A stretch of 64,000 nt of DNA from Fragilariopsis cylindrus CCMP1102. Lineage: Eukaryota > Bacillariophyta > Bacillariophyceae > Bacillariales > Bacillariaceae. Shown piece by piece: positions 1-64,000 of the stretch. Position 1 is the stretch's first letter; each line of letters opens with the position of its first letter. Under the pieces are notes generated by a model. The model had not been told where the DNA came from, made no database searches, and was given only the letters and a program-made list of their open reading frames with translations. Location of the stretch: NCBI GenBank assembly GCA_900095095.1, contig FMBT01000323.1, forward strand, positions 62,001 through 126,000. Direction: 5' to 3'. Made by a program: the position numbers and the translations under genes.

Positions 1-34
1 CCTGTCGTGCTCACTTGTCGTTCTCTCATTCTGT

Positions 35-36
<2 letters not shown>

Positions 37-66
<30 letters not shown>
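37..66. repeat. (CA)n microsatellite
   Basis: About 15 uninterrupted CA units, lying in what appears to be the intron upstream of the first visible exon. Confidence 0.9.
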
Positions 67-71
<5 letters not shown>

Positions 72-139
72 ATATTATTTACTGTACGTTATATATATAT
101 ATAAAATTAAAATTATATAATTATATAAAAAAACTGTAG

Positions 140-840
140 GTGAAAATCCTACTGGTAAGATATCAATACTAATTAATTTATTAGGTTCATTTGCAAAAGC
201 ATGGAATTATGAAGGTGAAGAATTACTTAGAGGTCAAACCAATATTGGATATACTATTATTAGACCAGGTATAATGAAAGAAAAAATTGATGAGAAGAAG
301 AAGAAAAAGAGGATGATCCTGTTGAACCACGATATCTAGAATTAATGGATGATGGTGGGAATGAATTAAAAGTATCCGCTGTAGAATATAATGAAATTGG
401 TGAATTGATAACAGAATTAATTGTAATTGAAAACAATGAAAACAAATTGAATAATAGACGAGTAACATTAGCAGCAATGAATGTTGAGGGTATACCAAAA
501 GAAGATGGACGTAAAACATTAAAAGGACGTGTATTAGCATTACGTAATGATAGGTGAGTAGTGTATTGTATTGTATTGTATTGAATATTGTTACTCTTTT
601 CGTCAAGGCATAATTGATATAATTGTGCAACAACGATTCGATTCATTCTCAACTCACTAGTTTTCCTTTCTTCGTGTGCTTTGTAATAATACCATACCAA
701 AAAAAAATAGACGTGATTTTCCAAAATCATTAATTGATCAACATAAATCTGCTGTATATGGATTTGCAAAGAAACTTGCTTCATTTGGAACAATAACTAT
801 TGTATCATTGATTTGGTTCATTATCAATAAGGTATTCTAA
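140..840 (+). CDS. 3' end of an atypical short-chain dehydrogenase (NAD(P)-binding, SDR a5/NmrA-like), partial
   Basis: Two exons are visible: 140-553, after a TATA-rich intron ending CTGTAG, and 711-840. They are joined through a GTGAGT...AATAG intron that splits an Arg codon. The first exon reads GSFAKAWNYEGEELLRGQ followed by GYTIIRPGIM, matching the Lys-x-x-x-E and 'YTIIRPG' segments of atypical SDRs that bind NAD(P). The C-terminus (SLIDQHKSAVYGFAKKL, then a hydrophobic stretch ending IINKVF) looks like a single C-terminal membrane anchor. One frame change lies in the purine tract at about 292-311. Upstream the frame starts at positions 1 mod 3, and from the acidic EEEEKEDDPVEPRYLEL segment it starts at 0 mod 3. 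A one-base deletion, real or from assembly, explains it. The N-terminal Rossmann part is outside the window. The SDR assignment is probable and the substrate unknown. Confidence 0.6.
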
Positions 841-983
841 AGAGATACACGAAAGACTGCGACGGTAGCAAGCTAATTGTAGGAAAAAAATTGTTCATAC
901 ACCTACAATAAATGTATATGTACTGTGGGAGTTAAAAAACTGAGATGTTACCTCCAGTATTGTTTTCTTTATATCTTTTATAT

Positions 984-3900
984 TTATAGTATTCTAGTAA
1001 CAATTCTATTCCATCGATGTATATCATACCCCAGTTGGAATGCAGATAATTTATAGTTCCATTGTAAATCTTTCCATAATGTTGGTGTTGATTTTAATAA
1101 TGGTGCCTTTTTCCCTAAATCCCATATTCTTGAATCATAACCAAGTAGCTGTGCATTAATTTTCATTTTTATAGGTAACTCATTCCATTTAAATCGTAAA
1201 TAGGATGGTTTAAATTTAAATGCTTTTAGTCTATTATATACTTTTGGATTATTTTGAAAAACCTTTGTTTATGATGATTTGATTTGGTTTGGTTTGATTT
1301 GGGTTTGGTTGAGTAAATACGAGTGCGTATGCGTGTGCGGATGGGAAGGTGTGTTATAATAGTAGGCAAATAGATAGCGTGTATTGACAATTGAAAGGGT
1401 GGTGAGAAGGAATTACGAAATAAAATAAAGAACGAATTCATAAACAAACTGGAAGAAAATGGAGAGTAAACAAAATCGATCTTCTGCCGGTTACGTTGCG
1501 TGATGAGAACGAAATCGAAAATGCACGACATATCAATGTTTACACGTCGATAGAGAATGATTGCGAGACGACGATGACGATGACGACAACGACGACGTAC
1601 CTTATCAGGATTAATATCACAATATTTTCCTTTTCTTTTATTCTTTTGAAATAATCGTGCATGTTCTATTTTTGCTTGTTTCCATCGTTTTACTTTTTCT
1701 TTTTGTATTAAATTTTTATCATCTGTGGATGGAAATGTAGCAGCTGTTGCTAATGATAACATTGGTGTATGTTTATACATTAAATCCATAAATGTGGATG
1801 ATGCATTTAATAATCGTTCTTCTAATTGAGATGACATACAATCAAAATATTTTTCAGAGAAAGCGGGTTGTTCTACTGCTGATATCGATGACGATGACAA
1901 TGACGATGGTAAAACTAACACACCATTATCTGTAAGTATTGTTTCTGCCAATTCAATTAATTCGGATTTCACAAGTCCCTTCAGAAATGGTTTCTTAGCA
2001 AGATCGTCCTTATTGGCAGTAGAATCAGTATTAGATCTATCATTCTCTTCTTCGTTATCATAATAATATTGTTGTTGTTGTTCATAATACGCATTTTCGT
2101 CCTCAAAATATTTCCTTAACTCGTCTTCATTCTCATACGTAAAATATTCTATATCACCACGTACTAATAACTCTTCTACAATACGTGTTGAATGATGATC
2201 CGAGGATTTACGTACAATCAAAGATTGTTTACTATGTTTGTTGCTTGAGAGATCAGTTTCGGTTGTCGTGCTATCACCACCAGTATCAGCATCACTACTA
2301 GTAGCAGTACCACCACCACCACCACCACCACCGCTACTACCTCCCACTTTGATACTCATTTTTTTATCGTCACGGCCTGGATATAAGAAAGAATAGGACG
2401 AATGTAGATATGGTTCTTCATAGTTTACAATATCATCTGCATCATTTGGCGAGGCAATTTTCGTTACTGTATCTGCATTTGTTTCTAATGACCAAAGTTT
2501 ATGACATGTTTTATTTGCAGTTGGTAACATGTGACAAATAAAGTCTGTTAACATGGTATCTTGATTTTTATCTTGATTTGGATTATTCACATTCAAATTC
2601 ATATTCATTGGTGAATGCATATCATATACTTGTACTTGATCTTTAAGAGGAAAATAGGATGACCATAATGAATACAACCACCAACTTGGATGGATTGAAT
2701 GTCTATCATCTGGTAACATTAATAACATCTCTTTTCTTCTATTAGGTTTTTCACTACTACTGATAGTAGTAGAATTAGTTGTCGTAGTAACATCTTTTTG
2801 CTGTATTGTATCAATCCATTGCAATACATCATTCGAATGTAATTCCCAATTTGTTAAATATTCATCTGCATATTTCAAAAATGATTGGACACGTCCACCA
2901 CTATGTCCTTGAGTTCTATGTTTTTGATTTTTTCCAGTTGCAGAAGGACCTATATATCATGTATGCATGGTACGTCGAGTAGTACAGTTAAAGTATGCAG
3001 TACGTAGGGATACGAGATGACAGTTGTCAGATGGAGGTTAAGAATTGAATGAAAAAATAGGGACATACAGTAGTTTCTCTCTTTCTCTCTCTCTCTCTCT
3101 CTAAGAGATCAGATCCTACGATTGCTGGTCAATATATGTTGGTTGATTGGTACGTTGGTACGTTGGTACGTTGGTACGTTGGTACGTAAATCAGTAAACT
3201 TACCATGGACTATCCATTCTTCATCCATTGCATTATCTAATATTAATTCATTTTGATAGTAGTACGATGGTAACCAGTCCACAAAATGACGATATGCTAA
3301 TACAATACGTATCTTATTGGGTTTATATCCTGCTGTTATTTTTATTTTTGATGCTAAGTAGGTAGTAGTAGTTGAATTATTGTTATTGTTATTGTTATTG
3401 TTAGTACCATAACTACTTGTACTACCACCACCAGTAGTAGTAGGACTATCTAATAACATGGATCGTACAAAACTCATAGTAGATTTACGTTTTGATAATT
3501 GTGATCCAAATTGTTCTCCTGACAATATAACATGACGTTTTCTTTTACGTAAATAAGCCATTCTACTAAGTGTTTTTTGTAAATGTTGTAATCCTTTCTC
3601 ATATTCTTTACTATTACCTTGTGGTGGTGGTGGATTTTGTTGTTGTTTTTGTGGTGGTCGATGATGTAATGCAATAAGTAACAATCTTCTCAGTACAGTT
3701 TCTTCTGAATTTGGCATGACATATTCTAGAGAGATAGTAAATGAGATATGATAGTATGAGTAATAGAAAGAAAGACAGGCAAAAAAGGAGAAGATAGGGA
3801 GAAGATGAATAATGAGATTATTGCACGCACGTAGGCCAGACGATGCAGCGTAGCATTAGTTGTCATGGGGGAAACAAAACGACGTCAACAGAAGCTGCCA

Positions 3901-5381
3901 GTGAGAAAGTGTCGGGAAAACGGTCGGTATGGGAGCGCTGTAGCTATGTAGCTACACGTTATACATACCTTGTTCCGGAACACCACATCCACCACCTAAA
4001 AAATGATATTTATCTTCTTTCGCTAATCGTAATGAATATTTTTCTAATCCACATTGGATATGTGTGGTGGCTGTTTTTGGTGGACCTTTGTATTTGTTTT
4101 ATTATTTTATTTTGTATTGTATTGTATTATATTTTGTACAAAGAAAGAAAGAGAAAGAGAGAGAAAGAGACAGAGAGAAAGAGTTACAAAAAAACAAGCA
4201 GCATACAAAAGAACAGAACATACAGGTAAGTAAAAATAATTAATTTAGAAAGGATGGATTTCACATAAAATATCAATTCACAATCTTCACGTCACTATAC
4301 TGTAACGACTACGGTACATTCTTGTACAGTCGAAAGAAGGGAGGGAATTTCACCAGACTAGACTGACTCAACTCCATTTGCTTTCTACCTCTCTCTCTCA
4401 GTCTCTGTCTAGTCTTTCTTTCTCTTTAGTTTTGTTGCTCTCAATCTCTCTCTCTCTCTCATTCTCTCTCTCTCTCATTCTTTCTCTCTCTCTCGATTAG
4501 TATGAGTGCTGCTGGCCTAGTCTAGCCTACTGCTATATAGTACAGTATCTATTGTCATTCTCATTCTCATTCTCATTCTCTACAACACACCCCACCCTCG
4601 AAAATTTAATTTTTTTGCTCATACCATACAAGTTACAGAACGTACCAATATGAAGTACCAACCATGGTTCATCGTCGTCATTATCGTTGTTGTCATCGTC
4701 ATTATGACTGCTGTTTCTTTCGATTGCTACTATTTCTGTTTCTTCCAGTTCTTTTTCAATATCTGGTAATAATATAGGAGCATTTCCATTGACATTACTA
4801 TTTTGTTGCTGATGTTGATGTAAATAGTTATTATAATTGGAGATATGATTTTTATATATTTGTTTATGATTAATCGATCCATCTGAATTCTTTGCTACTT
4901 TTGTGGTTGTGGTTGTTGTTGCGTCTACGTAGTCTGCGTAATCTACGTCGTCGTTGTTGTCCACTACTACTATTCCCTTTATTGCTGTTGTCTTTTTATT
5001 ATTAATGATTCCATTTCGTCCATAATCTTGTCTTTTTGCAATAATTTTTGATATTGATGATATTGATGATATTGATCCGCCCGTTCCCTTTGTAGTCTTT
5101 TTAGTAATAGTATCCTGATGTCGACTACCATATCGACGATTTTCGTTGCCTCGTCGTCGTCCGTCGTATTCATTGAATTTATCAGGTGTTTGTGGTGTAA
5201 AGAAATATATTTGTGAACAACTTACTACAATTATTGATATTGCTATAAACCATAATATAAGTGTCCTATATTTGATTGTTATTTCACAATCATCACTTTT
5301 GCCTTTGCTTTTGCTTTTGCCTTTTACACCGCCTACACCGACACCACCTTTCTTCGTTATCTTCTCCGTCTCCGTCTTCAT
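984..5381 (-). CDS. Type II membrane sulfotransferase, five exons, about 1000 aa
   Basis: Exons on the minus strand are 5381-4646, 4085-3969, 3725-3204, 2949-1601 and 1262-984. All have GT donors and AG acceptors, the phases fit, and the summed coding length is 3003 nt. ATG at 5381 gives a short basic cytosolic tail, one membrane segment (about residues 42-62) and a low-complexity stem, the topology of Golgi carbohydrate sulfotransferases. The PAPS 5'-phosphosulfate loop is built across the first splice: LHIG|PPKTATTHIQ. The 3'-phosphate motif appears in exon 3 as IVLAYRHFVDWLPSYY, with Arg and Ser in the expected places. Family knowledge: such enzymes move sulfate from PAPS to a sugar or Tyr hydroxyl in the Golgi lumen. 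Oddities are the very long region with polyN, Gly and His runs between the motifs and the C-terminus, and poly-Asn in exon 3. The acceptor, for example a wall or mucilage polysaccharide, is inference. Confidence 0.85.
3147..3187. repeat. 8-bp minisatellite TTGGTACG x5
   Basis: Five tandem TTGGTACG units lie just inside intron 3 of the sulfotransferase gene, next to the exon 3 donor at 3203. A CT-rich tract, probably the polypyrimidine tract region, runs at about 3070-3103. Confidence 0.85.
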
Positions 5382-6167
5382 ATTTACATTATATTATGTT
5401 TAGGACGAATGATGATTTGATGAATGATGATATATTATGATGTGAGTTATAATGATGCATTGCTTGTCGTTAAAGTTTGTTTCTTCGTGCTTATTTTCAC
5501 AAACACAGAGCGAAATGTCATAAGTAGATACAGGTGCGCGCGCGATATCATGCATGGTTGACAAATTTGAGTCTAATCGAATGAGTCGAATGAGTCGAAT
5601 GAAAGAAACATGATAACGAGCAGTCGGTCTTCCGTTGAAAGAAGTGTGTATCAAAAGAAAGTTTGAATTTTTTGTCGAATAAAAAGAAAATCTTCAAGCG
5701 TACGCGTGTGGGGAACACGCGACTAAGGATATACTGACATTTTTTACACTAAAATCTCGCACGAAAAAAATCCTGATAATTTGAGATCTTTTTATACATC
5801 TTCGCCTAAAAAAATAAACACATAAACGGTAATTATAGTATTCTTTGTGTTCCGCATACAGTACTATCATTGTTCATTTTACTTGTATGAGGTTTTCTGT
5901 ACTGGCTGATTGATCGAAGCAAGAATCTAAATCTCAATACCGTATCCAACACATCGCCTGAGCTACAGCTAGCTTTCGTAATCGAACATTACAGCATCCC
6001 CGCCGAGGAGAGTATATCTAACTTATCTAACCACTGCCAAGTTCCATTACATCATATATTCGATTCGATTTGATTTGATTCGATTTGATTTGATTTGATT
6101 CGATTGTGTTTCTAGTTTCGATTCTTCGATTCTGATTCGATTCCGTTAAAATAAAAGTATAATAATA
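5382..6167. promoter_or_regulatory. Divergent intergenic region, sulfotransferase (-) / ZIP transporter (+)
   Basis: The two ATGs are 786 bp apart and point away from each other, so both promoters must lie here. From 6058 to 6112 there is a degenerate CGATT/TGATT pentamer array immediately before the ZIP start. At 5577-5601 there are three TCGAATGAG-like units. No TATA box or known operator can be assigned with confidence. Confidence 0.4.
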
Positions 6168-7487
6168 ATGGTATTAAATACAGATACAGTCATTGTTGGT
6201 GCAGTACCAGCAATGTGTATGTTATTAATGACAATAATTGGTTTAAAAATTAAAGTCTCGGATAATATCTCCGGTGCATTACAACATTTTGCAGCTGGAT
6301 TATTATTAAGTGCGGTGGGGAGTGAATTATTACCAACACTATTAAATGCCACTGGTTTCCAAGAAAATTTATATGCCACCATTGGATTCTTTGCAGGGAT
6401 GGGTGTATTAATTGTATTAGGTTCATTATTACCAGAAGCACATTCTCATGGTGGTGGTGATGATCATGATGATGATCATGATGATCACGGTCATGAGAAT
6501 CACGTTCACGGTGGTCAAAGACGTTCTTCTTCTGGATCATTACGTGCACTTGTACCTCTTAAGCGTAAGTCGGAAAGAGCAAAATCATTACGTCAGTCTG
6601 CAAAAGCAATTAATGCTGAGTATTGTGATAATTGTGAAACAATTAAGGAAGCAGGACATTCCCATGGTGGTGGTGAAGTACAACCACTTATTGTTAGTTC
6701 ATCAAGTAGTAGTAAACAAAAAGAAGCCGCAGCAATTGTCGAAAAAGCATTACCAATGAGTTTTCTTGCAGCAATCATTGTCGATGCATGTATGGATGGT
6801 TTTTTAATTGGTATAGCTGGTGCTGCTGGACCAAGTGCAACAATTATTATGGCAGGATCCTTAAGTGTTGAAATGTCCTTTGTTGGTCTGACGTTGGCAA
6901 CTGCATGTCATGGTATGCCATACAGTAAATCGATACCGGCAGCATTAGCTGGACCATTATTTTTGATTATGGGTTCATTATTAGGGGATGTATTAGCAAA
7001 TCAAGTTGCAGATGATCCATCCATGTTGGCGGCTATAATGGGTTTTGGTACATCCGCATTATTATTTATGGTTGCGGAAGAATTATTATTAGAAGCCCAT
7101 GAAGATGGTGAACATACCTGGTGGGTTGATGTACAATTATATACAGGTAAGTTGCGTATAAAATTAGAGGTTTTGTACTGTCTAGTCTTGCCTTTCTCGT
7201 TCGTTCATTCATTCGTTCGGTTCGCTACATCTCGTTTTCCTTTATACACACCTGTACATAATGTACGCACGGAGGAGAGTGTTTTCGTTACCTTTCTGTG
7301 CTTATACAATCAATCAAAACAAAACAAAACTCAATCTTTAATACTATATCTCTTTCTTCCTTTCTTCCTTCCTTCCTTCCTTCCTACGATTTCCTTTCTC
7401 ATGTTTTCTACAAATCAATCATCTATTATATAATATAATACAGGATTTTATTGGGGGTTTATGGCCACAAAATTTACACCTGAATAA
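6168..7487 (+). CDS. ZIP-family divalent metal transporter, two exons, 340 aa
   Basis: Exon 1 is 6168-7146 and exon 2 is 7444-7487. The GTAAGT...ATACAG intron splits a Gly codon. Family features: an N-terminal block of three hydrophobic helices, then a cytosolic loop with His-rich metal-binding runs (HSHGGGDDHDDDHDDHGHEN at about residues 92-111, and a second HSHGGG at about 164). A C-terminal block follows with DACMDGFLIGIAGAAGPS, ACHGMPYSKSIP and AEELLLEAHED, the last typical of ZIP TM7. ZIPs carry Zn, Fe or Mn into the cytosol. In the TM4 motif an Asp (DACMDG) stands where most ZIPs have HN.PEG, so metal preference could differ. The intron contains TTCC repeats, and the last exon encodes only 14 residues (FYWGFMATKFTPE). 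The family call is firm; metal and membrane are not known. Confidence 0.85.
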
Positions 7488-8264
7488 TAGTAATTAAACT
7501 GACGATACGATAACAATAATATATGAACGTACATGGTAGTTAAGCTATACGTCTCCCCTACCCACTACAGTCCGACGTGTGCTCACTCACTATACTATAG
7601 GACGTACGGTATGATGATGACTATGATGATTATGATGAACTTGGTACATAGCGTTCCTCTATATTATGATAGAATGAACGAATGATACAACAGAAAAAAT
7701 AATACCAGAAAAAATGCATGAGAAATGAAAACAAGAAATAACGATAGCGATAACGATACTGTAATACGATGAGATGAGGCAAGATAAGATAGGAATATTA
7801 CGATTTGAATATTGAAAATGATAGTAATAAATAAATAAACTTAGTAGTTAAATGTTAAATGTTATAATTGTAGGCTGGATTTGAGATGCACTGCAGTCAC
7901 GTTCTTACTAGATCTTTTTGGGCCTGACACATTCCTCCATAGGAGCGGATTTGATAATATGTTGTTGTTGTTTTTGTTGTTGTTGTTGTCGTCGGTCATC
8001 GTTTATATGTAGTGGATATTGTCAAATAGTCGTTACGTTACTGCCGTCGTCGTCGTTACTGTAGATATAGATGTATTGTCATATCGTCATCAAAACTATA
8101 AATTCTTTTATTATTGTTACTAGACTAGTCCATGTTGTTGTTGTTGTTGTTGATGTTGAAGTAGTGGCAGTAGTAATAAATAATTACCACTACTTTTACT
8201 ACTACAACTATCACTATCACTAATGCCACCATTATTTCTCCTATTTTACGAAGTAGTAGTCGTA
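7488..8264. other. Intergenic, no gene seen
   Basis: Downstream of the ZIP stop there is AT-rich sequence with TGTTGTTGT and GTCGTCGTC triplet tracts (about 7962-8000, 8043-8060 and 8133-8155). No coding exon or RNA gene was recognised. Confidence 0.5.
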
Positions 8265-8624
8265 CTAATAGACAACGACGACAACGACGACGACGACGAC
8301 GATGATGATAATAGTAAAGATTTTGTAGTTGAATTCATCATCAGCATCAGCGGCAGCATCAGCGGCAGTAGTTAGGGCAGCAGTAGGAGCAGCAGTTGGG
8401 GCAGCAGTAGGGACTATAATAGGGGCAGCAGTAGGGGCGGCAGCATAAGCAGCAGCGGCAGCATCAGCACAAGTATCAGCATAAGCGGCAGCATAAGCAG
8501 CAGCGGCAGCATCAGCACAAGTACTAGCATAAGCGGCATCATAAGCGGCAGAGGTAGCATTATTATAAGCGGTAGCATCGGCGACAGGATCATAAGCATT
8601 ATTATAATCATAGACATCGGCCAT
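8265..8624 (-). CDS. Ala/Tyr-rich repeat ORF with hydrophobic Ile/Val tail (doubtful gene)
   Basis: A single open frame of 119 codons starts at ATG 8624. It consists mostly of GCT/GCC/TAT triplets and contains two copies of a 15-residue unit (YA-S/D-TCADAAAAAYAA) followed by APTAAP repeats. It ends in an uninterrupted run of four Ile and ten Val, long enough to span a membrane as a C-terminal tail anchor. The whole frame is simple triplet repeat DNA (GTC, GCC, GCT). It may therefore be an accident of repeat expansion, or a young gene born from it. No family is recognised. There are no introns, and no neighbour in the same orientation. Confidence 0.3.
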   Translation of the reverse strand: MADVYDYNNAYDPVADATAYNNATSAAYDAAYASTCADAAAAAYAAAYADTCADAAAAAYAAAPTAAPIIVPTAAPTAAPTAALTTAADAAADADDEFNYKIFTIIIIVVVVVVVVVVY

Positions 8625-8783
8625 TGTGCTCCCTTTATCTTTGGTGTACTGTACTTTATGGCACAGTGCAAAACACCTTATTGTTGTGTAGTGTTGTGTT
8701 GTGTTTCTCTTTCATGTGATTTGAAAGATTGATGATGTGTGCGAAACCTTCATCCTTTTATTAATAAAAAAAAGCATGATGAT

Positions 8784-8975
8784 TCAAGTCGTGTCCGGTG
8801 AAATAATATCATGTATTTATTTGTTTAAGTACAACATTACTACAGTACGATTAAAAGTACAATTTTATGTATTATAAAAAAAGCATGCGTCATGATGAAT
8901 CTTCAAGTCGTGTCGTTAAGTCGCGACTATAGAACTAGCATCGTGCTTGAGCATCATTGACTTGACACGACTTGA
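8784..8975 (+). promoter_or_regulatory. Three copies of a 12-nt motif upstream of the flavin oxidoreductase gene
   Basis: TCAAGTCGTGTC occurs at 8784-8795 and 8903-8914, and its exact reverse complement GACACGACTTGA at 8964-8975. These lie 195-386 bp upstream of the ATG at 9170. The first two copies are preceded by a shared AAAAAAAGCATG block, so part of the similarity is a duplicated spacer. The inverted third copy is independent of that block. A binding site is plausible, and no factor can be named. Confidence 0.4.
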
Positions 8976-9169
8976 GAAACAAAAGAAAGAGAGCGATCAT
9001 GAATGTGTTCGAGCGCTCGAGAATATTCGAGAAGAAAACTTTTCAAAACTGCTCACGCGCGATCGGCTTCTCAGAACTTTTACCCCTTCACGAGATGCTT
9101 GGATCGACAAGGCGACAAGGTCTCACAAAACAAAGATAGTGTCTCTCAAACATCAACACCAAACATACA

Positions 9170-10933
9170 ATGATTAGCAAAATATCAAACGCCGTGGCTT
9201 TCACCGACATACGATGGCCTGTCAATCCTTTCCACAAGGGCGAAATCGCTCTGCAACAAGTTGCAGGAGTCCAGGAACATGTCATGTCCTATGCTCCCAA
9301 GTTTGTGCGCAAGTACCTACCGGATCAACACCGTGATTTTTATGGAGAGCTTCCATTCGTGGTCGGTGCGGCTCGGGACGAAACGGGGACCATGTGGTCG
9401 ACTCTCTTCGAAAAGACGGACATGGGTAGTGCCCATTTCATCACTTCTCCTAACGACAAGACTCTACACATTCAGACCCAGCCTGTCCCAGGTGATGCCC
9501 TCCAGAATGCCTTTTCAACGCACACCATCACCGATCTGGGACTCTTGGGAATCATGCTAGAAACCAAACGTCGTAACCGAGTCAATGGGCGTGCTGTGGC
9601 AGATTCAAACACTGGTGGTTTGATCTTTACAGTCGACCAGGCCTTTGGTAACTGTCCACAGTATATCAAACCACGGTCGAACTGGTACCAAGCGGCCAGT
9701 AATAGAACCGATGCAGCTCCATTGATCAACAACGACAACATTACCAAGAGAATATTTGCTTCTGAACTTACCACCGATCAGATTCAATGGATCACATCCG
9801 CTGAAACAGTCTTTACAGCATCGGGTTACCGTGGAGAAGGGGAGAATGAGCGCTTTGGCAATGATGCTTCACACCGAGGTGGAGCACCGGGCTTTGTGCG
9901 AGTGGATTCGAATACAGAGCAGCAGCAGCAAACTATTTCGTGGATCGAGTACCCGGGCAACAATCACTTTAACACTTTGGGCAACATTGTCTTGGATCCG
10001 CGAGTGGGCATTAGCATTCCCAATTTTGCTACAGGTGGTCTTTTGCAAGTGTCTGGTACAGCGACTGTGGAAATGGGTGAGCTCAAAGATGGTGGGCGCA
10101 AGGTGTATCTAAGTGTGACGGCAGTCAATGAGTTGCCAGCAGGTGCCTTGCCGATTCGTTGGGCTGCAGATGAATCTGCACCGGATCAAACTATGCAAGT
10201 GATAGTCTCAAAGATTGTACAAGAGTCGGAAGATGTGAAATCGTTCTACTTTGAAGCGGCTGATCCTGTTTCGACTTTGCCGAGCTTTCGTGCGGGCCAG
10301 CACTTGCCCATTGAGTTGACTCTGGACGATGGAAAAGTCCTGAAACGTACCTACTCTTTGTCGGCGGCTCCAAGCACTCAAAGCTACTACCGCATATCGG
10401 TCAAGAAACAGAAACCGGATGGCAAGGCCTCATCCTTTCTCCATAACCATTTTCAAGTCGGTGACAGTTTGACGGTTGGTCAACCCGCAGGCGACTTTGT
10501 TCGAGCAACTCCAGAAAAAGGACGCACCACTGTCTTGCTGAGCTCGGGCATTGGCGTCACACCCATTCTTTCTATGCTCCACGAGGTTGCGGGAGATGAA
10601 AACACCGACAATAACGAAGTGGTTTGGCTGCAAGGGGCTCGCAACGGTCGCCACCACGCACTGCAACATGAAGTGGACTCTATGCTCCAGCGATTGAGCG
10701 ACAGTAATGATTCGAGTATCAAGAGTCGCATCTTTTACAGCCAACCGGATCCCAAGGACGACCGGCACGACGTGACGGGGCGCATCACACCTGATGAAGT
10801 GGGTCGATTGGTCCCCGATTGGAAGGAAGCTGTCTACTACATGTGCGGACCGGCAGCCTTTCTCGCTGATCTGGAAAGTGGATTGGAGGTCATGGGTGTG
10901 AGCCCCAAAAACATTCATCTTGAAACATTCTAA
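9170..10933 (+). CDS. Two-domain flavin oxidoreductase: PPOX-like flavin-binding domain + ferredoxin-NAD(P) reductase-type domain, 587 aa
   Basis: Single exon, ATG at 9170. Residues about 35-320 resemble the pyridoxamine-5'-phosphate-oxidase-like flavin-nucleotide-binding domain. There is FVVGAARDETGTMWSTL, a DLGLLGI segment, RNRVNGRA and a later CPQYIKPR. Residues about 338-587 form an FNR module: flavin motif KRTYSLS (about 390), nicotinamide-binding SSGIGVTP (about 457) and MCGPAAF (about 556). It stops at HLETF, so the C-terminal 2Fe-2S ferredoxin domain often attached to this architecture is absent, as in flavohaemoglobin-type reductases. Electrons from NAD(P)H would pass via FAD to the N-terminal flavin or an outside acceptor. 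GC and codon use (CTG, GGC, ACC common) differ sharply from neighbours rich in TTA, ACA and GAA, and there is no intron. These features fit acquisition from bacteria or relocation from another genomic context. No targeting signal is evident. Confidence 0.8.
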   Translation: MISKISNAVAFTDIRWPVNPFHKGEIALQQVAGVQEHVMSYAPKFVRKYLPDQHRDFYGELPFVVGAARDETGTMWSTLFEKTDMGSAHFITSPNDKTLHIQTQPVPGDALQNAFSTHTITDLGLLGIMLETKRRNRVNGRAVADSNTGGLIFTVDQAFGNCPQYIKPRSNWYQAASNRTDAAPLINNDNITKRIFASELTTDQIQWITSAETVFTASGYRGEGENERFGNDASHRGGAPGFVRVDSNTEQQQQTISWIEYPGNNHFNTLGNIVLDPRVGISIPNFATGGLLQVSGTATVEMGELKDGGRKVYLSVTAVNELPAGALPIRWAADESAPDQTMQVIVSKIVQESEDVKSFYFEAADPVSTLPSFRAGQHLPIELTLDDGKVLKRTYSLSAAPSTQSYYRISVKKQKPDGKASSFLHNHFQVGDSLTVGQPAGDFVRATPEKGRTTVLLSSGIGVTPILSMLHEVAGDENTDNNEVVWLQGARNGRHHALQHEVDSMLQRLSDSNDSSIKSRIFYSQPDPKDDRHDVTGRITPDEVGRLVPDWKEAVYYMCGPAAFLADLESGLEVMGVSPKNIHLETF

Positions 10934-10964
10934 TAGTGTAGAGTTGGTATTGATAAGTACTCAC

Positions 10965-11082
10965 GGTCTCGGTTGTATTTTGGGGTTGATTTCCTCCTCG
11001 ATTGTGGTACTGATTGCGATGACGGATTATGTGGGACCCAGTTCGTTCTTCCGTTATGAGGCCATCTACGGTATGGTGGTGT
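10965..11082 (+). pseudogene. 118-bp inverted fragment of the eight-helix membrane protein gene at 12632-13686
   Basis: This stretch matches the reverse complement of about 12899-13016 with a single base difference seen by eye. It encodes GLGCILGLISSSIVVLIAM followed by TDYVGPSSFF and RYEAIYGMVV. Both flanks diverge at once. It begins 32 bp after the oxidoreductase stop. It lacks the rest of the gene, so it is a fragment, although a 74-codon frame (10920-11144) runs through it. Confidence 0.8.
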
Positions 11083-12021
11083 TTCTATCAATAATAGGAA
11101 TCGTGGTGCCGGCATTAATAAGGAACCAAGCAAACAAGAACTGAACGACGTAGTTATTTGTGGTCGTCGTGATATATACTGATACCAATTCCCGGGAAAT
11201 ATATTCAATACGTAATATGAACCTTATTATTCAATCCGAGAACATAAAGGACTTTTTCAGATCTTTTCGATAACAGAAAAAAGAAAGCAGGTTTTACTAT
11301 TGCAAAAAGTATTTTTACTACTAACAATCTATACAATGAATCCTTTCTGGTCTTTTTCTAAGAAAGAGGGAAGCAAGACAACCAAACGATGGACGGAGCA
11401 TGGATGGTTCGATATCGGAAAGAACAGAACGGAGCTGTTATGAAAAAACCTTAACAGCTCTGGAAGATATGCGTCTAAGGTCAAATCTTCGTGTAACAAA
11501 TCCAACAGGTTTCTGCCATAACATCATCTTCGAAGATGAAGATAATATCAACATCCAACCTTTTAAAAATTAGAAAGACGATTACAAAGTTCTTCAAGCA
11601 TATTGCGAATTCAATAAATAACGGACTAATACATACCGGTCAAAGCTTATAGTAATGAAAAAATAGGATGGATTTAAATTGGGATATTATTGGGTGTTAA
11701 ACCAAAGGAGAGTTTATTGCTGGGATAAAGTAGACAGTAGCTAGGCGAGCAGATATTTCACTTGCCGCATAATAAGCCAACCTCGTGTATTTGACGACCT
11801 TGGAAAAGATCCCAATCTGGACTTTTGGACTTTAAATAGGGTAAGAATTCAAGATAAAAAAAAAAAAAAAAAAAAAATTTAAATAGGGTAAGAATTCAAG
11901 ATAAAAATGCCCAATCGCAACAACAATGATGATGATAATGATAATGATATTAATGATAACGTTACTAAAGAGAGAGAAAAAGGATTACTACTGGTGCCGA
12001 CGAAAAAGGGAAGAATCGGAT
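11083..12021. other. Intergenic with a direct repeat around a poly-A run
   Basis: No gene is recognised. A 25-nt sequence starting TTTAAATAGGGTAAG occurs at 11831-11855 and again at 11878-11902, separated only by a run of 22 A. From 11907 a short frame rich in Asn and Asp runs into the inverted repeat at 12022. It is probably not a gene. Confidence 0.5.
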
Positions 12022-12108
12022 ACCACTGCTACATCATATCAGCAACGGGGGAAACAGATGACGAAGATGTATCCGCTACTGCTTGGATATAAATACTATA
12101 TTCGCATG
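12022..12108 (+). repeat. Inverted repeat arm B1 (partner 14129-14202)
   Basis: The segment containing CAGCAACGGGGGAAACAGATG, then TCCGCTACTGCTTGGATAT and ending TTCGCATG, is repeated in reverse complement at 14129-14202. Two or three short indels separate the arms. The two arms are about 2.0 kb apart. Confidence 0.75.
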
Positions 12109-12203
12109 TAGGTTTGAATTTTCATTACACTATTCGTTTTATATACTATCTATTTCTATACTATGAAAAATCTCAGTCGCGCATTTTTAAGAGAAACTTA
12201 TTG

Positions 12204-12352
12204 TTTACTCTAGCTAGTAGAGGATCGACTACCTGTGTAGAACGAGGAGGGGATCCAACAAAAATACCAGCAAAAATAACCAGAAACACGATACTACTAT
12301 TACATAATAATCTTAAAATTGATGGGGAATGTAGTAGACTAGCTAGAGTAAA
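12204..12352. repeat. Short element with perfect 15-bp inverted ends
   Basis: TTTACTCTAGCTAGT at 12204-12218 is exactly inverted at 12338-12352. The 149-bp unit could be a tiny MITE or a foldback. No clear target duplication is seen. The rest of 12109-12631 holds no recognised gene. Confidence 0.45.
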
Positions 12353-12631
12353 GCAGGTAGCTATGACATATATAAAGTACAGTATACAACTGTTGTCGTG
12401 TCGAAAATTTCGATACCATGACGGTCACACGATGGTGTATCAACGGACGTATCGTCTCGTTCCTATTTGGTTGTGACATAGACTACCAGTACTATATATA
12501 GAAGGGCACGCAAATATTGTATTATCAGTAGTACCTGTCGAGTATTTTCGAGTCACAAAGTAGCTTTAGACGTCGAACTAATCATATAATAATATAAAAA
12601 TGAAAATTACGCTAGACTCTAGACATTTAGT

Positions 12632-13686
12632 CTACTCCTTTTCTTTCTTCTGTTTCCGTGTTGCCGTAACAGCGTAGCAGGCACACGCCGCACCGGTCCA
12701 GCTTGCAAAGTAACCATTCCCGGTCATAAGAAACGGACCACGGAATGTGCTAATGCCCGCGAGTGCCACCCACAGAACGGCAAAGATACTCAGCATAATG
12801 ACATGAAAGATACTATCATTCTGACCTCCTCCTCCATTCATCAGTCGACGTTTCTCATCGACGATGAACAACAGAAAGACGAAGAGCGTGCAGCAACACA
12901 CCACCATACCGTAGATGGCCTCATAACGGAAGAACGAACTAGGTCCCACATAATCCGTCATCGCAATCAGTACCACAATCGAGGAGGAAATCAACCCCAA
13001 AATACAACCGAGACCCGGATGCCCGAAGTAAAGGTATCACCACGAATACTAAGGCACCGGCCGCACAAACGACGGTCCCCCACGCCGCAAAGTAACCATT
13101 CCCGGTTTGGGTAAAGGGATTGAAAAAGGTCAACAAACAGGCACCGACAAAATTCCATAGAAACAAGAAGACGTGAATAAATTTCCCATTATTCAAATAG
13201 AATTCCTTTTTACATGTCATGAGGATACCCATGAAGAAATGACGAGGGTCACACACGGATAGGCGATAGCATAACCACGCCAGATCGTGGATTTCCACAT
13301 GGGTGGACCTTTCCACGACACCACCGCCACCAATAAGACCACGGAGGAAACCAGCATCCCCACGAGTGGCAAACGCATCTGATTGATCCCAATATTGACC
13401 CCACCCACCGCAACATTAACGCCACCCTCTTCGTCCATGGTGATCATAGACGGTCTACCCTCGCCATCCGATGTAGCTGATTGCTTCTTATTCTTCTTTT
13501 TCTTGCCGTCGCCGTCGCCGCCGCCTTCTGTAGTTGCTACTGCTGTTGTTTTGTTGTCGTTATCACCAGCAGCCGCCGCCGCAGCATTTGAATCCTTATT
13601 TGTTGTGTTATTCTTGTTACTGCGGTTGCTTCTCCGCCGGTCTCAATATCTTGCTCCTCGTCCGGTTTGCTAGTGCTAGTCGTCAT
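12632..13686 (-). pseudogene. Eight-helix membrane protein made of two four-helix repeats, frame-broken
   Basis: From ATG 13686 (MTTSTSKPDEEQDIETGGEA) the protein can be followed to the stop at 12632 only by changing frame three times, near 13,610, 13,225 and 13,030. There are no splice signals at these places. The pieces read as an Asn/Ala/Gly/Lys-rich cytosolic N-terminus and then two copies of a four-helix unit. Each unit ends in the same motif: FTQTGNGYFAAWGTVVCAAG in the first and FLMTGNGYFASWTGAACACY in the second. Before it they have WKGPPMW...WRGYAIAYP and DYVGPSSFFRYEAIYG respectively. Three breaks in about 1 kb, while neighbouring spliced genes are clean, favour a decayed gene. Assembly errors are the alternative. 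Its GC is higher than that of surrounding genes, like the oxidoreductase at 9170. Function unknown. It resembles MARVEL/claudin-like four-helix proteins only in outline. Confidence 0.65.
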
Positions 13687-14610
13687 GGTACTAGTACGCT
13701 GTAATAGTTTCTGTTATTATATCTTGGTTTTGAATTGAAGCTGGGTTCCTAATACCGATCCATTTCAATCAAATACTTTGAGAAACGTTCTTCCTTCAGA
13801 AAAAGTTATGATTCCAGTTTACTAGACTGTATTATTCGTTCTTAAAGTCTCTCTTTGTGTTGTCTATTTTCTCGCAATGCTTCTTGTGTGTGATTTATTT
13901 GTTGACATGACACAAATCACGATTTTTTTGAATTGAGAAGGGGCACATGTCTTCCGAACCAAATCGTTGATATACAACTGAAATAATGAGCGAAGCACTA
14001 AATTAAAATAACGGTACGACTCGACTCACTCGACTTGATCTTAATTAAAAAAGAATTCTCCTCTCATGAAGCAGTGAAACAGTACTGTATAGAGATAGAT
14101 AGTATAAAACGAATATTAATAAAAAAATCATGCGAATATATATATATCCAAGCAGTAGCGGATGCAATCTTCATCTGTTTCCCCCGTTGCTGATGTAGCG
14201 GTGCCACGACTGTTGACAGAAATACATCATACCGGTACTTTTATCAATCCCATTACTGTTTTGTAAAAAAGCAATAATCAAAACAAAACAAAATAAATAA
14301 AAAACAAACACTGCAATGCAGTGCAGTACAATAGTGCAGTAGTACAACCGAAGGAGGATGTAATACTCGTAGATATTTACCATACTACGGTAATATACTA
14401 CAGTACAGTAAACAACTAGGCTGAAAAGATATACTAATGGTTCTATTAGAATTTATTCATTTTATTTACAGTTTAGCATAGCATAGCATCGCACTATTGA
14501 TATCATTATTTATTTTTATTATATTTCTCTCTATATATATATCAGATTTGTATACTGTCTATTGTATATTTGTATACATTTTTCTTTTCTCTTTTTTTCT
14601 TTTTATCTTA
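13687..14610. other. Intergenic, contains repeat arm B2
   Basis: AT-rich spacer between the broken membrane protein gene and the mitochondrial gene (both minus). Apart from the inverted repeat arm at 14129-14202, only simple AT and TATATA tracts were seen. Confidence 0.5.
14129..14202 (-). repeat. Inverted repeat arm B2 (partner 12022-12108)
   Basis: This is the reverse complement of arm B1 with small indels: ATAT and ACG are present in B1 only, and the (TA)n length differs. It lies about 410 bp downstream of the stop of the mitochondrial protein gene. Confidence 0.75.
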
Positions 14611-15275
14611 TTAAAGAAGTTGCATCAGAATTTGATCCGCACGGTAGATTTGGTGCTGTTGTTGCTGTTGCTGTTGTTGTTGTTGTTGGTCTTGATGACA
14701 TTCCGTAACAATTGTCTCAACATCATCATGTGTAATACTGTTACCGAAAATCCCAATATTACGTAATAATTGTTCAATTCCTTCTACTGCCATTGTTCGT
14801 TCATCAGTAGCAGCAGTAGCAGCAGCATCAGCATCAGCAGCAGTAGCAGTAGCAGTAGTAGCAATCGGACTTGTGAAGGAACAACCTTTAATAATATCTT
14901 TCTTGAATCGTGAGGGGATTTCTTGTTGATAACTGTATTAATTAATAGGAGAGAAAAATAGAGAGGTAGAGATACAGTAGAGAGATGAGATAAGGAATTC
15001 AATTCAATTCAAAACAAAATGAAACAAAATAAAGTCAAAGACGACAATCGTTTGGTTTGTTTTGGAACTTTGTTTTAGAACTACACTTACTTTTGTACAC
15101 GATATTGTTCTAATGCATACTTTAATCGATCTACAGCTTCTTGACCATGAGTTGATAAACAACGACGATGTGATGAAGAAATAGAAGAAGAAGGACTGCC
15201 GATAACTACGGCGATTCTTCGTGATGATGATGACAGAAGTCTTCTTGTTACTGTTGTTGTTGGAAATGCGAACAT
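14611..15275 (-). CDS. Small mitochondrial-targeted protein of unknown function, two exons, 168 aa
   Basis: Exon 1 is 15275-15091 and exon 2 is 14932-14611. The GTAAGTG...ATACAG intron splits an Asn codon. The N-terminus (MFAFPTTTVTRRLLSSSSRR) is rich in Arg and Ser and lacks acidic residues, ending in RRCLSTHGQ, a typical matrix-processing context. The mature part contains AVDRLKYALEQYRVQNYQQE and IPSRFKKDIIKGC, and later GIEQLLRNIGIFGNSITHDD. It then has a polyGln stretch (CAA repeat) before a short C-terminus. The regular hydrophobic spacing suggests helices. No family is recognised. An Ala/Thr/Asp low-complexity linker (GCTACTGCTGCT-type repeats) sits in the middle. Confidence 0.65.
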
Positions 15276-16100
15276 GATTGTATGATTATGATTATGATTA
15301 TATGGTTTGCTTTGTTTGTGTTGTAGTAGTACAGTAGGTTATGAATTGAATTGAATTTATTTTTTATGACAGTTGAGAAAAAGGAATGGAAGAAAAACGA
15401 ATGATAGTTGAATACCGTAATAATAATACTGTATGATGGATTGGTATCTGATGATGTTTTGTTATCTTCAAGATGAACTACCGATCAGACTTCAATTTTG
15501 TGAAGCAAATTGTTGTTCCACTCAACAAGTGCTGCCAGTAGGAGTAGCTACGACAAACAATCGTAGCCTTACACTACTACTTAGTAGAAATGACGCACCG
15601 AAGAAATCAATCAATCGCTGAACCCTTAAATAAGAAACAATTGATACCTGTCTGTCAAGCAGACACAGTGTCAAAGAAGTACATATGACACGAGATGACG
15701 CACCAAAACTTATTAAAAATCAATCAACAACCAATCAAAAAAACATTCCTGAAATTATGGACCAGACACAAGAAATCAATCATACATTTATTGTGTATGA
15801 AATAGCACGTACAGTAGTAGGATGTCAAGCAAGAGATCATGACGCGACCAATTTTACCGTGTAACGACGCGCAGCTCTCCGATGAATACACACTTGAAGT
15901 AGGGCTCTCCTACCGGTACACAAAAACAAACTTCTCCACGTGTACTGCCATGTGTACCTACTGTAGCTGATGATTGTAATTCTAACTTTGTGAACTCATT
16001 TAGCCACACACACACACACACACACACACACTATTTTATACCCATCCATACTACCCATATTTGAAAACATACTGTATATAAAATAAATGCAGCTTATGCA
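15276..16100. other. Intergenic, no gene seen
   Basis: Upstream of the mitochondrial protein gene, so its promoter should be at the left end. A (CA)n microsatellite lies at 16005-16031. Short frames here lack coding character. Confidence 0.5.
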
Positions 16101-17500
16101 TATTATATTATGCAAAAATAGAGAATGAAAACATGAATGGAAGATGTTGTGTAAAAGGCATAGTACAACATAACACCAAGAAGAGGGGAAAATTGGGTCT
16201 TTTAACCTTCCCTGAATGAAAACAAACTATGCTGAATTTGCACATACAAAGTAGTAACTTACTACTAACAACAGAGTTTGGTGCAACACTAATCCAGAAA
16301 TAGGTATGAAAATAGGTATCATAAAGTGTGCACATATTATATATCTGTAATGTAGGAGAAGCACATTGCTTGTAAAGCAGCAACTGAATCAGGTTCCACA
16401 ACACGGGGGGTGTATCATCGTATAATTGGTGACAATTCACAATCTCTAACTAGCTTGCAGCAGTAGTATTAGTCACAGCTCATATTAGAAGTCTTAACAC
16501 AACAATTAATTATTAATACACTGAATGAAGGTACTAAACTCAATATTGCGCACATCATTCAACATACTTTGTACTCAATAAACTATTCACTAAGTATGTC
16601 ACCACTTCTTCGTGCATTTAATTTTTGGCTTTTTGTTTGGTATTGGTGTGGTATACCTACCTACCTACCTACCTACCATTCATAGATTGAACCACACACA
16701 TCAAAACAGACATGGTAGGCAATGCTTATTGACAAGGTTAGCTAATAATAATACTACTAATGATGAAATGGTGGTAGCAGAATATAGAATAATGTGTCTC
16801 TATGATGTACAGGAAGTATATTAGTTATTAGTTGTGGCAAACTACTAGCCTTTTATCTCTCTTTTCTGTTGTTCTCTAAAGGTTTTGATGGATCCTTTGT
16901 GTGTGTGTTTTATTGGCATTAATAAATGGAATCTAATATTATTATCATAACAACCTGATGCACTCTATTTTTTGCCTTTTCTTGTAATAATGGTAGCCTT
17001 GCTTGGCAGAACAATATTCAATGCTATGGGACTGAATCCCACAAAAAATACACGGCATGGTACAAAACACTTCAAGATTTGCTCACAGCAAGTAATGCAG
17101 CAACTAGTGCACCATCCTCTACCTTCCACTGTAAGAAAATAAACATATAATTCTATTGAGGATCTGGTATCTAAAGTGGATTGAATAAACTGTATGTAGA
17201 TGCAGCAGTAGAACAAAAAACAATATAGATATATCAGGTATAGGCAGGTTGCCTGCTGACTCACTATTAGCAGTGTTGGGCAGTTAGCACACCTAATTTT
17301 GTGTATTAGCACACCTACTTTTGTAGGTACTTTACTGTGTTGTTGGAGCATTGATTTTTCTGATCATGCCATTATTATCATTTATTTGTTTGATCCATAG
17401 ATTGGTGCAGAAATATTGTCATTGTTTACCTACACTGCATCCATCTATACATGCAAACCAAAAATAATATGAAACAGCACCATCATACCAAAAACTGCTG

Positions 17501-17573
17501 TCGGCTGTTGACTTACTTGTCTTTCTAAGACGGCGAGGAGCATCGCGGCAGCTTTTAAATAACAAGTTATATA
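17501..17573 (+). repeat. Long inverted repeat, left arm
   Basis: Contains CTTTCTAAGACGGCGAGGAG, then CATCGCGGCAGCTTTTAAAT and AACAAGTTATATA. The reverse complement of the whole arm lies at 17896-17971 with about four substitutions and a 2-nt indel. The spacer is about 320 bp. Confidence 0.8.
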
Positions 17574-17895
17574 CTGTGTGAGAACTTGTTGAGCGCTCTG
17601 CTGTAGGATGGTACTCTTCTGGAGGTAAATGACACAACAATACTGCTGTAAATACCATACTTTTTGGGATGGATCCACTCAATATACTTAGTCTTGTTCC
17701 ACATCAATTGTTTCAATGAAATAATAGTATGAAGAAGAACGAACAGTATAAATGAACAGGGAAAGGATAGGGAACAGGAACAGGAACAGCAATGTTAAGA
17801 CAAACACCTTGGATCCACTCCTGACATACAATAATTGGTATAATCATGGAACAACAACAAAAGAACAGGAACAGGAACAGTGAACAGTGAACAAG

Positions 17896-17971
17896 ATATA
17901 TAACTTGTTATTTAAAAGCTGCCGCGATGCTCTTCACCGTCTTAGAAAGACAAAAGTAAGTCAACATTCGA
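17896..17971 (-). repeat. Long inverted repeat, right arm
   Basis: Partner of 17501-17573. The pair could fold into a stem of about 70 bp. The spacer contains GGAACAGGAACAGG-type repeats. It could be foldback element ends or a local inverted duplication. Confidence 0.8.
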
Positions 17972-19740
17972 CCCGCCTTAACAGTGAACAAGATACTATG
18001 GAACAAAAACAACAACAACAGCAACAACAACAACACACCAACTGATACATGTATAAAGGTTGCACAGAGGCAAAGGATTGAGGACAACTCCTGGCACACA
18101 ATAATAATATGGAACAACAAGAACAACAAGAACAACAGGAACATGAACAACATCACTCACCAACACCATCAACAACAATATAACTGCCCCTGATGTTGAA
18201 TTTTGACACTGTTGGTCAGTGGTAACATATATCAACCCAGCTGGAATGCAGTAGAAGAGAGTTGGCTATTTGGATACTTTTTATAGCATATTTGTTTGAT
18301 TGCTCAATTATTGGAGATGCGGAAAAAATTCTTGTTATTTACCACCACCAACTGGATCCTCCATGGCCATTGAAATTTGATACCAAAATAGAGCACACAA
18401 CAACATTTGCTACTACTACTTATGCATGTGTGTGCATCATCCTAAACAATCTATTACATGTATGTATGGCGGCCATGTGTGTCATTTTTTACAATGACTG
18501 GGCAAACTCTGACACAGCAGTCAGTTGGTCTGTTTGTAAGAAAGAACAGATCTAACATGACATGTGGAAAAAATTCTATCTATCCATTTATTTATTTATT
18601 ATTATACCATCAGTTATATCAAAATAGTATGAAAGGAGTAGGAATTCTAACAAACTATTAATGGCAGACACACTGTGAGTGTTCTGGTATTTGTGGTTTG
18701 CCAGAATTTTCTATTCGAATTGCATGTAATGTGTAGAGCATGTACAAAATGTAACCCTTTGCTCTCAGGATAGCTTGTGTGCTTGCTTTGAGTTTTTGAA
18801 ATGTCAACCTCGTGCACAAGCCTTCCTGCATAGGATTGGACCCTGTCCAAAGTATAACACAAACAGACCCTACCTATTGTAGTACAATATCTTAGGAGGA
18901 GGTATTTTCCTAGTGAAGAAATGACTGTGGAAGTAGATAATATGATATATCATTAATTTGCACATATCATGTGGTGTAGCTTCTATGAATAATATAATAA
19001 CAGAGCTTGTGATTTGTTGTATGTAGTAGGTAGTATTAAAAAAAGTAGGATTGAGTTCTCAGATTAATAACTTAACTATATTATGCATGCACAATCAAAT
19101 ATCTAACCTTTATAACAAATCAGTGGGATGGCATGGTTTCCACCCTGGGTGGTACAGTAGTGGTGCTGTACGAGTGGCAGGAATTCAAAAAGCAACTTTC
19201 TTGAATTTTGTGATAAAGCATATGGTTTTCTGCCATCCGATCTATTGAAAGCAACAGGTATGCCCTGACATGACAATAAGACATCATGATGTATGAAAAG
19301 AAGAAAAGAGGAAAAAAAGAGACAGCTCTGATAATTCTAAAGGTAACTTTATTATGTCTGCTTATGAGAGGATCTTCAGTAAAGTTGCTGCACTGTCAAG
19401 TCCTGATACATACCCTGAAATTGAACTAGAGAATGGTAAATGCTACAATATTATGCTGTCAAGTTAGGCTGCTATTCTACAGCTATAGAAGGAGTAGCAC
19501 AGCATGGAAGACATTGTAAACAGCTATACCAAGGATGCTATTTTTGGCATTACTTTTGATAACATCATGGATCATGTGAAACTACACAAACCAAGAGCTG
19601 AAAGGAAGAACTTCAAGGAGAAGATTGATCATACATCTGCACCTTTGGGTGCTGTGAAACACATCAAGGACTTGCAAAATTATTTCCTTTAGTGTATAGA
19701 TTTAATTGGACAGACAGATGGAAGACAAGTTTTTGCTTGT

Positions 19741-21442
19741 CTTCGAACATATTATATATCTCCTCACATACAGTACATGACGTCATGGCATACTAGTACG
19801 TACTAAGAGGTGAGAGTTTATTAAAAGGGAGAATTATCCGATGAGTTTGGAATTGAGTGCCAAAGAGAAGATATTTTTATTGGTAACTAGCGGTTCGCGT
19901 TTCGCACTTTGTGCTTCATTTTCGTTACCGTACTAGTATTTATTGGTTATTTCCCGCTTTTTTCATTCAAATTAGACAGTCTTGTGACGTTTGTCCGCGA
20001 GTAATGACACACGTGTTGATTTATAAAGGATGTGAAGAATCATCTATGTTGTGTCTCTCTATTGTAACCGACGTCGTTACGGACTGAACGTGAACTAAGC
20101 ACTGAATCTTATATACATGTAGAAGACATTTAATTTTTTTGTAACGATACTAATGTTGTATGAAACCTAATCTTTTGGTCGCGTGAGTTGCTGTTCATTA
20201 TTGATACATACAAAGAATCTTCTCACCGGCATAACTTATTTTTTAAATCGTGACTAATGTATGTGATACACATACAATATTATATGAGCTTTTTGTCGAA
20301 CATCAAAAATCTTTCGAAAGATTTTGTTCATCGGCGTTTGCCTTCACGTAAATACTGTAAATCGAAAAAAGATATGAAAAATTCGGAAGCAAAGATCGGC
20401 GTTTTAGTCAGCAAAATAAAATTAATTTTTGTGCAATAAAACAACACACGGTAAGTCACCACCATCCTTCCGTATGTACTCTGTACCTGAAAACGAAATA
20501 TAGCGAAAATACCGCGACTATCTTTTCATTTCGCTCTCTACTGTACTTCACTATAACACTCTCATAATTTTTCTCTATCTGTCTTTACTAAAGAAGTTAT
20601 TATCTCTACTCTTTGCATATCATCTATCTTAAGGAGGTACGTTGCTGATCTGTTATCTCTGTCTCCGTTCCGTTCCGCTTGACAGTCGATGCTGTCTTTT
20701 CGCTCGGTCAAAAGGATGTCCTGTGTGTGTGTGTGTTTTTTTTTTCGAGAATGGATTGATTGTCGTGGACTGTTGTTAGTCAATGGCTGTTTAGCGTATG
20801 TGTAAGTGATTGTGAAACGAGAGACAAAATCAGATGAAGAAGAAGAAGAGATCCCCTTCCTTCCGAGTACGGTAGTGACATTCCTCCCTCCTTCCTTCAC
20901 TTATCGGATCACACACCCTAATATAAATGGCGAGTCGAATCTTTCCCTTCTCTCGTCGAGGAGCATCGAATCTCGTCTCTTCCCACCCCGTTGAGTTGAG
21001 TTGATTTGAGTTGCGGTTGTAGTTGTGGTTGTGTTGCCTGCAGTAGACTGTGGAAGTGTTGTGGAACTGTTCTGGGCGTATGTGGAAACGAGACGAGAGA
21101 CACTAAAACGGAATGAATTCTTCTCAGTCCACCCCTCCTTCCTCCCGAGAGCTCTGTGGAAAGTCTTTCCCTTTTCTCCCTCCTTCCCCACCCACCCTTC
21201 CTTCCTTCCTACGTATTGATACATACGATACGATTTGCGGTTCGCATGTATTACCTCTTCCGCTATTACTTTCTCTGTCTACCTCTTCCGTTTAAGTACT
21301 GTACATCATCTCGTACTTCTTCTTCCAAATGAAATTCGAGATAAAAAATAAACCTCACGAATACCTTTCTTCCTCTTTTCTGTTTTATTTTTAACATAAT
21401 CATTTCATTTCATTTCATTTTCAACGAAGAAAATCAAATATC
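19741..21442. other. Intergenic, upstream region of the secreted mucin-like gene
   Basis: No gene was recognised. There are pyrimidine-rich tracts at 20868-20900 and 21120-21220 (TCCTTCC type). TTTCATTTCA repeats at 21404-21420, just before the ATG at 21443, are likely 5' UTR or promoter. Confidence 0.45.
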
Positions 21443-22969
21443 ATGAAACTCATCTTTTCTGCTCTAACGGCAGCAACAGCATTATGTTTCGGTAGTGTAT
21501 CTGCTGCCGATCAACAACTTCGTGCAACACCATCTGCACAGCGTAGGATGTTAGTACCACCAGGATTTAATCCTGTTGCTGTTTCTGATGATGAAACATC
21601 ACCTGATGTTCCTGATGTTCCTGATGATGATGATGCAACATTTGCACCATTTGCTGCACCGATTGTTGATTTGGCCAATGCAACATGTGTACCATTATCA
21701 AATGTTTGTGACCAGACTAGACAATATGTTGTTGTACAATATAACAATACAAATGTGGACGGTGATATTGTAACCGTAATTGATTATGCTATTAATGCCA
21801 GTAAATTCTTACTTGATTCTGCATACGTATCCGCATACACACAAGCCACTGCCCCATGTGATCAAGTTGGTGCTGTTCGTGAAGTGTATGATGCAGAAGT
21901 TATTGCAGTCAATGAAACACAAAGTACATTCTTATTACGTGTTGATACCTATTCTAATGCTGCAAAAGATTTCTTTCAAGATCTACCAATAAATGATAAT
22001 TGTGGTATTGTTATTTATAATGAGACTAATACTTCCAACGTAAATTTTGATTTCGAGTCAGAACAACGTAAACTTCAAGAAGATACTTGTGATTGCACAG
22101 CACGTACAACTGCTGCTGATACTTTAATGTATTATAATGAAGCGATTGTAACATTATTCAATTCATCATCACTTGAAAATTATATGACTGGTACACAACA
22201 ATTATGTACAATTCCTAATTGTGAACCACCTGTTGGAGTATTTGCTACATACAATGAAACTGGTGTTTGTACTCGTGAATGTGGTTGTGATTTATGTAGT
22301 ACGCCATCTGCATCACCATCCGCTTTTCCAACATCAACCAATGAACCAACTAGTACTGATGAACCAACCAGTACTGATAACCCAACCAGTACTGAATCAC
22401 CAACTGGTACTGATCCACCAAGTGCTGCAACTAGTTCTCCAGCACCAACCGTTTTAACAACTGATGGACCATCAGGTGCTGGTGATACTGGTGCACCGAC
22501 AGTACCGACTTCTGCTGAAGCTACTGACCAACCATCAGTTTCTGGTGATATTTCAGATACTGACCAACCATCAGTTTCTGGTGATATTTCAGATACTGAC
22601 CAACCATCAGCTTCTGGTGATGCTCCAGAACCAACAGAACCACCAACACCTTCTGATGATACAACAACAGTTTCGGAGGCTCCAGCAACACGAAGAAGAA
22701 CCACCACAACAAGTACAAGTACCAGCGATCAGGCCTCGGCTCGTACGGAATTATTAGTCAAGAAAAAGAATTCGTCGTCATCACTTCCAGCAACAGATTC
22801 TGACTGTAGTGCCGTCACTGCGGAGAAAGATATCGAAATTGCTTTCTTAACAGCTACTGTCAAATCCTTAACAGCAACTATCGCACTCCTCAAAGATGAT
22901 ACTATCGGTGTTTTCGGTGAAAGAAGTCTTGGTGATGATGTTGATAATGCTGATACTGTTATCATCTAA
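21443..22969 (+). CDS. Secreted, Cys-containing protein with mucin-like Thr/Ser/Pro repeat stalk, 508 aa
   Basis: Single exon. The first ATG gives a clear signal peptide (MKLIFSALTAATALCFGSVS, cut near SAA). An RRML site follows at about residue 34, which could be a propeptide cleavage. Residues about 75-285 form a globular domain with about a dozen Cys and several N-glycosylation sequons (NNT, NAS, NET, NTS, NSS). This includes a CDCTAR segment and a CTRECGCDLC cluster. Residues about 290-430 are a stalk of TSTDEPTSTDNPTSTESPTG and then TDQPSVSGDIS repeats, likely O-glycosylated. The C-terminus has a Lys/Ser patch, an amphipathic heptad-like helix (EIAFLTATVKSLTATIALLK) and an acidic end. 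No enzyme motif is seen. A wall, girdle-band or mucilage protein is plausible by composition only. Confidence 0.8.
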   Translation: MKLIFSALTAATALCFGSVSAADQQLRATPSAQRRMLVPPGFNPVAVSDDETSPDVPDVPDDDDATFAPFAAPIVDLANATCVPLSNVCDQTRQYVVVQYNNTNVDGDIVTVIDYAINASKFLLDSAYVSAYTQATAPCDQVGAVREVYDAEVIAVNETQSTFLLRVDTYSNAAKDFFQDLPINDNCGIVIYNETNTSNVNFDFESEQRKLQEDTCDCTARTTAADTLMYYNEAIVTLFNSSSLENYMTGTQQLCTIPNCEPPVGVFATYNETGVCTRECGCDLCSTPSASPSAFPTSTNEPTSTDEPTSTDNPTSTESPTGTDPPSAATSSPAPTVLTTDGPSGAGDTGAPTVPTSAEATDQPSVSGDISDTDQPSVSGDISDTDQPSASGDAPEPTEPPTPSDDTTTVSEAPATRRRTTTTSTSTSDQASARTELLVKKKNSSSSLPATDSDCSAVTAEKDIEIAFLTATVKSLTATIALLKDDTIGVFGERSLGDDVDNADTVII

Positions 22970-25166
22970 AGTGCTGAAACAAAATAAATAAATTGATACT
23001 TGTCCTCTTCATAAAGAAATTGTCAAGCCAGCAAAAGGTTGCTATTAGTGCTCGAAACAAAATATATAAATAAACAAACAAATTGTGTGTGTAAATAAAT
23101 AAACAAATAACGCGAAAAAAAGAAAAAGAAGAAAGTGAATACGAAAATAAATAAATAAAAATAATACAAAAGCGTGTTAATTGCTGTACCTGGAATATAT
23201 TTTAAGATAAATAGTTAAATTTACTATTATCTATTTGTTTACTTACTTACTACCGTACAGCATTCTATTCTCTACTACTAACGTTACGTTTGATATGGAT
23301 ATCAGTCCTTTTTTCTTCTTCAAATCTTTGTACGTTAGTTGGCTACAGTAGCTAGATCTTTTATATATATCGTTGAATTGGATTCAGTAAGTTAGTCCGT
23401 TCGTTTCATACTACGGTACGGTATGAAGTTATAAGAATACAGCCAGTACCTGATAGTGGTAGAAGAGGGAAACTTGTACGAAGTCCAGTACCCCCTCCTG
23501 CCTGTATGTATCGAAGCCTATTTAGACAGGTCTCTTAGTAAAAGACGAATATTTTATTTTTATTTTTTAAAAACACGTCCAACATACCCGTTGATACTGG
23601 GTCCTGTCTTAATAAAACAATAACAATAAAAATTATCGCATTAACTAATATAACAGTAATAGAGACATCTGTACCAGTACTTTATCTATTACTCTATTAT
23701 TCGATTCGCAATCCTCCTCCCTTATGCACCTCTTGTGACATTTCGAAATTCGACTCTTTATGTATTCGCACCTCTCTAGAAAATTCCCCATCCAACCAAA
23801 TTAAAGCCAACTAATTATCCCTGATTAACCGTATTTATATCTATAATCCGATACTTTATTTGTATTGATTCGACCAGTACAAGTGGAGCTCCAGTTAATA
23901 ACATTTCCCATTGTCATGTCATGATGATGGGATAATTTTCCATTTCAATTCTTAATGCACATAAAAATTATAAAAATGGGGGTTATAAAAAAGGGGTTTT
24001 CCATTTTTTAAATATAATACAAAGAGGGGAACTTAAAAGTCGTAGAACAAAAAACTTCGTTAGATTCCATTCATTCACGACGTCGCTTTCCACGAATGAG
24101 AAACAACGCGAGGAACGACACTCAGCCTTCACTCAACTAAAACTTAACACGACAAACAATCAAAATCATGTAACAATAATATCTTCGCTCATTTCCTCCT
24201 TTCCCTTTAAAATTATTAAACTTCTTAGTGAAGAGCCCAACCGACAACCGACATCGACATCGACATCGACCAAGACAAGCGCTCTACTGTACTCTCTTCA
24301 ACAACGAGTTTTTTCTTCTTTCGATTCATTCATTCTTTTCTTTCCCGAAGACACTCCACACAAAACTTCAACTTACAGGCGCATGCATCATCACCCGAAC
24401 AATTCTTTCTATTCAGGCTGGGATGCCGGGGAGGCGGCTAAATGGACACGCGAATAATAATCAAACATAACAGTAGTAGTTAAAGAGAGGGAGAGATCAA
24501 TATACCTAACCACTATCGCACAACTTAGCCTTCCTCGCAGTAGGAGGCTACCAATAATTATTTACTCATAAACGCACAATTTTTGCTGGACAATAATTCG
24601 CGTAAAGAAACGGAACACCGGGTAATAAACACTCTGGCACGACCACATTGTGTGGCATTCTCAAATCCGTATGGGAGCCTTTTCCTCTATTTTCACTCAC
24701 TCCAACATGGAAAATATTTACTAGGATCCCGCCCGGGTTCACCACCATGTTCAGTTTTTAAAGAAAAGGGTTCAGCACATTATTAGAGAAACTTCAACCT
24801 GATATAGGGGCAACGACGTAGCTCGTGAATAAGAGGAGCAAATTAGCCAACCCAATGGCGCAATTCAATTCAATTCAATTCAACGTAGTGCAGAGCGCAA
24901 TTGGGATCGTAGGTACTAGTAGGATGAGTAGGGACAACGGAATTACGGACGGAGAATGATGTGGTAAGTCGAAAATATACCACAATAGTAGAGATTTTCT
25001 ACGTGTAGAAAGAGGAGATATGATATTATGTTATGTGTGTGTGTGTGTGCGTGTACGAGTGGGTGTACGAGTGGTGTCTTTATTGTGTTGTATACTGTTA
25101 TTTTTTTAAATTATTATATTATGTATTTTTTTTTTTCCTTATTTATGTATTTTTAATTTTTTTAGT
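22970..25166. other. Intergenic, no gene seen
   Basis: Follows the mucin-like stop. Repeated AATAAATA and AAACAAAT tracts at 23040-23165 probably include its 3' UTR. At 24,230-24,780 there are short frames and a slightly GC-richer stretch (CATCGACATCGACATCGACC, GGATCCCGCCCGGGTTCACC). No protein or structured RNA could be supported. A (GT)n tract lies at 25036-25050. Confidence 0.45.
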
Positions 25167-28100
25167 TTAAAAGTTTTCAGAATGAACAATTAATTTACAT
25201 TTACATGCTTTACCATCTAAATGTTTTTTTGTAAATTGATGTTGTGCCGTTACTTCCTTTGCCATTGTTTGTAAATCAGCAGTAATGGCTGGTGAACCAC
25301 AAAAGAATACACCAACAGATTCACCACGACTTACTTTACTTCCACTATTTTTATCATTATTTGTTTGAGCATGTGCTTTTGCCATTGCCTTTAAGAAAAT
25401 GTGTCTCCAATCTGGTCGACCACATTTGAAACTTAAATAATCCTCTTGTTTTGTAAATGATCCTCCACGATTATTATTCTGATTTTGAATTTCAGTAAGA
25501 CTATTAAAAGATGATATTCTTACAAATTCACTTTTACCCATCAAGTCAGTTATTATTTCTTCTTCTCTACCACTAACGTCCTTCAACTCGGGCTTTTCAC
25601 GTGTACCATAAAATTCCATTGAAAATAATTTAGAACCAAGTGGTGGCATAAGACTTTTTGCAGCAAATCTCATACCAGAGTAGTATTTATTGATTAATAT
25701 ACCTTGTATGGAACACATTTGATTACTACCACTATCGAAACTGTTGTTGTTGTTGTTGTTGTTCGTATTATTATCCTTTGGTGGTTTTAATGTAGTATAA
25801 AATATATGAAAAATACGGATGGCATGTAGTACAACAACAACACCAAAGAGATAAAAATATGTTGTATTATTTGCTCTTTGACTGTAACTATTAGGATACA
25901 TATATCCAATTAACGATATCCATAATGCAAATGAATCAACAACAATAATACATACTTCTAACCAAAATTTAAATAATCGTATATACAGATATGGTCCTAC
26001 TACAATTGTTGATACAATTACATTACAACCATGGACAATCAAGGCTATAATTGACATAAACGAACCAAATAAATTTGCACCATCACTAAAAGTAAACATT
26101 TGCATAACAATAGCAATTGTTTCCCCCATAACAAAAAATAACAATAAAAACATTGATATTGTCACTGATTCTAATACCCTTTCAATTTTAATACTGATCT
26201 TACGTAACATTGTTTTTTGTTGATGTTGTTGTTCTGATTGTTCTTGTTCCAGAAGAGTGTGTTCATTCAATTCTTCGTTATTATCTTCATCATAGGTGCT
26301 GTACGACGTATCATCACCTGTTAGGGTACTACCTTCTAATGATTTCTTTCCAAGCGTTGTTGATGTACCTTTTTGTATCAAATATTTCCATATAGACATT
26401 AATGGTGTAACACCAATACCTGATCCAATAACAATAATATGTTTATATTCAAAATAGTTCATTCTTGAAAAAAAGAAAAAAATGCGCGAAGGAATGGGGG
26501 TGAGAGGGAAACTAGCAATTTTCATATAAATGTTTATCCATGTCTGAACAAGATGCCCTGAGATGAAGACTTTCACTTACGCTGGTGCACCGTGTGGACC
26601 TCGAATTGATATTTCTGTTTCTTTTATGGCCTTATTGAGATCAAATGCTAATGCATAATTATATAATGCTTCTGTCCATCGTCCTGTTGATTTAATATAA
26701 AAAACTAATTTCTTTGTTTTCTTTTTCGGTTTCGTTCCTGCTTCGATATAATTACTTTGGACCCAATTGTTGAACTCACTAATATCTAGATCATCATCTG
26801 ATGGTGCAGATGCAATAGTAAATGGATGCCATTCAGTTGTTGATATTGGTGAAAATTTCAATTCAGCATATTGTCCTGGTGTATAATTAAAATTTGATGG
26901 ACATTCTATAACTAATTCTGTTATATGTTCACCATTATCTTCATCATGACATGTCCATTCTAAAACTTTGGTTGTTTTAGTTTTAGATCTTCTCATTGAT
27001 ATATCAAATATATATAACAACAATGGTAACAATTGTACATAAAGAAATATTGGCGAACCTTTACACGTGCCATGTAATATCAAAAGAGGGTATGCAGTTG
27101 CAACACCACCCATATGAAAAAACCAAAACCAACGAAAGCCTACTCCTGTTTTACGAAAGAATGGTAATGTTGTTACATAAAATGTTGAAAAGATTATAGC
27201 CAATAATGTTCCTGTCATTAATAATTGTGTTGTTGCAAAACCATCTTTACCAAATGTCCATGCACGGAAATTGTTTTCTAAAACAATACTTTTTGTTGAA
27301 TAGTTTATAATTTGGGGTATAGTATGTGTTAAACACCCCATAACAATTATCCAATATGCAACAGTTTTATGATATTTTGGCATAATGTTATCAATAGGGA
27401 AACTGATTGGTATAATAGGTGCAATATACGTCCTAGTCATAGTCCATAAATATTTACATGCTGTAATCAACAGTAAAGCACAATTAAATGTAACCAGACG
27501 TCCACCAGCACGTGCAATTGGTAACGTATATTTTAATACCTGGTTGTCTGTATTGAACCCACCCATTGGCGTGAATTGATATGCACCATAACAACCAACT
27601 AAAATTTGCATTGCTATAAATAATATATATAATGCAATTTCCATACCATGATTATAAAAATATACTTCTAATCTTTGCACTTTCATGGCATTTGGATTAG
27701 TTTCTATTCTAAAATTTTGATTTTGTTGTTGTCCTTTTGTTGCAGCAAATCCTTTACGTCTTGAATGACCATTACGACGTAATACTAGTCTTCGTCCGAC
27801 AACACCAGTCATTAATTGTGTTCTTTTTCGTCCAACAACACCACCAATACGTGGACCAAAAGAAACGATACCACTTGATTGGCGTCTTTGCTGATTATGC
27901 TGCATCGACGGTGATGATGTAGGAACATCAGATGGTGATGCAGATGGTGAAACGGACGTAGGTGTGGATGTGGACGGTGAAATCGACGGTGCTAATGAAG
28001 GACTATCAGATAGCACACCACTTGGTCTATGGCTCGGACCACTACTAGGAACAGAGGTTGGCCCAGCATTTGGTAGGAAACTTGGTACAGTATTATAATT

Positions 28101-29351
28101 TTTATAGCGTGGAAGAAAAAAATCATCGGTATCATCATCATCATTATCATCATCGTCAGATTCATTTATATAAAAGTTATCGTTATCGTTATCGTTATCG
28201 TTGTAACTACCTGATCCAAAAGAGAATCGTTGGGGTTGTTTTGGTAGTTGCTTTCCAGACACAGACCTACTCTCTTCATCTTTTAATGATGCGATCCTAT
28301 CTTCGTTACTGCTTGTTGCTTTATCAGCAGACACAGACCTACTCTCTTCATCTTTTGATGATGCGATACATAACTTAATATCAGTAGGATCGATACTGAC
28401 ATGTGCATCGGTACTTTGTTTAATCTTAGTCGTCGTCTTCGACTTTTTCTTCTTCGACTTGGTCTTTTTTGTTTTCTGCTTTACTTCAGTTGTATTATCA
28501 GCAGGCGTACTGCTGCTACTGCTACTGTTCTTCTTTGACCTTTTCTTCTTTGGGGGTTTCTCTTCGACTATTTTACCATCGCTATAAGTAGTTGTAGTAG
28601 AAGTTGATTCCCTCTTTGTTCTCCTATTGGACTGCGTGTCAGACAAAGTTGTAGCAGTAGCAGTATCAGCAAAAGGAGAGATTTTTGATTTTGTGGATTT
28701 GTTCGACTTAGTTTTAGTCAATGACTTAGCAGACTTTGTTTGCTTAGGAGGAGATGCATTATCGGACTGCGTACTAGACAAAGTTGTAGCAGTAGCAGCA
28801 TCAGTAGCAGAAGGAGAGATTTTTGATCTCGCGGATTTGTTCGACTTAGTTTTAGTCAACGACTTAGCAGACTTTGTTCGCTTAGGAGGATATGCATTAT
28901 CGAACTGCGTGTCAGACAAAGTTGTAGCAGTAGCAGTAGCAGTAGCAGAGCTTTTTGTTTTCTCGGATTTGTTCGACTTAGTTCTGGTCAACTTAGCAGA
29001 CTTTGTTCGCTTAGGAGGAGATGCATTATCGGACTGCGTGTCAGATGTAGTTGTAGTATTTCCTTTCTTCGAAGTAGATGAGGACGAGGACTTCTGCTTG
29101 CTTGCTGGAATGTCTGCCAAAAAGTCATTATTATTATCGTCGTCTACTTCTTTAATAGTAGACTTTTTAGCACTCTTTTTCTTTGTTGACAACTTTTTCG
29201 TTGTTTTCTTCTTCTTCTGTTTCGCCTTTTCGTCTTCCTTTTTATTCTCCAACGATTGCTGCTGGATAACAGCATCAGTACTAGTACTTATAGCAGTAGG
29301 TTCTGACATTATATCGCGTTCTGCTTGTTGATGATAGTACAAGCTACTCAT
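25167..29351 (-). CDS. Ferric reductase / NADPH oxidase-like flavocytochrome with Lys/Ser-rich N-terminus and extra membrane helices, 1355 aa
   Basis: Exon 1 is 29351-26581 and exon 2 is 26463-25167. The GTAAGTG...TTCAAG intron splits an Ala codon. Residues 1 to about 390 are Lys/Ser/Thr-rich with three imperfect repeats (PPKRTKSAKSLTKTKSNKS). Then comes a diatom-style PSxxPS linker (about 430-485). From about 570 there is a ferric-reductase membrane domain with two haem-ligand pairs: YHKTVAYWIIVMGCLTH (His 661/676) and FHMGGVATAYPLLILH (His 746/760). The FAD motif is HPFT at 842 and the NADPH motif GSGIGVTP at about 936. CGRPDWR and FCGSP follow, and the protein ends in HSENF, as NOX/FRE proteins do. 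Directly after GSGIGVTP an insertion of roughly 200 residues carries four or five more hydrophobic helices. It should move electrons from NADPH across a membrane to Fe(III) or O2. No EF-hands are seen, so ferric reductase is somewhat favoured. Confidence 0.85.
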
Positions 29352-29993
29352 GGTGTGATTATTATTTTGGTCTGTTAATTTGACCGTGATGGTGCGTGCG
29401 GTTATAGGAGGAGCTGAGCGAAATTATGAGTTAATCTTGTGTATTATTCGTAGAGAAGTGTAATTATTACGTGAGCAGTTGAATGATGTCAGACTTTTAC
29501 TGTACTTTGCCTTGTCATAAAAGTAATGATTAGCGAAGAAGTAGTGACTCGTCAGCTTTTATTAAGTACGTGAGTTAGTTACTGTACCCTGTATGCTTGG
29601 CGGTGTTACGACTTCTATTTTTCTGTCCATTCCAAGCTATGAGCTTCTTTTGACGTTCATATATGATCCATTGAAAGGGTGGATGGCTTAACAAGATTAT
29701 CCTGAAGTTAACTATTGTATTATCGATACATAGAATAAAATAGTGAACTTTAGGAGAACCTCGTTAAATCACCCACTTTTCCAATACACCTTTATTAATT
29801 TAATAGGGTGGTACCCTTAAACGTTTTATCTGATAGCAGCTCAGCTGCCTGTATCTGTTCAAGAGAGAAGCAAGAAAGAGAAGGATGATATTTTGCATAT
29901 ATTATTAGTAGTCCGGTTACCAATTACATGATTACTACGTGTGATACATCTTATCCGAGTCATAAAAGTTCTACATAAATGTCAGCTTTTACT

Positions 29994-30215
29994 GCCTCAC
30001 CGTCGCATTACTTATTCTGCATTAGCACAGAACGCCGCATGCAACATTAATACCAATTACCGTACCCCAGAAGAACCCACACACAGAAAGTAGTACCGTT
30101 TTTAGCCTCACCGTCGCATTACTTATTCTGCATTAGCACAGAACGCCGCATGCAACATTAATACCAATTACCGTACCCCAGAAGAACCCACACACAGAAA
30201 GTAATACCGTTTTTA
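29994..30215. repeat. Tandem duplication, 111 bp x 2
   Basis: The unit begins GCCTCACCGTCGCATTACTT and ends TACCGTTTTTA. The copies at 29994-30104 and 30105-30215 differ at one position seen by eye (AGTAGTACC versus AGTAATACC), so the duplication is recent. Confidence 0.9.
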
Positions 30216-30387
30216 CTGCTGTGTACCTGGTTTTCTCGCGATTGCTTGTGTCAATTTTTGTTGTTGTTGTTGCTTGGGCGGTTTCAATTAAAATTTTTAC
30301 TTATACTTAAAATATACTGTATCTCATCATTTTTTTGTGATACTGTATAAGATATTATTAATGTCAATAGAACAATGTATGTCAAAA

Positions 30388-30428
30388 AAAAACTTCAATG
30401 ATATTACAATAATATCATTGAAGTTTTT
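30388..30428. repeat. Perfect 19-bp hairpin with 3-nt loop
   Basis: AAAAACTTCAATGATATTA at 30388-30406, loop CAA, then the exact complement TAATATCATTGAAGTTTTT at 30410-30428. It lies between the 5' end of the FRE-like gene and the 3' end of the DnaJ gene. It could be a processed small RNA hairpin, a recombination hairpin or chance foldback. Confidence 0.85.
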
Positions 30429-31180
30429 ATATTTAAACAGTATAATTTTTTCGGTTCATTCTTCTTTTATTGGCGCTTCATTAATTAAGTAATTATTTTC
30501 TAAACGACCATCCCTTACTTTAACGCACAGTTAGTAAGTTTGTATCGCGTGTAGTTTAATAAACACACCCACTTTAGCTACTTTGTAGTCTATTAAACAA
30601 GATTATTTAGTAAAAGCGTAGTACTTCCTTCTGCGAGCGCTAATAATTGGCAGTATAATTTTTGGTGGCGTAAGAGAGCCTTTTGAACGCGAAACGCGTG
30701 CGATGCGTGTGCTCTCTCGTCATTCAATTATTTTATTATTGTGTTGCGTTTTTTCTTCTTCTTTTTTAATTATGGTGCGCTATCAAAGAGAACAGCATAC
30801 TAATCGCAATACTTGACATCAAGTCAAGCAAGAACTTCTCTATCATCATCATCATCTATCATCTGGCCAAGTCAAAGGATCCGACCAGACATCTCAACTG
30901 ATTACAGCTACTATACTATACTCGGTCCTCCGCATGCTGACGGGAGCTCCGAACCCGAATGAAGTCGACGAGCTGGCATGATCCCCAAAACATCGCTAGT
31001 CGCAACGACACGGTTTCCTTCCTCACCAGTAACAACAACATTCCCAGGGGTAATAATCTCAAAATTCCATTGCTGCTACCAAAGAAACAAAGCTTGATTG
31101 ATTCGATTTCGATTCCTTTTTGAGGATTTCTGTTATTCATTTTAGTATTTTTTTAAACTAGTTTGATAGTACAAGTACTA

Positions 31181-33245
31181 CTACAGTTCATCGTTTCCAT
31201 TCTTCTCAGTGTCGTAATCATTATCTTGATCATCATCATCATCTTTTATACATACACCACATGTTAATGGACATACTTCATTCATAAATATTGCATTACG
31301 TTGACATTCTTGATTATTACCCACAGCATTCCAAAATGTACAATGACCACTTTTATCATAACAGTGTCGTAATGGTATAGTATATATTGTACGTATGTCG
31401 GATATAATGGTGATTGAATATAAACAGGTATTACTATGTAATTTATACCGTCCTGGTGAATCCTTTCTGGTATCAGTTTGTACATCCCGTACCCACCATT
31501 CATGGGATAACATTGTAGTTAAAGTAATACTTTCACCGACCTGAATAATATTTTTTAATTTTGCAGTATTATCATGTATCCAATATACTGAATTTTTTTA
31601 TTTTTATAGGAATAGAATAGAATACAAAGAGAATGAGTGAATGAGTTAAGTGAGTGACGGAAAAGAAGCAGAAAGAGAGAGAGAGAGAGACAGAAAAAAG
31701 GAAAAATGATGATAGATAACAACACAGTCGTTTTTTTTTCCCTTTCCTCTTTCTTCTTGTAATACAGCACAGTATAGTATAGTATAGTATAGTACAGTAC
31801 TGTATAGTATAATGCAGTACAAGTGCAGTACTGCTGTGATATACTGTACTGTACTTCTTCCGTGCATTGCAAACGGAAAATTTGCGTACGGTACGAGCAA
31901 GCAAACAAGCAAGCAAACAATCGCTAGTAGAGGGATGGATTCCCTTTGAGATCCATCATTTCGATTTTTGTTGGTTCTTTTTAAGCCCGTATTGTACGCA
32001 ATTAATTTGCGTAGTTGCTTGCACACGGAAGGATGTCGTTCAGTTCAGTCCAGTATCGTTTTTTAATTATTAAACTTAAACTTAGATCATACTAAAAAAC
32101 TTCAACTTACATTCAATTGGTGAATTATGATTATTCAAAAATGTTACTGGAACTTGTAAATTTGTCCAGACCCATTTATCAAATATATCTTGTTCATCAG
32201 TTTGAAGACGACGATTATTTGCAGTATTATCTCCACCTCCGCCTCCACCTCCTAACTCATTAAATTTTGTACCACGTTTTCCAAATATAAATATAGGATC
32301 TTTTAATTGATCACCTGAAGGTATTTGAAAAAATTCGGTAATTTTGTTGGAACGATGATATCGTACTACAGTGGTTTGTAATAAATCTTCCCACCAGATC
32401 CCTTGTGTTGATTTTGCCGCGAATGGCCAGGGATAGACCATATCATTCATGACATGTTCCTCAAGTGGTGGTGTATAAAAACAAAGTAATAAATTACGTT
32501 CTAATACTGATACTCCGTCAACATCATCAGTGATAATTGTTTCTAATTGTTCCAGAGATACAATATGTAATAATCTGGATTGGGCTTCTTTGACATCAAA
32601 TCGATCTTTTAATTTTGGACGTTGATATCGTTGTCTACTTTGACCACTACCGTGACCACCTTGACCAGTATTCCATTTAAATTGCCAATGAAATCCATTA
32701 TTTCCACTACTACCAAATCCATTATTTCCTGCTCCACCACTTCCACCATTACCACCAGATCCTGTATCGGTAGCAGATCCAGCATGACCAGTTCGATCAT
32801 AGTGTTGACGACTACGTACATCACTTAATACTTCAAAGGCATGGACGACTTTTTGAAATTGTTCAGCTGCTAATTCTTTTGGTACATCTTTATTCTTATC
32901 TGGATGTGTATCTAGTGCCTTCACACGATATGCTTTTTTAATTTCATTGATTGTTGCTTTCGAGGAGACACCTAATATTTTATATAGATTTGTTTCTGTT
33001 TTTGTTTTTGTTGCTGCTTCAACGAAAAGATCACAATGTAATGATGGCGATGATGATAATGATATTATTAAAATAATAATGAGCAGAAGTTGCAGAGAAA
33101 TACCGCAACAATGATTATTGTTATAGCGAGTACGAGTACGAGTACGAGTACGACGATGATTACTACTCTGATGCCGACGATGATGACTAATAATACGATC
33201 ACATTGACGACGACGACGATGACGCCGTCGACAATAAAGGATGTT
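31181..33245 (-). CDS. Signal-anchored J-domain protein with VHL-beta-like and ShK domains, about 510 aa (start unresolved)
   Basis: Exon 33245-32111 joins exon 31587-31181 through a GTAAGTTG...TTCAG intron that splits a Leu codon. After an Arg/His-rich stretch and a hydrophobic signal (LQLLLIIILIISLS) comes a full J domain: TNLYKILGVSSKATINEIKK, then the HPD signature in THPDKN and AFEVLSDVRSRQHYD. A Gly/Asn linker follows, then a folded region (LLLCFYTPP, YPWPFAAKS, IFIFGKRGTKF) of unknown type. A VHL-beta-like domain is next (VTFLNNHNSPIELYW, then VGESITLTTM and LSHEWWVRD). A C-terminal ShK domain has six Cys (HCYDKSGHCTFW, ECQRNAIFMNEVC, LTCGVC). A lumenal ER co-chaperone of Hsp70/BiP is the natural reading. 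No in-frame ATG precedes the J domain before an upstream stop. The ATGs at about 33,255 are in another frame, so the start is either in an unseen exon or hidden by an indel in the CGTCGT repeat. Confidence 0.8.
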
Positions 33246-34304
33246 TCATGTTCATGATATATACTTTTATTACTATTACTGCTGCTGCTATCGCATTGTA
33301 CTGGACAGTTTTGCTTGATATTGGAATGCGAAGGTTTTATGTGTTAGTTTTTTTATGTGTGATTTTATATTTTTAAAAAGACGTCATTCATAAGATACGG
33401 TAACAGTAACGGTAAGTATGCCACGTTTGAAAACCACGTTTGAAGAGAATTCCTAAAGTAATTTGTTAGTCGACTAAGTCGAATAAAATGATGGATTCTT
33501 CAAATAGTGATGTGAAGCAAACTTGAACGGCGAAGAACAAATCATTCGTGGGACTCAAAACTAAATTCACTGTAAAAAACAACTGCATAATTCATGCAAT
33601 TTTCAATCAAAAATGATTATATATTGCACTTGTATTAAACAGAAACGGTTAGTATATTTCTACTCCTGGTTCAAAATGGGTCTAGAAAATATATTTAAAT
33701 TTTAATTTATAATGAATAGTTTGTAAGTTGCATACTGTTGAAAGTACTATAGTTTTACTAGTAATGTCTAGTGAATTGTGATTAAAAAAAATCAGCTAGG
33801 GCGAACTTTTCAATTTTTGTCTACACAAGCGCCGCGAGAATTTTTGTTCGTGGCACACCCCTCAAAAAAATTATTACCCCTGACTACAACGGCAAGCAAG
33901 CAACGATAACGATAATTTTTATATACTGTAAATGAATGAATTTGAAGATGAGGGATGATACACCGATAATGCTCTTGTGCTGCTTTCGCGCTACAACAAT
34001 AGCAGTAATAGTAGTAGTTTTTGCCTAGCAATACCAATAATAGCAGTAGTGTAGTGGCAGTCAGTAATTAAATAAGTAAAGTAGCATAGCTAACTAGCTA
34101 GAATAATACTAAGACGATTGATTCCCATCCGTACCGAATTCAATTCGATCGTTGCTAAGCTGCTCATCATTATTATTGAGAAAGATATCCGTCCGCATAC
34201 AAGTAGTATTACGACAATATCTTAAAAGTTAGGACCACTGCAACTGTAACTGTAACTGTTAACTTATATACTTTAGCTGTACTCTGTAACTTATACTTTC
34301 TATT
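33246..34304. other. Intergenic, no gene seen
   Basis: Upstream of the DnaJ gene and downstream of the PC-esterase gene (both minus). It contains AT-rich spacer and short GTAACTGTAACTGT repeats near 34245. No coding exon was recognised, although an unseen first exon of the DnaJ gene could be here. Confidence 0.4.
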
Positions 34305-36695
34305 TTATCGATATAATAATTGTAGTATTTGTCTATTCCAATCTGGTAAATAATGTATAGAATCATTGGGTATCATCCAATGTATACCACTGAAATAACT
34401 GATATCATATAAATCGATTACACTAATATGAGAATCCTTAGAAAAATTATGAGTTGTATTATCATCTTGTGGTGTGGTCAATAACTGTTTTTGTTTTTGA
34501 TATACACTATAAAAGCGTTCTTGACTGGAATATCGTAATGCTGAAATACAGGATGAACCACCATTATCATTATCAATATCAATATTATTATTATTCAAAC
34601 GTGAAAAGCAATCCACAGGATCAGCATTATACATGGCATTGGAATAGGGTAATTTCCATAGTATATATATATGTGGATATTGTTTCCGGATATAAAATAT
34701 TAAATCTGTGACTGCTTGCAGATGATTTTGAAATGTTGGTCCTTGCCATTCTGTTGGCCATATTATATCCCAGGCACTGGATCCAATTACTAATGCAATT
34801 TTATAGTCATTATTTTCTTCTTCTGGTGAAGTAGTAGTAGTAGTATTAGGTGTTGTTGGCAACAGTAATCCATCCTGTATGGATGCTTTCATTACTTTGA
34901 TATAGTCTGGAAGTGTTTGTGGACTTAATGGCATATTCACATTAATCGGACCATCATCATTATCATTATTTGGATCCATAGAGTTAGGTGTTGTTGTTGT
35001 ATTGGCGGTGGAATTATTCTTACCACCACCCATCCATATTCTATTACCACTTTCTTTCTGTAATTGACTATTATCTTGATTTTGATGATAATATTGTTTG
35101 GTAAAGACATTATAGATCATTTGTCTCATAATTGAATCACCAAAAAATATTGTTCTATTATATTGTTTTAAATTTGGTAAGTCATTCAAGTTTGATGAGG
35201 ATATAGGGTCGATAATTTTAGATGGTCTTTTGACAATACCAACATTGTTGTCAACGTTGTTAGTACTTTCAGACGTAGACGTACTCTCTGTAGAACTCTC
35301 AATAGTGCTCTCAATAGGCGTACTCGTAGTACTCGTAGTACTCGTAGTACTCGTAGTACTCGTAGTACTCGTAGACGTAGACGTAGACGTAGTACTTGTT
35401 GACGTTGACGACGTTGACGATGACCATCTGATATTACCAGTCGATCCACCAGTATTCCATTCATCTTTTAATGGTGGATATAATTCACCAATAAAACAGG
35501 TAGATATTGGATATACCACAATACGTCCATGTGGATGTCCATATTGTTTCTTAGTACTTCTTTTTGTTGCACCTTTCACTACTTTAGAAGCAACTTGAAA
35601 TGGTACTGTATAAAAGTTTTCTATTCCATATGTACCATTATAATAATCAATTGGTTTACTACTCACTGCTATTGGTACTTCTTCTTCATAATATACTACA
35701 TGAAAAGTATCACCACCAATTTGTTTCCGGATTTTATTTTTATCATACGTTTGTATTGTCCATGATTCATCAGATTCATAAAAATTCTCGGTAGTAGTAG
35801 TTCGACGAATAATATCTATAGATGTTGTGATAGTACAATTGTGTGTTGGAGTTTGGAATGGATTATAATGTGTTATTGGATGTAATCCAGAGGTCGAACA
35901 TCCACGAGTATAATGTTTCATGGATATCGAACCACTATTTCTTATATTATTGATATAACTTGTGGCATTATCCAATAAACATTTATTATGATACCAATCT
36001 ATATCATGTTCATAATGATTCAATAATTGATGTTCTATATCATTACTACTAGATGACGAAGATAATGATGGCAATGTATAAATTGTTGTGGTGGTTGTTG
36101 TTGTTGGTCTACTATTATTATTATTATATTGTTGTCGACTTTGAGTATTTTGAGTTTGAGTTTCAGTTTGACTTTCAGGTTCAGTAACGACTCCTAGTAA
36201 TGACGATGATGATGACAATGACAATGACGATGACGATGATGACGTAGGTATACTATTCCGATCAAATTGAGGTTGTGGTTGTGGTTGTTGACTTTTATCA
36301 TAACAAAGATACAATAGAATACGTATACCAAGAATTAATAGAAAAAAATTACATAATATTGATGTTGTTGTTGATTTTTTTTTATTATTATTATTGTGTC
36401 CCTTGTTGCTGTTCTTAGTTTGTGTTTGTTTTTGTCGTCGTTGTTGTTGTCTCTGCTGCTTCTTTTCCCAGATTACATTTTTAAATAATTCTTTGAATAA
36501 TCCTATGATGCTGTTGATGTTGATGTTGGTGTTGTTGTTGCTGCTGTTGTTGTTGTTGTTGTTGTTGTTGCTGTTGCTGTTGTTGTTGTTGTCATCATGA
36601 GTACTACTGCAACCACCAAAAGCAGATAATTCCTCTTCGTCATTCATCCCGACGTTATCGTCATCAGTAGTGTGATTATTTCGACTTCTTATCAT
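34305..36695 (-). CDS. Type II membrane PC-esterase/SGNH-like protein (possible glycan O-acetyltransferase), 796 aa
   Basis: Single exon, ATG at 36695. A cytosolic Asn-rich tail (polyN from AAC/ACA repeats) precedes one membrane segment (FFLLILGIRILLYLCY, about residues 115-131) and a Ser/Thr/Gln-rich stem. The lumenal part has paired Cys regions and then block I, RTIFFGDSIMRQMIYNVF, at about residue 515. The C-terminal NDSIHYLPDWNRQ (about 778) supplies the Asp-x-x-His of the catalytic triad. GDS plus DxxH in a type II protein is the pattern of the Cas1p/CASD1 and plant TBL/PMR5 PC-esterases, which O-acetylate glycans in the Golgi. Between them sits a Thr/Ser stretch made of TAC-TCG-type repeats (35270-35420), likely variable in length. 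The acetyl-transfer role is inference. An esterase is equally possible. Confidence 0.65.
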   Translation of the reverse strand: MIRSRNNHTTDDDNVGMNDEEELSAFGGCSSTHDDNNNNSNSNNNNNNNNSSNNNTNININSIIGLFKELFKNVIWEKKQQRQQQRRQKQTQTKNSNKGHNNNNKKKSTTTSILCNFFLLILGIRILLYLCYDKSQQPQPQPQFDRNSIPTSSSSSSLSLSSSSSLLGVVTEPESQTETQTQNTQSRQQYNNNNSRPTTTTTTTIYTLPSLSSSSSSNDIEHQLLNHYEHDIDWYHNKCLLDNATSYINNIRNSGSISMKHYTRGCSTSGLHPITHYNPFQTPTHNCTITTSIDIIRRTTTTENFYESDESWTIQTYDKNKIRKQIGGDTFHVVYYEEEVPIAVSSKPIDYYNGTYGIENFYTVPFQVASKVVKGATKRSTKKQYGHPHGRIVVYPISTCFIGELYPPLKDEWNTGGSTGNIRWSSSTSSTSTSTTSTSTSTSTTSTTSTTSTTSTTSTPIESTIESSTESTSTSESTNNVDNNVGIVKRPSKIIDPISSSNLNDLPNLKQYNRTIFFGDSIMRQMIYNVFTKQYYHQNQDNSQLQKESGNRIWMGGGKNNSTANTTTTPNSMDPNNDNDDGPINVNMPLSPQTLPDYIKVMKASIQDGLLLPTTPNTTTTTSPEEENNDYKIALVIGSSAWDIIWPTEWQGPTFQNHLQAVTDLIFYIRKQYPHIYILWKLPYSNAMYNADPVDCFSRLNNNNIDIDNDNGGSSCISALRYSSQERFYSVYQKQKQLLTTPQDDNTTHNFSKDSHISVIDLYDISYFSGIHWMIPNDSIHYLPDWNRQILQLLYR

Positions 36696-37834
36696 TATTT
36701 ATTATTAGTTGGGACTTTGTATATTTATCCTATGATCTCTACTTTATTTATTACCGTACTCTTCTTTACATTATTTACTTCCAACAATTTCACAGTTCGA
36801 ATTTTAATTATGTATTGTGTTACTTTTTTTTCTTTTTCGTTGTTGTTCAAACACAAACAAACAATAATTGCAATCAACACTTTTTTTTTGTCGAGAGAAG
36901 TCGCGAGATTAGGACCAACCATAATAGTACAGTAATCTACGTAGTAATGACTTTAAAAAATAAAAAAATTGAGAGGGGGTATAATAAGAATGCGAGGGGC
37001 TATAATCAGAATTCGCTTCTTTTGTTCAACGTCAGTCATATTCTTTTTATCTCAATCCCACAAATAAATGCAGGTAATAATAAAATAGGCTACATATTTT
37101 ATTACGGTATGCAGGAATAATACCTTCCGGCGGAAACTACTGGACTTTTCGGGGGAGAACGAACGAACGTTAGTTAGTTGTCCGAAAAGATAGTGTTGAA
37201 AAGAACAACCACAAAATTCAAAAGGGTTGGATACTGCTACTGTTGGCAGAAAGAAATAGTAGAAGTCAAAAGGGTATGATAACTACTTTACTGTTTTGGC
37301 AGAAACAGCCAGTATGCACGGCTTTTTTTGTTTTCGTTTTTCGTTTCTATTCTTTCCGTTTGTTGCTCTACTAATTAATATCGCACACACGCTGATCTTT
37401 TCTTTATAATGACGACGAACATACATTTGGTACGGCGGTATGGTATGGTACATCCTAGTATGTAGCTTCGCAATATATACTGTACAGTAGTACATATTAT
37501 CTATAAAAGCTACGTACATATTACAGTACGCATATTGGTGTAATGTATCCAAAAGAAAAACCAAGATATTATATTACATGATGGTAATAGATTTATTTTA
37601 TTGACTACCGTATTAAATGGAAGGATCTCTATATTCTTTTTATATGAAATAGCACAGAAAGTGTTTAATTAATCCAAGAATCGAATCATTTTCCATTCTT
37701 ATTTCTAACAGTATTATTGCATCACATTTGTAATTCAATTTAAAATATAATATGAAACCGTATAAAAGATCTCGAAAAGCCAAAGAAAAAAGCTCTCGTA
37801 CGGTAGGTATGGGTTGGTACTTTTATTATCAGAT
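36696..37834. other. Intergenic, no gene seen
   Basis: Upstream of the PC-esterase ATG and downstream of the Cys-rich gene. It has poly-T/poly-A tracts and CAGTACAGTAGTACA-like short repeats near 37480. No exon or RNA gene is supported. Confidence 0.5.
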
Positions 37835-37963
37835 TTATTCAGGTGGCGAGGTAGGGTTTGGGGTCACGGTGGGTTCAAATGTAGTAGTAGGTATGAATGT
37901 TGTGGGTTGAAATGTTGTGGGTTGAAATGTTGTAGGTAGAAATGTTGTAGGTAGAAATGTAGT
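37835..37963 (-). other. Alternative terminal exon B of the Cys-rich gene
   Basis: The acceptor GGATCAACAG precedes ACTACATTTC. It encodes TTFLPTTFLPTTFQPTTFQP, continues with TTFIPTTTFEPTVTPNPTSP and stops at 37835. It is a diverged copy of exon A, offset by 140 bp, including about 25 bp of the preceding intron (TTTTGCGTGTGTCG). Confidence 0.75.
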
Positions 37964-40900
37964 CTGTTGATCCGGCACGACACACGCAAAAAAGAGAAAA
38001 CCGAAACAACACAGTTAGAGTTGGGGTACGAATGTTATGTTGTGGGTTGAAATGTTGTGGGTTGAAATGTTGTAGGTTGAAATGTTGTAGGTACAAATGT
38101 AGTCTGTTGATCGACACACGCAAAAGAAACGATAAGAAATATGTAGGGATCGACATGACGAAAATATGCATACTGCATGTATATTAGAAATAAGCAACAA
38201 TAAAAAAATATTACACTTACAGGACCGTTCGTGGTGGTTGGTTGAAATGTAGGTATATCAGATCTGATACATTGTGTTTTGCACACAAGTGGACAAGAGT
38301 TACGAACAGATATGCGAGTTTCTTTTTGCGTTCTATTACAACGTCTAACATCAAGTTGTACCCAATCACAGTCTTTCTTGCTATTATCATTGGGGTTTTC
38401 GCGGGGATCATCATTGAATATAAAGTCTGGGTCATTGACACAATTAGTTTCAGTCGGTGATAACGTCGGTGCTGATGTCGGATCATCAGATGGTGCTGCA
38501 GATGGTGCTGCAGATATGGTCGGTGGTGGTGTGGCTGTGGACGGTGCTAATGAAGGATTAGCAGATGGCGCACCAGTTGGTTTATCGCTCGGACTACTAG
38601 TAGGAGCAGCGGTTGGAGCAGCACTTGGTAGGGAACTTGGTACAGAACTGGCACTTGGGTTAGAGCTGGGTGCATCACTAGGACTAGTACTAGGAACATC
38701 ACTGGGAGAAGCACTTGGTATGGTACTTTCACTAGGAGTACTACTTGGAGCAGCACTAACAGACGGTTTGAGACTAACACTAGGAACACCACTTGGGACT
38801 TGACTTGGTGTATCACTAGGTTGAGAACTTTCACTTGGTGTAGCACTTGGCCTGTAGGTATCTGTTGGAGACATACTCGGCGAGGATGATGGAAAGGCAG
38901 TATTTTTGCAATTTGATTTGCATGTTGCTGGACAGTAGAATTCTAATTTCTTTCCGGATGGTACGTCCATTTTACCGCATCGTTTGTTGGGTTTTTTTGC
39001 CACGTATGTATTACAATTGAATGCAGGATTACCTTCAAAGAACACTCGGCAAGAATTTTCACATCTACCACGTGGATTGCATTTGTCATTGCATTGTTCC
39101 GGACAAAAGAAACTGACTTTTTTTGCCTTCCCCTTCACTTTATTCTTCTTATCTTTGTCAAAACAACGACTTAAATCGTCTGCAACATATGTATCACAAT
39201 CTTTACCCCTTTTCCCTTGAAATTTATATTTGTCAAGATTTTCACAACGAGCACGTTCAACTTCAACTGGCCGGCTACATTCTTCTTTGCATTGGTCCCG
39301 ACAAAAGAATGAAACCTTTTGCACTTTACCATTCACTTTATTCTTGTTATCTTTCTTATCACAACGAGATAAATCTTTTGCAACATATTTACCACAAGTT
39401 TTACCCTTTTTATTTTTAAATTTATAGAGAGCAAGACTTTCACAGTCACCACGAGGAGCAGTAGGAACAAGAGTAGTAACCGGTGCCTTCGTTGTAGTTG
39501 GTTGTCCAGTAGGTGCTACACTTAAAGAAGGTGCAGGTGATGCGGATGGAGATGCAGTAGGAGATGTACTTAATGAAGGTCCAGTGGATGCGGAGGGAGA
39601 TGTACTGGGAGATGTAGTTGGTGGTCCAGTAGGTGCGACACTGACAGAAGGTGCAGGTGATGCGGATGGAGAGGCACTAGGAGATGTACTTGCTTGTTTA
39701 GTAGGTGCTTCACTTAACGAAGGTGCCGAAGTTGGTTTGATACTGGGTGATCGTGTAGGGCAGGTACTGGGATAGGATGTGGGTCCAGCACTGGGTACAA
39801 AAGATTGTGAAGGCGTCCCAGAAGGAGCAAGTGATTTACTTGGTGTAGTGGACGGTGCAGTCGAGGGTGACGAGGATGGTGCGGTCGAGGGTGATGTCGA
39901 TGGTGCAGTGGAGGGTGCGGACGATGGTTCAGTGGTTGGTGCAGTGGTTGGTGCGGTCGAGGTCGATGGTGACGAAGAGGGTGCAGGCGAGGGTGCCGTC
40001 GAAGTCGAGGGTGCAATCGAAGTCGACGGTGCCGTCGAGGTCGAGGGTGCACTCGTACTAATACATCCTGCATTACATGTTCCAGGACAAAAGAAGTTGA
40101 CTTTTTTTGTCTTGCCATTAATTTTATTCTTTTTATCTTTCTTTTTACAATACTTGTTTGGATTTTTTGAAACCCATTTCTCACATGTTTTACCATTCTT
40201 GTTTTTAAATTTGTAGGAATCCAGATTTTCACATTCCTCTCGAGGTTTACAAATATCATTACATTGTTCAGGACAAAAAACACTAACTTTTTGTTTCTTT
40301 CCATTCACTTTTTTCTTTTTATCTTTCTTCTTGCAACGAGATAAATCTTCTGCAACCCATGTTGCACAATCTTTATTATTTTTATTTTGAAAGTTGTATG
40401 TGACATCATTTTCACAAGTACCACGTTCTTCGTCCGCTTCTTCTTTACAGTCATCATTACATTGTTTAGGACAAAAGTCTCTAACTTTTAGTTTCTTTCC
40501 ATTCGAATCTTTCTTCTTTTTATCTTTCTTGTTGCAACGAGATGATTTTTCTGCAACCCATGAATCACAATCTTTATTATTCTTATTTTGAAATCTGTAC
40601 GTATCATCATTTTCACAATCTTGTAGTTGTCGAAGTTGTTGTTGTGCTCGTCCTAATGCTTTAACAATACGATTTTGATTCTTCTTGAATTGGTGAAGAA
40701 TAAAGATGGAAAGAAAAGAGAAAATGTGAGACAAAAGTGCAGGTAGTATATCAGTCATGAGACTCGAAAGCGTCAGAAGCTGCTCACGGCAAATTCGTTT
40801 TTTCTTTTCTGTTACGAAATACAAATAGCTTATTTGTTGTACATTACATACATACGCATATCATCGGAAAACACCAAAGCAATATAAACGTACCGTATTA

Positions 40901-40989
40901 TTACTACTACTACTACTACCATGAAATTCGGCATTAGCAAACGCTAAGACAATTGATACAAAAAGAAATAATGTTGTTGTCTTCATCAT
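37835..40989 (-). CDS. Secreted protein with seven six-Cys (ShK-like) modules and Pro/Ser/Thr linkers; alternative last exons, 875 or 895 aa
   Basis: Exon 1 (40989-40894) encodes the signal peptide MMKTTTLFLFVSIVLAFANA. Exon 2 (40683-38221) is joined at phase 0 (GTACGT...TTCAAG). It holds seven modules of the pattern C...YxFxNKxxKxC..WVA...RC......FCP..C...C, arranged 3 + 3 + 1. The spacers are long APSTSTAPST / PSASPSASPAPS linkers. Most modules carry a KKDKKKK basic patch. Exon 2 ends GTAAGTG and can join either of two homologous terminal exons, 38103-38035 (22 residues, TTFVPTTFQPTTFQPTT) or 37963-37835 (42 residues). Each has its own ATCAACAG acceptor and stop. No catalytic motif is seen. 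Such Cys-module/PSAP proteins are typical of diatom secreted or wall-associated proteins, and the basic patches could bind silica or anionic glycans (inference). Confidence 0.8.
38035..38103 (-). other. Alternative terminal exon A of the Cys-rich gene
   Basis: The acceptor CGATCAACAG precedes ACTACATTTG. It encodes TTFVPTTFQPTTFQPTTFQP, TT and a TAA at 38035. There is no donor before its stop, so exons A and B cannot both be translated in one mRNA. Confidence 0.75.
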
Positions 40990-42159
40990 GATACTGTTAT
41001 TCATCCTCGTTGAATTGTCGTCTACTTAGTTTATTTCTTAAGGATATGTGTTGATAGTATTTCGCCTATCAAAATTATTTGTGTACCGTAATTTTGTTGA
41101 TGAGCGGAATTATTGACGATGATGTGCAGTTTTTTGCATGATGTGAGGTACTTTTGTACGGCGCTTGTAGGTACAGTTTTTGCAGGTGAGGTGCTCGAAA
41201 GGCAAAATGAATCGTCAAACAAATAACCGTATTTACATCGACGTAAGTACACTCTACCTAAGTAAAAATGATGTCTTACTCGGCGGGAGGTTGAAGCAAA
41301 AAATGATGTACTACTTCCTCCAGCGAGCGCTAAGTTACCGCGCTATCTATTAGAACTTTAGCGTGTTATTAACACAGTATCACTCAAAAAACTAAATAAT
41401 GCCCAAAAAATAACTAGCAAATACTAGTAAAACTATTCATCATTCAACTATGTGCAACTCTATCAGTAAACAATTTCCTTCAAAATATGAAGGTTCCATC
41501 TAAACTATTATTCCACACAGATTTCATATATCAACATCCATAAGGTTCTACCCTTTTTAAATTTTCCAAGCATTGACCTAGTACCTTAAAATGGGGTTGA
41601 TTTATCGTCTTAATAACACTAGCTAAATTTTCACGCGATAGCGCTATTCCACTTAGCGCTCGCTGGAGGAAGTAACTGTACAGTTTTTGCATTATGTGAG
41701 GTGCTCGATTCGAGAGGCAAAATGAGTCGTTTAAAAAAAAGGCACATATCGAGCGAATCTTGGATCGGAAAAAAAATGCAAATACCAATGACCAACAGTT
41801 TAAATACAGAAAGACACGTTCTTGTCCTTGATCGACAATTTAAGCGACTAACTTCAACGCTCCAATGCATGTACATGTGCGAACTTGAAGTTGGCTTCAG
41901 TCCGCGAATCTACTGTTTATTTAGGATATTGAACGTGTCAACTAACCGGCAGACAGACGTCAAGAAGAAGAATTCGATTCCTTCGATTAAAAGTATCACA
42001 GAAAGCAATCAAAGTAGGAAGACTACTTAAGTTGAGTTTGTATATAATATAAAAAGTAAGAGAAATAATTAATAATGATAGGCTACAATAAACGTAGAAC
42101 ATGGTAATTTTTATTTCAATTCATTCTAAAAATAAAGGAGGCATCTTGCTTTATACTAG
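40990..42159. other. Intergenic, contains a MITE-like element
   Basis: Promoter side of the Cys-rich gene. A motif around TTTTTGCA..ATGTGAGGT(A/G)CT...GGCAAAATGA(A/G)TCGT is repeated directly at about 41128-41215 and 41683-41735, flanking the inverted-repeat element. No gene was recognised. Confidence 0.5.
41313..41673. mobile_element. MITE-like element with perfect 22-bp terminal inverted repeats
   Basis: ACTTCCTCCAGCGAGCGCTAAG at 41313-41334 is exactly inverted at 41652-41673. Further inward, GCGCTATC is also inverted. The 361-bp unit encodes nothing. No unambiguous target-site duplication is visible. A single similar end occurs at 30623-30643. It is probably a non-autonomous DNA transposon, and the autonomous partner is not in the window. 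Confidence 0.55.
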
Positions 42160-43234
42160 CTAACTAGTATCGTCGTAGAAGGTTTGAATGGAATCATCCT
42201 TGTCATCAATCTTTTCGGGTTTCTTTTTTGCAGCAGTATTAGCCAAAGTAGCAGGAGCAGCAGCAGGAGTCGCCGAAGTTGAAACGGTATCATCGTTACT
42301 ACTACTACTACTTTTTGCAAGTTCTTGTAATAACATTCTTGTTTCTGCTAATAACTTTTGACGATCACCTTTCATCATTTCTTGTTTGGCTGATAAATAT
42401 GCACCCCGTGCCGCCAATTCACATTCTAGTGATGCTAAATTATCACGTAATTTTTTAATCCGTTTCTTGGCACTATCATTTTTGGAATATTTGTACATAC
42501 CATAAAAACGATCAAAGGAACCATTCGATGCCATTTGTGATATTTTATTTAATTCTTTATATTCTTTGGACATGATTGGTGTGGGTGTTAATAATTCACG
42601 ATCATCCAATAATCGACCAATCATATGTGTCATAAATTCGGCATCACCAATCGTTATATCATGTGTATCACTATCCGCAATTCCACCACCACCTTCAATA
42701 ATTTCACAACGTGCATTTTCAAAGATTTTTAAATACTTATCACATCGTTGTATATTAGCAACACGGGAACGTTCATATATCATTTGTCGTCCTTCCCATA
42801 TATTTGACAACGATGATGATGTGCCATCACTACCACCACCACCACCAGACGAGTAGGATGGTGCCATTATAGTCACTCCTCCATTATCATTTTTCTTTTG
42901 CATTTGAGATCTATTTTCTTCTTTTGGTAACATACCTAATAATGGATTTGTTAATAGTACATCAATTGTTGGATCATTTGCAAACGCATCCATTAATATT
43001 GATTTTGGATGATCATTTAATGGACCGATATCAACAACTAACTTTCCTGATAATTCTTCAATTGGCAATGATGCAATAGTTTCTTCTAATGCAATTAATG
43101 GTACAGACAATACAACAACATCTAGATCTTTAAAGAATTGTTTTGAATCATAATGAAAAGCAACACCAAGTTTTTCTGCTTCTGCAGACTATTGTATTAT
43201 ACGTGTAGCAAGCAATGTGTTGCATCAAGAGAGA

Positions 43235-43265
<31 letters not shown>

Positions 43266-44841
43266 GTGACAGGAAAAAGAAATGTGAGTGAGAATCCAGT
43301 AAAAAAAGCGAGCATCGACTTTGACTCAGTTTTAATGTACAGTACGTCGAATTGATTATTTAACAACTTACCTTATCTTCTTTATCTAAACATGATACAC
43401 GATGTTTCTGTTGTACCATTTGTGTAGCAAATACTTGTCCATATGAACCGAATCCGACTAAACCAATATTAAGTAAAGATGAATCATTCCTACCATTAAC
43501 ACCATTCACATTATCATCATCGTTTGTATCACTACCACTACTCGATACAATTGTATTACTCATACCATCATCATTATCATTTAACCGTTTAATTTTAATT
43601 TCTTCTGCAGCTTGTGATACAGGACCCACTAATCTTGATTTACGTGGATAACTACCCAGGATACGAACAAAGTCAGTAAATTCACGTAAATTTGATAATG
43701 CATTTTCTGAATTAGATGATAATTGACCATCTAAAAAATCCAAGTAAAAACAATACCGAAATCTTGGTAAATCATTATCTAAATTAACTGGACTTTGATT
43801 ATTATCACTACCATCCGTATTATTATTATCATCTTGCTGCTGCTGTGTTGTGGTTGATGCCACAGCAGAATTTGCAGCTTTCCGAAATTTTAAATAATTT
43901 AATAATGCTGCGGAGGTTGGTCGGGATTCTATTTTACTAAAATCAATATCACGTAAACTAAAACAGGCTAATGCTTTGTATAATGCACCAGCGGTATTTG
44001 GTAAGGTAAATACCACCGATGTTTTAGATGGAACATCCTTATTTAAATATTCTAAGACACCCTTCCGTCCTAACAGTAAAAAACGTGTAAAATTAGAATC
44101 ATCATCTTCGACACCCTTGGCTAAACAATTCATACCGTATGTTTCACCAGCTAAGTCCGATGCAATAGCAATAGTATTAAAGGGTGTACATCCTGCTGGT
44201 AAATCATTATCACGGATCATTTTCGCACTCCCGGCAGTATCATAGGTGGGTATGGGTCTAATATTTAAACTTCGTAAATAATTATCACATTGTGCTAATG
44301 CTTGTGGATGACTAATCGCATATTTAATTTGTTGACCACTACCACCAAGTATGGAGGATGCATCCGGACTGGCTAAGACACAATGTTGGACACGAAATTC
44401 ATGTTCAGCACAAATTGTTAAATCATACCGTAGCATTAAATCATAATTTTCATGTATACTACCACCTAAACTATTTTCAATAGGAAGACAACAATAATCG
44501 ACTTCCATTGACGCCACTGCACGAAAACATTCTTCAAAATTTGCTTTCCCCAGTGCTATTACACCATTGCCTAATAATTCTCTGGTCGATTTTTCTGAAT
44601 ACGCACCCGGTTCACCTTGATACGCGACACGTAAATTTAATGACGTTTTACTACTACTTGTTGTTGACGTTGATGGCGTTGTTATCTTCGGTAGTACGAC
44701 AAATGCATCAGCAGCTGTCATTCCTCCTTGTAAAAGTAGAAAGGAAATTGATACACTTACTACTGCAAGTATCATCTTCGTAGTAGCCGCTATTGACGTT
44801 GTCGACGTCGTCGTCGTCGCTGCTGCTACTGATGATCTCAT
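42160..44841 (-). CDS. Plastid-targeted fusion of prephenate/arogenate dehydratase (PDT-ACT) and arogenate/prephenate dehydrogenase, 832 aa
   Basis: Exon 1 is 44841-43372 and exon 2 is 43188-42160, joined at phase 0 (GTAAGTTG...CAATAG). ATG at 44841 is followed by a signal sequence ending TAADAF|VVLP, the diatom plastid cleavage context. PDT part (about residues 70-260): VAYQGEPGAYSE, LPIENSLGGSIHENYDLML, SHPQALAQCDNYL and the catalytic-site NFTRF. ACT domain (about 275-375): NTAGALYKALACF and KIESRP, interrupted by a Gln/Asn insertion. TyrA part: Rossmann LVGFGSYGQVF with the split at EDK|SAEAEKLG, VVVLSVPLIALEET, and IIEGGGGIADSDTHD...AEFMTHMIGRLL. It thus catalyses both exits of the shikimate pathway, toward Phe and Tyr, in the plastid. 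Whether it uses arogenate or prephenate cannot be read by eye. Confidence 0.88.
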
Positions 44842-46419
44842 TGCTATTTTTGTTATATCCGACACCGATCGATACAAAAAACAAAATTCTTCTGCCAGAA
44901 TGCTCTTTCTTTCTTTCCTTACTTGTTTACAGTAACAAAAGCTACCTCTGCTGTACCTCTATCGTCTAGTACCTGCCCTAATAATAATGCTACCGTATTG
45001 CTGCTTTTGCTTTGTGTATATATTTTATTTGTTGTTGCTTGTCGTGTGTTTCAAAAATCGAAACAATAAACAAGCCCAAAGACACCATAACAGGTGCATC
45101 AACGCAAGTGCCATCCATTTGATTCCACGTGGAATGCTAGATGTAGGCAGACTTCAAGACAGAGATTGTTTAGTCTCTTTAATAAAAAATTATCAGTTAA
45201 CTTTACGCGTAGTTTTTATTTTAAATAACGCGAAAGAACTAAATCATGTCCTGTGGTACTTCTCAACTTTCTGGCATTCTAACCCATCCTAGCATGTATA
45301 AAGTCTCGATCAGATGGTATAATCTGAGCTTAATATACATAGGGTGGATCCCTGGACCAAACTTTGGGGCGCTAGGTATGTTTTCTTTACACTGGAAGGT
45401 GGTAAAGGGTGTGATGCAGCCTGGGACACGGGAAAATGGCCCATTTGGGGGGGGGGGGGGGGTATGTGACCTAGTACACACTCAAAAAGATGAATTGTCC
45501 CAAAGTAAGCACATGGGGTTGACCATATACACCAAAGAGAATATAAACTTGGCAAGCTATAGGCAGGAACATGCTGATGTGAGCGCTAAAGGTGAAAACC
45601 CTGCTGTGGGGCCTAAATGACCCTTTTTGGGGCTTAGCACACCCTGACACCTTCCTAACCTCCCTAGAGCCCTAAGCAATAGTTGAACCTTGTACCCATA
45701 GTTATAATGTTGAGCTCCATACAATCTTTTAAGGTTATTAGGTCTGTATTGATGATGCATCACGGCCTTGATTACACATGCACTTGGCACTTCGAGAAAT
45801 TGTGTGTTTTAATAGCAATGGGTTTTGACCCGTGACATCCCAAATATATGTATGGTTACCTAGAAATGATATAATCCAAAACCTTTATGAATTAAGTTGA
45901 TGCCTAGCTATTTTATTTGGGACTCAGCATACCTGGTATGGGTGCAGTATCATCCCAACTATCTTTGCAACATGTGCATTTTGGGCCATTTTATGTCTAT
46001 TCTATTGTTCCCCGTCCCACTACACCACCAATATGGCAAATATTCCAAGCATTGTTGGTATATTTTGACCATACGCATATATGGAAGATATCTGGGTGTT
46101 AAAATCATAGTCCAATTCCTTTTTATCTTATTTCTGAATGATATTTTTGGGCATGGAAATATGACATGCTGGCCAAACTGCAATGTTTGTGTTCTGGAGG
46201 CAAGAATAAGGTAAGTATGTATGAGGGATCATGACCCTTGGTTCATCCCATTTAGGTATAAGATGGATGACTGGGTGGTATTTATGGTGCACCATGATGG
46301 TTCTAGAACCTAAGGAGAAGTTATTCATCTTACTATTCAAAGTTGTTTAATATTCCAATAAAGAAACATTTGAGAATTTGTGGAATGAGAAAATGATACC
46401 AATCAGAATTATTTTACAA
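44842..46419. other. Gene desert, left part
   Basis: No gene was recognised. 45447-45462 is a run of 16 G. Short Cys/Trp/His-containing frames occur on both strands but none continues. Composition resembles the relic region at 16.1-19.7 kb. Confidence 0.4.
45447..45462 (+). repeat. G16 homopolymer
   Basis: Sixteen consecutive G, unusual in this AT-rich DNA. It could form a G-quadruplex. Its exact length is at the mercy of sequencing. Confidence 0.8.
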
Positions 46420-47525
46420 GTGATGATGAACCACCAGGGATGTTAGAAGGCAAACACAATGTTCTAATACACTATATGGATGTTTGTGCACCCAACCCAT
46501 ATGGTGTTGTCCTCTGTAACCATTTCAAATGAAATATTTTGTTGTTCATTATTTCTGATCCAAAATCATGTTGTTTTTTGTGCCTGCCATAATAGCATTA
46601 TGAATTTTATTTCCTCAACCACACAAACAGAAAAGTGGTAGGAGGCAAATGCAATGTTCTAGTACACTATGTGGATGTTTGTGCACCTGACCCATCTGAT
46701 GTTGTCCTATGGAACCCTGTTATATGAGATATTTTGTGGTTCATTATTTCTGGTCCAAAATCATGTTGTTTTTTGTGCCTGCCATAATAGCATTATGAAT
46801 TTTATTCCTCAACCACACAAAGAGAAAAGTGGTAGGAGGCAAATGCAATGTTCTAGTACACTATGTGGATGTTTGTGCAACTGACCCATCTGATGTTGTC
46901 CTATGGAACCCTGTTATATGAGATATTTTGTGGTTCATTATTTCTGGTCCAAAATCATGTTGTTTTTTGTGCCTGCCATAATAGCATTATGAATTTTATT
47001 TCCTCAACCACACAAAGAGAAAAGTGGTAGGAGGCAAATGCAATGTTCTAGTACACTATGTGGATGTTTGTGCAACTGACCCATCTGATGTTGTCCTATG
47101 GAGCCCTGTTATATGAGATATTTTGTGGTTCATTATTTCTGGTCCAAAATCATGTTGTTTTTTGTGCCTGCCATAATAGCATTATGAATTTTATTCCTCA
47201 ACCACACAAACAGAAAAGTGGTAGGAGGGAAAACAATGTTCTAGTAAACTGTGTGAATGTTTGCACACCTGATCCATTTAGTGTTGTCTTCTGCAACCCT
47301 TCTATATGAGTTATTTAGTGGTTCATTTTGATTCAAAATCTTGTTATTTGTATTGTGTGCCTACCACATTAGCAAAATGATTTTTTTTCTGCATCCACAG
47401 GAACCAAAAACTTGTAGGAGGCTAGCACAATGTTCTAGTACACTATGCGGATGCTAGTGCATCCGACTCATCTGGTGTTGTCCTCTGCAACCCTTTCAAA
47501 TGAGATATTTTGTTGTGTGTACACA
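46420..47525. repeat. Tandem satellite, six copies of a 194-bp unit
   Basis: The anchor GTTCTAGTACACTATG or a variant recurs at 46461, 46656, 46850, 47045, 47238 and 47432, a period of 193-195 bp. Each unit contains CCCATCTGATGTTGTCCT, TATGAGATATTTTGTGGTTC, CAAAATCATGTTGTTTTTTG and CCATAATAGCATTATGAATT. Copies 2-4 are nearly identical, while copies 1, 5 and 6 are diverged. Frames of up to 83 codons repeat within it only because the unit repeats. Confidence 0.9.
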
Positions 47526-48550
47526 TACATTTTAAATCCCAAAAATATGTGCTGTGTGTGTGTGAGCCTACATTGTGAGATACCAGTAGACTTACAAGAC
47601 TGAGGAATACAACAGTCCTCCATCCAATAGGTCAATTGTAAACTTTCATACTTTGATTTTCCAAAAAAATGACTTTTTAGGTGTATATACTTGATGCTAA
47701 AGTTGTTATTATATACTACACTAACAAATACTAGTAAAATTTTGGGCATGATTTAGTTTTTATACTGAGAATTCATTTGGGGCTATTTTGTCCCTTAAAA
47801 ATATTTTTGTTTCCCCCAATACATTTTATCTTCGGGGCCTCCTCCTCTATGCTTATTTTGGGGGATTATTAATTATAGCCAGTCACTCTTACAGTATTAC
47901 TGACTGTAATTGAAGCAGAAGATACAAATTTATTTTTTGAAAGAAAAAACTATTATTCGCGAAATTCTAGATATGCATTGTCAGTTAGACTCACATACAG
48001 TCACAAAACGTTATCTGCTCTCATCGTGAACACTCATAGAATAAAAATACACTGTAATAATAGAGCCCTGCTCGCCTCTGTCGAAGAAAGAAGACATCAC
48101 GGTGTAACCACACGTCGGGGACGAGCGGAGAAGTGGGTATAATAACTACTGTATTATAACAGCACCGTGAACAACACAACACCGCGCCATGCAATAAGAG
48201 ATAATAGTATGGTGACGACTACGACTCGACTCACTCACTCAAGATGGCGACGACTACGTACTGTAATACAAAATTTCATCTCTTCGATGAGACCGTGGAC
48301 ACTCAACTCAACTCACTCGTGCAAAATAGCAATCACGCGTGATATTCACATTGACATTCTGAGTATAGATTGATACCATTATTTTTATTACTAGGTAGTA
48401 GTAGAGGCAGCAATAAACCAACACGGCAAAACAACAATAATAAACCAACAAAACATTGTTACAACCATATCCTTCTCATTTCTGCAATCATATTCATATA
48501 ATTCTCATTATTGTCACTATCGTTGTCAACACAAAACTAACAACAACAAG
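47526..48550. other. Gene desert, right part and F-box gene upstream region
   Basis: 47717-47775 carries an ACTAGTAAAATTTTGGGCATGATTTAG block, also found inverted inside the MITE-like element near 41391-41440. From about 48290 the sequence (CCGTGGACACTCA...ACTCGTGC) matches the region upstream of the second F-box gene near 52123. Confidence 0.5.
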
Positions 48551-49729
48551 ATGAATAGTAATCGTAAACGTCCTTCTACTCCTCTAGTACCCATTGACGA
48601 TGGAAGTTTTGCAGGTGGACCACGTCGTCAGAAGAAAGCAATGATCGCATCGTCAACATGGGAATTACTACTACCAGTTCCTGTAAGTATTGAAACTTTT
48701 AGTTGGTTAGATCAGGAAAATTTGATGAATTTAAGTTTAGTATCAAAAAAGTTCAATGGTATTATTGCTGTCGTCATAAGAAAGCAACGACCGCAACGAC
48801 GTCGTCAAAGGAAAGCAAGGATCGCATCTTTTTGGAATTTACTACTACCAGTTCCTGTAATTCACGAAACTATCAGTTGGTTAGATCAAGAGAGTTTGAT
48901 GAATTTATGTTTAGTTTCAAAAAAGTTCTATGATATTATTGCTGGTAATGAACCTGGAAATAAAAATAAAATTATTCCTGTATTTGAAGTCATAGGTAAA
49001 ACTTCACTAGAAACTTTGTTAAAAAATTTACGTGTTCATTTTAGGAACAAAGAGACAAGAAGCAAGTTACAATCTTATGTCATCATGAGGTTCAAGGATT
49101 TAGACAATTTTGAGTTTGATTATACTAGTGAATCAATCATGAAAAATATTCGAATAGCGAAAAAAGTTCAAATGAATGGAATTACATCGTTAGATCTTTC
49201 TTCAGGTTCACTTACAACAATCGAACCCTCCACATCCGCACTCTTCAGTATGTTGCCAAATTTACGTCAAGTCGATATGTCTAATAAGTATATCTCTCGG
49301 CATTGTATACATACGGAATTATTTAGGAGTTGTCCTTCTTTAGAAAAACTTACAATGCATAATAGTGCAGATTTTTGTCTAAGTGCATTCGGCATGGGAT
49401 TTACCAGTAGTATAAAAGAAATTTATATCGACAATTCGTATTTTGATGCCTATGAGAATGATGAACTTGTTCACATGGCAGACTTAAATGATCATCAAGA
49501 TACCTTCATGTTCCATTATTGTTGTAATGCTCTCGAACGTGTTTCGATCAGAAATATGAACCTTGATCTTATTTATAATGATGGGGAACAGTTTGCATTC
49601 AATCAAAATGCATGCATTAAATTTATTCGTAATGCTCCACAAACCTTACGTTGGTTTCGAAGTGATTTAACTCAAGAAAATATGGAGATGCTCCGAAAGG
49701 AACGACCAGGAATCGAATTATTAAATTGA
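48551..49729 (+). CDS. F-box/LRR-like protein with a duplicated F-box segment, 392 aa
   Basis: Single exon. The N-terminus carries two copies of an F-box-like helical motif: LLLPVPVSIETFSWLDQENL with MNLSLVSKKFNGII (about residues 38-72), and LLLPVPVIHETISWLDQESL with MNLCLVSKKFYDII (about 96-130). The second is followed by GNEPGNKNKIIPVFEV. The rest is LRR-like: SLDLSSGSL, MLPNLRQVDMSN, CPSLEKLTMHNS. It ends ALERVSIRNMN and LRWFRSDLTQENMEMLRKER. F-box proteins recruit targets to SCF ubiquitin ligases through Skp1. The LRR side would bind the target. The paralogue at 52359 has one F-box copy and the same remaining layout, so the extra copy arose by internal duplication here or was lost there. 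Confidence 0.7.
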   Translation: MNSNRKRPSTPLVPIDDGSFAGGPRRQKKAMIASSTWELLLPVPVSIETFSWLDQENLMNLSLVSKKFNGIIAVVIRKQRPQRRRQRKARIASFWNLLLPVPVIHETISWLDQESLMNLCLVSKKFYDIIAGNEPGNKNKIIPVFEVIGKTSLETLLKNLRVHFRNKETRSKLQSYVIMRFKDLDNFEFDYTSESIMKNIRIAKKVQMNGITSLDLSSGSLTTIEPSTSALFSMLPNLRQVDMSNKYISRHCIHTELFRSCPSLEKLTMHNSADFCLSAFGMGFTSSIKEIYIDNSYFDAYENDELVHMADLNDHQDTFMFHYCCNALERVSIRNMNLDLIYNDGEQFAFNQNACIKFIRNAPQTLRWFRSDLTQENMEMLRKERPGIELLN

Positions 49730-50085
49730 ACAGGATACATAGACAGACAAACAAACAAGAAACGTGTACATTTTAGATACAGTTTGAAACAACACATGAT
49801 GAACTAAAACGGGATGATATCTAGATCCTGATTACTGGAAGAAAACACGGAATGAATCGACTTGTATAATGAATAAGAGAAACGTGATGGACAACAGTTG
49901 TATACAACTCTGCACAGTGTACGGTTTTTAAGAAGATAGAAAATTACGATATATAGTAAGTTCTGTTTATAATTTTATGTACTGGGATGAATTGAAGTAG
50001 GAGTAAGGTGTTACTGTATATATATATATTCATTTCTGTTATTGTATCATTGCCTTGTCTTGTCTTGTCTCGTGCATGATTGTTA
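49730..50085. other. Intergenic between convergent genes
   Basis: 3' ends of the first F-box gene (+) and the small membrane protein gene (-) face each other. A TATATATATATA tract lies at 50018-50030. No further gene is seen. Confidence 0.5.
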
Positions 50086-50574
50086 CTACTGTAATCGTAG
50101 GTTCGTAGTGCATTCTTCTACTTCTTCTTCTTCCTTATCAATATCATTATCTTTCGTATCGTCGGTTATAATAATATTATCACTATCACTATTATTACTT
50201 TTATTACTGTTATTATTACTTTTAATACTACTGCGGCGTCGTTGTTTTTGTTGCTGCTGTTTCTCTAATTCATCATCTTCGTAGTCGTATTCGGTAATGT
50301 CTTCATTTAGAACTACTGTTGTTGCTACAGAATTAGTACCATCAGTAAAGTCGTTATTATCGTCATTGTCATTGTTCTTACGACAATAATAATAGCAATA
50401 AGAGAAAAAACAACAAAGCACAGCAATTAGAAGCCACCAGAAAACAAAAATTAGTCTATCGTGGTCGTCATCGTCTTCGTCGTCGTCGTTGTCATCATCA
50501 ACTGTATCATAAATTTGATTATAAAGACGAATATTAGCAAGTTCTTTTTCTTCTTGAGTCATTATGTTATCCAT
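50086..50574 (-). CDS. Small single-pass membrane protein with acidic flanks, 162 aa
   Basis: Single exon, ATG at 50574. An acidic stretch (TVDDDNDDDEDDDDHD) precedes one hydrophobic helix (LIFVFWWLLIAVLCCFFSY, about residues 41-59), immediately followed by CYYYCRK. The tail is Asn/Asp/Ser-rich with QQQQKQRRRSS and ends in an acidic EEEEVEECTT run. The Cys pairs beside the membrane could be palmitoylated (inference). No family is recognised. It lies between the tandem F-box paralogues in opposite orientation. Confidence 0.5.
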   Translation of the reverse strand: MDNIMTQEEKELANIRLYNQIYDTVDDDNDDDEDDDDHDRLIFVFWWLLIAVLCCFFSYCYYYCRKNNDNDDNNDFTDGTNSVATTVVLNEDITEYDYEDDELEKQQQQKQRRRSSIKSNNNSNKSNNSDSDNIIITDDTKDNDIDKEEEEVEECTTNLRLQ

Positions 50575-50589
50575 CACGTATAATCAAAT

Positions 50590-52358
50590 AACTTCTTTTC
50601 TTTCGAATTTCGAATACAAAAAGGTTGTATGTATGGGGAAAGGAATGTTTTGTCTTGCTTGGTTCTATAGAATATAAAAAAGGTGTATGTATGTATGGGG
50701 AAGGGAATGTTTTGTTCTGCTTCGTTTTGTAGAAGTCATTATCATTTCTCACGATGCTAGCTGCTACAACTAACTTCTTACGAAATACGATTCAACATTA
50801 GTACTCAAGCAATTTTGATCATTCGAGTTCTTATCTTTGGAGGGATTCATTAAGCTAGCTTCGAAAATTTAGAAATAATGAGGGAAAATTGAATCGTCAT
50901 TATATATTGAAAAGTGTACGTAGTTGAAGGGCGAAGTGGACGTAACAAAGAACAATAGCTTCACCTCAGATCGTTAAAAATAACAACCAAGATTGCACCT
51001 TCCTTAGGGATTTGTTCAATATAGTATGTGTCTCGTCCATTTGATAACCACTCAACCACTCAACCAATCTGATTCTGATACACTAGAACAGTATGGCAAT
51101 TTTTATGCATACAGAATAAATCAATATCAAATGCCATCACCCTAACCAATATGACTGCACCACAGTATTCGGTGATATAAATTAACTACTCAAAAAATGA
51201 GCCACCACAATTTTAAAATGTGGCGCGGCACAAAACATTTGGCACGAACACATTTCCACGAGCGCCATAAGTGACGATTCAATTCTTCATTTAATTAGGC
51301 ACGTGTCAAGTACAAAACTTTCGTAAACACATTGTTATTCCTGAGTCACTTCTGTTCTTTTGAATTTCGAATAAAAAAAAAGTTGTATGTATTGGGAATG
51401 GAATGTTTTGTCTTGCTTGGTTTTATAGAAGTCATTGCGTAATTTTACGATGCTATGCTGCTGCGATACCGACTTTCGGTATTTAAATGATGATGTCTGT
51501 GTTCTGCGACAACTAAATTCTTACGAAAAATACGATTAAACATTGGTACTCGTAAATTTTGAAGTATTCGGGTTCTTATTTTTGGAGGAATTGATTGATT
51601 CTAACTCTTGCGGATTGAGAAGTAGCTTGTGTCATTATCCAAGCTTCGAAAATGTAGAAATAATGAGGTAAAAATGAATCGTAAAAATTGAAAAATATAT
51701 GTGGATGAAGGGCAATACAAAAGCTTTTGTAGAAAGTAGTTGCGGCTACCGAATGGAAGTATTTGTGAGATACATATCTTAGTCCCTTTTATTCTTCGTT
51801 GTGTCCTTCCAACTAAAGATACGGAAACCGTGCATATTATATTTTTCTCGTTGCATTTTTTCGCTTCGATAATGTTTTCATTTATCATTTGTCGAAATGC
51901 TCATTGATCACGATCGCCGTGGCGTTTTGCTTATTGTTGTCAGTTGCTTTATCATCGAATTAAAGTATGTAAAAGATGGAAGGGAAGAAAACGGAGTACA
52001 GTAACGTGTCTGTGAACACTACGCGTAATACCCAGCCACCGCTACATACTGGTGGCGACACACACACAAGAAATAATATTCATGATGATACGTAAGTTCA
52101 AAATTTTCTCTTTGTAACATAACCGTGGACACTCACTCGTGCTACCATTCTTTTTCTATAGCAGATGCAACACGCAATAGAACATGGCAGCAACAAGATA
52201 ACAAAACATTCTTACAGCACTTATTTCTTCATTCTGCCATTCTTCCATAAATCATCCTTTGACATCCTAAATTACTATATACTACTCGTCCCTTATTACC
52301 GATCCAATCTTAACAATCATCATCGTCAAAATCGAAGCCAAACATTACAGTAAGAAAA
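50590..52358. repeat. Spacer with duplicated segments between the F-box paralogues
   Basis: A unit containing GTTGTATGTAT..GGGGAA.GGAATGTTTTGT.TTGCTT.GTT appears at about 50622-50672, 50683-50735 and 51380-51430. A second, longer segment at about 50776-50940 (GATTCAACATTAGTACTC, then TAGAAATAATGAGG) recurs diverged at about 51525-51715. The order is the same, so the spacer itself has been duplicated. No gene is called here. Confidence 0.65.
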
Positions 52359-53438
52359 ATGCCACGAGCTAACAACAAAAAGAATAATAGGCGTAAACAT
52401 ACTCCTCTACCACCTAATGGTATTGCGAGTAGAACACGATGTCAAAAAAATAATGATATTAAAGCAGCTACACTTATTGCGATGAGGCATGCGATAGCAA
52501 CACGACGTCTACCTATTGATGTTATTGCGAGTGGCACACGACATCAAGAAAATGATATTGCAGCAGCTTTGGATATTCCAATCCCAATTATTATTGAAAT
52601 TATTAGTTGGATCGATCAAGAAAGTTTGATTAATTTGAGTCTGGTATCAAAACAGATGCATGATATTATTCGTGATGAACCTGGTAATAAAAATAAAATC
52701 ATTTCTGTATTCGAAATTAGAGGAAGTTCGAGACTAAACCTCATTCCAAATTTACGCGGATATTTCTTGAACGAGAAGACAACGAAAAGATTACAAAGTT
52801 ACCACATAATGACATTCAAGGATCTACACAAGTTGAATTCTGTTTTTCTTGCTCAATCACTCACTTTCGTGGGAAGTGATGATTTTCATATGAATGGAAT
52901 TACGTCGTTAAATTTCACTTCACCTTCTCAAACACTCTTTGGCCTCCCATCCACCATCATGAAGATGTTGCCAAAACTACGTGAGGTCGATCTTTCTGGT
53001 ACAATTGTTAACAATCATATCCTTCATGAATTATCAAATAATTGTCCTCTTCTGGAAAAAGTAGTAACTTCGTCTCATAATCGTTATGCAAAAATCAATT
53101 TGAGTACACTCACCATGTCAGATTCCCGTTACCTAAAAGAAATTCACATGAATAATGTATTTGTCATCATAGATCTCCGTGATGGAAAGAAAATGGCGGA
53201 CTTAAATAACCATCGAGAGATATTTATATTCCATCATTGTTGCAAGGCTCTCGAACGTGTTTCGATTCTGAACATGAAATTTGGCCTCCAACACCCTTAT
53301 TTGTCAACTTTCATACAAAATGTATTGATTAAGTTTGTTCGTAACGTTCCATCTTTACGTTGGTTTCGAAGTGATTTAACATCAGAAAATATGACAATGT
53401 TGCGAATGGAACGACCCGAAATCGAATTTTTGAACTAA
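52359..53438 (+). CDS. F-box/LRR-like protein, tandem paralogue of 48551-49729, 359 aa
   Basis: Single exon. A basic Asn/Lys/Arg N-terminus with two GTRH/SRTRCQENN-like repeats precedes one F-box segment (IPIPIIIEIISWIDQESLIN, LSLVSKQMHDII, about residues 72-105). DEPGNKNKIISVFEIRG follows, matching the first gene. LRR-like blocks (MNGITSLNFTSP, MLPKLREVDLSG, NCPLLEKVVTSS) lead to ALERVSILNMKFG and LRWFRSDLTSENMTMLRMER. By eye, about half the residues in the LRR half are shared with the first copy. Same strand, 2.6 kb apart, with related upstream DNA: a tandem duplication of gene plus flank. Likely substrate receptor of an SCF ubiquitin ligase. Confidence 0.7.
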   Translation: MPRANNKKNNRRKHTPLPPNGIASRTRCQKNNDIKAATLIAMRHAIATRRLPIDVIASGTRHQENDIAAALDIPIPIIIEIISWIDQESLINLSLVSKQMHDIIRDEPGNKNKIISVFEIRGSSRLNLIPNLRGYFLNEKTTKRLQSYHIMTFKDLHKLNSVFLAQSLTFVGSDDFHMNGITSLNFTSPSQTLFGLPSTIMKMLPKLREVDLSGTIVNNHILHELSNNCPLLEKVVTSSHNRYAKINLSTLTMSDSRYLKEIHMNNVFVIIDLRDGKKMADLNNHREIFIFHHCCKALERVSILNMKFGLQHPYLSTFIQNVLIKFVRNVPSLRWFRSDLTSENMTMLRMERPEIEFLN

Positions 53439-55029
53439 ACAATCTTAACCAAAAATAAATGCATGAATTAAATTGTTATATTTATAATGTACAGTACATT
53501 TATGACAACAACAAAAACTAGAACCAAAGAAACGATATGATATTTGAATACTGGACCAATAAAACACGGAACTGAAATATTAAGATAGAGAAATGCACTG
53601 AACAATAGCGGGATGATAAGACATGATATGATATAGTATTTTTACGACCCTATACTGAAGTTGATTTACAGTGATAGGTACATAGTATTCGGTTTTAGAC
53701 AGACAAAAATAAAGTATTTATAAAAATTTAATTATGTATTTTACCATTTATATCTTCTCTACACTTTTTTTTCACTGATAACGTGTACGTTTTATTAGAT
53801 GGTGGGAGGATAATGGGTAGTATTGTACACGCATTTTGGTTGTAATTGCACCTTTGAAACTGTACTGTACTGTACTGTACTCGTATTAATCAATCACTGA
53901 TTTTTTAAATTGTCTGTATTCGTATGAGAATCAGTTAGCGATGTCATACGCGAGTCAGTCGATGAGGAAGTGGTTGATATGGTTTGTGGATTAGATGGTG
54001 AGGTAGTAGGATATGAAGGTAGGACATTATGTGGATGAAACAATTCCTGGGTAACCACCCGAACCTAGGAGATGAAGTAGGACCACCAACTGGATATCGA
54101 TCGACATGGACACACACAACGGGGTGGCTTATTTTGAATCTTTGGTTGACGACAATTTTATTAATTTTTTAAAAGAGAGATCTATATTCAATTTTCTAAC
54201 TTCAATACTACGATTAGTAGTGGTGTTGGTATATTCTTGTTGCCTCCTCTCATACTTTACGTGAATGTTTCTAAAAAACAATACACTCATTTTTGTAGAA
54301 TACTGGAAAACGCTGTCCGATCCACCATCAACAACGGTACACTGAGATGATTAATCGTCAGATAGAGAAATCTATATCGAGGAAAGGAAAAAAAGAGACG
54401 AACATCAGGCATAGAACATATAGAAAAGGATAAAGTTACAGAACGATCATTCGAATCTTCAAACGATGAAATCGTTTCAGTAGCAGGAACAACAGGACAA
54501 CACGGAGAATGTACATTACACCAGCATACAAGTACCAACCATACTATAACGAAAATCTGCAGCAGCTGTTGAGAAGCCAGATGAAAATAATAATAACGAG
54601 TCTCAGCAATAGCAACAGCGGTACTGTCAAGATCAACGGCCGAATCTGATAAGGTAAATATGAGCATCGTTACGACAACAACAACAATGACGACCACTAC
54701 TGCTTTGGAATCTACATCATATGATCGATTGATAGAAATTAAGCAGCATTCTCTTGACCCACGTACTAGACGAACGGTAGTAATAGAAACAGATATCCGC
54801 AGATACAAATTAATGTTAAAAGATAGCGGCCTTCTCCTTGTGAACAAAAGTTACGAATCAATCTCTCCAGAACTAATTCTATAGTAATTCATGCCAATCT
54901 TAATTACAGTTAATAGATTTAAAAAGAAAATGCTAAGACAATGTTTATAGAAAAAGTTTTATGAGATACACTGTAGAAAATTAGGATGTAATACTGCCAT
55001 GGTAAATATACATAGCCTGAAAGATATTT
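53439..55029. other. Intergenic; possible small gene remains at 54.3-54.9 kb
   Basis: A (TACTG)n run is at 53862-53880. A plus-strand frame at 54660-54884 reads STSYDRLIEIKQHSLDPRTR and continues RTVVIETDIRRYKLMLKDSG, with some protein-like texture. A minus frame of 186 codons overlaps it (54287-54847) with a Val-rich segment. Neither matches a family, they exclude each other, and splice sites around them are not convincing, so neither is called as a gene. Confidence 0.35.
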
Positions 55030-56682
55030 TTAAAGGATTTTTGAAACTCCTGGAATGGACCAAATGATATATGCTAATGTCCAATCAAAGATCAATGCTA
55101 AGACAGAAGAGAATAAAAACCCAACCATGACCCAACCACCATCTGTACCATTGATGTTAGTAGCATTCATGACAAGTTGCCAGCATTTTAATGCGGCTGG
55201 GACAGGCAAGATCATTTGTATCAAGTAGGCAGTGTACATTGACTTGGAGAAAAAATCAGTAAAGAAGTATTTGGTATTAACAAAATCCATAAAGAAGATT
55301 GTGACGGCAAGACCAATTGGAATGCACTGGATACCATATACAAATGCAAAATAGGAGTTCAGAGCTGGTGTTGGTTTATTTGTAATGAAGATAATACCAA
55401 ATACAACTGCTGAAACAAGAGCCCACAAATAGATTACAATCCGAGACTTGTTTACTTTGATTTCCTCAATCCAATTGTTACGTGCTGCTAAAGCTCCACC
55501 AAAGAAGAATAGGATATAGGCCCAATATGAGATCCAAAACTGGGGAACAGTGATAACATTATCAAAAAAAGGAAAGAATAAGGTTGTTATACCTGCAGCC
55601 AAACCAAGAATTAAGCTAATTCCAAACAAAGCCAAAATAGAAGGACATTTGACCTTTGGACTCCATTTTTCACCACATATGTAGGCGTATGCAATGTTAA
55701 ATATGATCAATTGCAAAAGAAACCAAGCAACACTTGTAGTGAATACATTATATGGAAGATTATATTTGCCTTCGAAAAGATATGAACCCTCAGATGAGTA
55801 GGGATAGAGGGTAAATCCCAAAATTACAAAAGGAATACCAAGTCGTTTCACACGTTCAAATAGAAATGAATATCTTCCTTTCTTATCCAAAGAAGATGGA
55901 CAGAAATACCCAGAAAAGAAAAAGAAGAGATGCATGAAGAAACTATTCAATAAAACCTCAATAAAAGCGAGTACAACAATACCCCAACTGGAACCAGGAT
56001 CTCCTGCAAGAATATATTCTTCAGGTGAAAATGGCAAATCGAACTTGTATATAACATGTGATATGATCACAAGGCACGTGAGGAAGATCTTGATATTGTT
56101 GATAAAATCAATTTTTTGTTTTGTTGCTGGAATTGTTGGGGTTGTTTCTGTTAGTTCTTGTTCTCCTTGCTCCAGTTCATTAGCTGCAGTTACCAATACG
56201 TCTTCTTCTTCTTCTTGTGATGGTAATGGTGTTGACTTGGCTACTGACAATGGTGCAACAACTTGAGTTGTTGTTTCATCATGGCTGCTGTCTTCTCCTT
56301 CTCCTTCTCCTTCTGCAGTAAACAATCTTTTCCAGAGGTAACAGAAAAGTAAGTTCAATGGTACTCCACCAATAACCAATAGAGGAGTGGCTATACGATA
56401 TCCAATAGGGAGAGGATAATAAAGACCAATATCAGCGTTCATCAGGAATGACCAAAGGATGAAGAAAATAATTCCACTAACTAAGTAGATGGGTGAATAG
56501 TGTTTTGACTTTGTTGAGTTCGACCAAATCCACTGGGATACAACATACTGCGTCAAAACCGTGGCGAAAGCAACGAGAATATTAGTGATACATATTGTTT
56601 TCATGGCATACATTGACTGTTGGTGATTAGATTCATCCCAGTTAGCATATAAGATACTGAAAGCTGTTGAGTTGTTTTCCAT
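55030..56682 (-). CDS. Acyltransferase-3 family integral membrane protein, 550 aa
   Basis: Single exon, ATG at 56682. About four helices in the first 125 residues are followed by an acidic Glu/Gln/Thr loop (about 127-190). The acyltransferase-3 core begins KQKIDFINNIKIFLTCLVII with a helix-borne SHVIYK. It continues with a FFMHLFFFFSGYFC segment, RVKRLGIPFVILGF, AWFLLQLIIFN and about eight more helices. The RVKRLxIPF and WFL..LIIF blocks are the usual landmarks of the OpgC/Oac family, which transfers acetyl, succinyl or similar groups to sugars or lipids at a membrane. The bacterial catalytic His is usually in the first core helix, and His in IISHVIYK fits that. The acceptor is unknown. Four N-terminal helices ahead of the core are extra. 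No intron; ordinary AT-rich codon use. Confidence 0.75.
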   Translation of the reverse strand: MENNSTAFSILYANWDESNHQQSMYAMKTICITNILVAFATVLTQYVVSQWIWSNSTKSKHYSPIYLVSGIIFFILWSFLMNADIGLYYPLPIGYRIATPLLVIGGVPLNLLFCYLWKRLFTAEGEGEGEDSSHDETTTQVVAPLSVAKSTPLPSQEEEEDVLVTAANELEQGEQELTETTPTIPATKQKIDFINNIKIFLTCLVIISHVIYKFDLPFSPEEYILAGDPGSSWGIVVLAFIEVLLNSFFMHLFFFFSGYFCPSSLDKKGRYSFLFERVKRLGIPFVILGFTLYPYSSEGSYLFEGKYNLPYNVFTTSVAWFLLQLIIFNIAYAYICGEKWSPKVKCPSILALFGISLILGLAAGITTLFFPFFDNVITVPQFWISYWAYILFFFGGALAARNNWIEEIKVNKSRIVIYLWALVSAVVFGIIFITNKPTPALNSYFAFVYGIQCIPIGLAVTIFFMDFVNTKYFFTDFFSKSMYTAYLIQMILPVPAALKCWQLVMNATNINGTDGGWVMVGFLFSSVLALIFDWTLAYIIWSIPGVSKIL

Positions 56683-57695
56683 AATGATTGTCTTTGTCTT
56701 GTCTTGTCTTTTTTTTGATGATGAGTTACTATATTATTCGTTTTTAATTTTATAAGCATTTGAATTACAATATGATGTGTTGATGATGACTTAAATACGT
56801 AAAGTAATCCTTCACTTGCGACGAACGCATTGTACTACTAGCTTCTAGGAAGTTCCTGTACAATTATTAATTGTATTTTTGTATTCGTGGTAAACGAAAT
56901 CAAATAAATCTAAAATCGCTTAATCGTACTTTTTTTATTCGTGGTAAATTAATCTTGCAATTGTTCACACTTATCAGACCCGAGTTCTTTTCATTCGTGT
57001 TTAGCACCATCTTTGAGATAATAAGTATGAAGATCTCATTTCCATCGCGCTTCAATCAACGTCGATCAACGTCGATCAACGTCGATCAAAACAATAATCA
57101 TCCCATCACTTCAATCGACGTACAGTAATTGATGATGGCGAAAACAAACAGCAACATCAGCACCACCAGCAATATCGGGCTCAATGGTAATCACAACGAG
57201 CGAGAAGAATTACGAATAACAGCAAAATGACGAGGACGTGGATAAGGAATTTTCCGAATACTACGACGGTGATGACAGATGTTGGATGTTTTAAAGAAGA
57301 AAAAATCAGCAAGACGTAGACAAGTGTGCATGTTGGTAGTACTTTCCAGGTTTTAAAATTTCTATTCAGTATTATATATTCTACTGAGAAATAAAATCAG
57401 AATCAAATTGAATAGTAAAATACAGAATCAATCATTATATAAATTATTGAAGTTATAGGCAGCATTCATTGGATTATCATACACAAAGTATTTTACCGTT
57501 CATGCAGTATCAAGTATATCTTTCTAGCTAGTGATGATGAAACTCGACTAACTTGAGTACCGTACAGTACGTATAGTGTAACATTCAATTCAATTCAATG
57601 CAATGCAATTCATTTCAATGCAATGCAATTCAATTCAATTCAATTCAATTCAATTCAAATTCCGTTTACTCCCCCCGAATTTTGTCATATTATTG
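56683..57695. other. Intergenic, no gene seen
   Basis: Promoter of the acyltransferase gene (left) and 3' side of the kinase gene (right). Repeats: CAACGTCGAT x3 at 57058-57087 and an AATTC/ATTCA array at 57585-57658 adjoining the kinase stop. A 30-codon frame from 57131 is not called. Confidence 0.5.
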
Positions 57696-60266
57696 TTATA
57701 AACTGTATACATCACGGAATTGTTCTAATACTTGTTTCGATGTCGGGCGATCATTTGTATTTAATGACATACTTTTATGTATAATATCAATAATAGTTTG
57801 TATTGTTCTACGTGTATCTATATTTGTATCTGTTTTACTATTATTGATTCTTTTTGTTGTTGTTGTACTAATTGGTGGTAATAAACCCTTTGAAATCTCT
57901 TCTACTTCGTGATCTTTTGTATATTGCCAATATGGATCCTTACCCTCCAGTATATAATATAATACACCACCTAAACCAAATATATCAATATTTTCATTAA
58001 TAGGTGGATAATTATCGATACTAAATTCATATGGTCGATATCCAACACCCCAGGACAGTGGTACTTGATTTGTATAGTAGGGACATGCTGCTTCCATAAT
58101 ATTATCGCCACTTGTTGTACCAGCGGACGATGCAGTTGACGTTGACGTCGACGACGTTGCTGCAGTTGCAGTTCTATTAAATTTTCTTAATATTGAATAA
58201 TTAAAATCATTCAATTTCAATCGAAATGTTGTTTTCTTTCCCTTACCTAATTGTACCAGAATAAAATTTTCAGGTTTGATATCACCATGTATTATAGTTG
58301 CTGGACGACCTATTGGATCTACTACTATTGCAGTTTTTGATGACGAACCTGATGATCTACTACTTGATAATGATGAAGAGTACTCGTCGTCGTCATAATC
58401 AATGGTATGTAAATCATATATAGCTTTTATTGCTTCATAGGAGTATTGAATTTTTGTTTCTAATGTCAATTCGGGTGTACGTGTGTGATGATGATGATGA
58501 TGATGATCTTTATTGTTGCGATGACGACGATTTTTAGCAATATGATGTAAATCATCATAACCCCTTTCATACAACCCCGATACACCACAATGTCCATAGA
58601 TATCTAATATGTAGGGACTTGCCGTCATTTTTTGACTGATTACAGAATCCACTCGATGCATTTCAAATGAGGCAATATCAAATGGAAATTCACGATCCGT
58701 ATCTAAACCAAACATTTTAATTACAATTTTGGAATCATCATTCACAGTATCATTATCATCTCGTTTTTCATCATCATCATCATCATCTCGTGTTTCATCA
58801 TCTACATCTACATCATCTCGAGGATATATATTATCTAATAAATAGGCAGTTCGGTATGAACCTTTTCCTAACACTTCAATATTGACCATGGCAGTATTAC
58901 CAACTTCATTTCCTAATATACCTAATTCATGCATTGTATTACAAACTGGATAATTGCGTTTTTGCCAGACACGTTCTTTATTATTATTAGATTTAGATGA
59001 GTAGCTCTTCTTAGACTTAGAATTGGAGGATGGATCCAACTGCTCTATAATCGACCATTCATCATCCTCGTCATCGCTGTCACCACTACGTTCACAATCG
59101 TCGTTGTCGTCACTGCCACTACCACTTCTCTCATCATCTACGTCTGCACTCTGTCTTTTGTTGCTGTTACTACACCTCACTCTTTGATAGACTGCATAAA
59201 AATCAGTAGCTTCTTGATCATCGGCAGTATCATCACCAGGATAGATACAATCTTGTTTATAATTATTGGATTGTTGATTGACATATAATTGATGATGCAA
59301 TTGATCAATATCTTCAGTATGACTCCGTGGTATATTTTGACTATGGGTTGGATGTTCTTGATATTGCCAGTATTTATTCTGTTTATTGTTCTTCTTTATT
59401 TTTTTTTCATTTAGACGTGAAATCTTTTTCACTCTTTTATAATGTTGAAATGAATACCCTGCATTATCTATTAAACCAACAATTCTTGGTGAATAATGAC
59501 TTTTAGAATGGTTAGTATGAGTGACAACATCATTATTGCTGGCACTTATTATTGTTCGACTCTTCTTCTTGTTGTTGTTGCTGATGTTGCTGATACCGAC
59601 AATACTGATATGTTTTATTGATGTCGTTTTTGATGGTGATGTCAAGTCAACGACGACAACATCAGCAGTAGTAGTAGTAGTAGCAGCTTTGTTATCATTA
59701 TCATTATCATCATTGGCAAAGTCGAAAAGACTGGTATATCGCTTTGGTGCCAAAACGGCGAGGGATTCATCAGCAGTAGCAGCAGCAGCAGCAACTGTAT
59801 CATTCTCGTGAATCAACAGAAGACTGGCATTTTCTTGATGTCGACGTTGACGTAATCGTTCTTGTTGTCGTTGACGTAGTCGTTGAATGTCCGTCATTGT
59901 TTTTGTCTCTATCTCTGTCTCTATCGTTTTCGTTTTATTATTAGTTTTAACAACAACCCTACTATCGTTATTGTGATTGATACGATTATGATTATAATTA
60001 TAAATATAAGGAGTCGTAGGAGCATCTAACTGGTATTCAGTACTAGTATAATCAGTATAATTGTCTTTTCTTCTGGTGCTTCTTTCATCATTATCAAAAT
60101 AATCTCTTAAATTTTGAATTATTTTCAAAATTGTATAGGACCATATAATAAACGAAATAAATGAACCAATCAATAAAATACGACGACGAGTACTAGAGAA
60201 ACAACCGCATGATCGCCGTCCAGTTCGTTGTTGTTTTTCCCTTATCTTAGTTTTAGCTGCAACCAT
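57696..60266 (-). CDS. Membrane-anchored protein kinase-like protein with altered HRD and DFG motifs, 856 aa
   Basis: Single exon, ATG at 60266. A basic tail with a Cys pair (RRSCGCFSS) precedes one membrane helix (ILLIGSFISFIIWSYTILKI, about 29-48). A low-complexity region of about 400 residues follows. The kinase domain starts at about 460: EVLGKGSYRTAYLL as Gly-rich loop, IVIKMF with the ATP-binding Lys, SFEMHRVDSV with the helix-C Glu, and IIHGDIKPENF as catalytic loop. HGD replaces HRD, with Asp, Lys and Asn kept. LNDFNYS replaces DFG, with the Asp kept. The activation-segment end is GYRPYEFS, with NENIDIFGLGGVLYYILEGK as helix F and NDRPTSKQVL as the final helix with its conserved Arg. 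Likely an active Ser/Thr kinase with a non-RD loop. Type II topology would put the domain in the lumen, as in Fam20-type or Golgi kinases, unless it is cytosolic. Confidence 0.75.
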   Translation of the reverse strand: MVAAKTKIREKQQRTGRRSCGCFSSTRRRILLIGSFISFIIWSYTILKIIQNLRDYFDNDERSTRRKDNYTDYTSTEYQLDAPTTPYIYNYNHNRINHNNDSRVVVKTNNKTKTIETEIETKTMTDIQRLRQRQQERLRQRRHQENASLLLIHENDTVAAAAATADESLAVLAPKRYTSLFDFANDDNDNDNKAATTTTTADVVVVDLTSPSKTTSIKHISIVGISNISNNNKKKSRTIISASNNDVVTHTNHSKSHYSPRIVGLIDNAGYSFQHYKRVKKISRLNEKKIKKNNKQNKYWQYQEHPTHSQNIPRSHTEDIDQLHHQLYVNQQSNNYKQDCIYPGDDTADDQEATDFYAVYQRVRCSNSNKRQSADVDDERSGSGSDDNDDCERSGDSDDEDDEWSIIEQLDPSSNSKSKKSYSSKSNNNKERVWQKRNYPVCNTMHELGILGNEVGNTAMVNIEVLGKGSYRTAYLLDNIYPRDDVDVDDETRDDDDDDEKRDDNDTVNDDSKIVIKMFGLDTDREFPFDIASFEMHRVDSVISQKMTASPYILDIYGHCGVSGLYERGYDDLHHIAKNRRHRNNKDHHHHHHHTRTPELTLETKIQYSYEAIKAIYDLHTIDYDDDEYSSSLSSSRSSGSSSKTAIVVDPIGRPATIIHGDIKPENFILVQLGKGKKTTFRLKLNDFNYSILRKFNRTATAATSSTSTSTASSAGTTSGDNIMEAACPYYTNQVPLSWGVGYRPYEFSIDNYPPINENIDIFGLGGVLYYILEGKDPYWQYTKDHEVEEISKGLLPPISTTTTKRINNSKTDTNIDTRRTIQTIIDIIHKSMSLNTNDRPTSKQVLEQFRDVYSL

Positions 60267-61231
60267 TATGTCGTTGTCGTTGTTGTTGTTGTGTCATTCG
60301 TCGCTCGGTTGTTCATTGTTACATGCATAATATATTATTATGATGTGATTGTTGTTTGTTCGAAAATGAAAATGAGACACGAACAAGATCTGGATTTATT
60401 TATTTATTATGCAAGTTTTGTATTTGACACGTGCCTAATTCGCCTAATTCGATGAAGAATTGAATCGTGACTCATCTTGCACGTGGAACTACAAAATCGA
60501 AAGGATCAATAATTATGAACACCAAAGTGTGAATGAAATCGAATCCGATTATTGTTGGAATTTTGATCACATAGATATGGAATGTGTCTTCGTGTAGTGT
60601 GAGGACCGGTAAAGACAAATTTATTACCCCTACCTGCTGAAAAGGTGAACTCATCGCTTGCAGTACAGTAGGATCATTTAAAAAAAAAAACTTCCTCTGC
60701 TCCACGATAACAAGATTGATTCATTCATTCACAACAACACATTCGCAAGTACTGCTTTTTCTGCGCATGAATAAAGCAAACATACCATATGGTAAATGGA
60801 TGTCTATTTGTGACGATGGACCGGACGCAAGAAACTAGCTAACTAGCTAGGCTAGGAGTACTGTTTAAGACTACGGTATGCATATAATTATTATTTATTA
60901 TTACGTATTTATTTTATTAATTCATTCATACATTCACATATATCGTTTCTGTTTTATTTTCGTTCTTTCATTCTTTTCTTAGTAGACCTTGTTTATTATT
61001 GTACACAACACTTCTTCTTTTTGATACTTGTATAATTTTTGTTGTTGTTGCATGTAGCACCCACCACAAGTGGCTACAATGCAAAGCAATGTTTTTTCGT
61101 TTTCGTTATTCTGTCACAACCGAAGATGCATGCAACGGACACGAAAGAGACGGGGACGGGACCGACCGTCGTTGCCTATTCATTTTCATTTTCACTCACG
61201 TTTACTGGTTAATTATAGAATATTACTATTA
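60267..61231. other. Intergenic, no gene seen
   Basis: Upstream of the kinase and downstream of HID1 (both minus). It has TATTTATTTATT tracts and GCTAGCTAAC repeats near 60836. Short frames here lack supporting features. Confidence 0.5.
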
Positions 61232-63602
61232 TTAGTGTAGATCTTCTTCTGAAACACTAACTTGAAATAATTCAATACATTGTCCATCAAACATTGGTAG
61301 AGATTGATTACGTAGGAAAATCACACCCCACATAAATGCAGTAAACCATAACGCGGTGTATTGATTTGGTTGATATTTACGTATAACAATTGCATGTGGT
61401 ACTGGAAGTAATCCAACCATAACAATATCTTGTAAGACATTTAATATTTCTTGTTCATCTACTGACCCTTGACGTTTAGCAACAATCTCATCCACAACAG
61501 GAACTAAATGTTGTAATAGACGTGTTACTGTTTCCAAAGGTAAACTAGTTTTCATTTCTCGTAACCAATCTTCTGTTGGTACAAATTTAGATCCCATATC
61601 ATCACCACCCATCATAGCACCTGCATTAGGTAATCCTTTTGGATCCATTTTTTGTGCCATTGCACGATCCGAATCATATTCGGTTCTATTTTGATCACCG
61701 TATGCCTTATGACATTGTTCTTGTGCCTTTTTCAGAGTAAGTGATGCTAATCGACCAAAAGAATCCTGTGATGGTGTAGAAGAAAGACAATGTGTGTGAG
61801 TTGAGGGGATATAGTATAAATCGTAATACAGTAATACGTCGACGGTGACGATTATGCAAAGAAAAAAGAAACGCACATCACGTGAAATGTCATCAAAAAC
61901 GCAGTCGATATAGTGACGAGAGACCAGCAATAACATGCACGAGACGGGACGTTTCGTGACAAATGATTGCTTGTTGCGTGTTGCTTGTTATTACATACCT
62001 TACGTCGAATTAATGCATATACTAAATGCGTATTACCATGATATTGATATTGTATAACATTATTAAATACCTCAAGGAGTAATGCTAAATGTCTATGTGC
62101 ATTTTCACCACTATATAAAAATTTCGGACTGGAAAATAATTCAAATAAATTCACTAATTTGACAGCTGCAACTAATGACATCGATCTCCAGTACGGTGAT
62201 ACGTTACATATGATTGTTAGAAAACAACTATATAATGGTACTAATTTATAGGCACCATTTACCACTAATTTATGTAATGTAATTGCTAATAAATCATGAT
62301 GACCACCACTAAATAATGGCAAATCACTTGGTAACTTCTTGGTAAATGGTTTATTTAATGCCACACCAAACGATCGTTCACCACTTAATTTTAATAAACA
62401 AAATGTACATATATGTACTAAACCAATTTGTGCTGGATCACGTCTTGATTTATACATCAAGAAACATATTGGTACCACTAAATCATTTATATTACATTTG
62501 GTTAAGACATGATTCATAAATAATGGATTTTCTTCTAAAAATTTCCATAATAATACTAATAATTCTTGAAAACATTCTAATTTCGTAGAACTGTTTGGTA
62601 AATATGTTGATTGGGGTTCATAAACATTTTTTAATAAACGAACAAAACCATTAAAAATAAAATCTAATTCTTGTACTGTATCAATTCTTGCCATTAAATT
62701 TCGAAATAAATTAAAACCACCCTTGGAGGCAATATCAAATTCTACTAATGGTTCACCTTTAACTGGATCAATGATTGGTTCCGGATTACCCGGCAATCCA
62801 CAATCTAATAAGACACATAATACTTGTGCGGACAATTCTACTAATTTAATATGTGAATCACTAAACCCAACATTCGCTGGATCAAATGTTAATACCGTAT
62901 TTAATAAGGAATAAAATAAACAGACAGCATTGGGTGCATCAGCAGCCGTTGCAACTGCTAACCATCGACTCGCCAGTGGATTGTATTCATCGGCTGGACT
63001 AAATAATGGATCACAACAGGCTGCTAATAATAAACGTAGCACTTCAATTCTATTTTTATCATATTTACGGGTGGTGCCATCATATCCTAATTGATTGGGA
63101 TGTATCCCGGATCCGGAGGCCCAGACAATCGAGGATGGACGTGGTACTAATGATACACCCACTTCGACAATTTTAATTTGATCTAATCCATGTACAGTCG
63201 ATCGTAATTCACGATCTTCTTTGGTATCCGATCGACGAAAGGCATTTGGTTTACTTGTACCATCCTTTTTATTCTTATTTGTGGGTGATGATCCTGATGA
63301 TCCTGTATCAATTTTATTTTCATAAAAATCACATGTAAATTGTGGAAGGAATAACATATGCATAGCAGCATGTACAACTAATAATGCTAATGGTTCTTGT
63401 TCATCATCTTGTCCACCACCATTATTATTATTACCACCTATAGCCTTAATATTCTCATCAGATTTACCAAGACTACTATTAGCAGCATTTGCTGCTTTTG
63501 CACCACCAATCATCAGTCCAATCTTTTCATCATCTGCTAAATCATCACTATTTGTACCCCAACACAATTGTTCCACTTGTTCATCCGCATCACCTAAATC
63601 AC
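61232..63602 (-). CDS. HID1 (high-temperature-induced dauer formation 1) homologue, 3' part
   Basis: Exon 63602-61999 has acceptor GTATGCAG and starts at phase 1. It joins exon 61765-61232 at phase 0 (RRK|DSFGRLASLTLKKAQEQ). Recognisable HID1 blocks are LALLVVHAAMHMLFLPQFTC, the Asn-Arg-Ile-Glu-Val-Leu-Arg-Leu-Leu-Leu segment, LFYSLLNTVLTFDP, PICFLMYKSRRDPAQIG, VHICTFCLLKLSGERSFGV and LLEVFNNVIQYQYHGNTHLV. The final exon has LPLETVTRLLQHLVPVVDEI. HID1 is a peripheral trans-Golgi protein needed for dense-core or secretory cargo sorting in animals, and homologues occur widely in eukaryotes. Inserted Asn/Gly and Lys/Asp low-complexity segments (about 63270-63440) are local. The N-terminal exons lie beyond the right end. 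The hydrophobic frame upstream of 63602 is intron, not a signal peptide. Confidence 0.85.
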
Positions 63603-64000
63603 CTGCATACACGTACGATGAAATGAATTTTATATAGTAAATGGAAAGAAGGAGAAGAGACAGAAGAAACATATTAGGTTAGATATAGGAAAGTGGGTTT
63701 TGAATAATTGATAGTATGAGTAGAATTCGAGACGGAGAAAGAGGGGGGGAGGAAGCATCATCACAACCACGGCGATGGATGACTTGACATTGCTGTTTAT
63801 CCCGACACGAGTAGAATTAAGTAAGACGGAACATAAAACTTCAAATAGGAAGCAAGCAGGTATGAACGCGAAAGAGAGAGAGATAGAGTCTTGGTACAGG
63901 ACAGGACAGGCGTCAGCAAAAGAAGAAACTGTGGACCTGCATGCAAAAGCATGCCCATCGAGCTATAACCACGGCAGGCGGTAGCAGCATTCTTTCTTTT
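63603..64000. other. Intron of HID1 or 5' flank; nothing else recognised
   Basis: The sequence before the acceptor at 63603 should be intron. A 69-codon plus-strand frame at 63775 has no supporting feature. A GAGAGAGG-rich tract occurs at 63730-63752. Confidence 0.4.

Follow-up and report, generated by a model that had tools for sequence, protein, structure and literature searches.

The DNA analysed here, referred to as the window, is a 64,000-nucleotide stretch of the Fragilariopsis cylindrus genome. On its minus strand lies a two-exon gene (33245-32111 and 31587-31181) whose product, called the J protein below, combines a J domain, a VHL-beta-like segment and a ShK domain. The coding part of exon 1 (32111-33245), open from 33245, encodes a basic N-terminus, a hydrophobic segment, the J domain, a linker, a middle region and the first strand of the VHL-like domain. 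It is followed by a 523-base GT..AG intron (31588-32110; GTAAGT..TTCAG) and by exon 2, which runs from 31587 to a stop codon at 31183-31181, and when spliced the exons read as one 513-residue frame between 33245 and that stop. A second copy of the locus on contig C748, which is collinear for some 20 kb and shares main blocks of 84–96% identity, was taken as the other haplotype. This copy keeps all parts of the gene, with an intact start (MNINILYCRR..) and a GT..AG intron of 515 bases at the same position. The two copies differ by one base at the start (window 33246-33255). In the window copy, two upstream ATGs that share a frame (33253-33255, minus strand, and a second one at 33249) are offset by one base from the frame of exon 1, whose open reading frame (33245-32082) contains no ATG before the J domain; the corresponding ATGs of C748 are in frame. 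The offset reflects either a difference between the haplotypes or an error of assembly.

Across 498 aligned codons the two copies differ at 104, of which 67 are synonymous, giving dN 0.043, dS 0.258 and a dN/dS of approximately 0.17 that fits purifying selection on the protein; the values for the VHL-like part are dN 0.022 and dS 0.241. The intron splits the VHL-beta-like domain, and the match of this domain to its bacterial relatives (see below) spans the splice, with exon 2 alone scoring 16.3 bits and the joined exons 29.3, an argument for a single transcript containing both exons. The VHL motif is restored by the splice in both haplotypes. A search of the assembly (67.9 Mb in 818 contigs) with the VHL-ShK part and the middle region returned, beyond the two copies themselves, two weak matches (E 0.002 and 0.018), both to the ShK part only.

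Other ORFs of the window were noted in passing. A ferric-reductase/NADPH-oxidase-like gene occupies two frames at 25167-29423 (minus strand; FAD_binding_8, NAD_binding_6), and at 42160-44958, on the same strand, a prephenate dehydratase ORF is followed by one with a dehydrogenase-type (F420_oxidored) match, the two perhaps forming one bifunctional enzyme. Tandem, related-looking F-box/leucine-rich-repeat-like ORFs are found on the plus strand at 48395-49729 and 52314-53438, the Pfam scan covering the first of them. A neighbouring minus-strand ORF at 38035-40860 contains 49 Cys, 11% Pro and 14% Ser, with repeats rich in Cys and long stretches rich in Pro and Ser; its product resembles a protein of the cell wall and could serve as a substrate for prolyl hydroxylation. 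The genome also contains silicon-transporter genes (PF03842, best E 1e-226).

J domain and targeting signals

Pfam DnaJ (PF00226) matches residues 86–150 of the protein (32796-32990) with an E-value of 7.8e-21 and 74.4 bits (cut-off 27.8), and the HPD motif is present there at 32898-32906. With a J domain above the Pfam cut-off and this motif the protein is a J protein by domain content, as an earlier reading based on the sequence only had recognised. The signal described in the same reading is seen as a hydrophobic segment, CCGISLQLLLIIILIISLS (33054-33110), with a Kyte-Doolittle maximum of 2.55 over 19 residues (calculated for the C748 allele, the letters being identical in the window copy). 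In the C748 allele it is preceded by 48 residues that include 15 Arg/Lys, so the segment could be a type II signal anchor as well as a cleaved signal peptide. At the opposite end, both haplotypes terminate in NGNDEL, the last four residues of which (31184-31195, immediately before the stop at 31181-31183) follow an acidic tail and resemble the KDEL-type ER retrieval signal. In Phaeodactylum, DDEL is used to retain proteins in the ER (PMC3503769). On contig C651, a BiP-like HSP70 with a hydrophobic N-terminal stretch has an apparent end, ..GDFGDDEL, which is read in a different frame than the upstream HSP70 match and is likely to be its C-terminus. The hydrophobic N-terminus, the disulfide-type ShK domain and the C-terminal NDEL together support a predicted placement of the J protein in the ER lumen, and a lumenal J domain would be their natural interpretation; the long basic N-terminus is unusual for an ER-lumenal J-protein.

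The middle region (32157-32630) comprises approximately 158 residues with one Cys. It matches no Pfam family at E<=10, and a profile search of the PDB gave two weak matches only (E 0.11 and 0.55). A thioredoxin-like reading of this region, made by eye, was not borne out, with the Pfam and PDB results as above and a single-sequence AlphaFold model (pLDDT 31) that was discarded as unusable.

The VHL-beta-like and ShK domains

The VHL-beta-like domain consists of a short part encoded by exon 1, VPVTFLNNHNSPIE (32111-32153), and a longer part encoded by exon 2 (YWIHD..TTMLSHEWWVRD..IISDI; 31394-31587), the latter identified with HMM, hhalign, AlphaFold and VIA-align. For the profile, 47 bacterial VHL-beta loci were found, of which L031, L036 and L056 were left out as incomplete, leaving 44 domains; Pfam VHL was verified in all three of the 47 loci tested. 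Against the resulting HMM the J-protein segment scored 29.3 bits (1000 shuffles <=7.1) and a slightly shorter version 30.7 bits (shuffles <=9.6), while hhalign placed the segment on the bacterial profile at 96.6% (E 5e-10). On this profile homology we assign it to the VHL beta-domain superfamily, so that a similarity first aligned by eye is now borne out statistically. Pfam VHL (PF01847) itself gave no match at E<=10 to the whole protein or to the isolated segment of either haplotype, and NCBIfam and phmmer against the PDB gave no VHL match to the J protein. A Pfam VHL search of the F. cylindrus genome returned nothing, its controls being silent as well, and three scans of viral contigs found no relative.

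Superposition on the VHL beta domain had been proposed as a check in the sequence-only reading. For the AlphaFold model of exon 2 the best superposition obtained with VIA-align was VHL, with a modest Z; Foldseek alone was not significant. The model lacks the first strand, is of modest confidence and was computed from an input alignment chosen for VHL homology, and within these limits it would favour a VHL-like fold.

The module that follows is a ShK domain (31250-31369) with six Cys, as had been read from the sequence. Pfam ShK matches residues 454–491 with an E-value of 3.1e-5 and 24.9 bits for the whole protein (cut-off 20.9), improving to 5.3e-6 for the VHL-ShK part alone; of the two Pfam profiles named at the outset, ShK thus identifies its domain and VHL does not. 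The ShK domain comes directly after the beta-like domain, where the alpha domain and SOCS box would be expected in a pVHL-type E3 subunit, the absence of a SOCS box being judged from sequence with Pfam as the only model scan.

According to a passage of PMC4195687, hydroxyproline is contacted in human VHL by W88, Y98, S111, H115 and W117, to which part of PMC6650433 adds I109. The J protein has W, K, T, H and W at the first five of these positions: as previously noted, three contacts are kept, Ser111 is Thr and Tyr98 is replaced, the new residue being Lys. Among the 44 bacterial domains, W88, T/S111 and H115 occur in 44 each, W117 in 41 and Y98 in 37. The counts are biased by the motif patterns used for searching, although Y98 and W117 lie outside both patterns, and among loci found via the other pattern only, conservation was again complete for W88 (24/24), H115 (19/19) and T/S111 (19/19). 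Since W88, S/T111, H115 and W117 are kept in bacterial VHL domains at large, they mark the family and not a hydroxyproline ligand. Tyr98 is absent from all four diatom domains, namely that of the J protein and the three on hydroxylases described below (Val, Met or Ala). Mutation of this residue in human VHL is reported, again in a passage of PMC4195687, to abolish HIF binding. The loss of Tyr98 in all four speaks against a pocket copied from human VHL; the ligand could be a different one or dihydroxyproline, or the domain may simply bind protein.

Related domains on predicted prolyl hydroxylases

VHL-beta-like domains also appear to precede the catalytic domain in three F. cylindrus genes for predicted prolyl hydroxylases (2OG-Fe(II)): L088/L089 (contigs C387 and C706), L085 (C221) and L081/L082 (C36 and C594). 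All of the VHL-like domains lie upstream of, and on the same strand as, a 2OG-Fe(II) oxygenase domain (PF13640) whose substrate, judging from the family, would be proline, and the frames have hydrophobic N-terminal stretches by eye. The predicted products are prolyl 4-hydroxylases of the secretory pathway whose N-terminal part includes a VHL-beta-like domain; they may be reader-writer fusions.

The HMM scan covered 6086 ORFs of the window and of fetched loci, the latter available for 20 of 48 hydroxylase matches, so that the genome may contain further VHL-like genes. With the bacterial HMM, L089 scored 18.6 bits and L085 15.5; the isolated segments scored 21.8 (1000 shuffles <=6.2) and 14.6 (<=5.6), respectively. 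L081/L082 reached 10.4 bits, rising to 16.1 when the VHL-like sequence of the J protein was joined to the bacterial profile and to 20.5–21.1 when one other hydroxylase was added too. Protein searches with the L081 segment matched C706 (E 5e-7) and C387 (E 2e-5), and those with the L085 segment matched only itself. L089 contains the VHL-like domain whole in one frame and the catalytic domain in the next, and in its near-identical twin L088 one frame covers the catalytic domain together with the VHL-like domain from its middle (HVDFYW..) onward; each is broken at a different place and neither break is bridged. Pfam VHL did not match the hydroxylase pieces.

Other matches to the VHL HMMs were judged spurious: two short antisense fragments in L077 (up to 16.9 bits), an antisense ORF of 47 residues at the J-protein locus on C748 (up to 15.9), L098 (up to 11.1), window 20656-20775 (up to 10.3) and L092 (7.8). 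The 47-residue fragment (15.9) lies above L085 (15.5) with the bacterial HMM alone, and L077 (16.3) above L081 (16.1) with the J-protein sequence added. Taken singly, the hydroxylase scores are marginal and are equalled by some spurious fragments; the claim therefore rests on the joint profile, on core alignments of the signature residues and on gene position. The joint profile of the three domains, which had been selected from the 6086 ORFs prior to this comparison, matched the bacterial VHL profile at 96.5% (E 1e-9, 70 columns), against at most 3.6% for 60 column-shuffled versions, and matched the J-protein pair at 89.9% (E 1.7e-6). N78, Y87, W88, T111 and H115 are present in the three domains, with Phe in place of W117 and V, M or A in place of Y98.

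VHL-like domains were found in 5/20 hydroxylase loci as opposed to 0/47 other loci (Fisher p 0.0016), with L077 discounted by judgement, nine loci of the J gene excluded from the 47, and L088 counted as positive on a partial in-frame domain that scores <=10.3 bits with profiles lacking its twin L089. The 20 loci include six near-identical or similar pairs and so correspond to about 14 genes, three with the domain; a rough merged count with L077 as a match gives p 0.04, based on 15 hydroxylase genes instead of the 14 in the pair list. These p values are indicative only, the loci being overlapping or haplotypes in part.

ShK matches in the genome number 20, counting haplotype copies and the J-VHL-ShK gene itself. 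On C563, a ShK match lies next to a 2OG match on the same strand, both in a single 487-residue frame, and C88 encodes two Pfam ShK domains behind a secretory-type N-terminus, with a 2OG match about 0.8 kb downstream. The known attachment of ShK domains to prolyl hydroxylases is seen in this genome for predicted enzymes, in one frame at C563 and across a gap at C88. At C340:226994-230500, L064 combines an N-terminal hydrophobic segment and ShK with weak TPR matches below the cut-off, and L123 downstream of it contains a J domain with HPD (41.3 bits); the two probably form one P58IPK-like J-protein gene with introns and a ShK domain. By its predicted domain neighbours, ShK is recurrent on enzymes of secretory folding and hydroxylation in F. 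cylindrus.

Candidate roles and known systems

Our preferred reading, to which we give a probability of about 0.42, is that the gene encodes an ER-lumenal class C J-protein whose VHL-like/ShK half selects clients linked to prolyl hydroxylation for BiP. The J domain would stimulate the ER Hsp70 (BiP), while the VHL-beta-like domain, probably with ShK, would bind secretory proteins at their prolyl-hydroxylated segments, or bind the hydroxylases that act on these proteins. BiP would thereby be loaded onto prolyl-hydroxylated clients, and NDEL would return the protein to the ER. We infer the lumenal location, the BiP partnership, and the recognition of clients and its dependence on hydroxylation. 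The link to hydroxylation is more than a guess because VHL-like and ShK domains are shared with predicted hydroxylases of the same genome, and the domain content suggests a helper that handles proline-modified secreted proteins. The lumenal Hsp70/BiP co-chaperone for hydroxyproline-bearing proteins put forward in the sequence-only reading is thus plausible and gains partial support, from the ER features and from the three hydroxylases with VHL-like domains; direct reading of hydroxyproline by the VHL-like domain is weakened by the lost Tyr98 and by pocket residues that are otherwise a family-wide signature. Also counting against the preferred reading are Phe in place of W117 in the three hydroxylases, their marginal single scores, the silence of the Pfam VHL model, the limits of the fold model and the shifted start codon of the window copy.

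Dihydroxyproline has been reported in the cell walls of several diatoms and in Thalassiosira silaffin peptides (tpSil1H), according to PMC5501833 and PMC4557024. A bolder extension, which we consider doubtful, is a lumenal reader-writer system in diatoms in which hydroxylases would carry a VHL-like reader, the J protein would recruit BiP to modified cell-wall proteins, and the loss of Tyr98 could fit a pocket for 3,4-dihydroxyproline.

There is a real possibility that the protein is an ordinary ER co-chaperone with a borrowed client-binding domain. The VHL-like domain would then be a beta sandwich of generic binding ability, taking up peptides or proteins such as extended chains or proline-rich ones without modification, or serving in dimerisation. 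The lost Tyr98, the wide occurrence of W88, T111, H115 and W117 in bacterial VHL-like domains and the fact that a J domain by itself defines co-chaperone action all favour this, but it leaves aside the three predicted prolyl-hydroxylase genes in the same genome that bear such domains. The ShK and VHL-like modules common to the J protein and the hydroxylases could also mediate assembly, such that the protein chaperones the modifying enzymes and not their products; as shared domains more often mean shared ligands in general, we think this unlikely. ER J-proteins such as ERdj5 work in ER-associated degradation, and the protein might be a degradation reader through which BiP passes hydroxylated or misfolded secretory proteins to that pathway. 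Such a role would be nearer to that of human VHL, which reads hydroxyproline for HIF degradation (a passage of PMC4195687), but is very improbable given a ShK domain that leaves no room for a VHL alpha/SOCS-box region and a middle region whose one Cys allows no Cys-X-X-Cys reductase motif. Least probable of all is a decaying allele or a wrong gene model. The one-base start difference and the missing in-frame ATG of the window copy point that way, against an intact C748 haplotype, a dN/dS of about 0.17 over 498 codons and a splice that restores the VHL motif in both.

If the preferred reading, a BiP co-chaperone for clients linked to prolyl hydroxylation, is true, it would place a VHL-like domain in secretory-protein quality control and open a way to study how diatoms make the silica-wall proteins that bear dihydroxyproline. 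In animals, VHL-type reading of hydroxyproline is part of oxygen sensing, and the class C J-proteins of the ER include ERdj5/DNAJC10, DNAJC16 and P58IPK/DNAJC3. Like these, the J protein has a J domain with HPD, a presumed lumenal location and an ER retrieval-type tail; unlike them, it has a VHL-like and ShK client module, with no thioredoxin domain or TPR by Pfam. The predicted prolyl 4-hydroxylases of C563 and C88 share its ShK modules and, at C88, a secretory-type N-terminus, but have a 2OG-Fe(II) catalytic domain in place of the J domain. In the literature on VHL, ShK, DnaJ, prolyl hydroxylase and diatoms, covered as titles and opening abstracts with few subscription journals, we found no VHL-J or VHL-hydroxylase fusion, and in PMC4220933 hydroxyproline appears only via a cited mussel paper. 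One bacterial VHL-beta domain protein is described in PMC9002001. The bacterial proteins (47 loci), compared by profile, have the same N, YW, T, H, W signature, although they differ from the J protein in mostly keeping Tyr98 (37/44). The beta domains of human VHL and Drosophila Vhl are similar by profile, with Asn78, Trp88, His115, Trp117, Arg120 and Asp121 kept in the J protein, and Drosophila Vhl likewise has Thr at position 111. In contrast to pVHL, the J protein has Lys at Tyr98, lacks the alpha/SOCS-box region, is predicted to be lumenal and is fused to J and ShK domains. Each module is therefore known, while the combinations of J, VHL-like and ShK domains and of VHL-like domain with prolyl hydroxylase are new within the titles and opening abstracts searched.
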